A stretch of 38,452 bases of DNA, taken from contig JAPOYE010000017.1 in the NCBI GenBank assembly GCA_026706695.1, positions 1 through 38,452 on the forward strand, written 5' to 3'. A program made the position numbers and the translations under genes. The notes beneath the pieces were generated by a model. That model was not told where the DNA came from. It made no database searches and saw nothing but the letters and a program-made list of their open reading frames with translations. This DNA comes from Candidatus Dadabacteria bacterium (GTDB taxonomy: Bacteria; Desulfobacterota_D; UBA1144; Nemesobacterales; Nemesobacteraceae). Numbering within the stretch: the first letter of the stretch is position 1; every line of letters starts with the position of its first letter. Positions 1-38,452 of this stretch are shown one piece after another.

Positions 1-313
1 GGTGATTGTGTGGTGATTTGGTATCCATGCTTAGGGGTTATACCCGTAAACATGGGAAAAAGCCAGAGCCCCGTTTTAACTTCCCCAAAACTTTAAATAA
101 AATTACTGCCTGCAACTAGCGTGAAAAAGCCGTGCCGCTGAGGCCGAAACATCTTGACATTTTTCCTCATTGTGTGTATTTACTAAAAGTAATTTCAGCC
201 GCATGGTACTAGGTGTTAAATACGCTTGTCAGGCAGAAGCGGGATTCCCATGGAAAAGCGGTGTGGATTTTCTGCAGAGCAGACTTTTCTCTTGGCAAGT
301 TCGATTTTAGATA
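1..313. other. Non-coding region upstream of rho promoter
   Basis: No convincing protein or structured RNA gene could be read here on either strand. A TTGACA hexamer at 154-159 is followed 17 bases later only by TATTTA, so it is a weak promoter candidate at best. The stretch is AT-rich in places and probably belongs to the intergenic region before rho; whatever gene precedes it lies outside the window. Confidence 0.4.
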
Positions 314-342
314 TTGACAAGCTCGTTACGCGGCAATACTAT
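314..342 (+). promoter_or_regulatory. Sigma70-type promoter of rho
   Basis: TTGACA at 314-319 (perfect -35) is followed after 17 bases by TACTAT at 337-342 (5 of 6 matches to the -10 box). Transcription would start near 349, leaving a leader of about 130 bases before the rho start codon. This is the best promoter match on the plus strand of the window. Confidence 0.75.
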
Positions 343-374
343 TAACTGTATCGGTTGTACTGATTTTTCATTTT

Positions 375-471
375 GAACTCTTAACGTGCGAGATTGTCGC
401 ATTCCTAACACTTCAAAAGAGTTCGATTATTTTTTGAACCAAAAAATTTAACAATGCCTTAGTTCAAGGAG
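375..471 (+). promoter_or_regulatory. Foldable rho 5' leader with competing pairings
   Basis: An 8-bp stem pairs GAACTCTT (375-382) with AAGAGTTC (417-424), and encloses a second hairpin TGCGA/TCGCA (387-391 with 397-401, loop of 5). TTGAAC at 434-439 can pair with GTTCAA at 462-467, which takes in the first two bases of the Shine-Dalgarno AAGGAG (466-471). Alternatively TTTTGAA (432-438) can pair with TTCAAAA (412-418). These pairings are partly exclusive, as in leader-controlled genes. Rho is known to control its own synthesis in several bacteria; a role for this leader is inferred, not shown. Confidence 0.4.
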
Positions 472-480
472 TTTTACCGT

Positions 481-1806
481 ATGGCAAAAGTTTCTAAAGC
501 GGAAGCTGCGGATGCTGTCCAGAAAAAGGGGGAGCAGAAAAACGGAAACGGCAAGCTGCTTTACCTGAACGATCTCAGGGCGAAGAAGCCCTCGGACCTG
601 ATAAAACTTAGCAGACAGGCCGGCATTGAAGATACCGCCAGAATGGCGAAACAGGATCTTATCTATTCCCTGCTCAAGGCACAGAGTGAAAGCCATGGTT
701 CCATAATAGCCGAAGGGGTGCTTGAGATCTTGGCCGAAGGTTATGGCTTTCTGAGGTCTCCCAAATACAGCTATCTGCCTAGTCCGGACGACATATACGT
801 TTCGAAATCCCAGATAAGATCTTTCAGCCTGAAAACCGGGGACACGATAAAAGGCCTTGTGAGACTCCCGAGAGAAGGGGAGAAAAACCTGGCCCTTCTC
901 AAAATAGAGGAGGCAAACTACGACTCTCCCGAGATATGCAGGCAGAGAACGCCTTTTGAGGGACTCATCCCCCTTCACCCGGAAGAGAAAATAGATCTTG
1001 AATATGAAAAAGATGAGTTCTGCTCAAGGGTGATGAATCTTTTCGTGCCCGTGGGGAAGGGGCAGAGAGCTGTGATAGTGGCTCCTCCCCGCACTGGCAA
1101 GACCATAATAATCCAGAGAATAGCCAATGCGATAACCGAGAATCACCCCGAAATTGAGCTTTTCGTTCTGCTCATAGATGAGCGCCCGGAGGAGGTCACC
1201 GACATGCAGAGGTCGGTCAAGGGGGAAGTCGTGAGTTCGACTTTCGATGAACCGGCGCAAAGGCACATACAGGTTGCCGACATGGTGATCGAGAAGGCCA
1301 AAAGATATGTCGAGCACGGAAAGGATGTAGTTATCCTGCTCGACAGCCTTACCAGGCTTGCAAGAGCGAGCAACACGGTGACTCCCGCAAGCGGGAAAGT
1401 GCTCTCTGGAGGAATAGAGGCAAACGCTCTTCAGCGACCCAAGAGATTTTTCGGGGCGGCGAGAAACACAGAGGAGGGAGGAAGCCTTACCATAATAGCT
1501 ACCGCCCTTATAGATACCGGAAGCCGCATGGACGAGGTTATCTTCGAGGAGTTCAAGGGAACAGGGAACATGGAAGTGTATCTTGACCGCCGCCTTGCGG
1601 AGAGAAGGATCTTCCCTGCCATAGATATTCAGAGATCGGGAACCAGAAAGGAAGAGCTTCTTATCGCGGAGTCCGAGCTTAACCGCATATGGCTTCTCAG
1701 GAAAATCCTCAACCCGATGAACACCACCGAGGCAATGGAATTTCTGCTTGACAAGCTCCGGGGGACCGAAAGCAACACGGATTTTCTCAACATGATGCAC
1801 CAGTAA
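481..1806 (+). CDS. rho: Transcription termination factor Rho
   Basis: Rho is a ring-shaped hexameric RNA helicase that binds C-rich nascent RNA and uses ATP to end transcription. The 441 residues have the usual layout: an N-terminal Rho-N segment (about 28-70), a cold-shock-like RNA-binding domain (about 75-145) and a RecA-type ATPase core. The Walker A motif APPRTGKT is at 201-208 (E. coli has APPKAGKT) and Walker B VVILLD is at 283-288. Length is normal; there is no long inserted domain of the kind seen in Actinobacteria. The ATG has an AAGGAG ribosome site at 466-471, nine bases upstream. It is monocistronic as far as can be seen, with its own promoter and a foldable leader. Confidence 0.98.
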
Positions 1807-2055
1807 GACCCTCTGGTGCCTGAACCGGTTCGGAAGAACCGCCATGGCGAATCAATGCTCGGCGAGTTCTTCCACACAATCGTTGCCAGACAGTTCAGAG
1901 TGCTTCGCGATGGCGACCGTTTCTGGTACGAGCACAGCCTGTCACGGGACGAACTGGAAGAAGTAAGAAGTACGAAACTTGCCCACATTATCCGAAGAAA
2001 CACCGACATTGACGATGAAATCGGAGATAACGTGTTTATAGTTATCTCCGAATAA
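1807..2055 (+). pseudogene. C-terminal remnant of an animal-type haem peroxidase
   Basis: Directly after the rho stop, in the same frame, about 80 codons read as the extreme C-terminus of the animal haem peroxidase family found in some bacteria. Recognisable parts are a helix around GEFFHTIVARQF, then LRDGDRFWYE, an acidic LSRDELEEV helix, and ADVIRRNT-like HIIRRNTDID, ending in DNVF. Full enzymes of this family have over 500 residues; the haem-binding and catalytic part is missing. The only start is a GTG at 1816 with no clear ribosome site. I take it as the broken end of a gene whose front was deleted when rho, or the region before it, was joined here. The family assignment comes from remembered motifs and is not a search result. 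Confidence 0.65.
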
Positions 2056-2308
2056 TCATCCCCTAATTTTTCCCACAAGGGAGTCCGGGCATTGCCGCTT
2101 CATGTGTAAGAAAAGAACAAATCCAATTTGTTTCCTGCAGTTTTATCGAAAATTCTTGACCCTGAACCGACTCTTGTAGTAAAGTGAAAACGAGGGTTTT
2201 TTACTAATTGCCGGTTATTAAATGCTGAGATTCAGGGCGGGGGATAATTGTCTTGAAGGAACCCGGCACGTTTAAGATTTTGTCTGGCTTGCACAAAAGG
2301 AGAGCGTT
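2056..2308. other. Intergenic region with hairpin and promoter candidate
   Basis: There is no gene here. An AT-rich inverted repeat, AACAAAT/ATTTGTT (2116-2122 with 2126-2132, 3-base loop), lies upstream of a weak promoter candidate for the large gene that follows. It could be a protein-binding site; there is no T-tract after it, so it does not look like a terminator. Confidence 0.3.
2156..2185 (+). promoter_or_regulatory. Candidate promoter of the 898-residue secreted protein
   Basis: TTGACC (2156-2161, 5 of 6) is followed after 18 bases by TAAAGT (2180-2185, 4 of 6). The leader would be about 115 bases. The match is modest but is the best in this gap. Confidence 0.4.
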
Positions 2309-5005
2309 ATGAGAGCTTCCACAAAGATGGTTTCCGCGGCAAAAAACAGAAGCGGACCAATGTTTTTTATATGCGCGCTGGCATTGCTTATTTTCTTCTC
2401 CGGTACAGTTCCCCTTGGCGCGCACGAGGCTGAAGGACATGTTGAGGGCTATAATGTCGAGGAGCATCCTTACACCACGACCGCCAGCGACGTCGATCCT
2501 GCGGACAGGGAAAGCGTTTACAACTTTCTCCTGCATGTGAGGGCCCACTTTAAGGATCCTCCCAGCCTTAACATACTCACAGCACTGAAGGAGCTGTCGT
2601 CGACGGAAGGTGGGGACTGGAGAAACGACACAACTTACCTTATACGGGTGAATGATTTTATACGAGCGAATGACAGAGCCAAGGTGATTTATCACGCATA
2701 CTATCCTGTGACGCAAGACGGAAGCCTGGACGGTTCAAGCGTCGTGCGGAATCTTGTCAAGGTTGCGAACGAAAAGGAAGAAGGAGGCTGCGTTCCGTAC
2801 ACTCTTGACGGGGCGGACAGGTGGGCTTGCGCGGCTAAATTCAGGTCCGTGGGGTATAATCCCGCAACCAACGCTGTCTGGATCGTGGGTTTTCACCATG
2901 ATTTCGAAGAAGTGTCTTTCGCCAAGAACACATGTCCCTACTACGTTCCCGGGACCAGTGCCATTGACGTAAAGGATACCAAGACCCTTAAGAAGTTTGT
3001 AGACGAATTCGCGGAACACTACAGGATGCAGAGAGAAATCGTGGGCGAGGGAATTACGATTGTGCAAAGGCACTGCTGGAGAGTGCTGCCCTGGAAATAC
3101 GGTTCTATCTACCTGTTTATGGTATCTCATCCCAGCAACCGCGTGATTTTTAATGCAAATTCTCCGACGATTGAAGGCAGGAATATTTATGCTGAAGACG
3201 AAAACGGCTGCGTGGTCACGGAAGAGATAGACAGGGTAGTGGCGGGAGAAAAACAACAGTGCAAGAGTTTGGGGTACCTGAGCGAGGATGACAAGAAGGA
3301 AGCCTTTTTTGAATATCTCTGGGATGACCCGAACGTAGAGGGTGACGAAATCGACATCTATACCGAGTGTCCGAATGGTCCGCTTACCTGCACCCCGGGC
3401 AGGTCACACAAGGTGGGCTATGTTACAACAATTGAGTCTTCACATGGAGAAGGTGAGACGCGTGTCGTAGGTTCCGGATTTTATCCCGGGACGCGGGAGG
3501 ACCGGGATGATGGTGACGGGTGCGCTATTGCAGGGGCCGGGCATAAAGTTCAGGGAGCCGTACTCAATCTGTTTTTGATAATCTCCGTACTGTTTTCCGC
3601 AGTTTGGGCAGGAAACCGCTACAGGGAGAGACGGACAGTTGGAAAAAAAGAAGGAGCCGGGAGAAGCGTGTTTACAAGCCTTTTCGTGAGCGCATTAGCA
3701 TTGCTGGTTCTGTTCTCATGGGGAAGCAGCGCGGTTGCACACGAGGTGGGGGGGCATACCTATACCACTACTGCGGGAGAGGTTGACGAGGCGGACGAGG
3801 TAGACATGAAGGAATTCTTGCTGCACGCGAAGGCTCACTGGGCGGGCATTGAAACTTCCAGTGAGAACATAAAGTTCGAACAGAGCCTGACTGAGGAGGG
3901 GAGTGATTGGAATAGCGGCACCGTATACCTGATGGCGATAACTGAGGAGGGGACGATTCTTGTTCACGGGGAAGACCGGAGTGTGCAGAACGGGACATTG
4001 CTTCACTACAGGACAAACGAGTTCGGGGAACGGGAGAGCTTTCTTCACGAGGAAGTACAGGGACTTGTTGACGCGGCAAAGGGAGATGAGGAGGGGGGTT
4101 GCGTTAGATACGGTCACGAGGAAGAGGGAGAAGAGGATCATGGTATGAGGGTGGCGTGTGCGGTCAAGTTCAAACATCCCGTGTGGAACGCGAACAGCGA
4201 AAGCAACCTCATTCTGATAGCGGGATATCACCACGATCATGAGGAGCATGAAGATACGGAGATAAGTTTTGCCGGTATACAATGTCCGTACTTTGCGGAG
4301 GTAAGGAACGAATCACCTTTCTTCTTCCAGGGGATAAGCGCCAACGAGGTTGTGGACAACGAAACGCTAAAGGAGTTCGTAGACCAGTTTGCTATCCACT
4401 TTGAGGAGCAGGTGAGCTTGGCCGGGAGGGATTTGGCTGGGTTAGCCGTTATTCGTAACTGCTGGAGGGTGTTGCCGTGGAAGTATGAGGATAGCGGCAC
4501 CTACATTTTTATAATGACAGAAGACAAGCTAGTGTTTTTCAACGGGTTGGACCCCGCGCTTGAGAACGGCACTTTGAATCCGGAAGATGAAAATGGTTGC
4601 CTAATCGGGGATGAGGTGGTGAATGTGGCGCTTGAAGGTCCGGACGCGAGGCAATGCAAGGACTTGGGATTGCTGCCGGAGAGTTCCGAGGGTTTTATAG
4701 AGTATCTGTGGAACGATCCATTGAATCCGGATGACGATATAGACGTATTTACGGAGTGTCCGAACGGTCCGCGCACGTGTTCTCCCGGGACAACGCCAAA
4801 GGTGAGTTATCTTGTGTCTGTAGATTTTTTGGGACAGAAATTTATAATCGGTTCCGGGTATCATCCTAGGAGCGGTGGAGATGATGGCGGCGGGTGTGCC
4901 GTTGCGGGGAGTGGCAGCGGGGTCAAGGGGGCGGTGTTCGGTCTGTTTTTGGTGGTATCGGTATTGTTCTCAGTGGTTTTTTGGAGAAACCGTTCTGCTA
5001 GATAA
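2309..5005 (+). CDS. Exported tandem Cache-like protein; fusion of two paralogous secreted units
   Basis: The 898 residues are two homologous halves, 1-450 and about 454-898. Each half has a signal peptide (hydrophobic cores 17-32 and 456-471, both followed by AHE..GH), about 360 extracytoplasmic residues, and a C-terminal tail: Asp/Gly-rich stretch, Gly-Cys (C405, C863), hydrophobic span, then Arg/Asn. Nine cysteines match one for one between halves: 161/598, 174/617, 209/659, 256/718, 301/764, 318/783, 354/817, 361/824, 405/863. Shared blocks include CWRVLPWKY, DENGC, ECPNGP and a GFHHD/GYHHD motif. The order of strands, the GxxxxPxxxG-like segments and the ending GSGFYP/GSGYHP resemble two sCache-type ligand-binding domains per half. 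No kinase, chemotaxis or enzyme domain is attached, so function is unknown. Ribosome site AAGGAG is at 2297-2302. A possible internal start at 3668 is listed separately. Confidence 0.75.
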   Translation: MRASTKMVSAAKNRSGPMFFICALALLIFFSGTVPLGAHEAEGHVEGYNVEEHPYTTTASDVDPADRESVYNFLLHVRAHFKDPPSLNILTALKELSSTEGGDWRNDTTYLIRVNDFIRANDRAKVIYHAYYPVTQDGSLDGSSVVRNLVKVANEKEEGGCVPYTLDGADRWACAAKFRSVGYNPATNAVWIVGFHHDFEEVSFAKNTCPYYVPGTSAIDVKDTKTLKKFVDEFAEHYRMQREIVGEGITIVQRHCWRVLPWKYGSIYLFMVSHPSNRVIFNANSPTIEGRNIYAEDENGCVVTEEIDRVVAGEKQQCKSLGYLSEDDKKEAFFEYLWDDPNVEGDEIDIYTECPNGPLTCTPGRSHKVGYVTTIESSHGEGETRVVGSGFYPGTREDRDDGDGCAIAGAGHKVQGAVLNLFLIISVLFSAVWAGNRYRERRTVGKKEGAGRSVFTSLFVSALALLVLFSWGSSAVAHEVGGHTYTTTAGEVDEADEVDMKEFLLHAKAHWAGIETSSENIKFEQSLTEEGSDWNSGTVYLMAITEEGTILVHGEDRSVQNGTLLHYRTNEFGERESFLHEEVQGLVDAAKGDEEGGCVRYGHEEEGEEDHGMRVACAVKFKHPVWNANSESNLILIAGYHHDHEEHEDTEISFAGIQCPYFAEVRNESPFFFQGISANEVVDNETLKEFVDQFAIHFEEQVSLAGRDLAGLAVIRNCWRVLPWKYEDSGTYIFIMTEDKLVFFNGLDPALENGTLNPEDENGCLIGDEVVNVALEGPDARQCKDLGLLPESSEGFIEYLWNDPLNPDDDIDVFTECPNGPRTCSPGTTPKVSYLVSVDFLGQKFIIGSGYHPRSGGDDGGGCAVAGSGSGVKGAVFGLFLVVSVLFSVVFWRNRSAR
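3651..3670 (+). promoter_or_regulatory. Possible internal ribosome site and GTG restart
   Basis: Inside the large gene, AAGGAG at 3651-3656 is followed 11 bases later by an in-frame GTG at 3668 (Val454). From there the reading frame begins MFTSLFVSALALL, an ordinary signal peptide, and covers exactly the second unit. This looks like the relic, or still working, translation start of a formerly separate second gene. Confidence 0.45.
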
Positions 5006-5153
5006 AAGGACATGATGGTTTGAGCGTGAAGAGCACCCTGAAAGGTCAAGCTCAGGACTGAAAATATCCGTTGGGAATTCTCCAGAACCTTTCTGAAAAA
5101 CTGAGAGGGTAGAGGGCATGTGCCCGTAGAAGAGTTAATCCTTCCCGTTTAGT

Positions 5154-5636
5154 TTACCGTTCCGTACTCTTGCCCATGTCGGCTTTCTGCCTGACCCTGC
5201 GTAATCTGGGTTCTATAATCTTGCCCCTGCTCACCGTTAAGCCGTGTTCCGACAGGCACTTCTTGGCAAGGCGGAACACTCCTTCCGTTATTTGATGTCT
5301 CAGCAGAAAGTGGCGGAACTTGCAAATAGTACTCTCGTCCGGAATTCTCTGCATTGACACGCCGGCAAAGCGGCGCATGGACTCAATGTCATAAAGGCTT
5401 TCTTCCATTGCCGGGTCTGACAGACCGTACCATTGTTGCATCAGGTAAATTCGCAGCATAACCTTGGGCGGAACAGGTCGGCGTCCCCTGCGCGACTTCG
5501 GATATTTGCTTAGTATGGGTTCAAGCAGTGGTTCCCACGGCAGGATTTTGTCCATTTTTTCAAGGAACCGCTGTCTGCGGGTTATTTTCTTTTTGTTTTT
5601 GTAGGCTAAATCAGAAAAACTGGGCTTGTTCGGCAT
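5154..5636 (-). pseudogene. Truncated IS5-family transposase
   Basis: The first ~140 residues match the N-terminal part of IS5-family DDE transposases: the basic start MPNKPSFSDLAYKNKKK, LPWEPLLEPI, RRGRRPVPPKVMLRIYLMQQWYGLSDPAMEESLYD, and PDESTICKFRHFL. In full enzymes (about 310-340 residues) this is followed by the first catalytic Asp and the rest of the RNase H-like domain. Here the reading turns into an Arg-rich tail and stops at 160 residues, so no catalytic core remains and none was found in the 148 bases beyond. I chose ATG 5636 rather than an upstream GTG at 5651 because IS5 proteins usually begin this way. No terminal inverted repeats could be paired. It cannot transpose by itself. 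Confidence 0.8.
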
Positions 5637-5697
5637 TGCCCCCGTCCTCACTTCTCCATAATACTATACCACAGCGGCTCGATTGAGATTTATCGCA

Positions 5698-5738
5698 TTG
5701 AGTTAGGCCCTTAAATAGTACATACTTAACGCTTAAGT
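5698..5738 (+). promoter_or_regulatory. Candidate promoter with overlapping dyad operator
   Basis: TTGAGT (5698-5703) and CATACT (5721-5726) are 17 bases apart, each 4 of 6. A perfect dyad, ACTTAA/TTAAGT around a CGC centre (5724-5738), overlaps the -10 box and ends six bases before the ATG at 5745. Such placement is typical of a repressor site. Which protein binds is unknown. Confidence 0.4.
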
Positions 5739-5744
5739 CTGGTT

Positions 5745-6470
5745 ATGAACATGAGCGAACCCAAAGACAGCCAGCTTGACTTAAGCGAGAAAGGAAGAGG
5801 GGGCGAGTCCCTTGACAGGAGGCTTTTCATGCAGTTTCTGGGTTTCGGGGGTATTGATCCGGTGCTTGAATCCCTTTTGGTTCGGGATCTTGAGAATTCT
5901 TCCTTAGCGGCGGTTCTTTATTCGGACGTAAATGATTACAAAGGCGCAGGCCTTTTGACCATGAGCGAGACTCCCGAATTTTTCGTCACGGAACTCAGGC
6001 AATTTCTCTCTGACTCCTCTTTTGCCACACTTAAGCCGAAGCCTGAGTACACGATGCTCGGAAGGACGTACTCGCTCGGTTATGAAAAGGAACTCGAAAG
6101 AACCCTGATTTCGGGCCCGAAGCAGAAAATCTTTGACCCGGAACTTGTCTGGGCCATATGGTATCCGCTCAGGAGGGCTAAGGCCTTTGAAACCCTCCCT
6201 TACGAGGAGCAAAGAGCTGTTCTTGGGGAACACGGCAAGGTAGGGTTTCAGTTCGGGGATGCGGGATACGCAAAGGACATCCGTCTTGCGAGCCACGGTC
6301 TTGACAAAAATGACAATGATTTCGTGATAGGGATTCTGGGCAGAGATCTCTATCCTCTTTCCGCACTGGTGGAGAGGATGAGAAAGACGCGGCAGACTTC
6401 AAGGCACCTTGAAAGCCTAGGACCGTTTTTTATCGGCAAAAAACTGTTTTCAACCGGACAGGCCATATGA
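5745..6470 (+). CDS. Chlorite dismutase (Cld/HemQ) family haem protein
   Basis: The 241 residues fit the chlorite dismutase family, which includes true chlorite dismutases and the coproheme decarboxylase HemQ. The N-terminal half has YSDVNDYKGAG and LGRTYSLGYEKELE. The C-terminal half has the typical chain VWAIWYPLRRAKAF (135-148), EEQRAVLGEHG, a His just before GLDKNDNDF (H184), and the ending MRKTRQTSRHLESLGPFFIGK. His184 is the likely axial haem ligand by position. The distal Arg that marks real chlorite-degrading enzymes could not be assigned with certainty, so chlorite activity should not be assumed. The gene heads an operon with ftsY (4-base ATGA overlap). ATG 5745 and ATG 5751 are both possible starts; neither has a good ribosome site. 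Confidence 0.75.
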   Translation: MNMSEPKDSQLDLSEKGRGGESLDRRLFMQFLGFGGIDPVLESLLVRDLENSSLAAVLYSDVNDYKGAGLLTMSETPEFFVTELRQFLSDSSFATLKPKPEYTMLGRTYSLGYEKELERTLISGPKQKIFDPELVWAIWYPLRRAKAFETLPYEEQRAVLGEHGKVGFQFGDAGYAKDIRLASHGLDKNDNDFVIGILGRDLYPLSALVERMRKTRQTSRHLESLGPFFIGKKLFSTGQAI

Positions 6471-7879
6471 AAGAGGGTACTGAACTTCTATCAGGGCTTG
6501 GAACCCATATCGATCTGGAGATTGCGGTCCCGGTCGCTATAGCAGTCGCCGTACTTGCGGCGGCTTATTTTCTTTTCAGGAAGAAAGAAGTTGCGCCGGA
6601 GACCGTGGCGCAGCAGCAGCCCGAGGCCGTTTCCGCTGAACCTGAAGAGGTGGAGCCACCGCCCGAATCCCCCGCTCCGGAAGCCGCACCCGGGCAAGTT
6701 GTCGAGACTGAACCTGAACCGCAGTTTACCGCGCCCGAACCTGTAGCGGTGGAAGAAGATGTTGTGACGCCGCCTGCGGATTCCGTACCTGTTGCTGAAC
6801 CGATCGAGATTTCCGAAGGGCCGATTTCCCCTGAAGAAACTGAAGCTGAACCCGAAGAACCGAAAGCTGAAGAGGAACCGGAGGAAACCAAGGTTCCCGA
6901 AGAGCCGGAGGAGGAAGTTGTTGCGGAAGAAAAAGAAGATGATACGGAAGGGGATTTCTTCTCGAGACTCAGCTTCGGACTTTCCAAAACTCGCAGGGGG
7001 ATTCTTCAGAATCTTGAGCATGTTTTTTCATCCGGAAAAATTGATGACGCAGCCTGGGATGAGTTCGAGGAGGTACTCATAATGTCGGATATGGGAGTTG
7101 CGACCACCGCGAAGCTGCGAGAGAAAGTCTCATCTGCTGTCGGGGCAGGGGATGGTGGAGACATGGAGAAAATAAAAAGCCTTCTTGAAAAAGAGATCCT
7201 CGACATTCTAAGGGGAGTCGAGAGTCCGGTAGTTGAGCTTTCCGCCAAACCGACGGTTTTCATGGTGGCGGGAGTTAACGGCGTCGGGAAAACTACTTCC
7301 ATAGGAAAAATCGCCAACAGGTTCACACGGGAAGAAAAAAAGGTAATGGTAGCCGCCGCCGACACATTCAGGGCGGCTGCGGTTGAACAGCTAGGGGTGT
7401 GGGCGGAACGGGTGGGAAGCGATTTTCTTCGCGGCCAGACCGGGGCGGACCCCTCCGCCGTAGCTTACGATGCGGTAAAGGCGTCAGTTTCAAGGGGTAT
7501 TGACTTGCTTATAATAGATACCGCCGGGCGGGTTCACACGAAAACGGGGCTTATGGACGAACTCAAGAAGCTGAGGAGAGTGATAGCACGTGAACTCGAG
7601 GGAGCCCCCCATGAAACTCTCCTTGTCGTTGATGCCACTACTGGGCAGAATGCCGTGGAGCAGGCTAGGGTTTTTGGCGAGGCAATCGGGGTGACCGGTA
7701 TAGTGCTTACTAAGCTCGACGGGACCGCCAAGGGGGGAATAATAGTGGCAATAGCGGAACAGTTAGGTCTTCCTGTGAAATACATAGGAGTTGGGGAGGG
7801 TCTCGGGGACCTGCGCGAATTTGACGCCGAACAGTTCACAAGGGCGCTCTTCACATCGGACAAGGAGGCTTTGCACTAG
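6467..7879 (+). CDS. ftsY: Signal recognition particle receptor FtsY
   Basis: FtsY docks ribosome-SRP complexes at the membrane so that membrane proteins are inserted as they are made. This 470-residue form begins with a true membrane span (about 18-37), unlike the E. coli protein, then has a long Pro/Glu-rich acidic linker (about 42-160) and the NG GTPase domain. The G1 loop GVNGVGKTT is at 269-277, the DTFRAAAVEQL element follows, DTAGR is at 351-355 and TKLDGTAKGG starts at 415. The start ATG overlaps the stop of the upstream Cld-family gene, so the two are probably translated together. Three codons separate it from ribD. Confidence 0.97.
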   Translation: MKEGTELLSGLGTHIDLEIAVPVAIAVAVLAAAYFLFRKKEVAPETVAQQQPEAVSAEPEEVEPPPESPAPEAAPGQVVETEPEPQFTAPEPVAVEEDVVTPPADSVPVAEPIEISEGPISPEETEAEPEEPKAEEEPEETKVPEEPEEEVVAEEKEDDTEGDFFSRLSFGLSKTRRGILQNLEHVFSSGKIDDAAWDEFEEVLIMSDMGVATTAKLREKVSSAVGAGDGGDMEKIKSLLEKEILDILRGVESPVVELSAKPTVFMVAGVNGVGKTTSIGKIANRFTREEKKVMVAAADTFRAAAVEQLGVWAERVGSDFLRGQTGADPSAVAYDAVKASVSRGIDLLIIDTAGRVHTKTGLMDELKKLRRVIARELEGAPHETLLVVDATTGQNAVEQARVFGEAIGVTGIVLTKLDGTAKGGIIVAIAEQLGLPVKYIGVGEGLGDLREFDAEQFTRALFTSDKEALH

Positions 7880-7887
7880 ATTTTTTG

Positions 7888-8994
7888 ATGTCCGCTCGAG
7901 ATGACAGGGAATTTATGAAAAAAGCCCTGAGGCTTGCCCTCAGGGGAGAAGGGTGCACCAGTCCCAATCCCATGGTCGGTGCTGTCTGCGTAGTTGGAGG
8001 ACGGATTGTGGGCCGCGGCTACCATAAAAAAGCTGGGTCCCCACATGCGGAAATAGAAGCATTCTTAGATGCCGCCCAAAAGGGAATTTCTCTTAAGGAT
8101 GCTACGCTTTACGTGACACTTGAACCCTGCTGTCATACCGAAAAGCTTACTCCTCCGTGTACCGACGCCATAATAGCCTCGGGCATATCAGATGTTGTTG
8201 TGGGAGCCATCGATCCTAACCCGAAAGTAAGCGGAGAAGGGGTGGACAAGCTCCGTAAAAACGGGATAGCGGTAAGAACAGGCGTGCTCGAGAGGGAATG
8301 CGCGGAAATAAACGAGTTTTTCAACAGGCACGTCGTTTCGGGGCTTCCCTTCGTAATCTTAAAATCCGCCTCGACCATTGATGGCAAGATAGCTTCCGCA
8401 ACAGGTGATTCCAAGTGGATAGGGAGCCTAAGGCAGAGAAAAATGGCCCATCGTCTCAGAAAGAAAGTGGACGCAGTAATTGTCGGGATAAACACGGTGC
8501 TTACGGATGATCCGGGACTTGACGTTCGACTCGTTAGGGGAAACGTTCGGCAGCCGGTTCCGGTGATTATGGATTCAAAGCTCCGTATTCCACCCGAAGC
8601 GAAGATTTTCAGCACTCATCCACGCTCCATAATAGCCACTACGGAGAGGCCGGGGAAGCTTAAGGAAAAGAAGTTTCGTGAACTTGGTGCCGAGATCCTG
8701 AGATTAAAATCCGATTCAGCGGGCCATGTGTCTGCAGCGGACCTTCTTAATGAACTCGGGGCCATGGGAATGTGCGGAGTTCTGGTTGAAGGTGGGAGCA
8801 GGGTGGGGGCCTGTTTTCTCCGTGAGGGCCTGGTTGACAAGGTAGTTTTCTTTTACTCGCCAAAGATTATCGGAGGTGACGGGATGAGCATGATCGGGGA
8901 CCTTGGAAAGCAATCGATTGAGGAAGCGATCAATATCAAGAATATTAAGGTCAGAAGGTTCGGCGATGAAATGATGATAGAGGGTTACATATGA
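7888..8994 (+). CDS. ribD: Riboflavin biosynthesis deaminase/reductase RibD
   Basis: RibD carries out two successive steps of riboflavin synthesis: deamination of the pyrimidine intermediate and NADPH-dependent reduction of its ribosyl chain. The N-terminal deaminase domain (to about 145) shows the zinc site: HAE at 53-55 and a Cys pair with TPPC near 81-91. The C-terminal reductase domain starts around LPFVILKSASTIDGKIA and has GINTVLTDDPGLDVR and VEGGSRVGACFL. The 368-residue length is typical. I chose ATG 7888 over a TTG one codon earlier. It overlaps nadD by ATGA. Other riboflavin genes are not in the window. Confidence 0.95.
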   Translation: MSARDDREFMKKALRLALRGEGCTSPNPMVGAVCVVGGRIVGRGYHKKAGSPHAEIEAFLDAAQKGISLKDATLYVTLEPCCHTEKLTPPCTDAIIASGISDVVVGAIDPNPKVSGEGVDKLRKNGIAVRTGVLERECAEINEFFNRHVVSGLPFVILKSASTIDGKIASATGDSKWIGSLRQRKMAHRLRKKVDAVIVGINTVLTDDPGLDVRLVRGNVRQPVPVIMDSKLRIPPEAKIFSTHPRSIIATTERPGKLKEKKFRELGAEILRLKSDSAGHVSAADLLNELGAMGMCGVLVEGGSRVGACFLREGLVDKVVFFYSPKIIGGDGMSMIGDLGKQSIEEAINIKNIKVRRFGDEMMIEGYI

Positions 8995-9656
8995 GGGTAG
9001 GGCTTATGGGCGGCTCGTTCGACCCTGTGCATGCGGGTCACCTGAGGGCAGCCGAGGAGATAAGCGAAAAACTGAAGCTTGACGAGGTGGTCTTCATTCC
9101 GACTCTTGTCTCTCCTCATAAAAGTTCAGAGACCATGGCCTCCCCCTCCCACAGGTTCAATATGCTTAACCTCTCAGTAAAACGTAATCCCCGTTTCAGG
9201 GTTTCCGACATGGAACTCCGCAGGGAACCTCCTTCCTACACTATCGATACCCTCAGAGCGCTTAACGAAAGCAATCCGCAAAACCAGCATTATTTTATAA
9301 TGGGTTGCGAACTTTTTGCGGAAATAGACATGTGGAAAGATTTCTCGGAGCTTTTTAACTACTCAAGCTTCGTTGTTCTTCGCCGACCCGGTTACGACTT
9401 TGCTGATTCCACCAGTCCAATTCCTCTTGCCCTCGAAAATGACTTTCGATATTCTTACAATGACAGGGGTATGGATGTTTTTGCTCACAAAAGCTCAAAT
9501 GAGCTGTTTTTCGTAAATATCGCCGGTATAAGGGTTTCTTCCACGGAGGTCAGGGAACTCGCGCGCCGGGGCAACTCCCTCAGGTATCTGGTCGCGCGGG
9601 AAGTGGAGGGATACATAGCGGAAAACGGCCTATACCAGCTGGAGGAAAAACCATAG
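8991..9656 (+). CDS. nadD: Nicotinate-nucleotide adenylyltransferase NadD
   Basis: NadD joins ATP and nicotinic acid mononucleotide to make deamido-NAD, the penultimate step of NAD synthesis. The nucleotidyltransferase signature GGSFDPVHAGH is at 7-17 and the second conserved motif, VSSTEVRELARRG, is near the C-terminus. Length (221) is normal. The ATG overlaps the ribD stop. nadD followed by rsfS is a very common bacterial gene pair, which supports both calls. Confidence 0.95.
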   Translation: MRVGLMGGSFDPVHAGHLRAAEEISEKLKLDEVVFIPTLVSPHKSSETMASPSHRFNMLNLSVKRNPRFRVSDMELRREPPSYTIDTLRALNESNPQNQHYFIMGCELFAEIDMWKDFSELFNYSSFVVLRRPGYDFADSTSPIPLALENDFRYSYNDRGMDVFAHKSSNELFFVNIAGIRVSSTEVRELARRGNSLRYLVAREVEGYIAENGLYQLEEKP

Positions 9657-9673
9657 AGCCCAAGGAAAAAGCC

Positions 9674-10090
9674 TTGTTTGTCGCCCGAGCCGCCTGGGAG
9701 AAGAAGGCGGAGGATCCCGTAATTCTGGAAATTAGGGAGAAAAGCGACGTGGCGGATTATTTCGTTGTGTGCAGCGCGAACTCCGACAGGGGAGTGCGGA
9801 CCATAGTGGAGAGCGTTGAACGGGAACTTAAAAAACACGGAGTAAAAATATTCGGGACCGAAGGTGTCTCCGAAGGCCGATGGGTGCTGCTTGACCTCGT
9901 GGACGTGGTTCTCCACGTGTTCTACCGGCCCGTCCGGGAATTCTACGACATTGAGGGGCTGTGGATCGATACCCCGAGGGTGGATCTGCCCTTCCTTAAG
10001 GAAGGGCAGATCCGAGGTTGTCTGACACCGCCCGGCGTGTTCTTAGCGGGCGATTCTTTCTCTTCTTCTGACGAAAGTTGGTATGTCTAG
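9674..10090 (+). CDS. rsfS: Ribosomal silencing factor RsfS
   Basis: RsfS (YbeB/Iojap family) binds ribosomal protein L14 and blocks subunit joining when nutrients are short. Family blocks are ADYFVVCSANSDRGVRTIVE, GVKIFGTEGVSEGRWVLLD, VVLHVFYRPVREFYDIEGLW and TPRVDLP, which is where the family normally ends (about residue 105). The frame runs on for about 34 more codons through a 32-bp palindrome and 48 bases into the end of ftsZ on the other strand, so this extension is probably not functional sequence. The usual N-terminus (EPKEKAL) is readable upstream but begins with ATA at 9653, where an ATG would be expected. The TTG at 9674 with AAGGA at 9662-9666 is the only plausible start. Confidence 0.9.
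   Translation: MFVARAAWEKKAEDPVILEIREKSDVADYFVVCSANSDRGVRTIVESVERELKKHGVKIFGTEGVSEGRWVLLDLVDVVLHVFYRPVREFYDIEGLWIDTPRVDLPFLKEGQIRGCLTPPGVFLAGDSFSSSDESWYV
9982..10013. repeat. Perfect 32-bp palindrome at the rsfS 3' end
   Basis: Sixteen bases on each side of the centre (9997/9998, TTAA) match without a mismatch; the left arm begins GGATCTGCCC and the right arm ends GGGCAGATCC. It lies just where RsfS homology ends and before the converging ftsZ. RNA from either strand would form a very stable hairpin. No U-tract follows on either strand, so it is not a textbook terminator. No second copy was noticed in the window. Confidence 0.9.
10029..10067 (+). terminator. Candidate terminator of the cld-ftsY-ribD-nadD-rsfS operon
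   Basis: The stem CGCCCG/CGGGCG (10029-10034 with 10047-10052, 12-base loop) is followed by the T-rich run ATTCTTTCTCTTCTT on the plus strand. It overlaps the ftsZ stop codon on the other strand. The T run is interrupted by C, so its strength is uncertain. Confidence 0.4.
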
Positions 10091-11119
10091 GTCTTCCTCT
10101 ATATCGGGGCTGTACGGCTGTTCCGAAATTATATCGGTCGCCCTTTTATCGATGTAATCTTCTATCCCGGTCGCGACCACGGTGATTTTTACGAAATCCT
10201 TGGCCTTTTCATCGAAGACCAGACCGAAAATCAGGTCGATATCGCCGTTTGCCCTTTCCCTCACGTGACTGCACGCTTCGTTCAGTTCCTCAATTCCGAA
10301 ATCCTCCGAAGCCGTTACGTTCATCAGTATCCCCTTGGCTCCAGCAATGGATACATCCTCGAGAAGAGGACTTGTTATGGCCATCTGCGCTGCCTGAGTC
10401 GCCCGGTTCGGACCCTGTGCGAACCCGGAACTCATAAGGGCTTTGCCTCCGTGATTTGCCATTACGCTTTTCACATCGGCAAAATCGACATTGATGTATC
10501 CAGTTCCCGTAACGATGTCGGAAATTCCCTTTACCGCTTGGTAAAGAACTTCGTCCGCCTGACGAAAAGCGTCAAGAATGCTGACCTTGTGTATGGCCGC
10601 AAGCTTGTCGTTGGGGATCACAATCAGCGTGTCGACATATTTGTCCAGCTCCTCAATTCCGTAGTCGGCTTTTTCCCTTCTTGCAATTCCCTCGAATTCA
10701 AAGGGCCTTGTGACTATAGCCACGGTGAGAATATCCCTCTCCTTGCATACTTGGGCGATTACGGGAGAAACGCCAGTACCGGTTCCGCCTCCCATTCCTG
10801 CGGTTATGAAAACCATGTCGGCCTCTCCGAGAACCTCCGCTATCTTCTCTCTGTCCTCAAGAGCGGCTTCCTTTGCAATCTGGGGATTTCCCCCAGAACC
10901 GAGGCCCCTAGATATACTTTCTCCTATCTGGAGTTGCGTCGGCGCCAGTGATTTGCTCAGATCCTGGAAATCCGTGTTTACGGAAACGAACTCCACTTCT
11001 TTAAGTCCTCTACTTATCATGGTGTTCACGGCGTTTCCGCCAGCCCCACCTGTTCCTACAACCTTGATTTTGGCTCTGCCTAAGCCACCTTCAACATTCT
11101 CAATCCTAAAACTTGCCAT
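10043..11119 (-). CDS. ftsZ: Cell division protein FtsZ
   Basis: FtsZ is the tubulin-like GTPase that forms the Z-ring. The tubulin signature GGGTGTG is at 110-116 and the T7 catalytic loop NVDFADV at 210-216. The 358 residues include only a short C-terminal linker, and the end DIPTFVRRRERIAR matches the conserved tail that binds FtsA. GGAGGG lies a few bases before the ATG. It is the last gene of the dcw operon. Its 3' end overlaps the 3' end of rsfS by 48 bases on the opposite strand. The 29-base gap to ftsA is the longest within the operon. Confidence 0.98.
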   Translation of the reverse strand: MASFRIENVEGGLGRAKIKVVGTGGAGGNAVNTMISRGLKEVEFVSVNTDFQDLSKSLAPTQLQIGESISRGLGSGGNPQIAKEAALEDREKIAEVLGEADMVFITAGMGGGTGTGVSPVIAQVCKERDILTVAIVTRPFEFEGIARREKADYGIEELDKYVDTLIVIPNDKLAAIHKVSILDAFRQADEVLYQAVKGISDIVTGTGYINVDFADVKSVMANHGGKALMSSGFAQGPNRATQAAQMAITSPLLEDVSIAGAKGILMNVTASEDFGIEELNEACSHVRERANGDIDLIFGLVFDEKAKDFVKITVVATGIEDYIDKRATDIISEQPYSPDIEEDLDIPTFVRRRERIAR

Positions 11120-11148
11120 ATGTTTATCCCTCCGGTTGGATTTTTCCT

Positions 11149-12387
11149 TTAAAAAAATTCGTTAAACCATCCTTTCATTCTCGTAAAAACATTTTTCTGC
11201 GTCAGCACCCCTGCCGGGATGTCGGATTCTTCATTTAAACTTGCATATTTGACCAACCCCACCCCGGTTGAGTATATGGGGTCGGTGATAATGTCCGTGA
11301 GACCGTTTACGTCGCGGGGTATACCGATGCGAACCGGCATGTCGAGTACCTGCTCGGCAAGAGTCGCCATCTCCTGCATCTTGCTGCTCCCTCCCGTGAG
11401 CACCACCCCAGCCGGAAGCATGCCGATGAATCCCTGCTTTAAGAATTCTTTTTTTATCAGAGTAAAGATCTCCTCCATTCTCAATTGGATTATCGTCGTA
11501 AGGTCTTTTTTCAGAATACGCTTGGGCTCGCGTCCCGAAGCGCTTTTTACCTCTATTCTGTCGTCGCTTATCATTTCATTCGGCTTGGCTGTGGCCACGC
11601 CGTGATTTTCCTTTAGCCTTCTTGCCTCGGGGAGTGGCACGGAGAGTCCGAACGCGATATCCCTGTCGAGATGGTCTCCCCCGAGGGTGATGCTTTCGGT
11701 ATATTTGACGCTTCCGTTTATAAACACCGCTATATCACAGGTGCCTCCTCCGAAATCTATCATCGCTACCCCAATTTCTCTCTCGTCATGCGTAAGAACC
11801 GCTTCGCTTGAAGCTATCTGCTCAATTACCATGTCAACGGAACTCATCCCCGACATCTCTATGCATTTTATGATGTTGCGGGCCGCGGTCACGTCCCCCG
11901 TGACTACGTGGACGTTTGCCTCAAGTTTTAATCCGTGGATACCGACCGGATCGTTTATGCCGCTTTCCCTGTCAACCGTGTATTCCTGCGGGATGGCGTG
12001 GATAATTTCCCTTTCCGCCGGAATCAAGAGGGCGTTTGCCGACTCTATGACTCTATCGATATCCTTGGGGGTCACCTCCTTTTCCCGCAGGGTGACCATT
12101 CCGTGCCCGTTCATTCCTTTTATATGCCCGCCCGCTATTCCTACTATGACCTCCTTTATCACATGTCCGGACATGTGTTCGGCTTTCTCGACTGCGTTTT
12201 GTATGGAGTCCACGGTTTTCTCTATGTTGACCACTACCCCCCTTTTGAGCCCGTGGGAGGGGTGGTTACCGACGCCGATTATCTCGGTTTCGCCGCTTGG
12301 ATCGGATTCTCCAACCACTACGGAGACTTTTGTTGTTCCTATGTCGAGACCAACTATCGGTAGCGAGCTGTTTTTTCTCTGTGCCAT
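11149..12387 (-). CDS. ftsA: Cell division protein FtsA
   Basis: FtsA is an actin-like ATPase that tethers FtsZ to the membrane and recruits later division proteins. The phosphate-1 motif VGLDIGTTKVSVVVGE is at the N-terminus, the 1C domain follows, and the second phosphate motif MIDFGGGTCDIAVF is in the middle. The last 14 residues, NVFTRMKGWFNEFF, form the amphipathic membrane-binding helix. Length (412) is normal. It is nine bases from ftsQ and precedes ftsZ, the standard order. Confidence 0.97.
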   Translation of the reverse strand: MAQRKNSSLPIVGLDIGTTKVSVVVGESDPSGETEIIGVGNHPSHGLKRGVVVNIEKTVDSIQNAVEKAEHMSGHVIKEVIVGIAGGHIKGMNGHGMVTLREKEVTPKDIDRVIESANALLIPAEREIIHAIPQEYTVDRESGINDPVGIHGLKLEANVHVVTGDVTAARNIIKCIEMSGMSSVDMVIEQIASSEAVLTHDEREIGVAMIDFGGGTCDIAVFINGSVKYTESITLGGDHLDRDIAFGLSVPLPEARRLKENHGVATAKPNEMISDDRIEVKSASGREPKRILKKDLTTIIQLRMEEIFTLIKKEFLKQGFIGMLPAGVVLTGGSSKMQEMATLAEQVLDMPVRIGIPRDVNGLTDIITDPIYSTGVGLVKYASLNEESDIPAGVLTQKNVFTRMKGWFNEFF

Positions 12388-12396
12388 TTCGTGATG

Positions 12397-13098
12397 TTAG
12401 GAATCGTAGCCTATTACGCCTACCTCGCCCGAGCTTATGTCTATGTCTTTTTCCACTAGGTTGTTCTTGCGCGAGTGAACTATTATCCTCTCAACCTTGT
12501 GCCACTTGCTTTTCATGTTGTTTTTCCCGAAGGTTACGAACCTGCGGTCAAGGGTTAAGAGCTTGATGCCGAAGTTTTCTTCTACTACTACCTCCGAAAT
12601 CTCCGACCAGCCAAGAGCCGGACTTGACTTGGAGAGGTTGAGAATCTCGATTGCTTGGAGCATGAGACCTGGACTGACTTCCTCTTTGCTTGAGATAACC
12701 GGAAAATCAAGACCTTGCGACGGTTCTGCTAGGCCTAGCCGTTTTCCCGTTACGTCTATGTAGTGTGGCTTAGCCCCCTCCTGGGCCACTATGCAGAAAG
12801 GTTCGGTTTCGTAGATCTCAACTTTTATTTTTCCGTGAAGAAGCTTCTTCACCCGCACTTCGCTTACCCATGGATTCTCAAGGATCTCCTGCTTTGCTTT
12901 GGAAGTGGGAAACAGCATGGATGTTGACCCGGCTCTTATTCCGGAGCGTTTTATGATTTCCGAGGAACTTATCTTGCTGTTTCCTGTGATGACAACCTCC
13001 TTTACGGTAAGATGCTCCGACGGTTCTATTGCGAAAAGAGCAATTCCGCAAACCGAGAAGAAAAAGACCGCCGATATTCCCTTTGTCAGCATGTTCAT
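12397..13098 (-). CDS. ftsQ: Cell division protein FtsQ
   Basis: FtsQ is a single-pass membrane protein that links the early Z-ring to the septal synthase complex with FtsL and FtsB. Residues 7-23 form the membrane span. A POTRA domain begins with LTVKEVVITGNSKISSSEII, and the NPWVSEVRVKKLL block is typical of FtsQ. The C-terminal beta domain is divergent. The 233 residues are on the short side. It overlaps murB by ATGA and lies between murB and ftsA as in many dcw clusters; position supports the call as much as sequence. Confidence 0.9.
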   Translation of the reverse strand: MNMLTKGISAVFFFSVCGIALFAIEPSEHLTVKEVVITGNSKISSSEIIKRSGIRAGSTSMLFPTSKAKQEILENPWVSEVRVKKLLHGKIKVEIYETEPFCIVAQEGAKPHYIDVTGKRLGLAEPSQGLDFPVISSKEEVSPGLMLQAIEILNLSKSSPALGWSEISEVVVEENFGIKLLTLDRRFVTFGKNNMKSKWHKVERIIVHSRKNNLVEKDIDISSGEVGVIGYDS

Positions 13099-13991
13099 GT
13101 GGCTCTCGCCTCCTTGCCCATTATTTCGACTTCGGGCTCAAGAGTTATGTTCCGTTCTTCCAACGCGGCTTCCCTCGCTTTCTCGATGAGCGTGATGATA
13201 TCGTCGGCTTTTGCCCTGTTGAAGTTCACGATGAAATTCGCGTGGATTTCCGAGAACTTGGCTCCGCCGACGCAAAGCCCCTTGAATCCCAGCCCCTCGA
13301 GCAATTCTCCCGCACTGACCGTGGGCGGGTTCTTGAAGACCGAACCCGTGTTGGCCATTTTTACGGGCTGGGTCCTGTTTCTGTAAGCGAGGTACTGTCT
13401 CACGTTCTCCTCGCTTTTCTTCCTGTCTCCTTCGCGCAGTTCGAACACGGCTTTCGTGACTATGGCGCCCTCGGGCAGGTTGCTTTTCCTGTACTCGAAA
13501 TTTACCTCCTCTCTTGACAGTTCTTTTTCCTCACCCTCGTGCCATACGTAAACTTTTTTTACCGCGTCCTTTATCTCTCCCCCGTTTGCGCCGGCGTTCA
13601 TGTATATGCTTCCTCCGACCGTTCCAGGTATACCGGCGGCGAACTCGAACCCTGTGAGTCCGAGGCGGATCGATCTGTTCATTATGGATGAGAGCATTGC
13701 GCCGCATTCGGCTTCGACGCGCGTTCCGTCTATGCGTACTTCCTTTAGCTTTCTCGTGCTTATGACTACGCCGTCTATTCCCTGCTCGGTTATTATGGTG
13801 TTGGAACCGGCTCCGAGCACGGTGACTTTCTCCCCTGACTCGTGGCAGTGCCTTAGCAGTTCAAGGAAACTTTTCATGTTCTGTGGATACACGAGGCGTT
13901 TCGCCTCTCCACCGACTTTTATGTACAGGTATTTCCTCATCGGGTAGTTGTCCAGTATTTCAAGGTCGCTGTTTTGAGTTGAGTCGTTCAT
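13095..13991 (-). CDS. murB: UDP-N-acetylenolpyruvoylglucosamine reductase MurB
   Basis: MurB is the FAD enzyme that reduces UDP-GlcNAc-enolpyruvate to UDP-MurNAc with NADPH. FAD-binding motifs GAGSN (60-64) and AGIPGTVGGSIYMNAGANGG (119-138) are present. So are the YRKSN segment (167-171), the proton-donor Ser in GSVFKNPP (S217) and a conserved Glu (E248). The 298-residue length fits the shorter type II form. It overlaps murC and ftsQ by four bases each. In E. coli ddlB occupies this position and murB lies elsewhere. Confidence 0.96.
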   Translation of the reverse strand: MNDSTQNSDLEILDNYPMRKYLYIKVGGEAKRLVYPQNMKSFLELLRHCHESGEKVTVLGAGSNTIITEQGIDGVVISTRKLKEVRIDGTRVEAECGAMLSSIMNRSIRLGLTGFEFAAGIPGTVGGSIYMNAGANGGEIKDAVKKVYVWHEGEEKELSREEVNFEYRKSNLPEGAIVTKAVFELREGDRKKSEENVRQYLAYRNRTQPVKMANTGSVFKNPPTVSAGELLEGLGFKGLCVGGAKFSEIHANFIVNFNRAKADDIITLIEKAREAALEERNITLEPEVEIMGKEARAT

Positions 13992-15355
13992 ACGATCCGT
14001 TCTGCGATCCTGTCCCCGTACTTCCAGACGTTCCCGGCGCCCGAGGTAAGCAGGATATCCCCTTTTTTGAGTTCGTTTGCCATGCGGTCCACGAAAGCAT
14101 CGGGGTCATCCACGTGACGTGCGTTCGAGTTGCCCGCTTTCTTTATGTCTTCGACTAGCTTTTCTGAAGTTATTCCCTTCACCGGTTTTTCCCCGGCGGG
14201 ATATATATCAAGAACGTATAGGTGTTTTATTTTTCCTAAAACCCTGACAAAATCGTTGTAAAGAAGCTTTGTCCTAGAAAATCTGTGGGGCTGGAAGAGA
14301 AGAATCGGTTCTTGGGAAAACGCTGCCTTAAGAGCTTCTATAGTGACTTCCAGCTCACTCGGGTGATGCCCGTAATCGTCTATTATCTTTACACCTTTCT
14401 TCTCACTTTTCAACTGCAGTCTTCTTTCCGTGCCCTCAAAGGTCGCAAGACCCTCTTTTATCTTCTCGAAACTGAAGCCGAACTCCATTCCCACGGCTAT
14501 TGCGGCCAGGGAATTTAGGGCGTTATGGGCTCCCAGAGTGCTGAGATCCACCTCTCCGAGCAGGTAACCTCCGTATGTTACTTCAAACGATGTCCGCAGC
14601 TTGGAAAAGCGTATGTTCTCGGCCATTAGATCCGCGGGGCTGTTTATTCCGTAAGTCAGTATTTTTTTGTTGAATTCCCTGCTTATCCTTGCGGTTCTCG
14701 GACAGTCGGCGCATGTTACCGCGAGTCCGTAGAAGGGGATTTTGTGCAGGAAGTTGGAGAAGGCAAGCTCGAGGGCCTTCATGTCTCCGTAGTAATCAAG
14801 GTGCTCTTTGTCGATATTTGTGAGCACCGTGACGACCGGAGAGAGTTTTTCGAATGATCCGTCGCTCTCATCGGCTTCCACTACCATGAAACGTCCGGTT
14901 CCAAGGTGGGCGTTTGAGTCTATGGTCCGCAGCTTTCCTCCTACCACTATGGTTGGATCGGCACCGCAGTGGGAAAGCACCGACGCTATCATGGAGGACG
15001 TGGTGGTTTTTCCGTGGCTTCCGGCTACTGCGATGCCGAACTTGAGTCTCATCAGTTCTGCGAGCATTTCCGCCCTGGGTATGAGGGGAACCCTGGCCGC
15101 GGCGGCGGCGATCATCTCGGGATTGTCCTTCCTGATGGCCGATGAGTATACGACCACCTCGCTCCCCTTGATATTCTCCGAGCTGTGACCCGTGTGAACG
15201 ACGGCTCCCAGAGAAGCCAGCCGTCGGGTTATCTGGGTTTCCGCGAGATCGGAACCGCTTACCTCAAGACCCATGTTGATCAGCACTTCGGCTATGCCGC
15301 TCATTCCTATGCCGCCTATACCGATGAAATGAACTTTCTTTATCTTGCCGTACAT
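13988..15355 (-). CDS. murC: UDP-N-acetylmuramate--L-alanine ligase MurC
   Basis: MurC adds the first amino acid, L-alanine, to UDP-MurNAc. The UDP-binding start VHFIGIGGIGMSGIAEVL, the ATP loop AGSHGKTTTSSM (111-122), DESDGSFEKLSP and the late DDYGHHPSE motif are all typical of MurC. The SHGKT form separates it from MurD/E/F, which have TNGKT or SNGKT. Length (455) is normal. It sits between murG and murB with a four-base gap and a four-base overlap. Confidence 0.97.
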   Translation of the reverse strand: MYGKIKKVHFIGIGGIGMSGIAEVLINMGLEVSGSDLAETQITRRLASLGAVVHTGHSSENIKGSEVVVYSSAIRKDNPEMIAAAAARVPLIPRAEMLAELMRLKFGIAVAGSHGKTTTSSMIASVLSHCGADPTIVVGGKLRTIDSNAHLGTGRFMVVEADESDGSFEKLSPVVTVLTNIDKEHLDYYGDMKALELAFSNFLHKIPFYGLAVTCADCPRTARISREFNKKILTYGINSPADLMAENIRFSKLRTSFEVTYGGYLLGEVDLSTLGAHNALNSLAAIAVGMEFGFSFEKIKEGLATFEGTERRLQLKSEKKGVKIIDDYGHHPSELEVTIEALKAAFSQEPILLFQPHRFSRTKLLYNDFVRVLGKIKHLYVLDIYPAGEKPVKGITSEKLVEDIKKAGNSNARHVDDPDAFVDRMANELKKGDILLTSGAGNVWKYGDRIAERIV

Positions 15356-15359
15356 TCGA

Positions 15360-16427
15360 TTACCCGATTATATCCTCGATTTCGTTTACAATTTCCCGGG
15401 CGGCGTGTGGCCGCGCGAGTTTTCTCGAGTTTTCCGCCATGCGATCGAGGGTTTCCTGCTCAAGGGTTTTCTCAATAACCGCGCAAAGACCTTCGACCGA
15501 AAGTTCCTTTTCCTCAACCACCGTTGCCGCCGCGTTTGACTCTAGGATCCTGGCGTTTTTCAGCTGGTGGTCATGCGTGGAGGAGGCAAGCGGGATCAGT
15601 ATTGACGGTATGCCGAACGCCGTTATCTCGGACAGCGTTCCGGAGCCGGCCCTGCAGATCACGAGATCCGTTTTTTCATATATCCGCGACATGTCGTCTG
15701 TAAATCCGAACACTTCGGCCGAAATGCCGAGCTGACGGTAGGTTTCCCTCACGTTTTCTGTGTGTGCTTCCCCGGTCTGATGGGTCACGTCTACCCGGGT
15801 GCCGAGTTTTGCCAGTGACTGGGGAACGATTTCGTTCAGTTTCCGTGCTCCCTGGCTTCCTCCGAGTACGAATACGTTTCGCTGGGCGCTTTGGCGGGCT
15901 TTCTTCTCCACGGCCCCATGTGCGAGATCACGTCTTATGGGATTTCCGGTGAGCACGGTTTTTTTAGCCGGAAGATGCTCTTTGCTTTCTTCGAAAGTTA
16001 TGAATATCTTGCCGACGAACCTCGAGAGGATTCTGTTGGCAAGCCCCGGGACGCAGTTCTGTTCGCAAACGGCGGTCGGAATGGAACTTATCGAGGCGCA
16101 AAGCAGGGTAGGTCCGGATGCGTATCCACCGACTCCTATAACTACATCGGGCCTGAAATCCCTGAGTATCCTGAGGGAACTCAGCATCGCTCCTAGTATT
16201 GAAATCACCGCTATCACCTTCTGGGAGAAACTTTTCCCTACAATTCCCCTTGATTTTATGAATTCGACTCTATATCCCTTCTCTCGAAGAATCCTTTTTT
16301 CGATTCCCTGTTCGGTGCCCACGAACATGACCTCGTTTCCGCTGTTTCTCTCAAGTATTTCCTCCGCGATTGATATCGCGGGAAAAACATGTCCTCCTGT
16401 TCCTCCTCCGGCTATTATCACTCTCAT
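15360..16427 (-). CDS. murG: UDP-GlcNAc transferase MurG
   Basis: MurG transfers GlcNAc from UDP-GlcNAc to lipid I on the inner face of the membrane, making lipid II. The N-terminal loop GGGTGGHVFPA is at 7-17. The second glycine loop appears as GGSQGARKLNE, and the UDP-GlcNAc site as CRAGSGTLSEITAFGIPSILIPL. The 355 residues fit the GT-B fold family. ATGA overlap with ftsW. Confidence 0.97.
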   Translation of the reverse strand: MRVIIAGGGTGGHVFPAISIAEEILERNSGNEVMFVGTEQGIEKRILREKGYRVEFIKSRGIVGKSFSQKVIAVISILGAMLSSLRILRDFRPDVVIGVGGYASGPTLLCASISSIPTAVCEQNCVPGLANRILSRFVGKIFITFEESKEHLPAKKTVLTGNPIRRDLAHGAVEKKARQSAQRNVFVLGGSQGARKLNEIVPQSLAKLGTRVDVTHQTGEAHTENVRETYRQLGISAEVFGFTDDMSRIYEKTDLVICRAGSGTLSEITAFGIPSILIPLASSTHDHQLKNARILESNAAATVVEEKELSVEGLCAVIEKTLEQETLDRMAENSRKLARPHAAREIVNEIEDIIG

Positions 16428-17533
16428 CGTTCCTTAGCACTGAATCTAGAAACGCTCAGGATGATTCCGAACGCCGCAAGCGTCGATACAAGAGAGCTTC
16501 CTCCGTAGCTTACAAGAGGCAGCGTCAGCCCCGTGGTGGGGAAGAGGCCGACCGCAACTCCCATGTTGAGCGCCGCCTGGAGCGTTATGAGCGCCGTGAA
16601 ACCGAATACCATGTATCTTGAGAAAGGATCTTCCGCCCGCATGGATATCCTTACGCACCTTCCCAGAATCATAAGAAAAAGCACGATTAGCGTCATTACC
16701 CCTATGAATCCGAATTCCTCGCCTATTATCGAAAAGATGAAATCCGTGTGGGCCTGGGGAAGGAAAAGCAGTTTCTGGGAACTGTTTCCGAGCCCGCTTC
16801 CGTATATTCCGCCGAGACCGAAAGCCATGAACGACTGAACAGCTTGGTATCCCGAGCCGAGGGGGTCTTTCCACGGGTCAAGAAAGGACATTATTCTCTC
16901 CATTCTGTAACCCTCTTTGATGATAGCCAGTACGAGCAGTCCCACGGCCCCGATTCCGATGCTGAGCAGGTGCCGGAGTTTTGCTCCTCCGACAAAGAGC
17001 ATTATGAAAAGAATTGCCAGAACGAGGAAAGAGGTTCCGAGGTCTGGCCCGGCCAGGATAAGTCCCACGTAGGCGCCACCGGCAAGCAAGGGAGAAAAGA
17101 TGCCGATCCAAAAACTGTCCATCTTGTCCTCCTTCTTGAACAAGAAGTGCGCCATGTAGATGACCAGCATGTACTTGCAGAGCTCAGACGGCTGAAACGA
17201 GAATCCCCAGACCGAAATCCACCTTCTTCCCCCGCCGACTTCCTTTCCTATCTCGGGCAAAAGCACGATTACGAGTAAAGCGAGTCCGAGCAGGTAACCC
17301 GGGTAAACCAGCTTTCTTACAAAAGACGGCTTCACGTGCATCAATGTCACCATGGCCGTTATTCCAACGAGAAGATATATGACGTGGAATTTGAGAAACC
17401 GCATCGAGTTGTTATAGGTTTCAAGCGAGTATATGGAGCTTGAGTTGTATACGGCCACCACCCCGATTCCCGCCACTATGAGGACGAGCCCGAGGAGCAG
17501 TACGTCAAAATCCCTGTTTTTGAAATCAAACAC
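16424..17533 (-). CDS. ftsW: Septal peptidoglycan glycosyltransferase FtsW
   Basis: FtsW is the SEDS-family polymerase that builds septal glycan chains together with FtsI. The 369 residues are mostly membrane spans. Family marks are GGGRRWI with the following FQPSELCKYMLV, the large loop YQAVQSFMAFGLGGIYGSGLGNSSQK, and PQAHTDFIFSIIGEEFGF, then PTTGLTLPLVSYGG near the end. Its place between murD and murG favours FtsW over the rod-shape paralogue RodA. It starts with GTG and overlaps the end of murD by eight bases. Confidence 0.96.
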   Translation of the reverse strand: MFDFKNRDFDVLLLGLVLIVAGIGVVAVYNSSSIYSLETYNNSMRFLKFHVIYLLVGITAMVTLMHVKPSFVRKLVYPGYLLGLALLVIVLLPEIGKEVGGGRRWISVWGFSFQPSELCKYMLVIYMAHFLFKKEDKMDSFWIGIFSPLLAGGAYVGLILAGPDLGTSFLVLAILFIMLFVGGAKLRHLLSIGIGAVGLLVLAIIKEGYRMERIMSFLDPWKDPLGSGYQAVQSFMAFGLGGIYGSGLGNSSQKLLFLPQAHTDFIFSIIGEEFGFIGVMTLIVLFLMILGRCVRISMRAEDPFSRYMVFGFTALITLQAALNMGVAVGLFPTTGLTLPLVSYGGSSLVSTLAAFGIILSVSRFSAKER

Positions 17534-18854
17534 CTCTTACGACCTCCTTAAACAGATTTCCCCTTTCCTCGTATGAGCTGAACATGTCAAAACTTGAACA
17601 CCCGGGCGAAAACAGGAGCGTGTCTCCGGCATTGGACAGTTCAAAAGCGTTTTGCGTCGCCTCTTTCAGGGAGTCCGCGCATGTTGTCTGCGCTAGGTCG
17701 CCCAGCTGGGCGCGCATTTTCTCTCTTGTCTCCCCTATCAGGACCAGGGCTTTTACCTTGCTTGCCACTGCGTCCTTAAGGCAGTTGTAGTCGATTCCTT
17801 TGTCCTTTCCTCCGGCAACCAGTATGATCGGTGAGGGGAGGCTCTCAATTGCTCTCAGAGTGGCAAATGGAGTTGTGGATTTTGAGTCGTTGTACACATC
17901 TACCCCCCTTGTTGTCAGCACGAATTCCATTCTGTGCGGAAGCGGGCGGAATTCGTTTATGCTTTTCTGCACCGGATCCCACTGACAGCCCAGCACTCCC
18001 GCAACGGCCACCGCTGCCATTATGTTTTCCTTGTTATGTTCTCCGACAAGCGCCGAGTTCCGAAGATAGAAGGAAAGTTCTCCGAACACTATTTCATCTT
18101 CCTTGCAGTAGACGTCGGTTTTCTCTTGCCCGATTCCGAAAGATATTTTTTTTGCCCTGAAGCTGTCCGAGCCCTTAAGCACCGCCGGATCGTCCGCATT
18201 GAATACTGCCCAGTCACTTTCTTTCTGGTTTGCGAAAAGCCCGAGCTTAGCCGCTTCGTATTCTTCCATGCTCGAATGGTGGTCCAGGTGGTTCGGTGAT
18301 ATGTTGAGGATTACCGCGACGTGGGGAGAGAAATCCTTTATTCCCTGGAGCTGAAAGCTGCTGAGTTCAAGCAGCAGGAAGTCGTATTCGTCGTCTTTTT
18401 CAGCTACCGATATAAGGGGCGTTCCTATATTTCCTCCCGTAAAGATTTTTATTCCGCTTCGTTTGAGCATTTCCGAGAGAAGGGACGTGGTCGTTGTCTT
18501 TCCGTTTGTTCCCGTTATGCCTATTACCGGTTTTGATAAGAAGTTCCACGCAAGCTCGATTTCGCTTATTATCGTTTTTCCCGCTACTCGGGCGTTCCTG
18601 ATCTCGGGAAGATCGAACCTTACCCCTGGACTCAGTACTATCGTATCGGCCCATTCGAAGAATTTGGGCGCGTGAGTCCCGCAGCGGATTTCCACGCCTC
18701 CCGCCGCGAGTTTTTCCACCACGGGTCCGAGTTCCCCGGCTTCCCTCGAGTCTGTTGCTTTCACCGAGGCTCCTTTGGAGTGGAGGAATTTTGAAGTTTC
18801 TACTCCGGTTATCCCGAGCCCCACGATCAAGAATCTGTTTTCGTCGAGATCCAT
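17526..18854 (-). CDS. murD: UDP-MurNAc-L-alanine--D-glutamate ligase MurD
   Basis: MurD adds D-glutamate to UDP-MurNAc-L-Ala. It has the N-terminal nucleotide-binding fold (LIVGLGITGVETSKFL), the ATP loop GITGTNGKTTTT starting at 112, and NHLDHHSSMEEYEAAK. DVYNDSKSTTPFATLRAI is the C-terminal motif seen in MurD. The 442 residues are typical. It is four bases from mraY and overlaps ftsW. Confidence 0.97.
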   Translation of the reverse strand: MDLDENRFLIVGLGITGVETSKFLHSKGASVKATDSREAGELGPVVEKLAAGGVEIRCGTHAPKFFEWADTIVLSPGVRFDLPEIRNARVAGKTIISEIELAWNFLSKPVIGITGTNGKTTTTSLLSEMLKRSGIKIFTGGNIGTPLISVAEKDDEYDFLLLELSSFQLQGIKDFSPHVAVILNISPNHLDHHSSMEEYEAAKLGLFANQKESDWAVFNADDPAVLKGSDSFRAKKISFGIGQEKTDVYCKEDEIVFGELSFYLRNSALVGEHNKENIMAAVAVAGVLGCQWDPVQKSINEFRPLPHRMEFVLTTRGVDVYNDSKSTTPFATLRAIESLPSPIILVAGGKDKGIDYNCLKDAVASKVKALVLIGETREKMRAQLGDLAQTTCADSLKEATQNAFELSNAGDTLLFSPGCSSFDMFSSYEERGNLFKEVVRGV

Positions 18855-18858
18855 TTGG

Positions 18859-19971
18859 TCACCTTATCTTTAGACTTGAAAGAGCGAGAATAGAAAGAAC
18901 CACGCATATTATCCAGAAACGCACCACCACCTTCGACTCTGCCCATCCGGCAAGCTCGAAATGGTGATGAAGGGGCGTCATCCTGAAAACTCTCTTGCCT
19001 GTAGAGCGAAACGAAATCACCTGGATTATCACCGAGAGCGTTTCCACGAAGAATATTCCCCCTGCCACTATCAGGAGTATTTCCTGCTTTATCATCAGGG
19101 CGCTGAATCCTATAGCCGCTCCCAGCGAAAGGGAACCCACGTCTCCCATGAACACCTCGGCCGGGTGGGAGTTGTACCAGAGAAACCCCAGGCATGCTCC
19201 TCCGACCGCCGCGAGAAAAATGGCCAATTCCCCGGCTCCCTGCACGTGCGGGATCTGTAGGTAGCTTGCAAACTGCAGGTTTCCGGCGAGATAGGCGAAG
19301 ATTATGTAGGTGGTGGTTACGATAGCGATCGAACCTATGGCCAGACCGTCAAGACCGTCGGTGAGATTCACCGCGTTTGAGGAACCTACGGTGACCAGAA
19401 GAGCGAAAAGTATGTAGAGATACCCAAGATCCACAACTGCCTGCTTTATGAACGGAAACACCACCGAGGTCGAGGAATACACCGCGCTTTCACCGGCTCT
19501 CATGGACATTGAAAAACTTCCGCTTTCGTTCATGCAGAGAATGACCACGAAAGTCACGGCTATGAGCGTCTGGCAGAGAAACTTTACTCTTGCCCTTATA
19601 CCTTTTCCTCTCTTTATCTTCATGAAATCATCGAAAAATCCCAGAATGGCAAAGCTTGCCGTGAACAGAAGCACGAGCATGACTTTGTCTATGAGGAAGT
19701 TCGTCCAGAGAAGGGATGAGATCATTATGGCCATTACGATGAATATGCCCCCCATCGTTGGAGTACCGGCTTTTACGCCGTGACTGCTGGGTCCTTCTTT
19801 GCGAATGGTCTCTTGGAACTGCGCCGCTTTTAGCAGGTCAATAAGCTTTTTCCCGAGGAAGACGCAGAGGACAAACGAAGTCAGCCCGGCCCCAAAAGAG
19901 CGGAAAGTTATATACTTGAAAACATTTAAGAAAATAAAGTCGTCTTTTAGAAGATGCAGAAAGTAGAGCAT
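18859..19971 (-). CDS. mraY: Phospho-MurNAc-pentapeptide transferase MraY
   Basis: MraY moves phospho-MurNAc-pentapeptide onto undecaprenyl phosphate, making lipid I at the inner membrane. The 370 residues have about ten membrane spans. Conserved parts are TPTMGG (70-74), the acidic FFDD (112-115), NLTDGLDGLA (202-211), FMGDVGSLSLG (274-284) and the late TPLHHHFEL (332-340), which together contain the Mg-binding and catalytic residues. It is in its standard place between murF and murD with gaps of 3-4 bases. Confidence 0.98.
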   Translation of the reverse strand: MLYFLHLLKDDFIFLNVFKYITFRSFGAGLTSFVLCVFLGKKLIDLLKAAQFQETIRKEGPSSHGVKAGTPTMGGIFIVMAIMISSLLWTNFLIDKVMLVLLFTASFAILGFFDDFMKIKRGKGIRARVKFLCQTLIAVTFVVILCMNESGSFSMSMRAGESAVYSSTSVVFPFIKQAVVDLGYLYILFALLVTVGSSNAVNLTDGLDGLAIGSIAIVTTTYIIFAYLAGNLQFASYLQIPHVQGAGELAIFLAAVGGACLGFLWYNSHPAEVFMGDVGSLSLGAAIGFSALMIKQEILLIVAGGIFFVETLSVIIQVISFRSTGKRVFRMTPLHHHFELAGWAESKVVVRFWIICVVLSILALSSLKIR

Positions 19972-19974
19972 GAT

Positions 19975-21360
19975 TTATTTTTCGTAAAGCATCTGTATTA
20001 CCGTTTCCATCTTCATTCCCCGGGACCCCTTCACAAGCACCAGGTCGTCCTCTCGGCACGCGTCAAGAAGCAGGGCCGCTGCCTCCTGCGGGCTCTCCGC
20101 CACGTGACATGCCGTCTGCCCTCGTACGGACGATACAAGCGACCGGGAGAATTCTCCCATGGCTACTACCATATGAAGACCTAGCTTCGAGATATGTTCC
20201 CCGATCATTTGGTGTTCTTTTTCGCTGTTTTCTCCCAGCTCAAGCATGTCCCCAAGAACCGCTACCGCCTTCGCCTTGCCGCGCCGGTGGGCGACGAGTT
20301 CATCGAGCGCCGCGCGCATCGAGTCGGGATTTGCGTTATATGAGTCGTTTATGACTCTGAAGCCGAAAGGGGTACGGATAACCTCAAGGCGCATGGCGGA
20401 GGGAACGTATTTCTCAAGACCTGCCAGTATCTCGCTCATTCCGCATCCGAGAGAATACGCAAGAGCGGAGGAGGAAAGGGCATTTGAAACATTGTGAGTT
20501 CCTATTCCCCTTATTCTCGCTCTGGCGGACTGCTTGCCTATGTGTATCGTGAATTCGATGGACTCCATTTCCTCGTGGCTGATGTCGTCTGCCCTTATGA
20601 AAGCCTCCGGAGAGGCAACCCCGTACGTGACCTTCCGGCAGCGCACGCGGGCCGCTATCTTCTCCACCCAGGGATCGTCAATGTTTACGCAGAAAGTGTT
20701 TTCCTCTCCGAAGTTTTCAACCAGTTCTCCTTTAGCCCTTGCGACTCCTTCCAGGTTTTTCATTCCCTCCAGGTGAGCTTTTCCTACAGTGGTGATCGTT
20801 CCCACATCGGGCGAGGCGATATCCGCGAGGGTTCTTATTTCTCCGAAAGAGTTCATCCCCATCTCGAGCACGCAGAAATCGTGGCTTTTCTCCAGTTTCA
20901 GAAGGTTGAGCGGAAGACCTATCTGATTGTTTAGGTTGCCGTGGGTGCTGAGCACGCTGCCTGATACGGACAGTATGCTGTGGGTCATGTTCTTGGTTGT
21001 AGTTTTTCCGTTCGAACCCGTAATGGCGGCGACTTTCAGGTCGGGAAACGAATTTCTCCAGTGTCTTGACATCTCGAGGAGGGCTTTTTGCGTGGATTCG
21101 ACTTTTATTATCGCACCGCAGTTGCGTTTTGAGTCCTGTATTTGCGGGTATTTTTCCACTATCGCTCCCGCGGAGCCTTTTTCAAAAGCCTCGGCGACGT
21201 AATCGTGCCCGTCAAAATTGGGCCCCTCTATGGCGACGAAGAGCTGGTTTTTCTCTATATTTCTGGAATCGATGGAGACCCCCGAAGCTCCAACCGGCAT
21301 CTTGCCGCCGACGAGGCTCCCTCCCGTGGAATTTAACAGAAAGTCAAGGCTGAATCTCAA
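19975..21360 (-). CDS. murF: UDP-MurNAc-tripeptide--D-Ala-D-Ala ligase MurF
   Basis: MurF adds D-Ala-D-Ala to finish the UDP-MurNAc-pentapeptide. The ATP loop ITGSNGKTTTKNM lies at 113-125, the MGMNSFGEI block and the late INDSYNANPDSM motif are diagnostic for MurF. Length is 461. It begins with TTG, in a TTGA overlap with the murE stop, and has a GGAG ribosome site six bases upstream, so translation is probably coupled to murE. The D-Ala-D-Ala supplier ddl is not in this window. Confidence 0.97.
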   Translation of the reverse strand: MRFSLDFLLNSTGGSLVGGKMPVGASGVSIDSRNIEKNQLFVAIEGPNFDGHDYVAEAFEKGSAGAIVEKYPQIQDSKRNCGAIIKVESTQKALLEMSRHWRNSFPDLKVAAITGSNGKTTTKNMTHSILSVSGSVLSTHGNLNNQIGLPLNLLKLEKSHDFCVLEMGMNSFGEIRTLADIASPDVGTITTVGKAHLEGMKNLEGVARAKGELVENFGEENTFCVNIDDPWVEKIAARVRCRKVTYGVASPEAFIRADDISHEEMESIEFTIHIGKQSARARIRGIGTHNVSNALSSSALAYSLGCGMSEILAGLEKYVPSAMRLEVIRTPFGFRVINDSYNANPDSMRAALDELVAHRRGKAKAVAVLGDMLELGENSEKEHQMIGEHISKLGLHMVVAMGEFSRSLVSSVRGQTACHVAESPQEAAALLLDACREDDLVLVKGSRGMKMETVIQMLYEK

Positions 21361-22859
21361 AGTTCTCTCCTTTCCCTGGCTTCAAGGTGTTTTTCTGCGA
21401 TCTCCCTGTCGTCAAAATGAATTTTCTCAGTGCCGATTATCTGGTAGTTCTCATGACCTTTTCCCGCTATAAGGACCGTGTCTCCAGGTACGGCCTTATC
21501 CACGGCGTTCTTTATGGCTTCCTCCCTTTCGGTTATTACCACTACCCCCGGGTCCTGGGGGTCTACCCCCTCGGTCATATCCTCTATTATCCTCTCCGGA
21601 TCCTCCGTTCTGGGGTTATCCGAAGTCACTATCAGCATGTCCGAATACCTGCGTCCCACAGCAGCCATAAGGGGGCGTTTTCCCCTGTCTCTGTCCCCTC
21701 CGCAACCCACGACAGTGATGAGTCTCTGAGCACAGAAAGGTTTCAGACACGCAAGCACGTTCTCAAGCGCGTCAGGGGTATGGGCGTAGTCCACAAAAAC
21801 ATCTATTCCCAGGCTGCTCTCAATTTTCTCGAGCCTTCCAGGGATGCGCCTGAGTTCACTCAGCGCTCTCCCGGTTGTCCCTGGGGACGAACCGAGAGAG
21901 AGGAGCGTTCCGGCTGCCGCCATCATGTTATAGAGGTTGTGTTTCCCCATGAGTTTTGAATCAAGTTCCACCTTGCCCCACGGGGTGGCCAGCGTGGCCT
22001 TTATACCTCCAGAATCAAGCGTGAAATTCTCCGCGAATACGACTGAGTCTTTTTTTTTCGTGGAAAACGTTATTTTCTGACTTTTTTTCGAGGCGGATAT
22101 CCTGTTTGCGAAAGGGTCATCCGCGTTTATTACCGAAAACACCTCTTTTTTTGCGCTTTTTTCGAGAATTTCCGAGAAAAGCCTTTCTTTCGCCCTGAAG
22201 TAATCTTCAAGCGTCTTGTGGTAGTCCAGGTGATCCTGGGTGAGGTTCGTGAATATCGCCGCGTCGAAGTGACATCCGTCAACTCTTTTTAGATCAAGGG
22301 CGTGCGAGGACACTTCGACCGTGACGTTTGTCACTCCTGCGTCTTTCATTTCACGCAACATGCCCATAAAAGCTATGGGATCAGGTGTTGTAAGGGATGC
22401 AGGTTCGGTCTTACCCCTGTATCTGTTTTCTATTGTTCCCAAGAGACCCGTGTTTACCCCATCGGCTTTCCAGCCGGTTTCTATCATGTGAGACACAGTG
22501 GTTTTCCCGTTTGTCCCCGTCACCCCAACGACCTTCATTGCAAGGGAAGGGTGATCATGGAAATTGGAGGCGACGATGGATGCCGCAGCCCTAGAGTCGC
22601 TCGTTTTCGCAAAGGGAACTCCGAGGTCCGGAATTTCCGCTGAAATCTCCTCAAGCAGAAGCGCCACCGCTCCCTTTTCTACCGCGGAGGCGACGTAATT
22701 GTGCCCGTCGGTGACTTTGCCCCTGATGGCAATAAAAAGAGACCCCGGTTCCACGTTCTGCGAGTTGAGAGTTATTCCCGTAATTTCCGTATCTCCCGGA
22801 TTCTTGGATCCAGTTATAGTTTCGATTCCCGCGTTTCTCAGAACATCCGCTAATCTCAT
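21357..22859 (-). CDS. murE: UDP-MurNAc-dipeptide--meso-diaminopimelate ligase MurE
   Basis: MurE adds the third residue of the stem peptide. The ATP loop TGTNGKTT is at 114-121, the Lys to be carbamylated is near 224 (YFRAKERLF), and DNPR is at 414-417. DNPR marks enzymes that use meso-diaminopimelate, so this organism should have DAP-type peptidoglycan. The open frame extends 42 codons upstream into ftsI, but the correct start is ATG 22859: MRLADVL is the normal MurE beginning and gives an ATGA overlap with the ftsI stop. Final length 500. Confidence 0.97.
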   Translation of the reverse strand: MRLADVLRNAGIETITGSKNPGDTEITGITLNSQNVEPGSLFIAIRGKVTDGHNYVASAVEKGAVALLLEEISAEIPDLGVPFAKTSDSRAAASIVASNFHDHPSLAMKVVGVTGTNGKTTVSHMIETGWKADGVNTGLLGTIENRYRGKTEPASLTTPDPIAFMGMLREMKDAGVTNVTVEVSSHALDLKRVDGCHFDAAIFTNLTQDHLDYHKTLEDYFRAKERLFSEILEKSAKKEVFSVINADDPFANRISASKKSQKITFSTKKKDSVVFAENFTLDSGGIKATLATPWGKVELDSKLMGKHNLYNMMAAAGTLLSLGSSPGTTGRALSELRRIPGRLEKIESSLGIDVFVDYAHTPDALENVLACLKPFCAQRLITVVGCGGDRDRGKRPLMAAVGRRYSDMLIVTSDNPRTEDPERIIEDMTEGVDPQDPGVVVITEREEAIKNAVDKAVPGDTVLIAGKGHENYQIIGTEKIHFDDREIAEKHLEARERREL

Positions 22860-24736
22860 ATGTTCTGCTTGAGGGTGAAAGTGCAGTCCGTTCCCCTTCT
22901 TATCTTTTTCCCTGAAGGTGGATGCTGGCTGACCACGTAGCCGTTTCCTATGAACCTGACCGACACTTCCTCTTTTTCCGCCCACTTCATGACGGCTCTT
23001 GCGCTTTTGTTCACCATGTCCGGCATGACCATTTTTTCGAGCTTTTCCTTATCTGGAGGTATTTGCATGTAGAACAGGACTTTTTCAGTTATGGACTTGA
23101 AAATGGGCGCTGCGACTACCCCTCCGTAGTTATGTTTTCTGGGGTTCTCGACGATTACGACGAGGGCAAGACGTGGGTCATCAGCAGGGGCGAAACCGAT
23201 AAATGACGAAAGATATCTGTTTTCGTAGTAAGTGCCGGTCCGCGGATTAGGCATTTGCGCCGTGCCTGTTTTTCCCGCGACTCTGTAGCCGGGAATGCTG
23301 GCGTTTTTGCCCGTGCCGTTTTCCACTACTTGTTCAAGGATTCTGGTGACCTTAGAAGCCGTATCGTAGGAGATGACTCTTTTTACAGATTCCGGGCTTC
23401 TTTCCATGAGAACCTTGCCCTCGGGTGAGACTATCTTCTTCACGATATAAGGCTTCATCAGATATCCGCCGTTTCCGATACTCGAAAGCGCGGTTGCCAG
23501 CTGGATTGCCGTTACCGATATTCCCTGTCCGAACGATATTGTTGCCAGTTCTATATCTCCCCAGTCCCTTAGGCTCTGTATTCTCCCTGTGGCTTCCCCG
23601 GGAAGGTCTACTCCAACCGTTTCTCCGAAACCGAAATTCCTGAGCGAATCGTGAAGTTTTTTCTTTCCTAAGGTCTCCCCCATTTTCCAGGCGCATATGT
23701 TGCTTGAATACGTGATGGTCTCGGAAACCGTCAGGATTCCGTGGCCGTGCACGTCTTTTATTATTTTCGGGCCGATTCTCTTCTTTCCGTTTTCACAGTC
23801 ATACTCGGTATTCTCATCCCCCATTTTTTCTTCAAGAAGAGTCGCCGCCAAAAATACCTTCAGCGTGGAACCGGGCTCGAAGGACATCCACACGGGGAGA
23901 TTCTTTCTCGTTTCCTGAGAAAACTCGCCGAAGCGGTTAGGATTAAAAAACGGATAGGAGGCCATGGAGAGTATCTCACCAGTTTGAGGATTCATCAGGA
24001 GGGCGGCTCCCCTATCCGCTTTCATTTCCTTTATGCCTTTCTCGAGCGCAGTTTCCGTCATGTGCTGTATATTGGAATCCACGGTAAGCAGCACATCGCT
24101 TCCCTTCGTAGACTGTTCTTTCGCATTCAGCAGGACATCGGATATCCTATTTCCCCTGCCGTCGGTTCTGATCCTCACCGTGGCTGGTTTGCCGGCAAGC
24201 ATTTTTTCAAAGCCGTATTCAAGCCCCTCCACTCCCTTAAGATCTATGTTGGTGAATCCGATCGCCTGCCCGAGCAGAGAACCGTTGGGGTAAATCCTTT
24301 TCGGTTCCTCGGCGAAACCGACCCCCGAAAGACCCATGGCCTCTATCTTTTTTGCTGTCCTGGGGTCCTCTCCCCTTTTGATCCATACAAAGGGCTTGTC
24401 AGAACGTGTAAGACTGATCAGTTTGTTGCGGGACAGACCCAGCGGTTTCGATATTGTCCGTGCAAGCTTGTCCGAGTTTTTTACTTCCTTGGGATTCAGA
24501 TAGATCGAAGTTGCCCAGACGCTTGTGGCCAGAGGTTTTTTATTCCGGTCAAACAAGGTTCCCCGTACCGGAGGCATCCTGTAAACCCTGCTGTGCTGTT
24601 TTTTAGCCCCGGCGGAAAACTTCTCACTTTGGAGCACCTGGAGTTCAAAGGATCTGTATCCCAGAAGCACAAATAGACCTGTAATAAAAACTGAGGCAAT
24701 ATAAAACTTCCGTTTTTGTTTTTCAGAATCCCTCAT
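22856..24736 (-). CDS. ftsI: Septal transpeptidase FtsI (PBP3) with PASTA domain
   Basis: FtsI is the class B penicillin-binding protein that cross-links septal peptidoglycan with FtsW. A membrane span lies at about 11-30, the dimerisation domain follows, and then the transpeptidase domain with STLK (290-293, active Ser290), SSN (344-346) and KTG (489-491). The final ~57 residues, from VMPDMVNKSARAV to the end, form a PASTA domain, which proteobacterial FtsI lacks but which Firmicutes PBP2x and SpoVD have. I chose ATG 24736 (AGGAAG upstream) over a TTG six codons earlier. Length 626; it overlaps ftsL by 14 bases and murE by four. Confidence 0.96.
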   Translation of the reverse strand: MRDSEKQKRKFYIASVFITGLFVLLGYRSFELQVLQSEKFSAGAKKQHSRVYRMPPVRGTLFDRNKKPLATSVWATSIYLNPKEVKNSDKLARTISKPLGLSRNKLISLTRSDKPFVWIKRGEDPRTAKKIEAMGLSGVGFAEEPKRIYPNGSLLGQAIGFTNIDLKGVEGLEYGFEKMLAGKPATVRIRTDGRGNRISDVLLNAKEQSTKGSDVLLTVDSNIQHMTETALEKGIKEMKADRGAALLMNPQTGEILSMASYPFFNPNRFGEFSQETRKNLPVWMSFEPGSTLKVFLAATLLEEKMGDENTEYDCENGKKRIGPKIIKDVHGHGILTVSETITYSSNICAWKMGETLGKKKLHDSLRNFGFGETVGVDLPGEATGRIQSLRDWGDIELATISFGQGISVTAIQLATALSSIGNGGYLMKPYIVKKIVSPEGKVLMERSPESVKRVISYDTASKVTRILEQVVENGTGKNASIPGYRVAGKTGTAQMPNPRTGTYYENRYLSSFIGFAPADDPRLALVVIVENPRKHNYGGVVAAPIFKSITEKVLFYMQIPPDKEKLEKMVMPDMVNKSARAVMKWAEKEEVSVRFIGNGYVVSQHPPSGKKIRRGTDCTFTLKQNI

Positions 24737-25058
24737 CCTGTTCTTCCTGTGCAACTATTACCTCTTCGACGAAAACGACATCTTTGTAACTGGCGAACCT
24801 GAATCCTTTTTTATCCGCCACTGGTTTGAGATGTTCAAGAGATTTGAGTTTTAAAATTCCGTGGTGAAGCATCACGGTTTCCTTTAAAAGGGCCCTTTCG
24901 ACTTCTCGGTTTTTCGAAATCTCGTAACCGGTCCTTGTGTGTTCTACCTTGATTCGCAGAAAGCAAAGCGCAATTATCAAAGCGATACAGGAAATGATTA
25001 ATGTACGAGGAAACAATCCCTTCTCTCTTTTTTTCCTCCCGGCAAACTTTCTTCTCAT
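24723..25058 (-). CDS. ftsL: Cell division protein FtsL-like
   Basis: FtsL is a small bitopic membrane protein that, with FtsB and FtsQ, activates FtsW-FtsI. The 111 residues have a basic cytoplasmic start (RRKFAGRKKREK), one membrane span at about 18-35 and a periplasmic helix (about 38-75) suited to a coiled coil, ending in an acidic tail. Sequence conservation in this family is low; the call rests on this layout and on the place between rsmH and ftsI. Confidence 0.85.
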   Translation of the reverse strand: MRRKFAGRKKREKGLFPRTLIISCIALIIALCFLRIKVEHTRTGYEISKNREVERALLKETVMLHHGILKLKSLEHLKPVADKKGFRFASYKDVVFVEEVIVAQEEQDEGF

Positions 25059-25064
25059 CTGCGA

Positions 25065-26045
25065 CTATACCCCCTCTGCAACCCTCATTTTTGAACTTCT
25101 CGCCTTGGGATTCTCCTCCACTTCCCTTCTTCCGGGCCTTACGACCGAGCGGGTCACCCTTCTTACCTGCTGAAATTTTCCGCATGCGCATACGGGAAGA
25201 TCCGGAGGACAAGCACACAGGGAGTCGAGTTTCCTGAACATGTTCTTAACTATTCTGTCTTCAAGCGAGTGAAAGGAGATGATCACTAGTCTCGCTCCTG
25301 TATTGAGTATCTTTACAGCTTCTTCAATGAAGATCGCCAGATTGTCGAGTTCGTTGTTAATCGAGATCCGAAGCGCCTGAAAAGTCTTGGTCGCGGGATG
25401 CGTTTTTTTCGGATGAAACTTTTTGGGAATTGAGTTCGAGATTATCGAGGCCAGTTCGAAGGAAGTCTGTATGGGTTTTTTCGTCCGGCTTTTCACTATC
25501 GAGTTAGCGATTCTCCGCGCGAACTTCTCTTCGCCGTATTTTCTCAGTATGTATTCAAGCTCTTCGCCTCTCATCTCGTTTACAAGATCGTAGGCGGAGA
25601 ACTGAAGACCCGCGTCCATCCTCATGTCGAGGAACTCGTTTCTGTCGAAGCTGAATCCCTTACCGCTGCGCTCGAGCTGGAAAGAGGAAATCCCTAGGTC
25701 GGCGACGATGCCGTCCACGTATTCTATTCCCATGGAATTGACCGTGTTTTTAATGTGTATGAAATTTTTGTTCACTATCTCTACTTTTTCCGCATTTGCC
25801 GAAAGTCTGCCTTTCGCAAGAGAGATCGTGGCCTGATCGACATCCATGCCTATCAGCTTCGATATCGAAGGGTATTCATTGAGAATGTGTTCGGAGTGTC
25901 CGCCGAGACCCACGGTCGAGTCGACCACGATTGCTCCCTCCGGCAGGTCGAGGTATTCAACTACCTCCTTTACCATGACCGGGGAGTGGAACTGCTCCTG
26001 CGGCTCAGAACTTGCGTCTGCGGTTCTTATTCTCCTAGAGACCAT
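25065..26045 (-). CDS. rsmH: 16S rRNA m4C1402 methyltransferase RsmH
   Basis: RsmH (MraW) methylates N4 of C1402 in 16S rRNA in the ribosomal P site. The family start HSPVMVKEVVEYL is followed by the SAM loop DSTVGLGGHSEHIL (from residue 42) and by DGIVADLGISSFQLE. Further marks are FSFDRNEFLDMRMD, THPATKTFQALRI-NNEL and VIISFHSLEDRIVKNMFR. I chose ATG 26045, which overlaps the end of mraZ by 11 bases; an upstream in-frame start would lie deep in mraZ. Length 326. Confidence 0.97.
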   Translation of the reverse strand: MVSRRIRTADASSEPQEQFHSPVMVKEVVEYLDLPEGAIVVDSTVGLGGHSEHILNEYPSISKLIGMDVDQATISLAKGRLSANAEKVEIVNKNFIHIKNTVNSMGIEYVDGIVADLGISSFQLERSGKGFSFDRNEFLDMRMDAGLQFSAYDLVNEMRGEELEYILRKYGEEKFARRIANSIVKSRTKKPIQTSFELASIISNSIPKKFHPKKTHPATKTFQALRISINNELDNLAIFIEEAVKILNTGARLVIISFHSLEDRIVKNMFRKLDSLCACPPDLPVCACGKFQQVRRVTRSVVRPGRREVEENPKARSSKMRVAEGV

Positions 26046-26481
26046 ACCCGGCGAGCACCTCCCTGCTTTGTATGAAAGTCTCAAATGCCCCTGAGCCGTT
26101 TTCCTTCTCCCATATCTCCTTTGACCAGATCTCTATCTTTTTCAGCATGCCGACCAGAACGACTTCAGTTTCAATGGCGGCGTATGAGCGTAGCGACTGA
26201 GGAATGAGAACTCTTCCCTGGTTGTCTATAGGGCAGTCAACCGCGTTTCCCATGAGATAGCGTATTGAAGACGTAACCTCGCTGTCGGTTATGGATATCT
26301 TGGAGAGCTTTTTCTCGAGTTCGTTCCACTCCCTCATGGGATAGGCGATGAGGTAGCGGTCAAAGTTCGTTATTACGAAGGTCTCGTCGGAATATTTCTT
26401 CCTGCAGACCTCCCTGAACTTTGAAGGAATACTGACCCTTCCGGTCTTGGTCATAGTATGTTCGTATCTTCCTCTGAACAT
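26035..26481 (-). CDS. mraZ: Transcriptional regulator MraZ
   Basis: MraZ is a ring-forming DNA-binding protein that heads the dcw operon and, where studied, controls its own promoter. The 148 residues hold two SpoVT/AbrB-type motifs: MTKTGRVSIPSKFR near the N-terminus and NQGRVLIPQSLR in the second half. A strong promoter candidate and three TGGC boxes lie immediately upstream. It is the first gene of a 15-gene operon running to ftsZ without a gap over 30 bases. Confidence 0.97.
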   Translation of the reverse strand: MFRGRYEHTMTKTGRVSIPSKFREVCRKKYSDETFVITNFDRYLIAYPMREWNELEKKLSKISITDSEVTSSIRYLMGNAVDCPIDNQGRVLIPQSLRSYAAIETEVVLVGMLKKIEIWSKEIWEKENGSGAFETFIQSREVLAGYGL

Positions 26482-26495
26482 TTTATGCTATCTTC

Positions 26496-26531
26496 CGCCA
26501 TTATATGCCATAATATATTCCTGTCATGCCA
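26496..26531 (-). promoter_or_regulatory. Possible MraZ operator boxes
   Basis: On the minus strand, TGGC occurs at 26531, 26510 and 26500 (first base). The last two are exactly 10 bases apart, and the first is 21 bases further up. In E. coli MraZ binds TGGGN repeats with a 10-base period upstream of mraZ. Here the boxes are TGGCA, TGGCA and TGGCG and flank the -10 box. MraZ binding is inferred. Confidence 0.4.
26500..26527 (-). promoter_or_regulatory. Promoter of the dcw operon (proximal)
   Basis: ATGACA (26522-26527, 5 of 6) and a perfect TATAAT (26500-26505) are separated by 16 bases. The transcript would begin about 12 bases before the mraZ ATG. Confidence 0.65.
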
Positions 26532-26539
26532 ATTCATAA

Positions 26540-26566
26540 ATTATAAAAAAACACGTGAAAAGTCAA
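26540..26566 (-). promoter_or_regulatory. Second upstream promoter candidate of the dcw operon
   Basis: TTGACT (26561-26566, 5 of 6) and TATAAT (26540-26545, perfect) are separated by 15 bases, shorter than the usual 16-18. It may act as an alternative start upstream of the TGGC boxes. Confidence 0.45.
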
Positions 26567-26638
26567 GTAACATTTTGAAATAGTTAGTCTTTTCAGCGGT
26601 TGAGCGGTAAAAATATAAGGCTAGATATTACTTTAATA

Positions 26639-27022
26639 ATGGATGATGCCGTGAGGGGGCATAAGAAAAAATACTATCCGTTGGGGCCGCAATTCTACTT
26701 GTTGGCTTATTTTGTATATACTCTCATCAGAGGACATGATGATTCGGAGGGTGAGATTCCACATGGGGTTGCTTCAGAAGAAATGTCTGTTTTTTTTATA
26801 AAGCTTGCCGACAAGAGTTCCAATGTTCTTTTGCAGGCGATACTCGGCACCTACGGGCACCTGATGTGGGTTAGAACCGAAGTTCCGAAGGAGATGATAG
26901 TAAAGGTGATCACCACTCCCGAACTTACTTCGGAAACGCGCAGGGTGCTGGAAGCGCTCAGGGGGGAAATAGAGTTTGATTTTGTCGATCCTCCCGGGAG
27001 CGGCGATCCGCCGGAGGACTAG
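26639..27022 (+). CDS. Small DUF4911-like protein of unknown function
   Basis: This 127-residue soluble protein diverges from mraZ and is followed after seven bases by murJ. The second half, from EEMSVFFIKLADKSSNVLLQ through YGHLMWVRTE, PKEMIVKVITTP and ETRRVLEALRGEI, has the pattern I associate with the DUF4911 family of Deltaproteobacteria. In that pattern a ligand-free helix-strand unit is followed by a V-R-T segment. The N-terminal half (HKKKYYPLGPQFYLLAYFVYT) is not familiar. I chose ATG 26639; a TTG at 26600 would add 13 residues, and neither has a clear ribosome site. The family match is from memory. Its place next to murJ and opposite the dcw operon hints at a link to wall synthesis, no more. 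Confidence 0.6.
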   Translation: MDDAVRGHKKKYYPLGPQFYLLAYFVYTLIRGHDDSEGEIPHGVASEEMSVFFIKLADKSSNVLLQAILGTYGHLMWVRTEVPKEMIVKVITTPELTSETRRVLEALRGEIEFDFVDPPGSGDPPED

Positions 27023-27029
27023 GATCTTC

Positions 27030-28583
27030 ATGGAAACAAGGGAAGACCACAAGGACAAGTGGGGGCTGGTAAGTTTTCTTACCCTGTTGAGCAGGATCGT
27101 CGGATACCTGCGGGACGTTGTGGTGGCGGCGCTTTTCGGAGCGGGTTTCCAGACCGACGCTTTTTACGTCGCGTTTCGTATTCCCAACCTGCTGCGACGT
27201 CTTTTCGCCGAAGGCTCTCTGGCGGCGATTTTCGTACCCATATTCTCGGAGCACCTTGAGTCGGGGGACAGGCGAGGGGCAAAGGACGCCCTGCGTTCCG
27301 CGTTCACTGTGCTTTTCATCATTCTCGTTTTAGTCGTGGCGCTGGGGATAATTTTTTCCCCCTGGCTGGTGAAGCTCTTCGCCTATGGATTTGATCAGAA
27401 GACTTTCGATCTGGCGGTCTATCTTAACAGGCTTGTTTTCCCCTACGTGCTTTTTATATCTCTTACGGCTCTCGCGATGGGGGTTCTTAACTCCGTACGG
27501 CATTTCTTCGCACCGGCTTTCTCTCCGGTTCTTTTCAATCTGTGCGTAATAGCAAGCGCCCTGTTTCTCTACAGGGAATTTGAAGTGCCTATAGTTTCTC
27601 TCTGCTTCGGGATCCTTGGCGGGGGGGTGCTGCAGCTGCTGCTCCACCTGTTTTATCTTCGCAAAGAAAAGTTCATGTTCGGCTTCGCGAAAACCTTCAA
27701 TCACCCCGCGGTCAGGAGACTCGCGGTTCTCATGTTCCCTCAGCTTTTCGGAATAGCGGTCTACAACCTGAACATACTCGTAAACACCCAGTACGCGTCC
27801 TTTATGTCCGAGGGAACCGTCTCCTACCTTTATTTCGCAGAGAGGATAATAGAGTTTCCCCTCGGGGTGGTGGCCGTTTCTCTGGCGACCGTTACGCTTC
27901 CCGCTCTCTCAGGCTACGCTGCGAGGGAGGATTACGGGGGTTTCGGCACAGAGTATCAGCGTTCCCTCAGGCGCATGCTGTTTATAATGGTGCCCGCAAT
28001 GGTCGGGATAGTAGCTCTGCGGGTACCCCTCTGCAATTTTCTTTACCAGCACGGCCAGTTTGATTACATGGCGGTTATAAATACTTCCCAGGCCATCCTG
28101 GGCTACGGACTCGGACTTTTCGCGGTGGGAGGAATTCGAATCACCGTGCCCGCCTTTTTCGCCCTTCAGGACACGAAGACGCCGGTCAAGGTGGCGTTTT
28201 TCTGTTTTCTGCTGAACGCGGTCTGCGGGTTCGTTCTGGGGTTTGTCTTCTCGCTTGACCACTTGGGTCTTGCGCTTGCGAGTTCAATCTCCTCGGTGGT
28301 GAATTTCGTTCTGCTGGTTGTCTTGTTGAATGGCCGTCTGGGACATTTTCTCTCCCGCGACATCCTCTTCTTTTTGCTCAGGATTCTCGCAATCGCAGTA
28401 ATCATGGGTTTTGCGGTAAGCGCCGTCGCCGGTTTTTCTACTTGGAGCGAAAGCGGTTTTTCTCTTGACAAGGCGCTGGTTATGGCCGCCTCGGTAGGTT
28501 TAGGCGTCATTATTTATTTCCTGCTTGCCAGACTCGTCGGCATAAAGGAAGTGGAGATGTTTTCTTTTCTGAAAAGAGGCTAG
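27030..28583 (+). CDS. murJ: Lipid II flippase MurJ
   Basis: MurJ (MviN) moves lipid II from the inner to the outer face of the cytoplasmic membrane. The 517 residues form about 14 membrane spans of the MOP superfamily. Conserved parts are SRIVGYLRDVVVAALFGAGFQTDAF near the start, FRIPNLLRRLFAEGSLAAIFVPIF, and the central FPQLFGIAVYNLNILVNTQ. ATG 27030 gives the normal beginning and follows the previous gene closely; an earlier in-frame start would lie inside that gene. It complements the dcw operon functionally but is transcribed away from it. Confidence 0.97.
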   Translation: METREDHKDKWGLVSFLTLLSRIVGYLRDVVVAALFGAGFQTDAFYVAFRIPNLLRRLFAEGSLAAIFVPIFSEHLESGDRRGAKDALRSAFTVLFIILVLVVALGIIFSPWLVKLFAYGFDQKTFDLAVYLNRLVFPYVLFISLTALAMGVLNSVRHFFAPAFSPVLFNLCVIASALFLYREFEVPIVSLCFGILGGGVLQLLLHLFYLRKEKFMFGFAKTFNHPAVRRLAVLMFPQLFGIAVYNLNILVNTQYASFMSEGTVSYLYFAERIIEFPLGVVAVSLATVTLPALSGYAAREDYGGFGTEYQRSLRRMLFIMVPAMVGIVALRVPLCNFLYQHGQFDYMAVINTSQAILGYGLGLFAVGGIRITVPAFFALQDTKTPVKVAFFCFLLNAVCGFVLGFVFSLDHLGLALASSISSVVNFVLLVVLLNGRLGHFLSRDILFFLLRILAIAVIMGFAVSAVAGFSTWSESGFSLDKALVMAASVGLGVIIYFLLARLVGIKEVEMFSFLKRG

Positions 28584-28742
28584 CCCCGGGCCTCGACGGC
28601 GTCTCGGTTAGTGTTGTCCGCTATACTGCATTGCGGTATTCTTGGTAAAGCGGTGCCGATTCGATTTCTGCTTATATTATTGCTCAGAGGGGATTGAGAA
28701 AAGGCATGGCGATTACCGGGATTTGTAAAAATAACAAGGCTT
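28584..28742. other. Intergenic region between murJ and TPR gene
   Basis: No gene, clear terminator or strong promoter could be supported in these 159 bases. Confidence 0.3.
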
Positions 28743-29354
28743 ATGGACGAGCTTAAGACTCTGAGCCAGTATGAGCTTGAGGCGCTTAAGGAAAAGTACG
28801 AGTATACCTTAAGGATGTTTCCCGATTCCGATTCGCTTCTCGCGCTGGCGGAAGTTCATCTTGCGCTTGGAGAGGTGACCAAGGCGAGACGCACGGTTTC
28901 CGATTTTACGGAGAAAAAAGGTGATAGCAGCCGGGCGAGACTCATTCTGGCCAAGGCGCATCTTATGTGCTGGAATGCCGCCGCTGCGGAGGAGGAACTC
29001 AAAAAAGCGCTTTCTCTGGACCAGCGGAACACTCAGGCTTCAGACCTGTTGATACATATATACAAAAGCGCAGGTAGAACGGCCGAGGCTTTCAGGGTCG
29101 CTCTGTCGCCCGTTCCGGATCCTTGGCGCCGCGGGGAGGATACCGGGAAATCTGAAGAGCCTTCCCCAGAGCCGAAAGAGGAAGGCAAACCGCGGGCCGG
29201 AGTTTTCGAGACGGACACGATGCTTAATCTCTACGTATCCCAAGGACTTTACGAAGATGCTCTGGGGATAGTTGAGGTTCTCTGCGAGATCGAACCCGAT
29301 AATCCGGTTTACAGAAACAAACGAGAAGAGATAATGGTTCTTCTTGGCAAATAG
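28743..29354 (+). CDS. TPR-repeat protein of unknown function
   Basis: The 203 residues have tetratricopeptide-like helix pairs. Units are visible around 22-50 (DSDSLLALAEVHLALGEVTK), 58-90 (RARLILAKAHLMCWNAAAAE) and 92-120. A Pro/Glu/Lys-rich linker (about 130-150) leads to a last unit, LYVSQGLYEDALGIVEVLCEIEPDNP. No signal peptide or membrane span is seen, so it is probably cytoplasmic and binds other proteins. The linker and final repeat resemble TPR proteins found near motility or wall genes, but I cannot name a family. It lies between murJ and aroQ on the same strand. Confidence 0.85.
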   Translation: MDELKTLSQYELEALKEKYEYTLRMFPDSDSLLALAEVHLALGEVTKARRTVSDFTEKKGDSSRARLILAKAHLMCWNAAAAEEELKKALSLDQRNTQASDLLIHIYKSAGRTAEAFRVALSPVPDPWRRGEDTGKSEEPSPEPKEEGKPRAGVFETDTMLNLYVSQGLYEDALGIVEVLCEIEPDNPVYRNKREEIMVLLGK

Positions 29355-29412
29355 AAACCTCGTTTGGTTTTTCTCAGCCTTTTAATTATCATTACTCCCG
29401 GTATTTTGTCCC

Positions 29413-29868
29413 ATGGAAATACTTGTCATCAACGGTCCGAATCTCAACATGCTGGGCAAGAGGGAACCTGAGATTTACGGAAGTCTTACCCTTTCTGAGA
29501 TTGAATCTTTTCTTTCTTCGAAAACCGACTCCCTAGGCGGAGACGTCGGACTTTCCTTCTTTCAGTCGAATTCAGAAGGGGAGATAGTCACCGCCATACA
29601 GGATGCCTACGGGAAGTTCGACGGAATAATCATAAACCCCGGCGCCTATACCCATACAAGCGTGGCCATAAGGGACGCCATACTCTCAACCGGAATGCCT
29701 GTTGTGGAAGTTCATATTTCCAACATATACAAAAGGGAGGACTTCAGACAGAAATCGTTTGTCTCGGGAGTATCGCTCGGCGTGGTATCGGGTTTCAGGG
29801 CGCACAGTTATTCCCTCGGGCTTTTGGGGCTGGTTGAACACCTGAGGAAAGAAAGCGTCTCTTCCTGA
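29413..29868 (+). CDS. aroQ: Type II 3-dehydroquinate dehydratase AroQ
   Basis: AroQ removes water from 3-dehydroquinate in the shikimate pathway. The 151 residues contain all known catalytic positions: [17 protein letters not shown] with Arg17 and the active Tyr22, NPGAYTHTS with Asn75 and His81, and EVHISN with His101. The type II form is a small dodecameric enzyme, distinct from AroD. It is 58 bases after the TPR gene and 21 bases before recJ. Confidence 0.97.
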
Positions 29869-29889
29869 ATTTCTCCCCGCGGAATTCTT

Positions 29890-31605
29890 ATGAAGAAAAG
29901 AAAATGGGTAGTAGCAAAACCCGCTAAAGGGCCGGTTGAGAGGATTTCGGCAAAGCTCGACATCCTGCCGATAACCGCGGGACTTCTGGTAAATAGGGGA
30001 ATAAATTCCGCTCAAGACGCCGAGGCGTTTCTTTCCGCATCCCTCTCGGACCTGCCTTCTCCCTTCCTGATGAAAGGCATGGAGGAGGCGGTGGCGCGCC
30101 TTTGCAGGTGCGTTTACGAAAAGGAAAAAGTCGCCGTTTACGGAGACTTTGATGTCGACGGAGTCACGGCTACCTCTCTTCTGACGGGTTTTCTGAGAGC
30201 CCTAGGCTGCGACGTTACCTACTATATTCCCGACAGGTTCAAAGAGGGTTACGGAGTGAACTCCAAGGCGCTTCGCGATCTTAAGGAGAGGCAGGTAAAC
30301 CTCGTAATCTCGGTTGACTGCGGAATCACGGCGGTGGATGAAGTGGCGCAGGCGCGCACGCTGGGAATGGATTTCATAGTTACGGATCATCACAACTTCT
30401 GTGGCCAGTTGCCCGAGGCTGTCGCCGTTCTCAATCCCCGTCAGGCGGACTGCAGGTACCCGGGAAAAGAGGTTTCGGGCGTCGGAGTAGCGTTTAACCT
30501 AGCTCTGGCCCTTAGAAGAACCCTGAGGGAGGAGGGATTCTTCAAGACCGTCGAGGAACCTAACATGGGGGATTTTCTTGATCTTGTTTCGCTTGGGACC
30601 GTCTCTGACCGCGTACCGGTGGGGAATGTGAACAGGATCATGCTGAAAGAAGGTCTTAAAAGAATGCGGAGTCCCAAGCGTCTGGGCCTGTGGGCCCTTA
30701 AAGAGGTAAGTGGCATAGGAGACGGCATAGAGGTATTCGATCTCGGCTTTCGTCTCGGTCCCAGAATAAATGCGGTGGGGAGGCTTGATTCCGCGGACAA
30801 GGCAGTTGAGCTTCTTCTTGCCGACAGCGAAGAGAACGCTTTCTTGCTCGCGGAATTTCTTGACAAACGCAACTCCGAGCGTCGCGGTATTGAAGAAAGA
30901 ATACTGAGCGACGCGACCCGGATGGTTGAGTCGGTTCCCGAGTACTCAAATAGCAATTCCCTTGTTCTCTCGTCTCGCGAATGGCACAGGGGAGTTGTTG
31001 GCATTGTGGCTTCCTCTATTGCTGAATCTTACGGAAAACCCGCTTTTCTCATCTCGGTAGACGAAAACGGCGTGGGCAGAGGAAGCGGGAGATCGTTCGG
31101 AGGAATCAACATATTTTCAGTCCTCTCAAAATGCGGGGATCTTCTCGTTGAGTTCGGCGGACACGCCTACGCTGCAGGAGTGACGATTCCTGAGGAGAAG
31201 ATCGATCTTTTCAGGGGGCGGTTCTCAGAAGAGCTTGAAAAAAGCGGTCAGAAACCTGAAAGCAAGCTTGATATAGACTCAGAAATAAGCCTTGATTTCA
31301 TAAGCGATACCCTTGTTTCTGAGATTGAAAGCCTCTCGCCTTTCGGAGAGGGAAATCCCGAGCCCCTTTTTCTCTCGAAGGCCGTTTCTGTAGTGAGTCA
31401 GAACCTGCTTAAGAATCAGCATGTTATGTTCAGAGCGAGAAAGAACGGTCCTGTATTCAACTGCATCTGGTTTTACGCTTCCCAAAAACGTCTTCCCGAA
31501 AAACTGGATTTGGTTTTTTCTCTGCGCTTTAATGTCCGAAACGGGAAAAGGGAACCCCGCCTTTTCGTCCGGGACGCGAGAGAATCGTATAGTGAGCCCG
31601 TATAG
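29890..31605 (+). CDS. recJ: Single-strand DNA exonuclease RecJ
   Basis: RecJ degrades single-stranded DNA 5' to 3' in recombination and mismatch repair. DHH-family motifs are complete: YGDFDVDG (D86, D88, D90), SVDCGI (from 141) and TDHHNF (D166, H167, H168). The later motifs are LGPRINAVGRL and the DHHA1 motif GGHAYAAG. A C-terminal OB-like domain closes the 571 residues. It ends three bases before the convergent methyltransferase gene. Confidence 0.96.
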   Translation: MKKRKWVVAKPAKGPVERISAKLDILPITAGLLVNRGINSAQDAEAFLSASLSDLPSPFLMKGMEEAVARLCRCVYEKEKVAVYGDFDVDGVTATSLLTGFLRALGCDVTYYIPDRFKEGYGVNSKALRDLKERQVNLVISVDCGITAVDEVAQARTLGMDFIVTDHHNFCGQLPEAVAVLNPRQADCRYPGKEVSGVGVAFNLALALRRTLREEGFFKTVEEPNMGDFLDLVSLGTVSDRVPVGNVNRIMLKEGLKRMRSPKRLGLWALKEVSGIGDGIEVFDLGFRLGPRINAVGRLDSADKAVELLLADSEENAFLLAEFLDKRNSERRGIEERILSDATRMVESVPEYSNSNSLVLSSREWHRGVVGIVASSIAESYGKPAFLISVDENGVGRGSGRSFGGINIFSVLSKCGDLLVEFGGHAYAAGVTIPEEKIDLFRGRFSEELEKSGQKPESKLDIDSEISLDFISDTLVSEIESLSPFGEGNPEPLFLSKAVSVVSQNLLKNQHVMFRARKNGPVFNCIWFYASQKRLPEKLDLVFSLRFNVRNGKREPRLFVRDARESYSEPV

Positions 31606-31608
31606 CTT

Positions 31609-33105
31609 TTAATAGCCTTGTATTAACAGCAGCTGTCTTGAAGTTTTGCTGATGCTGTATTTGTGTCTGTCTCCCGATTCTGCCGACAACCTGTCAATAT
31701 CAAGAGACCTGAGCAGTTGAACCGTGATCGGTCTTTTGCTGTCCCAGAAAATAAAAGAGCTGTAAAAGTCGTTCGCGGTATCCGAGTTAAGCAGGTCCGC
31801 CAGCCGGTGAGATTCCTCGGGGCTGTCCATGGCGATGAAATTTACGGTGTCATCGAATACAACGGCCTTGCCCTCATGAGGGCCTACGACAAAGAACTCA
31901 AGTTTTTTGTAAAGGGCTGCAATGGCCACTTTCCAATTACTGAAGCTGTAATCTCCAACCCCGAAAACGGAGAATCTCGGTTTGTCTCTGTATATTGAGC
32001 TCGTTCTCCGGTCCAGAAGTTCGCCGTACTTTTTCAGATATTCCATGGTCTTGGGGGCTGCTTTCGCCAGATATCCTGTTTCCTGACCGATTCTTGTTTG
32101 CGGAACCAGCATGAATTTCTCGGGATCTCTTCTGTTCGCCAGACCGGAACCCTTCAGCAAAGGGTAAAGGCACATGTCTTCAAGCTCGTTTATCTCGCCA
32201 AGACCGTTTACGTATAAACCGTCCCCTGTTTTTTTGAGTTCCATAACTTTTGAGCAGTCATGCTTGATCCCGGTTCTCCATTTGTAATACTGGCTGTTTT
32301 CAATCAGGTGCCTTGTTTTTTCGTAACCGTGAATGTCGGCAACAAGAAAGCCTTCGCGAAGCCCTATTGTCTGAATTGGACTGTCTGCTTCCATATGGCT
32401 GTACACCTTGCAGTCCTCGCGTCTTCTGTCGGAGGAAGTCACGGTCAGCAGGCATGCGTCGGCAGAAATCCGGAAATGAAGTTTTGAGTCAATAAGATGC
32501 ATGGTAGCGACTTCCATTTTTCTCTCGTTTTTCCACGCGTTCAGCAGGACCTTTCTCGCAACCGAAGTTTTACATAACATTGCTACTGTTCCCCGCTTTT
32601 TCTGAAGCCATTCAATCATCCGGTCTATCATCCACTCCGATATGTCGAAGTTGCTTTTTCCGGTTAAGGCATCAAGTCCCTTCATTTTTTTGTGGTTGAG
32701 TTTTACGGGCAGATTTTCGCTTCCCAACTGGCCAAGCTGCGAGTTGGTGATCCATGGCGGATTTCCTATTACCAGAATGGGTTCCGGCAGATCGCACAGT
32801 TCGGATTCCCAGTCCTTGGAGAAAAAATCAGCTGTCTCAATTCTGACCTGAGTGGATGTGCCATAATCCGGGAGCCTGTTTCTCAGCAGCTCAATGTAAT
32901 TTTCGTCAATATCGCAGGCATATCCCTCCCTTGCTTCGTCAAACACGTTCAGTGCTTCTATAAAAAAAGTGCCTGCTCCGCATGTCGGTTCGATTACGCT
33001 TTTTGGCGCCACACTGTTCTTCTTCAGGAATCCGCAGACTTGGCGGGCCAGATCTTCGGGCGTCTGGAAGTCCCCGTGTTCAGCCTTCTTCGTGTTTTTG
33101 GTCAT
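31609..33105 (-). CDS. Type II DNA adenine-N6 methyltransferase
   Basis: The 498 residues show motif X (DFQTP, 12-16), the SAM-binding motif I (IEPTCGAGTF, 38-47) and the catalytic motif IV NPPW (115-118), in the order of gamma-class adenine-N6 methyltransferases. The C-terminal half (from about 250) should recognise the target sequence, which I cannot predict. The gene follows a likely restriction endonuclease gene on the same strand by six bases, so together they form a restriction-modification system protecting host DNA. The pair is bounded by recJ and an SPFH gene and is probably an acquired island. Confidence 0.9.
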   Translation of the reverse strand: MTKNTKKAEHGDFQTPEDLARQVCGFLKKNSVAPKSVIEPTCGAGTFFIEALNVFDEAREGYACDIDENYIELLRNRLPDYGTSTQVRIETADFFSKDWESELCDLPEPILVIGNPPWITNSQLGQLGSENLPVKLNHKKMKGLDALTGKSNFDISEWMIDRMIEWLQKKRGTVAMLCKTSVARKVLLNAWKNERKMEVATMHLIDSKLHFRISADACLLTVTSSDRRREDCKVYSHMEADSPIQTIGLREGFLVADIHGYEKTRHLIENSQYYKWRTGIKHDCSKVMELKKTGDGLYVNGLGEINELEDMCLYPLLKGSGLANRRDPEKFMLVPQTRIGQETGYLAKAAPKTMEYLKKYGELLDRRTSSIYRDKPRFSVFGVGDYSFSNWKVAIAALYKKLEFFVVGPHEGKAVVFDDTVNFIAMDSPEESHRLADLLNSDTANDFYSSFIFWDSKRPITVQLLRSLDIDRLSAESGDRHKYSISKTSRQLLLIQGY

Positions 33106-33111
33106 TCTCTT

Positions 33112-33774
33112 CTACTTCGATAAGTTATGTACTCTTTTCGCGTTTCCGGCCGCTTCAATTATGCGGCCGTACTGCAGTCTCCATTGCAGGGCATTTGAGA
33201 TGGTCAGATAGCCTTGTTCAGGCTTTTTCTTAAGAAGTTCCTCCGCGATTCTGTTTGCCTGTATATCGTCAACGGGCAGATTTCTCTCACACATAAATGC
33301 TATGAGATCATCGCTGTTTCCATCATTTTCCAGTATCTGACGTAATCCTCTGGTGGTCTGGTAATCACCAGTAACTTCTTTTTCCACGAAAATTGTGTGC
33401 AGAAAATTCAGGCGACCGGTTTTGGTTTTGTGGTTGTCTGTTTTTTCGTAAACGAAAACCAGAAGAGAGTATCCCAGACCGTAAATTTTTTGTTTTGCCG
33501 ACCTGTAAGGACAGGACGATTGAGGCTGTTTTATGCTTGTAACCTTTATGTCAATTTCAAGCTCCGGGAAATCGATTCCTTTTGCCGAACTTCCGAATCT
33601 GAATTCATATTTTTCAGCGAGATATTCCCTGAATCTGCGTTCAATAAAAGTACCTACCGCTTTGCCGTCGGTTATTCCATAAATCTCAGAAAAAGTTATT
33701 CTTGAGTGGAGCGGAGAAAAGGCTCTTGCTCCTTGCAGAAACCTTTTTCTTGTGAGTTTCGGTTTTTGACACAA
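33112..33774 (-). CDS. Putative type II restriction endonuclease
   Basis: The 220-residue protein lies just upstream of the methyltransferase. Around 45-77 it has an Glu in FIERRFREYL, then GIDFP (D68) and LEIDIK (E73, D75, K77), which fits a PD-(D/E)XK nuclease core. No named enzyme family was recognised, so the call rests on this motif and on the neighbour. The only available start is TTG at 33774; no ribosome site precedes it and a TATAAT lies two bases upstream. Low expression would favour methylation before cutting. It could also be longer at the front if a nonstandard start is used. Confidence 0.65.
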   Translation of the reverse strand: MCQKPKLTRKRFLQGARAFSPLHSRITFSEIYGITDGKAVGTFIERRFREYLAEKYEFRFGSSAKGIDFPELEIDIKVTSIKQPQSSCPYRSAKQKIYGLGYSLLVFVYEKTDNHKTKTGRLNFLHTIFVEKEVTGDYQTTRGLRQILENDGNSDDLIAFMCERNLPVDDIQANRIAEELLKKKPEQGYLTISNALQWRLQYGRIIEAAGNAKRVHNLSK

Positions 33775-33776
33775 GT

Positions 33777-33784
33777 ATTATAAT
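33777..33784. promoter_or_regulatory. Palindromic ATTATAAT in a divergent 44-base gap
   Basis: The sequence reads TATAAT on both strands (plus 33779-33784, minus 33777-33782) between the divergent endonuclease and SPFH genes. No good -35 box was found at proper spacing for either. On the minus strand a transcript from here would start inside the endonuclease frame. Confidence 0.3.
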
Positions 33785-33818
33785 GTATGGACATATAAGT
33801 ATCTAATGGAGGTATTAG

Positions 33819-34706
33819 ATGAAAGTGAGGAGGCAGTTGCCCAAACTTAATATTTTTTACCCGATAATTTTTATCCTGCTGTTTTTTCTGGTGACGGGAG
33901 TTTTCGTGATAGTGGAAAGCGGGCATGTTGGAGTTGTGCGGACCCTTGGCGCCGTGCAGCCCAAGGCGCTTGCCGAGGGATTCCATATGAAAAAACCCTT
34001 TATGGATAAAGTTGAACAGATCGATATCCGTCTTACCGCGGCGAGTGCCAAGGCTGTTTCCGCTTCCAAGGACCTCCAGACGGTACAGACTCAAGTTACT
34101 CTCCAGTATTCCATTACGGGAGAACTCGCTCCCGTTATATTTCAGAAGATAGGGAAAAGAAATACAGTGTCGCTCACGCTCATAGAACCTGCGATACAGG
34201 AATCCGTAAAGGCCATTACGGCCAAGTACACCGCCGAGCAGCTGGTTACCAAAAGAGCCGAGGTGAAGGTCGAGATACAGGAAGCCATAAATAATTTCAT
34301 ATCCATTACCCTTGCCGAGAAGGGGATTTCTCCCAATGCTCTCAAAATAGCCAACATCGCCATAACGGACTTTGATTTCTCGGATGAGTTCAACAAGGCG
34401 ATTGAACTCAAGGTAAAGGCTGAGCAGGAGGCGCTTCAGGCCAAAAACGAAAAAATAAGAAGAGTGACCCAGGCGGAAGCCGCAGCGGAGGAGAAAAAAC
34501 TCGCCGCAAGCGCTCATGCCTTCGAGATAGAAGTGGCGTCCAAGGCAAGAGCCGATGCGATTGAGAGAGAAGCCAAGGCGCTTAAGAACAATCCGCAGAT
34601 TATTCAACTGCGTCTGGCGGAGAAGTGGGACGGCACCCTTCCCAAGTTCTCAGGCGGTGGCGCGGTGCCCATGTTAAACGTGGATTCTCTTCTGAAAGAA
34701 GAGTAG
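33819..34706 (+). CDS. SPFH/prohibitin-family membrane protein
   Basis: SPFH proteins form large oligomeric cages or rafts on membranes, often controlling proteases. This 295-residue member has one N-terminal span (about 12-32), followed by the SPFH core VESGHVGVVRTLGAVQPKAL and EGFHMKKPFMDKVEQIDIR. A long Ala/Glu/Lys-rich coiled coil (about 195-260) precedes the end PMLNVDSLL. The layout is that of bacterial prohibitin homologues. GGAGGT at 33808-33813 is five bases before the ATG. No FtsH or NfeD partner gene is adjacent; lgt follows on the same strand. Confidence 0.92.
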   Translation: MKVRRQLPKLNIFYPIIFILLFFLVTGVFVIVESGHVGVVRTLGAVQPKALAEGFHMKKPFMDKVEQIDIRLTAASAKAVSASKDLQTVQTQVTLQYSITGELAPVIFQKIGKRNTVSLTLIEPAIQESVKAITAKYTAEQLVTKRAEVKVEIQEAINNFISITLAEKGISPNALKIANIAITDFDFSDEFNKAIELKVKAEQEALQAKNEKIRRVTQAEAAAEEKKLAASAHAFEIEVASKARADAIEREAKALKNNPQIIQLRLAEKWDGTLPKFSGGGAVPMLNVDSLLKEE

Positions 34707-34722
34707 TCCGGGGAGACACCAT

Positions 34723-35478
34723 ATGCATCCCGTACTCTTAGATCTAGGAGGGGGTCTGGTCATCTATTCGTATTCGGTGTTTCTCGCTCTCGGATATCTG
34801 GCTGCCTACTGGGTGGTATCCGCGGAGGTAAGCCGCAGGAAAATGGACCCGGCACTTCCTTCTACTCTTCTGCTTGCGTGCTTTATCGCCGGGCTTGTGG
34901 GAGCCAAGATCCTTTTTCTTTACCAGAACGCCACTTTGACTGAGTTTCTCGCTAACCCGGCGCGCTATTTCATATCGGGGTACGCGTCGGTAGGGGGGCT
35001 GGTCGGGATATTTTGCGCTGTGTGGATCGTCTCAGGGCTTAAAAAGACGGATTTCCAGCGGCTTCTCGATGTTGTCTGCCCCGCCCTCATTCTTGGTCAC
35101 GGAGTAGGAAGGATAGGGTGTTTTCTAAACGGCTGCGATTACGGAACCGCGTGCTCTCTGCCCTGGGCGGTTTCTTTTTCCGAGAGAGTTGTCAATGTCC
35201 ATCCGACGCAGGTCTACGACACCTTGTTCATGGCCCTGCTTTTTGTCTTTCTCTGGAAAATCAGAACCCAAAACCATCCCACGGGTTTTGTCTCGGCAGT
35301 GGGGTTCGTGATTCTCGGCACCCAGAGATTTCTGATCGAGTTTATAAGGGAGACTACCCCGAGCTTTGTAGAGGGTCTTTCCCAGGCGCAGCTTGCGGCC
35401 TTGCTGTTAGTGGTTGTCTTCGGGATAAGACTGTTTCAGCTTTCCGGCAGCGTTCTCGGGAAGCAGACACAGAGCTAG
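34723..35478 (+). CDS. lgt: Prolipoprotein diacylglyceryl transferase Lgt
   Basis: Lgt attaches diacylglycerol to the lipobox Cys of prolipoproteins, the first step of lipoprotein maturation. The 251 residues have about seven spans. GYASVGGLVG (86-95), GRIGCFLNGCDYG (129-141, with the essential Arg130) and HPTQVYD (160-166) match the family. The signature differs from the E. coli form, where Asn and Glu stand in place of the two Cys, a variant known in other phyla. Length and spans are normal. Confidence 0.95.
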   Translation: MHPVLLDLGGGLVIYSYSVFLALGYLAAYWVVSAEVSRRKMDPALPSTLLLACFIAGLVGAKILFLYQNATLTEFLANPARYFISGYASVGGLVGIFCAVWIVSGLKKTDFQRLLDVVCPALILGHGVGRIGCFLNGCDYGTACSLPWAVSFSERVVNVHPTQVYDTLFMALLFVFLWKIRTQNHPTGFVSAVGFVILGTQRFLIEFIRETTPSFVEGLSQAQLAALLLVVVFGIRLFQLSGSVLGKQTQS

Positions 35479-35487
35479 TTTGCTGTT

Positions 35488-36819
35488 ATGCGGAGAATTC
35501 TGATAATAGGTCTGGGGCAGGTTGGAAGTTTCCTCTCGAAGGAGCTTTCCAAGAGTCAGGAAGTTGTGGTTATTGAGAAAGACGCGGAACTCATAGCCAA
35601 GGCCAAGGAAACCCAGGATGTCTTGGCAATTGAAGGAACCGGGGACGACCCCGCCGTCCTGAGACAGGCGGAGATAGAAAAGGCCGATGTAGTTCTTGCG
35701 GTTACCGGAGATTACAGAACGAATATACTCGCCTCGTTTATCGCCCATGCCTCGGGGGTCAAGAAGATCGTTGCCGAGGTGAAAAACGCGAAGTATGCCG
35801 AGTACCGGAGAGTCATAGAAGACTCGAACATCTCGCTAATAAGCTCAAGCAGTATAATCTCGGAAAAGATAAGCGCACTTATAAGCGCTCCTTTCGCGGG
35901 GAGGGTGGAGTTTTTCGCAAGCGGACAGATAGAGCTTCTCAAACTCCGGGTGGATGAAGGGGTACCCATAATAAACGAGAAGCTGAAAAATTTCGTCAGC
36001 AGTCCAAGGAACTGGACTTTCGTCGGGCTGCAGAGGGACCACAGGATAACTATTCCGCGGGGAGATACGGAGCTTCGCCCGGGAGATTTCGTATTCGCTC
36101 TTGGGGTTCCTTCGGCACTTGAGAAGCTTAAGAAGCTTTTTAACCTGAAAATCCAGAAGGTCCACTCCGTTATCATAGTCGGCGCGGGCAGGGTGGGGTG
36201 CGAAGTGGCTTCCGCACTTCACGCTAATGGGCTTTCCGTAAGACTCATTGAGAGCGATCATGAAAAGGCCAGGGCTGCGGCCGAGGAGCTTGTCGGAGTG
36301 ATGGTATTTGAAGGTGACGGAACCGATCTCGAGATACTTAAGGAAGCCGGAGTTGAAAAAAGCGATTACCTGCTTGCGCTTACCGGCGACGATGAAAACA
36401 ATGTTCTCAGCGCGCTTCTCGCGAAAAATCTCGGCATTGATCGATGCACCGTACTTTATTCGAATCCCGATTACGTGGAGGTGCTCGAAGCTATCGGTAT
36501 CGACAGGGCCATAAGCGCGAACATGGCTGTGGCGAATGGTATCCTGAACTCGCTTCATCTTGGTGGAGAGGCTAACATAGCGCTTCTTTACGAGGGAGCG
36601 GGAGAGATTCTCGAGTTTGACGTAACCGAACATACTAAGATCCTCGGGATACCCCTTTCTGAGTGCAAAATGCCGCACGATTCGGTCATAGGCGTTTGCA
36701 TAAGGGACGGGAAGCCGATATTCCCCGGCGGGGATTTCGCCGCGCAGGTCGGGGACCGTCTGGTGGTGTTCTCCCTGCCGAGTGCCGTGCAAAAGGTTGA
36801 AGAGATACTGGTTTCGTGA
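35488..36819 (+). CDS. trkA: Potassium uptake regulatory protein TrkA
   Basis: TrkA is the cytoplasmic NAD(H)- and nucleotide-binding subunit that gates the Trk potassium channel. The 443 residues hold two RCK units, each with a Rossmann fold and a C-terminal TrkA_C domain. The glycine motifs are GLGQVG (8-13) and GAGRVG (232-237). The GTG start of trkH overlaps its stop by four bases, so the two subunits are made together. Confidence 0.97.
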   Translation: MRRILIIGLGQVGSFLSKELSKSQEVVVIEKDAELIAKAKETQDVLAIEGTGDDPAVLRQAEIEKADVVLAVTGDYRTNILASFIAHASGVKKIVAEVKNAKYAEYRRVIEDSNISLISSSSIISEKISALISAPFAGRVEFFASGQIELLKLRVDEGVPIINEKLKNFVSSPRNWTFVGLQRDHRITIPRGDTELRPGDFVFALGVPSALEKLKKLFNLKIQKVHSVIIVGAGRVGCEVASALHANGLSVRLIESDHEKARAAAEELVGVMVFEGDGTDLEILKEAGVEKSDYLLALTGDDENNVLSALLAKNLGIDRCTVLYSNPDYVEVLEAIGIDRAISANMAVANGILNSLHLGGEANIALLYEGAGEILEFDVTEHTKILGIPLSECKMPHDSVIGVCIRDGKPIFPGGDFAAQVGDRLVVFSLPSAVQKVEEILVS

Positions 36820-38273
36820 ACGTTAGGTTCTGTTTTCAGATCACGGGAAAGTTCGTGATGTATCTCGGGCTGCTGATGCTCGTGCCGGCTGTCTGCACGC
36901 TTTTTTACCCGGAGGACGATCTCTCTGCCTTCCTGATCTCAGCGCTTATAACATCACTTGCGGGTCTTGCGCTTATGGCTATTTGCCGCATTCCCGAAAC
37001 TCCGACTGAGATACGAAGAAGAGAAGGTTTTCTGATTGCGGCGCTTTGCTGGGTTTTTGCAAGCATCTTCGGCGCCATTCCTTATTATGTTTACGGGGTG
37101 TTCTCAAGCCCGGTCGACGCGCTTTTCGAATCGACCGCGGGTTTTACAACCACAGGAGCCACCGCGCTTGCGTCCATTGAGTGGCTTCCCAAGGGAATTC
37201 TTTTCTGGAGGAACTTTACTCAGTGGCTTGGCGGCATGGGAATAATAGTTCTGGGAATCGCGATTTTCCCCAGACTTTTTGTCGGCGGGGCGCAGCTAAT
37301 GGGGCTTGAGACCACGGGACCGACGACTGAGAAGTTCGCTCCCAAAATAGCCGAGACGGCCAAGAAGCTCTGGATTGTATACATTGCCCTTACTGCCGTG
37401 TTGACGGTGCTTCTCATTTTCGGCGGAATGAGTTTTTTCGAAGCTCTGACGCATTCTTTCAGCACCCTCTCAACCGGGGGTTTTTCCTGCAGGGATGCAA
37501 GCATAGGGGCTTATGACAGCGGCTACATACAGGGGCTGATTACGCTTTTCATGTTCTTGGGAGGGACGAGTTTCGTACTTCATTTCTACTTTTTTACCGG
37601 GAGGCCCGGGAAGCTTCTGAGGAACTCCGAGTTTCGGTTCTATCTCTTCTTTGTCATTGCCGCGACGATGTTCATTGCCCTAGAGCTCATCCAGACCGGT
37701 GTTTACGGAACCTTCTCCGAGTCCCTGCGCTACGCTTCTTTTCAGGTGGTTTCAATTATCACCACAACCGGATTTACCACCACGGATTTTGACGCATGGC
37801 CGGCTTTCGTGAAATGGGTGATTTTCATGCTGATGTTCTTCGGCGCGTGCGCGGGGTCGACTTCCGGGTCGGTAAAGGGGCTGAGAATCATGGTGCTTTT
37901 CAAAAAAGCACATAGAGAGATACGAAGACTCGTTTATCCGAACGTGGTTTCTCCAATAACCATAGAGGGAAAGACAATAAACGAGAAGGCGGTCGCAAGC
38001 ATAACAAGCTTCTTTATCCTTTACATTCTTCTCTGCGGCTTCATTGCTTTTGTGATTCTTATGCTTGAGGATATATCTTTGGAATCTGCCGTTTCGGCTG
38101 CGGCTGCTTCCATAACCAATGTCGGACCTGCTTTTGACGAGGTCGGTCCGGCAAATCATTATGCCCACCTTGGGTCGCCTACGAAAATCATTCTATCGCT
38201 GGCAATGATCATAGGAAGGCTTGAGCTCTACACGGTTCTGGTACTTCTTATGCCGTCTTTCTGGAAGAGGTAG
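36816..38273 (+). CDS. trkH: Trk system potassium uptake protein TrkH
   Basis: TrkH is the potassium-conducting membrane subunit. The 485 residues contain four pore-loop repeats, seen as AGFTTTGATAL, TLSTGGFSC, ITTTGFTTTDF and ITNVGPAF. The conserved Gly of each filter is present. It also has WRNFTQWLGGMGI and GACAGSTSGSVKGLR, which are typical of the family. The GTG start is chosen by the GTGA overlap with trkA. Confidence 0.97.
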   Translation: MNVRFCFQITGKFVMYLGLLMLVPAVCTLFYPEDDLSAFLISALITSLAGLALMAICRIPETPTEIRRREGFLIAALCWVFASIFGAIPYYVYGVFSSPVDALFESTAGFTTTGATALASIEWLPKGILFWRNFTQWLGGMGIIVLGIAIFPRLFVGGAQLMGLETTGPTTEKFAPKIAETAKKLWIVYIALTAVLTVLLIFGGMSFFEALTHSFSTLSTGGFSCRDASIGAYDSGYIQGLITLFMFLGGTSFVLHFYFFTGRPGKLLRNSEFRFYLFFVIAATMFIALELIQTGVYGTFSESLRYASFQVVSIITTTGFTTTDFDAWPAFVKWVIFMLMFFGACAGSTSGSVKGLRIMVLFKKAHREIRRLVYPNVVSPITIEGKTINEKAVASITSFFILYILLCGFIAFVILMLEDISLESAVSAAAASITNVGPAFDEVGPANHYAHLGSPTKIILSLAMIIGRLELYTVLVLLMPSFWKR

Positions 38274-38452
38274 AGAAAGTTGCATCCAGCTTAACGGAAT
38301 AGTTTCTCGGCTAGTAACCATACAAAGACAATGGTTTTCATTCAGCTCTAAATTAGGTCAAGAAAGAATAGATAAGTTCCTTTTGAAAATTGGCAAAACT
38401 GAATGTAATCTAGTAAGCATTAGCCCGCATATCTCATAAAAGAGCAAGCGGA
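38274..38452. other. Non-coding or unreadable tail after trkH
   Basis: These 179 bases are more AT-rich than the genes before them. A plus-strand frame runs to 38439, but its first part is out-of-frame trkH and the rest shows no recognised family and no start with a ribosome site. It may be a fragment of something that continues beyond the window. Confidence 0.3.

Follow-up and report, generated by a model that had tools for sequence, protein, structure and literature searches.

As a rule, each bacterial surface protein is made from a reading frame of its own. FbcH of Bradyrhizobium japonicum, the cytochrome b/c1 precursor, is a single frame that gives rise to two exported or membrane proteins by means of an internal signal peptide and signal peptidase. 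The myxosortase MrtX, a CPBP glutamic intramembrane protease, cleaves the MYXO-CTERM of TraA both in Myxococcus xanthus and in E. coli (PMC11980579). Another M. xanthus protein, MXAN_5598, has an internal MYXO-CTERM and may stem from a gene fusion; the parts beside its internal tag, an adhesin on the one hand and an outer-membrane barrel with OmpA domains on the other, are described as unrelated (PMC11980579). Searches of the literature on internal signal peptides and bacterial polyproteins found no direct precedent beyond MXAN_5598, and a search of 5.39 million open-access papers for the phrase 'bacterial polyprotein' and its variants returned no relevant paper.

The window analysed here, a stretch of 38,452 nucleotides, comes from a 1.87 Mb genome (96% complete) of one Candidatus Dadabacteria genus, and contains a single uninterrupted frame of 898 codons (positions 2309-5005, + strand) that encodes two exported Cache units in tandem. 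We refer to this complete two-unit precursor, and to relatives built in the same way, as doubles. The locus is like the MYXO-CTERM/MrtX system of M. xanthus in having a tripartite Cys tail on exported surface proteins and a candidate CPBP protease (PMC11980579), and differs from it in that the tail does not exceed the cut-offs for MYXO-CTERM and JDVT-CTERM and the protease falls short of those for Mrt. In contrast to MXAN_5598, it is homologous complete exported units that flank the internal tag of the 898-residue double, and the internal form has been conserved in paralogues as well as between genomes. FbcH is similar in that an internal signal peptide lies inside a two-protein precursor, but it joins two different respiratory subunits without a sorting tail, whereas the double joins homologous surface proteins with a tail on each. 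The literature searched offers no example of homologous units combined with an internal sorting tail and an internal signal peptide and maintained, as here, at four loci.

From comparison of the sequences, we consider that the double is probably (at about 0.7) a polyprotein-like exported precursor which would be cut into two surface-anchored tandem-Cache proteins. With the conserved precursor it can be tested whether a 'C-terminal' sorting tag is functional within a chain, whether an internal tag is open to processing by a CPBP protease, and why two sensor-like units remain joined. A possibly new Cys-type sorting tail is also indicated, as is a large family of tailed Cache proteins within a single Dadabacteria genus.

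Anatomy of the double and its Cache units

The frame opens with an N-terminal signal peptide (residues 1-38, positions 2309-2422, +), for which the sequence predicts a signal peptidase I cut at A38|H39; in the nine doubles described below its hydropathy is 1.76 or more, and A38 and H39 are invariant. Next come the unit 1 ectodomain (residues 39-399, 2423-3505, +), with two Cache-type halves and eight Cys, and an internal sorting tail (3506-3628, +) made up of DGDGCAIAG, which includes Cys405, a membrane span at about 412-435 and the first basic residues. A basic loop (residues 436-453, 3614-3667, +), predicted from its net charge to be cytoplasmic, leads into an internal signal peptide (residues 454-477, 3668-3739, +), recognised by its hydropathy and by an invariant A-x-A followed by H, with a predicted cut at A477|H478. 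The unit 2 ectodomain (residues 478-857, 3740-4879, +) again has two Cache-type halves and eight Cys, and the protein ends in a C-terminal sorting tail (4880-5002, +) of DDGGGCAVAG, which includes Cys863, a membrane span and a basic end, identified by the tail profile and by comparison with MYXO-CTERM TIGR03901. Read across the junction, the chain passes from DGDGCAIAG through the span and NRYRERRTVGKKEGAGRS to a signal peptide with AVA|H at its end, the tail taking up residues 400-435, the basic loop 436-453 and the signal peptide 454-477.

An earlier note, made from the letters of this DNA alone, had described two complete exported units fused in one frame, and this is borne out. The halves (residues 1-453 and 454-898) align with 43% identity, and both contain a signal peptide, an ectodomain and a Gly-Cys tail with its membrane span. 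The succession of tail, basic stretch and second signal peptide with no stop between them is as the note had claimed, and the nine matching cysteines that it had counted in each half are real (161/598, 174/617, 209/659, 256/718, 301/764, 318/783, 354/817, 361/824 and 405/863); eight in each unit lie in the fold and the ninth (405/863) is the tail Cys.

Both halves match dCache_2/sCache_2 in Pfam, the whole protein scoring 40.5 bits (cut-off 26.5). No other Pfam domain was above cut-off in the 898 residues, and a typical cytoplasmic signalling output domain is absent. Among 45 units of the family, 41 match dCache_2 and 31 match sCache_2. By sequence, a profile of the units matches chemoreceptor Cache domains of solved structure in the PDB (2QHK, 4EXO, 4K08 and 5G4Y). 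The best PDB fold matches found by Foldseek for a structure model of unit 2 (mean pLDDT 82.7) are the sCache chemoreceptor domains 4EXO (E 1.4e-5) and 2QHK (E 3.0e-5). A full-length AlphaFold model from nine rows reached a pLDDT of 59.7 and a pTM of 0.38 and was too poor for use. Taken together, the Pfam, PDB sequence and fold matches indicate that a unit looks like two Cache-type halves without an output domain. The likeness to the sCache_2/dCache_2 sensor domains of chemoreceptors such as 4EXO and 2QHK is thus one of both sequence and fold, but kinase, chemotaxis and cyclase outputs are missing here and the domains end instead in a surface sorting tail, which makes signalling through their own chain impossible.

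The Gly-Cys tail and a candidate protease

The tail is tripartite, with a Cys motif, a span and a basic end; the G-C is invariant in 20 tails and an R stands near the end in at least 90% of them. The terminal tail of the 898-residue double (Cys863) scores 19.7 bits against MYXO-CTERM TIGR03901 (cut-off 20, E 8e-4), and the best score against JDVT-CTERM, 20.5 bits (cut-off 27), was obtained with a paralogue tail. The Gly-Cys tails do not reach the curated NCBIfam cut-offs for MYXO-CTERM or JDVT-CTERM, but they resemble this Cys-containing CTERM class.

Most genomes of the genus have 8-20 copies of the Gly-Cys tail, and one has 2. Leucine-rich-repeat proteins and further exported non-Cache proteins also terminate in it, and the tail is therefore a portable module. 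Judged by eye, the Gly-Cys-tailed proteins L217, L218, L220, L221 and L223 comprise leucine-rich-repeat, metalloprotease-like and other exported proteins. The Gly-Cys-tailed proteins of the genus possibly represent an undescribed surface proteome. Among 86 tail-bearing ORFs in the loci fetched, an internal tail is found only in the nine doubles. Seven single-unit Cache relatives (L016, L018, L019, L020, L032, L110 and L111) have a terminal membrane span without the Gly-Cys motif; six of them form one clade (L032 was not in the tree), and the group is a natural control for the sorting tail.

Exactly one CPBP protein is encoded in the source genome, by a gene around G000:C16:69901-70185. It carries the EE, H and HxxxN motifs, and the NCBIfam models that it matches best are without exception myxosortases (MrtP, E 6e-22; Mrt_core, E 2e-20), at scores under the curated cut-offs. 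CPBP proteins were found in 12 of the 14 genomes of the genus and not in G008 and G011, which are incomplete MAGs with the Cache family present. They also occur in relatives without the Cache family, and most relatives of the order have them, so that presence or absence of CPBP does not single out the family. Exosortase (PEP-CTERM) and rhombosortase (GlyGly-CTERM) were considered as processing enzymes, and neither was found in the source genome: exosortase PF09721 was not detected in the 96% complete sequence, and the single rhomboid had no NCBIfam match at E <= 1e-5 and so does not match a rhombosortase model. One secretin is encoded, which is compatible with a type II-like outer-membrane step.

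Conservation of the junction and its likely processing

The junction signals are conserved in all nine doubles. G404-C405-A406 is invariant while identity around it falls to about 42-48%, and A475-x-A477-H478 is likewise invariant. The internal span and signal core are hydrophobic in each of the nine (KD15 2.18-2.85; h-region 2.2-2.9), and the homologous stretch of the junction loop is basic throughout (net charge +4 to +9). Five pairs give dN/dS values of 0.14-0.50 over the junction, indicating that it is under constraint. The profile that located the internal tail at 3506-3628 itself includes that tail; an independent profile was therefore built from 49 terminal tails of single-unit relatives, with no double included. 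Against this second profile the nine internal tails score 38.9-75.5 bits and 200 shuffles of each score at most 7.6; for the 898-residue double the values are 72.4 bits and, for 200 shuffles of the same segment, at most 5.7, so that its pattern lies well outside what chance would give. A neutral-drift null for hydrophobicity is mildly rejected per sequence (P 0.15 and 0.07), a result that is weak alone, and the case for the internal signals being live rests on the invariant Cys, the AxA motifs and the tail profile. One frame with complete processing signals between its parts, the arrangement expected of a polyprotein, is present in 9/9 doubles. According to the earlier note, long relatives that all carried a degraded internal signal peptide and tail would have spoken against its reading; no such decay was seen in any of the nine.

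The fused arrangement is old and maintained, and for this reason probably works like a bacterial polyprotein. The N-terminal signal peptide would lead unit 1 out until transfer is halted at the internal Gly-Cys tail; the basic loop would be left on the cytoplasmic side, and export would resume with unit 2 at the internal signal peptide. Cleavage by signal peptidase I would follow A477, and the single CPBP (myxosortase-like) intramembrane protease would process both Gly-Cys tails, most probably at C405 and C863. This would yield two separate tandem-Cache proteins, anchored at the surface and made in a fixed 1:1 ratio, that bind small extracellular molecules. We infer the stop of transfer at the tail, the restart of export, the cleavages and their enzyme, and in addition lipid anchoring, ligand binding and a benefit from fixed stoichiometry. 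The proposal of the earlier note that a long form would cross the membrane twice at the junction and be cut there into two products is thus the best-supported reading, given that both signals are intact in all nine doubles. The wider proposition, that the doubles are a maintained family of bacterial surface polyproteins which a CPBP/myxosortase-type protease and signal peptidase process into 1:1 pairs of Cache receptors, may be right or wrong with even odds.

Conserved hydrophobicity and a basic loop would be explained equally well if the precursor were an uncleaved hairpin, in which the internal tail and signal peptide form two spans and hold both Cache units on one membrane-tethered molecule, and the full-length model has helices at 414-437 and 452-469, although at low confidence. 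A hairpin, however, leaves unexplained both the invariant GC-A and A-x-A|H of the nine doubles and the likeness of the internal tails to terminal tails of the cleavable type, and we regard it as unlikely.

The earlier note had also raised the possibility that one mRNA makes both the long form and a short unit 2 protein. The ribosome site and in-frame GTG that it reported at the start of the second unit are present, and in the 898-residue double they are well placed, a Shine-Dalgarno-like GAAGGAG (3650-3656, +) lying 11 nt upstream of GTG454 (3668-3670, +); L002 and L010 have an in-frame ATG at the junction. As a conserved feature, the internal start fails: four of the nine doubles (L011, L012, L013 and L022) have no in-frame ATG, GTG or TTG between the internal span and the signal-peptide core, and GAAGGAG is changed to GAAGGGG in L009, the closest orthologue (91% identical). 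This lack of conservation makes a long and a short product unlikely as a conserved purpose, and the starts that remain (GTG454 and the ATG of L002 and L010) are best interpreted as remnants of a second gene that was once separate, which accounts for them without internal initiation. Two products from one mRNA are possible for the 898-residue gene by itself; as an explanation of the arrangement they seem to us quite improbable. A promoter and terminator scan gave no promoter-like match at the junction, and hence no support for a second promoter there; matches elsewhere were within about 1.5 sd of shuffles.

Spread and history of the family

The tailed Cache family was found in 14/14 searched genomes of the genus and in 0/47 genomes outside it. 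The comparison rests on metagenome-assembled genomes. Most of its members are single units of about 380-540 aa. The nine doubles are distributed over six genomes, with three in the source genome (G000), two in G009 and one each in G002, G010, G011 and G012, and over four chromosomal loci. The rho-ftsY locus holds the 898-residue gene of G000 and a double of G009, a yggS-hemK type locus those of G000 (C92), G010 (C39) and G011, a third locus those of G002, G009 (C33) and G012, and a fourth the remaining double of G000 (C16). The 898-residue protein shares about 42-48% identity with non-orthologous doubles. A tree of 53 rows places every unit of a double in one clade (99/99) and recovers the unit 2s as a clade of their own (100/99); a single clade of unit 1s is not rejected (p-AU 0.30). 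The grouping of all units of doubles in one clade fits a single old fusion, and the simplest history is one fusion that was afterwards copied and moved. Two independent fusions are possible, though the unit 1s are not rejected as a single clade.

Recent loss of a stop codon in a tandem duplicate, which would leave the internal signals still undecayed, was one of the readings offered in the earlier note. The raw material for it exists, separate tandem single-unit genes with stops being common in these genomes (e.g. G000:C34 and G002:C10), but it is refuted by a fusion common to nine doubles at four loci in six genomes, whose units fall in one clade and whose copies share about 42-48% identity, and we leave it hardly any probability. 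A stop codon hidden by an assembly or sequencing error, conceivable for a metagenome-assembled genome, is refuted in turn, with a negligible chance of being correct, by the fused architecture in six genomes, the frame being kept in 9/9 doubles and open, with no stop, through the junction of the closest orthologue (G009:C5).

In two genomes the yggS-hemK locus carries a gene with one unit only, which the tree nests among the unit 1s. The gene of G013 is intact, has a unit-1 body with a unit-2-like tail, and is a collapsed double; this collapse to one tailed unit indicates that a unit with its tail can stand alone. The gene of G009 at this locus has a frameshift at the tail. A broken double is found at G010:C1.

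Within L013 (G011:C14) the stretch NGDNVGELIVNALKDKGEHEGEFVEYLWDDPTDEVPATNEEGIAPGDVPKLSYVV is identical in unit 1 and unit 2, which suggests recent gene conversion. The orthologues L011 (G012:C19) and L022 (G009:C33) are nearly identical, 11 of their 15 nucleotide changes fall at the junction, and a local conversion tract there is likely.

In the window, rho (481-1806) lies upstream of the double gene, and a transposase-like fragment and then the ftsY region lie downstream. The fragment (5154-5651, -) is N-terminal and 165 aa long. Rho was located in 12 relatives; in 11 of them a transposase-like copy of 70-88% identity is its neighbour (the stretch was not reached in G009), and the fragment is therefore an old resident. 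The double gene adjoins the fragment only in G000 and G009. Further along the window, two adjacent genes (31609-33105, -, and 33112-33774, -) resemble, by eye only, an NPPW-type DNA methyltransferase and a possible restriction partner.

Outside the genus, a C-terminal Cache half without a tail, often in tandem, occurs in MAGs of Latescibacterota, Gemmatimonadetes and Acidobacteria (L047-L057). These MAGs carry a similar series of isolate names, and the pattern may reflect exchange between members of one community.

Follow-up and report, generated by a model that had tools for sequence, protein, structure and literature searches.

A putative myxosortase-type C-terminal sorting signal in Dadabacteria, with a candidate CPBP protease and tandem precursors fused in one reading frame

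The combination of a cysteine-containing C-terminal tail with a CPBP protease is a known kind of sorting system. According to PMC11980579, the MYXO-CTERM/MrtX system of Myxococcota joins a tail made of a Cys, about 11 residues, a hydrophobic span and a basic end to a CPBP protein with EExxxR and HxxxN motifs; there are dozens of exported carriers, and MYXO-CTERM proteins depend on the T2SS. The same paper reports an internal MYXO-CTERM motif in the M. xanthus protein MXAN_5598, which the authors ascribe to gene fusion, noting that C-terminal tags can function mid-protein. Synerg-CTERM/MrtS and JDVT-CTERM/MrtJ also pair Cys tails with CPBP proteins, and in MrtJ-JDVT the protease and its target are adjacent. 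The GlyGly-CTERM tail of Vibrio, which is tripartite, has several carriers and shows a T2SS link, is the partner of rhombosortase, a protease of another class, and the PEP-CTERM tail, tripartite again, is that of exosortase. We describe a tail of this architecture in Dadabacteria and, from sequence comparison, read it and a CPBP protein as a new system of the myxosortase type, set apart by its tail and by tandem pre-proproteins. The literature that we searched contained no publication pairing 'Dadabacteria' with 'CTERM'.

The window, meaning the whole stretch of 38,452 nucleotides that was analysed, comes from a Candidatus Dadabacteria genome of the sponge type, the sponge association being deduced by us from the isolate name RHO1 and the literature. 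An open reading frame of this window encodes P0001, a protein of 898 residues with only four strongly hydrophobic segments, which are in order a signal peptide, a tail, a second signal peptide and a second tail. Since two Cache-type regions lie between these segments (Pfam dCache_2, 40.5 bits; sCache_2, 33.2 bits), P0001 is predicted to be a tandem pre-proprotein, in which two complete precursors, each with signal peptide, Cache domains and Cys tail, share a single reading frame. A full-length orthologue in a second genome, G008, is 91% identical. The parts of P0001 are as follows, a slash marking the predicted end of a signal peptide.

2309-5005, plus strand: fused tandem pre-proprotein P0001, stop codon included (Pfam dCache_2/sCache_2; orthologue in G008)
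2309-2422, plus strand: signal peptide 1, residues 1-38, with a signal-peptidase-I type end, PLGA/HE (hydrophobic segment)
2423-3496, plus strand: exported Cache-type domains, copy 1, residues 39-396 (Pfam dCache_2, three stretches in P0001; copy boundaries by alignment)
3497-3628, plus strand: internal Cys sorting tail 1, residues 397-440 (profile A1, E 3.5e-22 in its own genome)
3629-3739, plus strand: basic linker and internal signal peptide 2, residues 441-477, ending AVA/H (invariant residues in doubles; dN/dS)
3740-4873, plus strand: exported Cache-type domains, copy 2, residues 478-855 (Pfam sCache_2 at 535-623, dCache_2 at 725-809)
4874-5002, plus strand: C-terminal Cys sorting tail 2, residues 856-898 (profile A1, E 7.6e-22; doubles-free profile, 65.3 bits)

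Tail 1 runs from an acidic, Gly-rich lead through GCAIAG, which contains Cys405, and a hydrophobic span to GNRYRER. Tail 2 has GGGCAVAG with Cys863, the span and RNRSAR. A preliminary description of this DNA had placed a pair of shared Gly-Cys tails at 3521-5002, and these positions are exact, running from the first base of the Cys405 codon to the last base of that for residue 898. The pair is likewise borne out: GC[AS][IVL] occurs in P0001 at residues 404 and 862 only, each time immediately before a strongly hydrophobic segment. The predicted structure of the protein is poor (mean pLDDT 61.4) and merely repeats the helices at 414-437, 452-470 and 873-897. Directly downstream of the gene, positions 5154-5651 on the minus strand encode what resembles an N-terminal fragment of an IS5-type transposase.

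A profile built from 11 single-tail proteins, and thus free of doubles, scored the first tail of P0001 at 60.3 bits and the second at the value listed above (E 8e-17 and 2e-18, Z=15000), against a top score of 12.8 bits among 2000 shuffles of the same tails. Among the 349 ORFs of at least 50 residues in the window, P0001 alone matched. The 11 proteins are paralogues, so that this result by itself cannot tell a sorting signal from shared ancestry; the distinction comes from unrelated carriers, which we sought with two further profiles, A1 from 21 Cache tails and A2 from 22 diverse tails, taking E ≤ 0.01 as the threshold for a tail. The G-C pair is invariant in 21 of 21 A1 tails and the Cys in 22 of 22 A2 tails, partly by construction, the rows having been picked as matches.

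In the genome of the window, A1 gave 20 matches on 17 ORFs. Fourteen of these carry a single tail, with the match ending 0-18 residues before the end of the ORF, and the remaining three are doubles. The 17 comprise 12 Cache-type ORFs, three LRR proteins or fragments (including L074 and L075), one ORF with a metzincin motif (L077) and a 54-residue remnant; the types were assigned through homology to P0001 or by reading the sequence, with Pfam in the case of L074. The motif of L077, HEIIHGLGFHS, was found by sequence reading, and a Pfam search of L077 and of a second metzincin-like tailed protein, L098, gave nothing over cut-off. The two proteins are encoded at positions 1048-2817 of L077, where the motif has the metzincin-like form HExxHxxGxxH, and 2-1480 of L098, where it is a close variant.

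At the level of the phylum, A2 tails are present in 38 of 57 Dadabacteria, which served as the positive control, and in none of 17 genomes from a control phylum; within Dadabacteria, 0 of 14 genomes of the family f8 have them. Three genomes of other phyla (G057-G059) are excluded from all phylum counts. Outside the genus of the window, the carriers include subtilases (L103, L110), a DUF4331 protein (L104), an NHL protein (L105), a beta-helix protein (L106) and TSP3-like or thaumatin-like proteins (L100, L101, L111). The tail is therefore not confined to the Cache family, and the unrelated carriers rule out a quirk of that family. The Cache family itself (for instance L076, L079 and L081-L085) yields 2-22 matches to P0001 per genome, often as tandem pairs.

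The preliminary description had proposed that a tail profile be searched against the same genome, and had regarded a tail limited to one family, with no matching protease, as evidence against a sorting system. The search instead found unrelated exported carriers together with one CPBP protein and one rhomboid. Neither the other carriers nor the second signal peptide behind the internal tail appeared in that description.

Its comparison with MYXO-, JDVT- and Synergist-CTERM holds for the type of tail but not for membership, as none of 11 full-length proteins passes any of these curated cut-offs; we thus regard the tail as a relative, not a member, of these groups. It has the layout of MYXO-CTERM, namely an invariant Cys, a span and a basic end on Sec-exported proteins, and the stretch from Cys to span is laid out as in the TraA tail shown in PMC11980579. 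Unlike MYXO-CTERM, its consensus is GGGCAIAG in place of the generic GCGC motif, and it belongs to another phylum. With the MYXO-CTERM model TIGR03901 (cut-off 20), full-length P0001 scores 10.6 bits and its cut-out tail 19.7; none of the ten other full-length carriers passes, two being listed at 12.6 and 14.3, and the best cut-out tails, at 19.7 and 19.9, remain below 20. The cut-offs of JDVT-CTERM (27 bits) and Synerg-CTERM (22.5 bits) are also missed, the best values among the matches listed being 16.8 and 15.5. At E ≤ 10, nine of the 22 A2 tails touch the JDVT model and two the Synergist model, and the best cut-out tail with the JDVT model has an E of 0.013 and 15.4 of the 27 bits. The cut-out tail of L105 passes the model GC_trans_RRR (20.0 bits, cut-off 15.85), but the full protein, at 14.4, does not.

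The best candidate for the protease, as judged from sequence, is a single orthologous CPBP glutamic protease, represented in the genome of the window by its only CPBP protein, P0002. Seven of the eight best NCBIfam matches of P0002 are Mrt models, all below cut-off (bits/cut-off: Mrt_core, NF040914, 72.8/100; MrtP 78.8/250; MrtS 64.6/130; MrtC 58.5/195; MrtX 46.2/180; MrtJ 40.8/75; MrtZ 38.8/325), while its catalytic residues and genome distribution are those expected of a myxosortase. As in the MrtX protein, EExxxR and HxxxN are present: E150, E151, R155, F176, H180, H223 and N227 (EExxxR, FxxxH, HxxxN) are invariant in 19 orthologues. Five orthologues, P0002 and four from other genera, score 55-73 bits with Mrt_core and 45-67 bits with MrtS, their best model being MrtP or MrtS; they nevertheless fall short of MrtS and MrtJ cut-offs (130 and 75). 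Three paralogous CPBP proteins of the phylum have ABC_perm_CPBP as best match; with Mrt_core one of them reaches 29 bits, another 22 bits, and the third gives nothing at E ≤ 0.01. Foldseek, run on a structural model of the CPBP protein (mean pLDDT 82.6), gave no hit in the PDB at E ≤ 0.001, nor did a sequence search of solved structures at E ≤ 1.

A profile of this orthologue (A3) detects it in 33 of 57 Dadabacteria, in one of them (G041) as a 32-residue piece at a contig end. In the genome of the window and in G011, nadE sits between the CPBP gene and a tailed gene; unlike in MrtJ-JDVT, no adjacent protease-target pair is seen. Tails and the CPBP orthologue occur together in 31 genomes, tails alone in seven, CPBP alone in two (G023 and G030) and neither in 17. 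In the seven, the locus is broken or missing: the contig ends within nadE in G032, G040 and G042; 272 bases upstream of nadE in G036 contain no CPBP remnant before the contig ends; and G010, G037 and G039 have only distant NadE-like matches (27-38% identity), so that the nadE locus itself appears to be missing. All 31 tail genomes with a readable nadE-CPBP locus thus have the CPBP gene, and no tail genome has an intact locus lacking it. In G018 and G022, which have no tails, nadE follows an unrelated gene with no CPBP gene nearby, and G016 is similar. Fisher's test, which ignores phylogeny, gives p=3e-7 for the 57 genomes and 0.07 without f8; p=0.0014 is obtained without f8 and the seven unreadable loci, an exclusion picked post hoc. 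The co-occurrence depends much on the one clade f8.

The T2SS secretin GspD (TIGR02517) follows the tails as well. It exceeds its curated cut-off in 32 of 57 genomes, but because G010, G012, G025 and G032 hold partial matches we counted it from 330 bits upwards (36 of 57), and at this threshold it is present in 35 of the 38 tail genomes versus 1 of the 19 others (p=8e-11, or 0.0013 without f8, phylogeny ignored). Two genomes of one genus differ in this respect: G019 has seven tails and a T2SS GspD, whereas G023 lacks both tails and a full T2SS-type GspD but keeps the CPBP gene, and looks as if it had lost tails and T2SS jointly.

Another reading accepts the sorting signal and assigns its cleavage to the single rhomboid of the phylum, after the example of GlyGly-CTERM, with the CPBP protein acting otherwise. 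A rhomboid, usually one, is present in 39 of 57 genomes, and its distribution (with tails in 36, tails only in two, rhomboid only in three, neither in 16) is similar to that of the CPBP orthologue and takes in all seven tail genomes without the latter; in G005 and G007 some 1.3 kb, including a pfk-like gene, separate it from a tailed Cache gene. Co-occurrence hence cannot choose between the two proteases, and it is the resemblance of P0002 to myxosortases that does most to decide. Rhomboids are found in 14 of 14 control genomes, and also in G016, where tails and the CPBP gene are absent. Rhomboids from three of the 39 genomes were scored with the rhombosortase model (TIGR03902, cut-off 84) and reached 20.8, 28.9 and 29.0 bits, two of them scoring about equally for GlpG. 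Furthermore, an invariant Cys marks CPBP-processed tails in PMC11980579. We regard the rhomboid as an unlikely sorting protease here. Exosortase is ruled out as the partner: PF09721 occurs in 15 of 57 Dadabacteria genomes and in 0 of 13 of the genus.

The tail could also be an uncleaved C-terminal membrane anchor, in which case the doubles would be ordinary multi-pass membrane proteins. A hydrophobic span followed by Arg or Lys suffices for anchoring, and cleavage of the Dadabacteria tails is itself deduced. An anchor requires no invariant Cys in a GC[AS][ILV] context, however, and leaves the co-occurrence with CPBP and the T2SS secretin unexplained; we consider this reading quite improbable.

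The fused precursors are the most unusual part of the system. At least nine Cache ORFs and at least one beta-helix ORF are fused in this way. Nine double Cache ORFs from six genomes were aligned from end to end (three from the genome of the window, two from G008 and one each from G002, G009, G010 and G011). In all nine, both tail Cys are invariant, as are A38 and H39 at the end of signal peptide 1 and S470, A475, A477 and H478 of the internal signal peptide 2. Between the window and G008, dN/dS over the linker and signal peptide 2 is 0.08 (38 codons; seven synonymous and two non-synonymous changes), and between L006 and L028 it is 0.37 over the junction. The junction is therefore translated, and is under purifying selection. 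An artefactual fusion through one sequencing error is ruled out by the nine aligned ORFs in six genomes. The beta-helix protein L106, of another family and from another genome (G021), has the same layout as the Cache doubles. That the shared tails reflect common descent of one Cache family, and the double ORF a recent fusion without function, is highly improbable: the Cache proteins are indeed a paralogous family found in 13 of 60 genomes searched, all of the genus of the window (G000-G012) and none of the other 47, but LRR, subtilase, DUF4331, NHL and beta-helix proteins end in the same tail, which refutes common descent for the tail, and the fusion is retained with a conserved, selected junction and recurs in the unrelated L106.

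Inspection by eye showed a GTG 11 bases past AAGGAG or AAGGGG in P0001 and its G008 orthologue. In L015 and L004 an in-frame ATG stands behind an SD-like stretch before the second half, which might therefore also be made separately there, and in L016, L005, L006, L028 and L007 no start with a convincing ribosome site precedes signal peptide 2. This pattern suggests that the stop codon between two tandem genes was lost first and that the internal start weakened afterwards. A precedent for an internal tail, MXAN_5598, is an adhesin joined to an OM-barrel region (PMC11980579), unlike P0001 with its two whole units of signal peptide, domain and tail. Searched for polyproteins of bacteria that contain internal signal peptides, the literature gave mostly work on viruses and eukaryotes.

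We think it probable that much of Dadabacteria uses a myxosortase-type C-terminal sorting signal (Cys, membrane span, basic end) served by the nadE-linked CPBP protein and leading to a lipid anchor, T2SS export and, in the fusions, two products from one precursor. Precursors would be exported by Sec and stay anchored in the inner membrane through the span of the tail, with the basic end towards the cytoplasm. Acylation of the invariant Cys is probable, and the CPBP glutamic protease encoded beside nadE may cut just past this residue, leaving a lipid-anchored protein that the T2SS would move to the cell surface. In P0001 and the other fusions, the internal tail and the next signal peptide would form a membrane hairpin; a CPBP cut at the tail and a signal peptidase I cut at AxA/H would then release two Cache proteins. 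For this last proposal, that Dadabacteria make polyproteins of two fused precursors split by a myxosortase-like CPBP protein and signal peptidase I, we see an even balance of probability.

If the proposal is correct, the sorting system would have turned the loss of a stop codon between two tandem genes into a harmless event, or even a useful one through equal dosage, and the polyprotein layout would have arisen on two or more occasions, once among Cache and once among beta-helix proteins. The fused precursors bear on whether mid-protein sorting tails work and give two products. For the uncultured phylum this would mean a pathway of surface anchoring for which one candidate protease can be named. 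Its likely surface proteins can also be listed, among them a large Cache family that is limited to one genus among the genomes searched, sponge-type symbionts included. Cys-tail/CPBP sorting may be wider than the currently curated models suggest.

In other genera, a PMT_2/PIG-V-like glycosyltransferase gene, or PMT, GtrA and GT2 genes, are found near the CPBP gene, which may hint at a step involving a glycolipid or glycan. The positions concerned are:

L193, 3754-4878
L194, 282-1406
L197, 1498-2637
L173, 3888-6400
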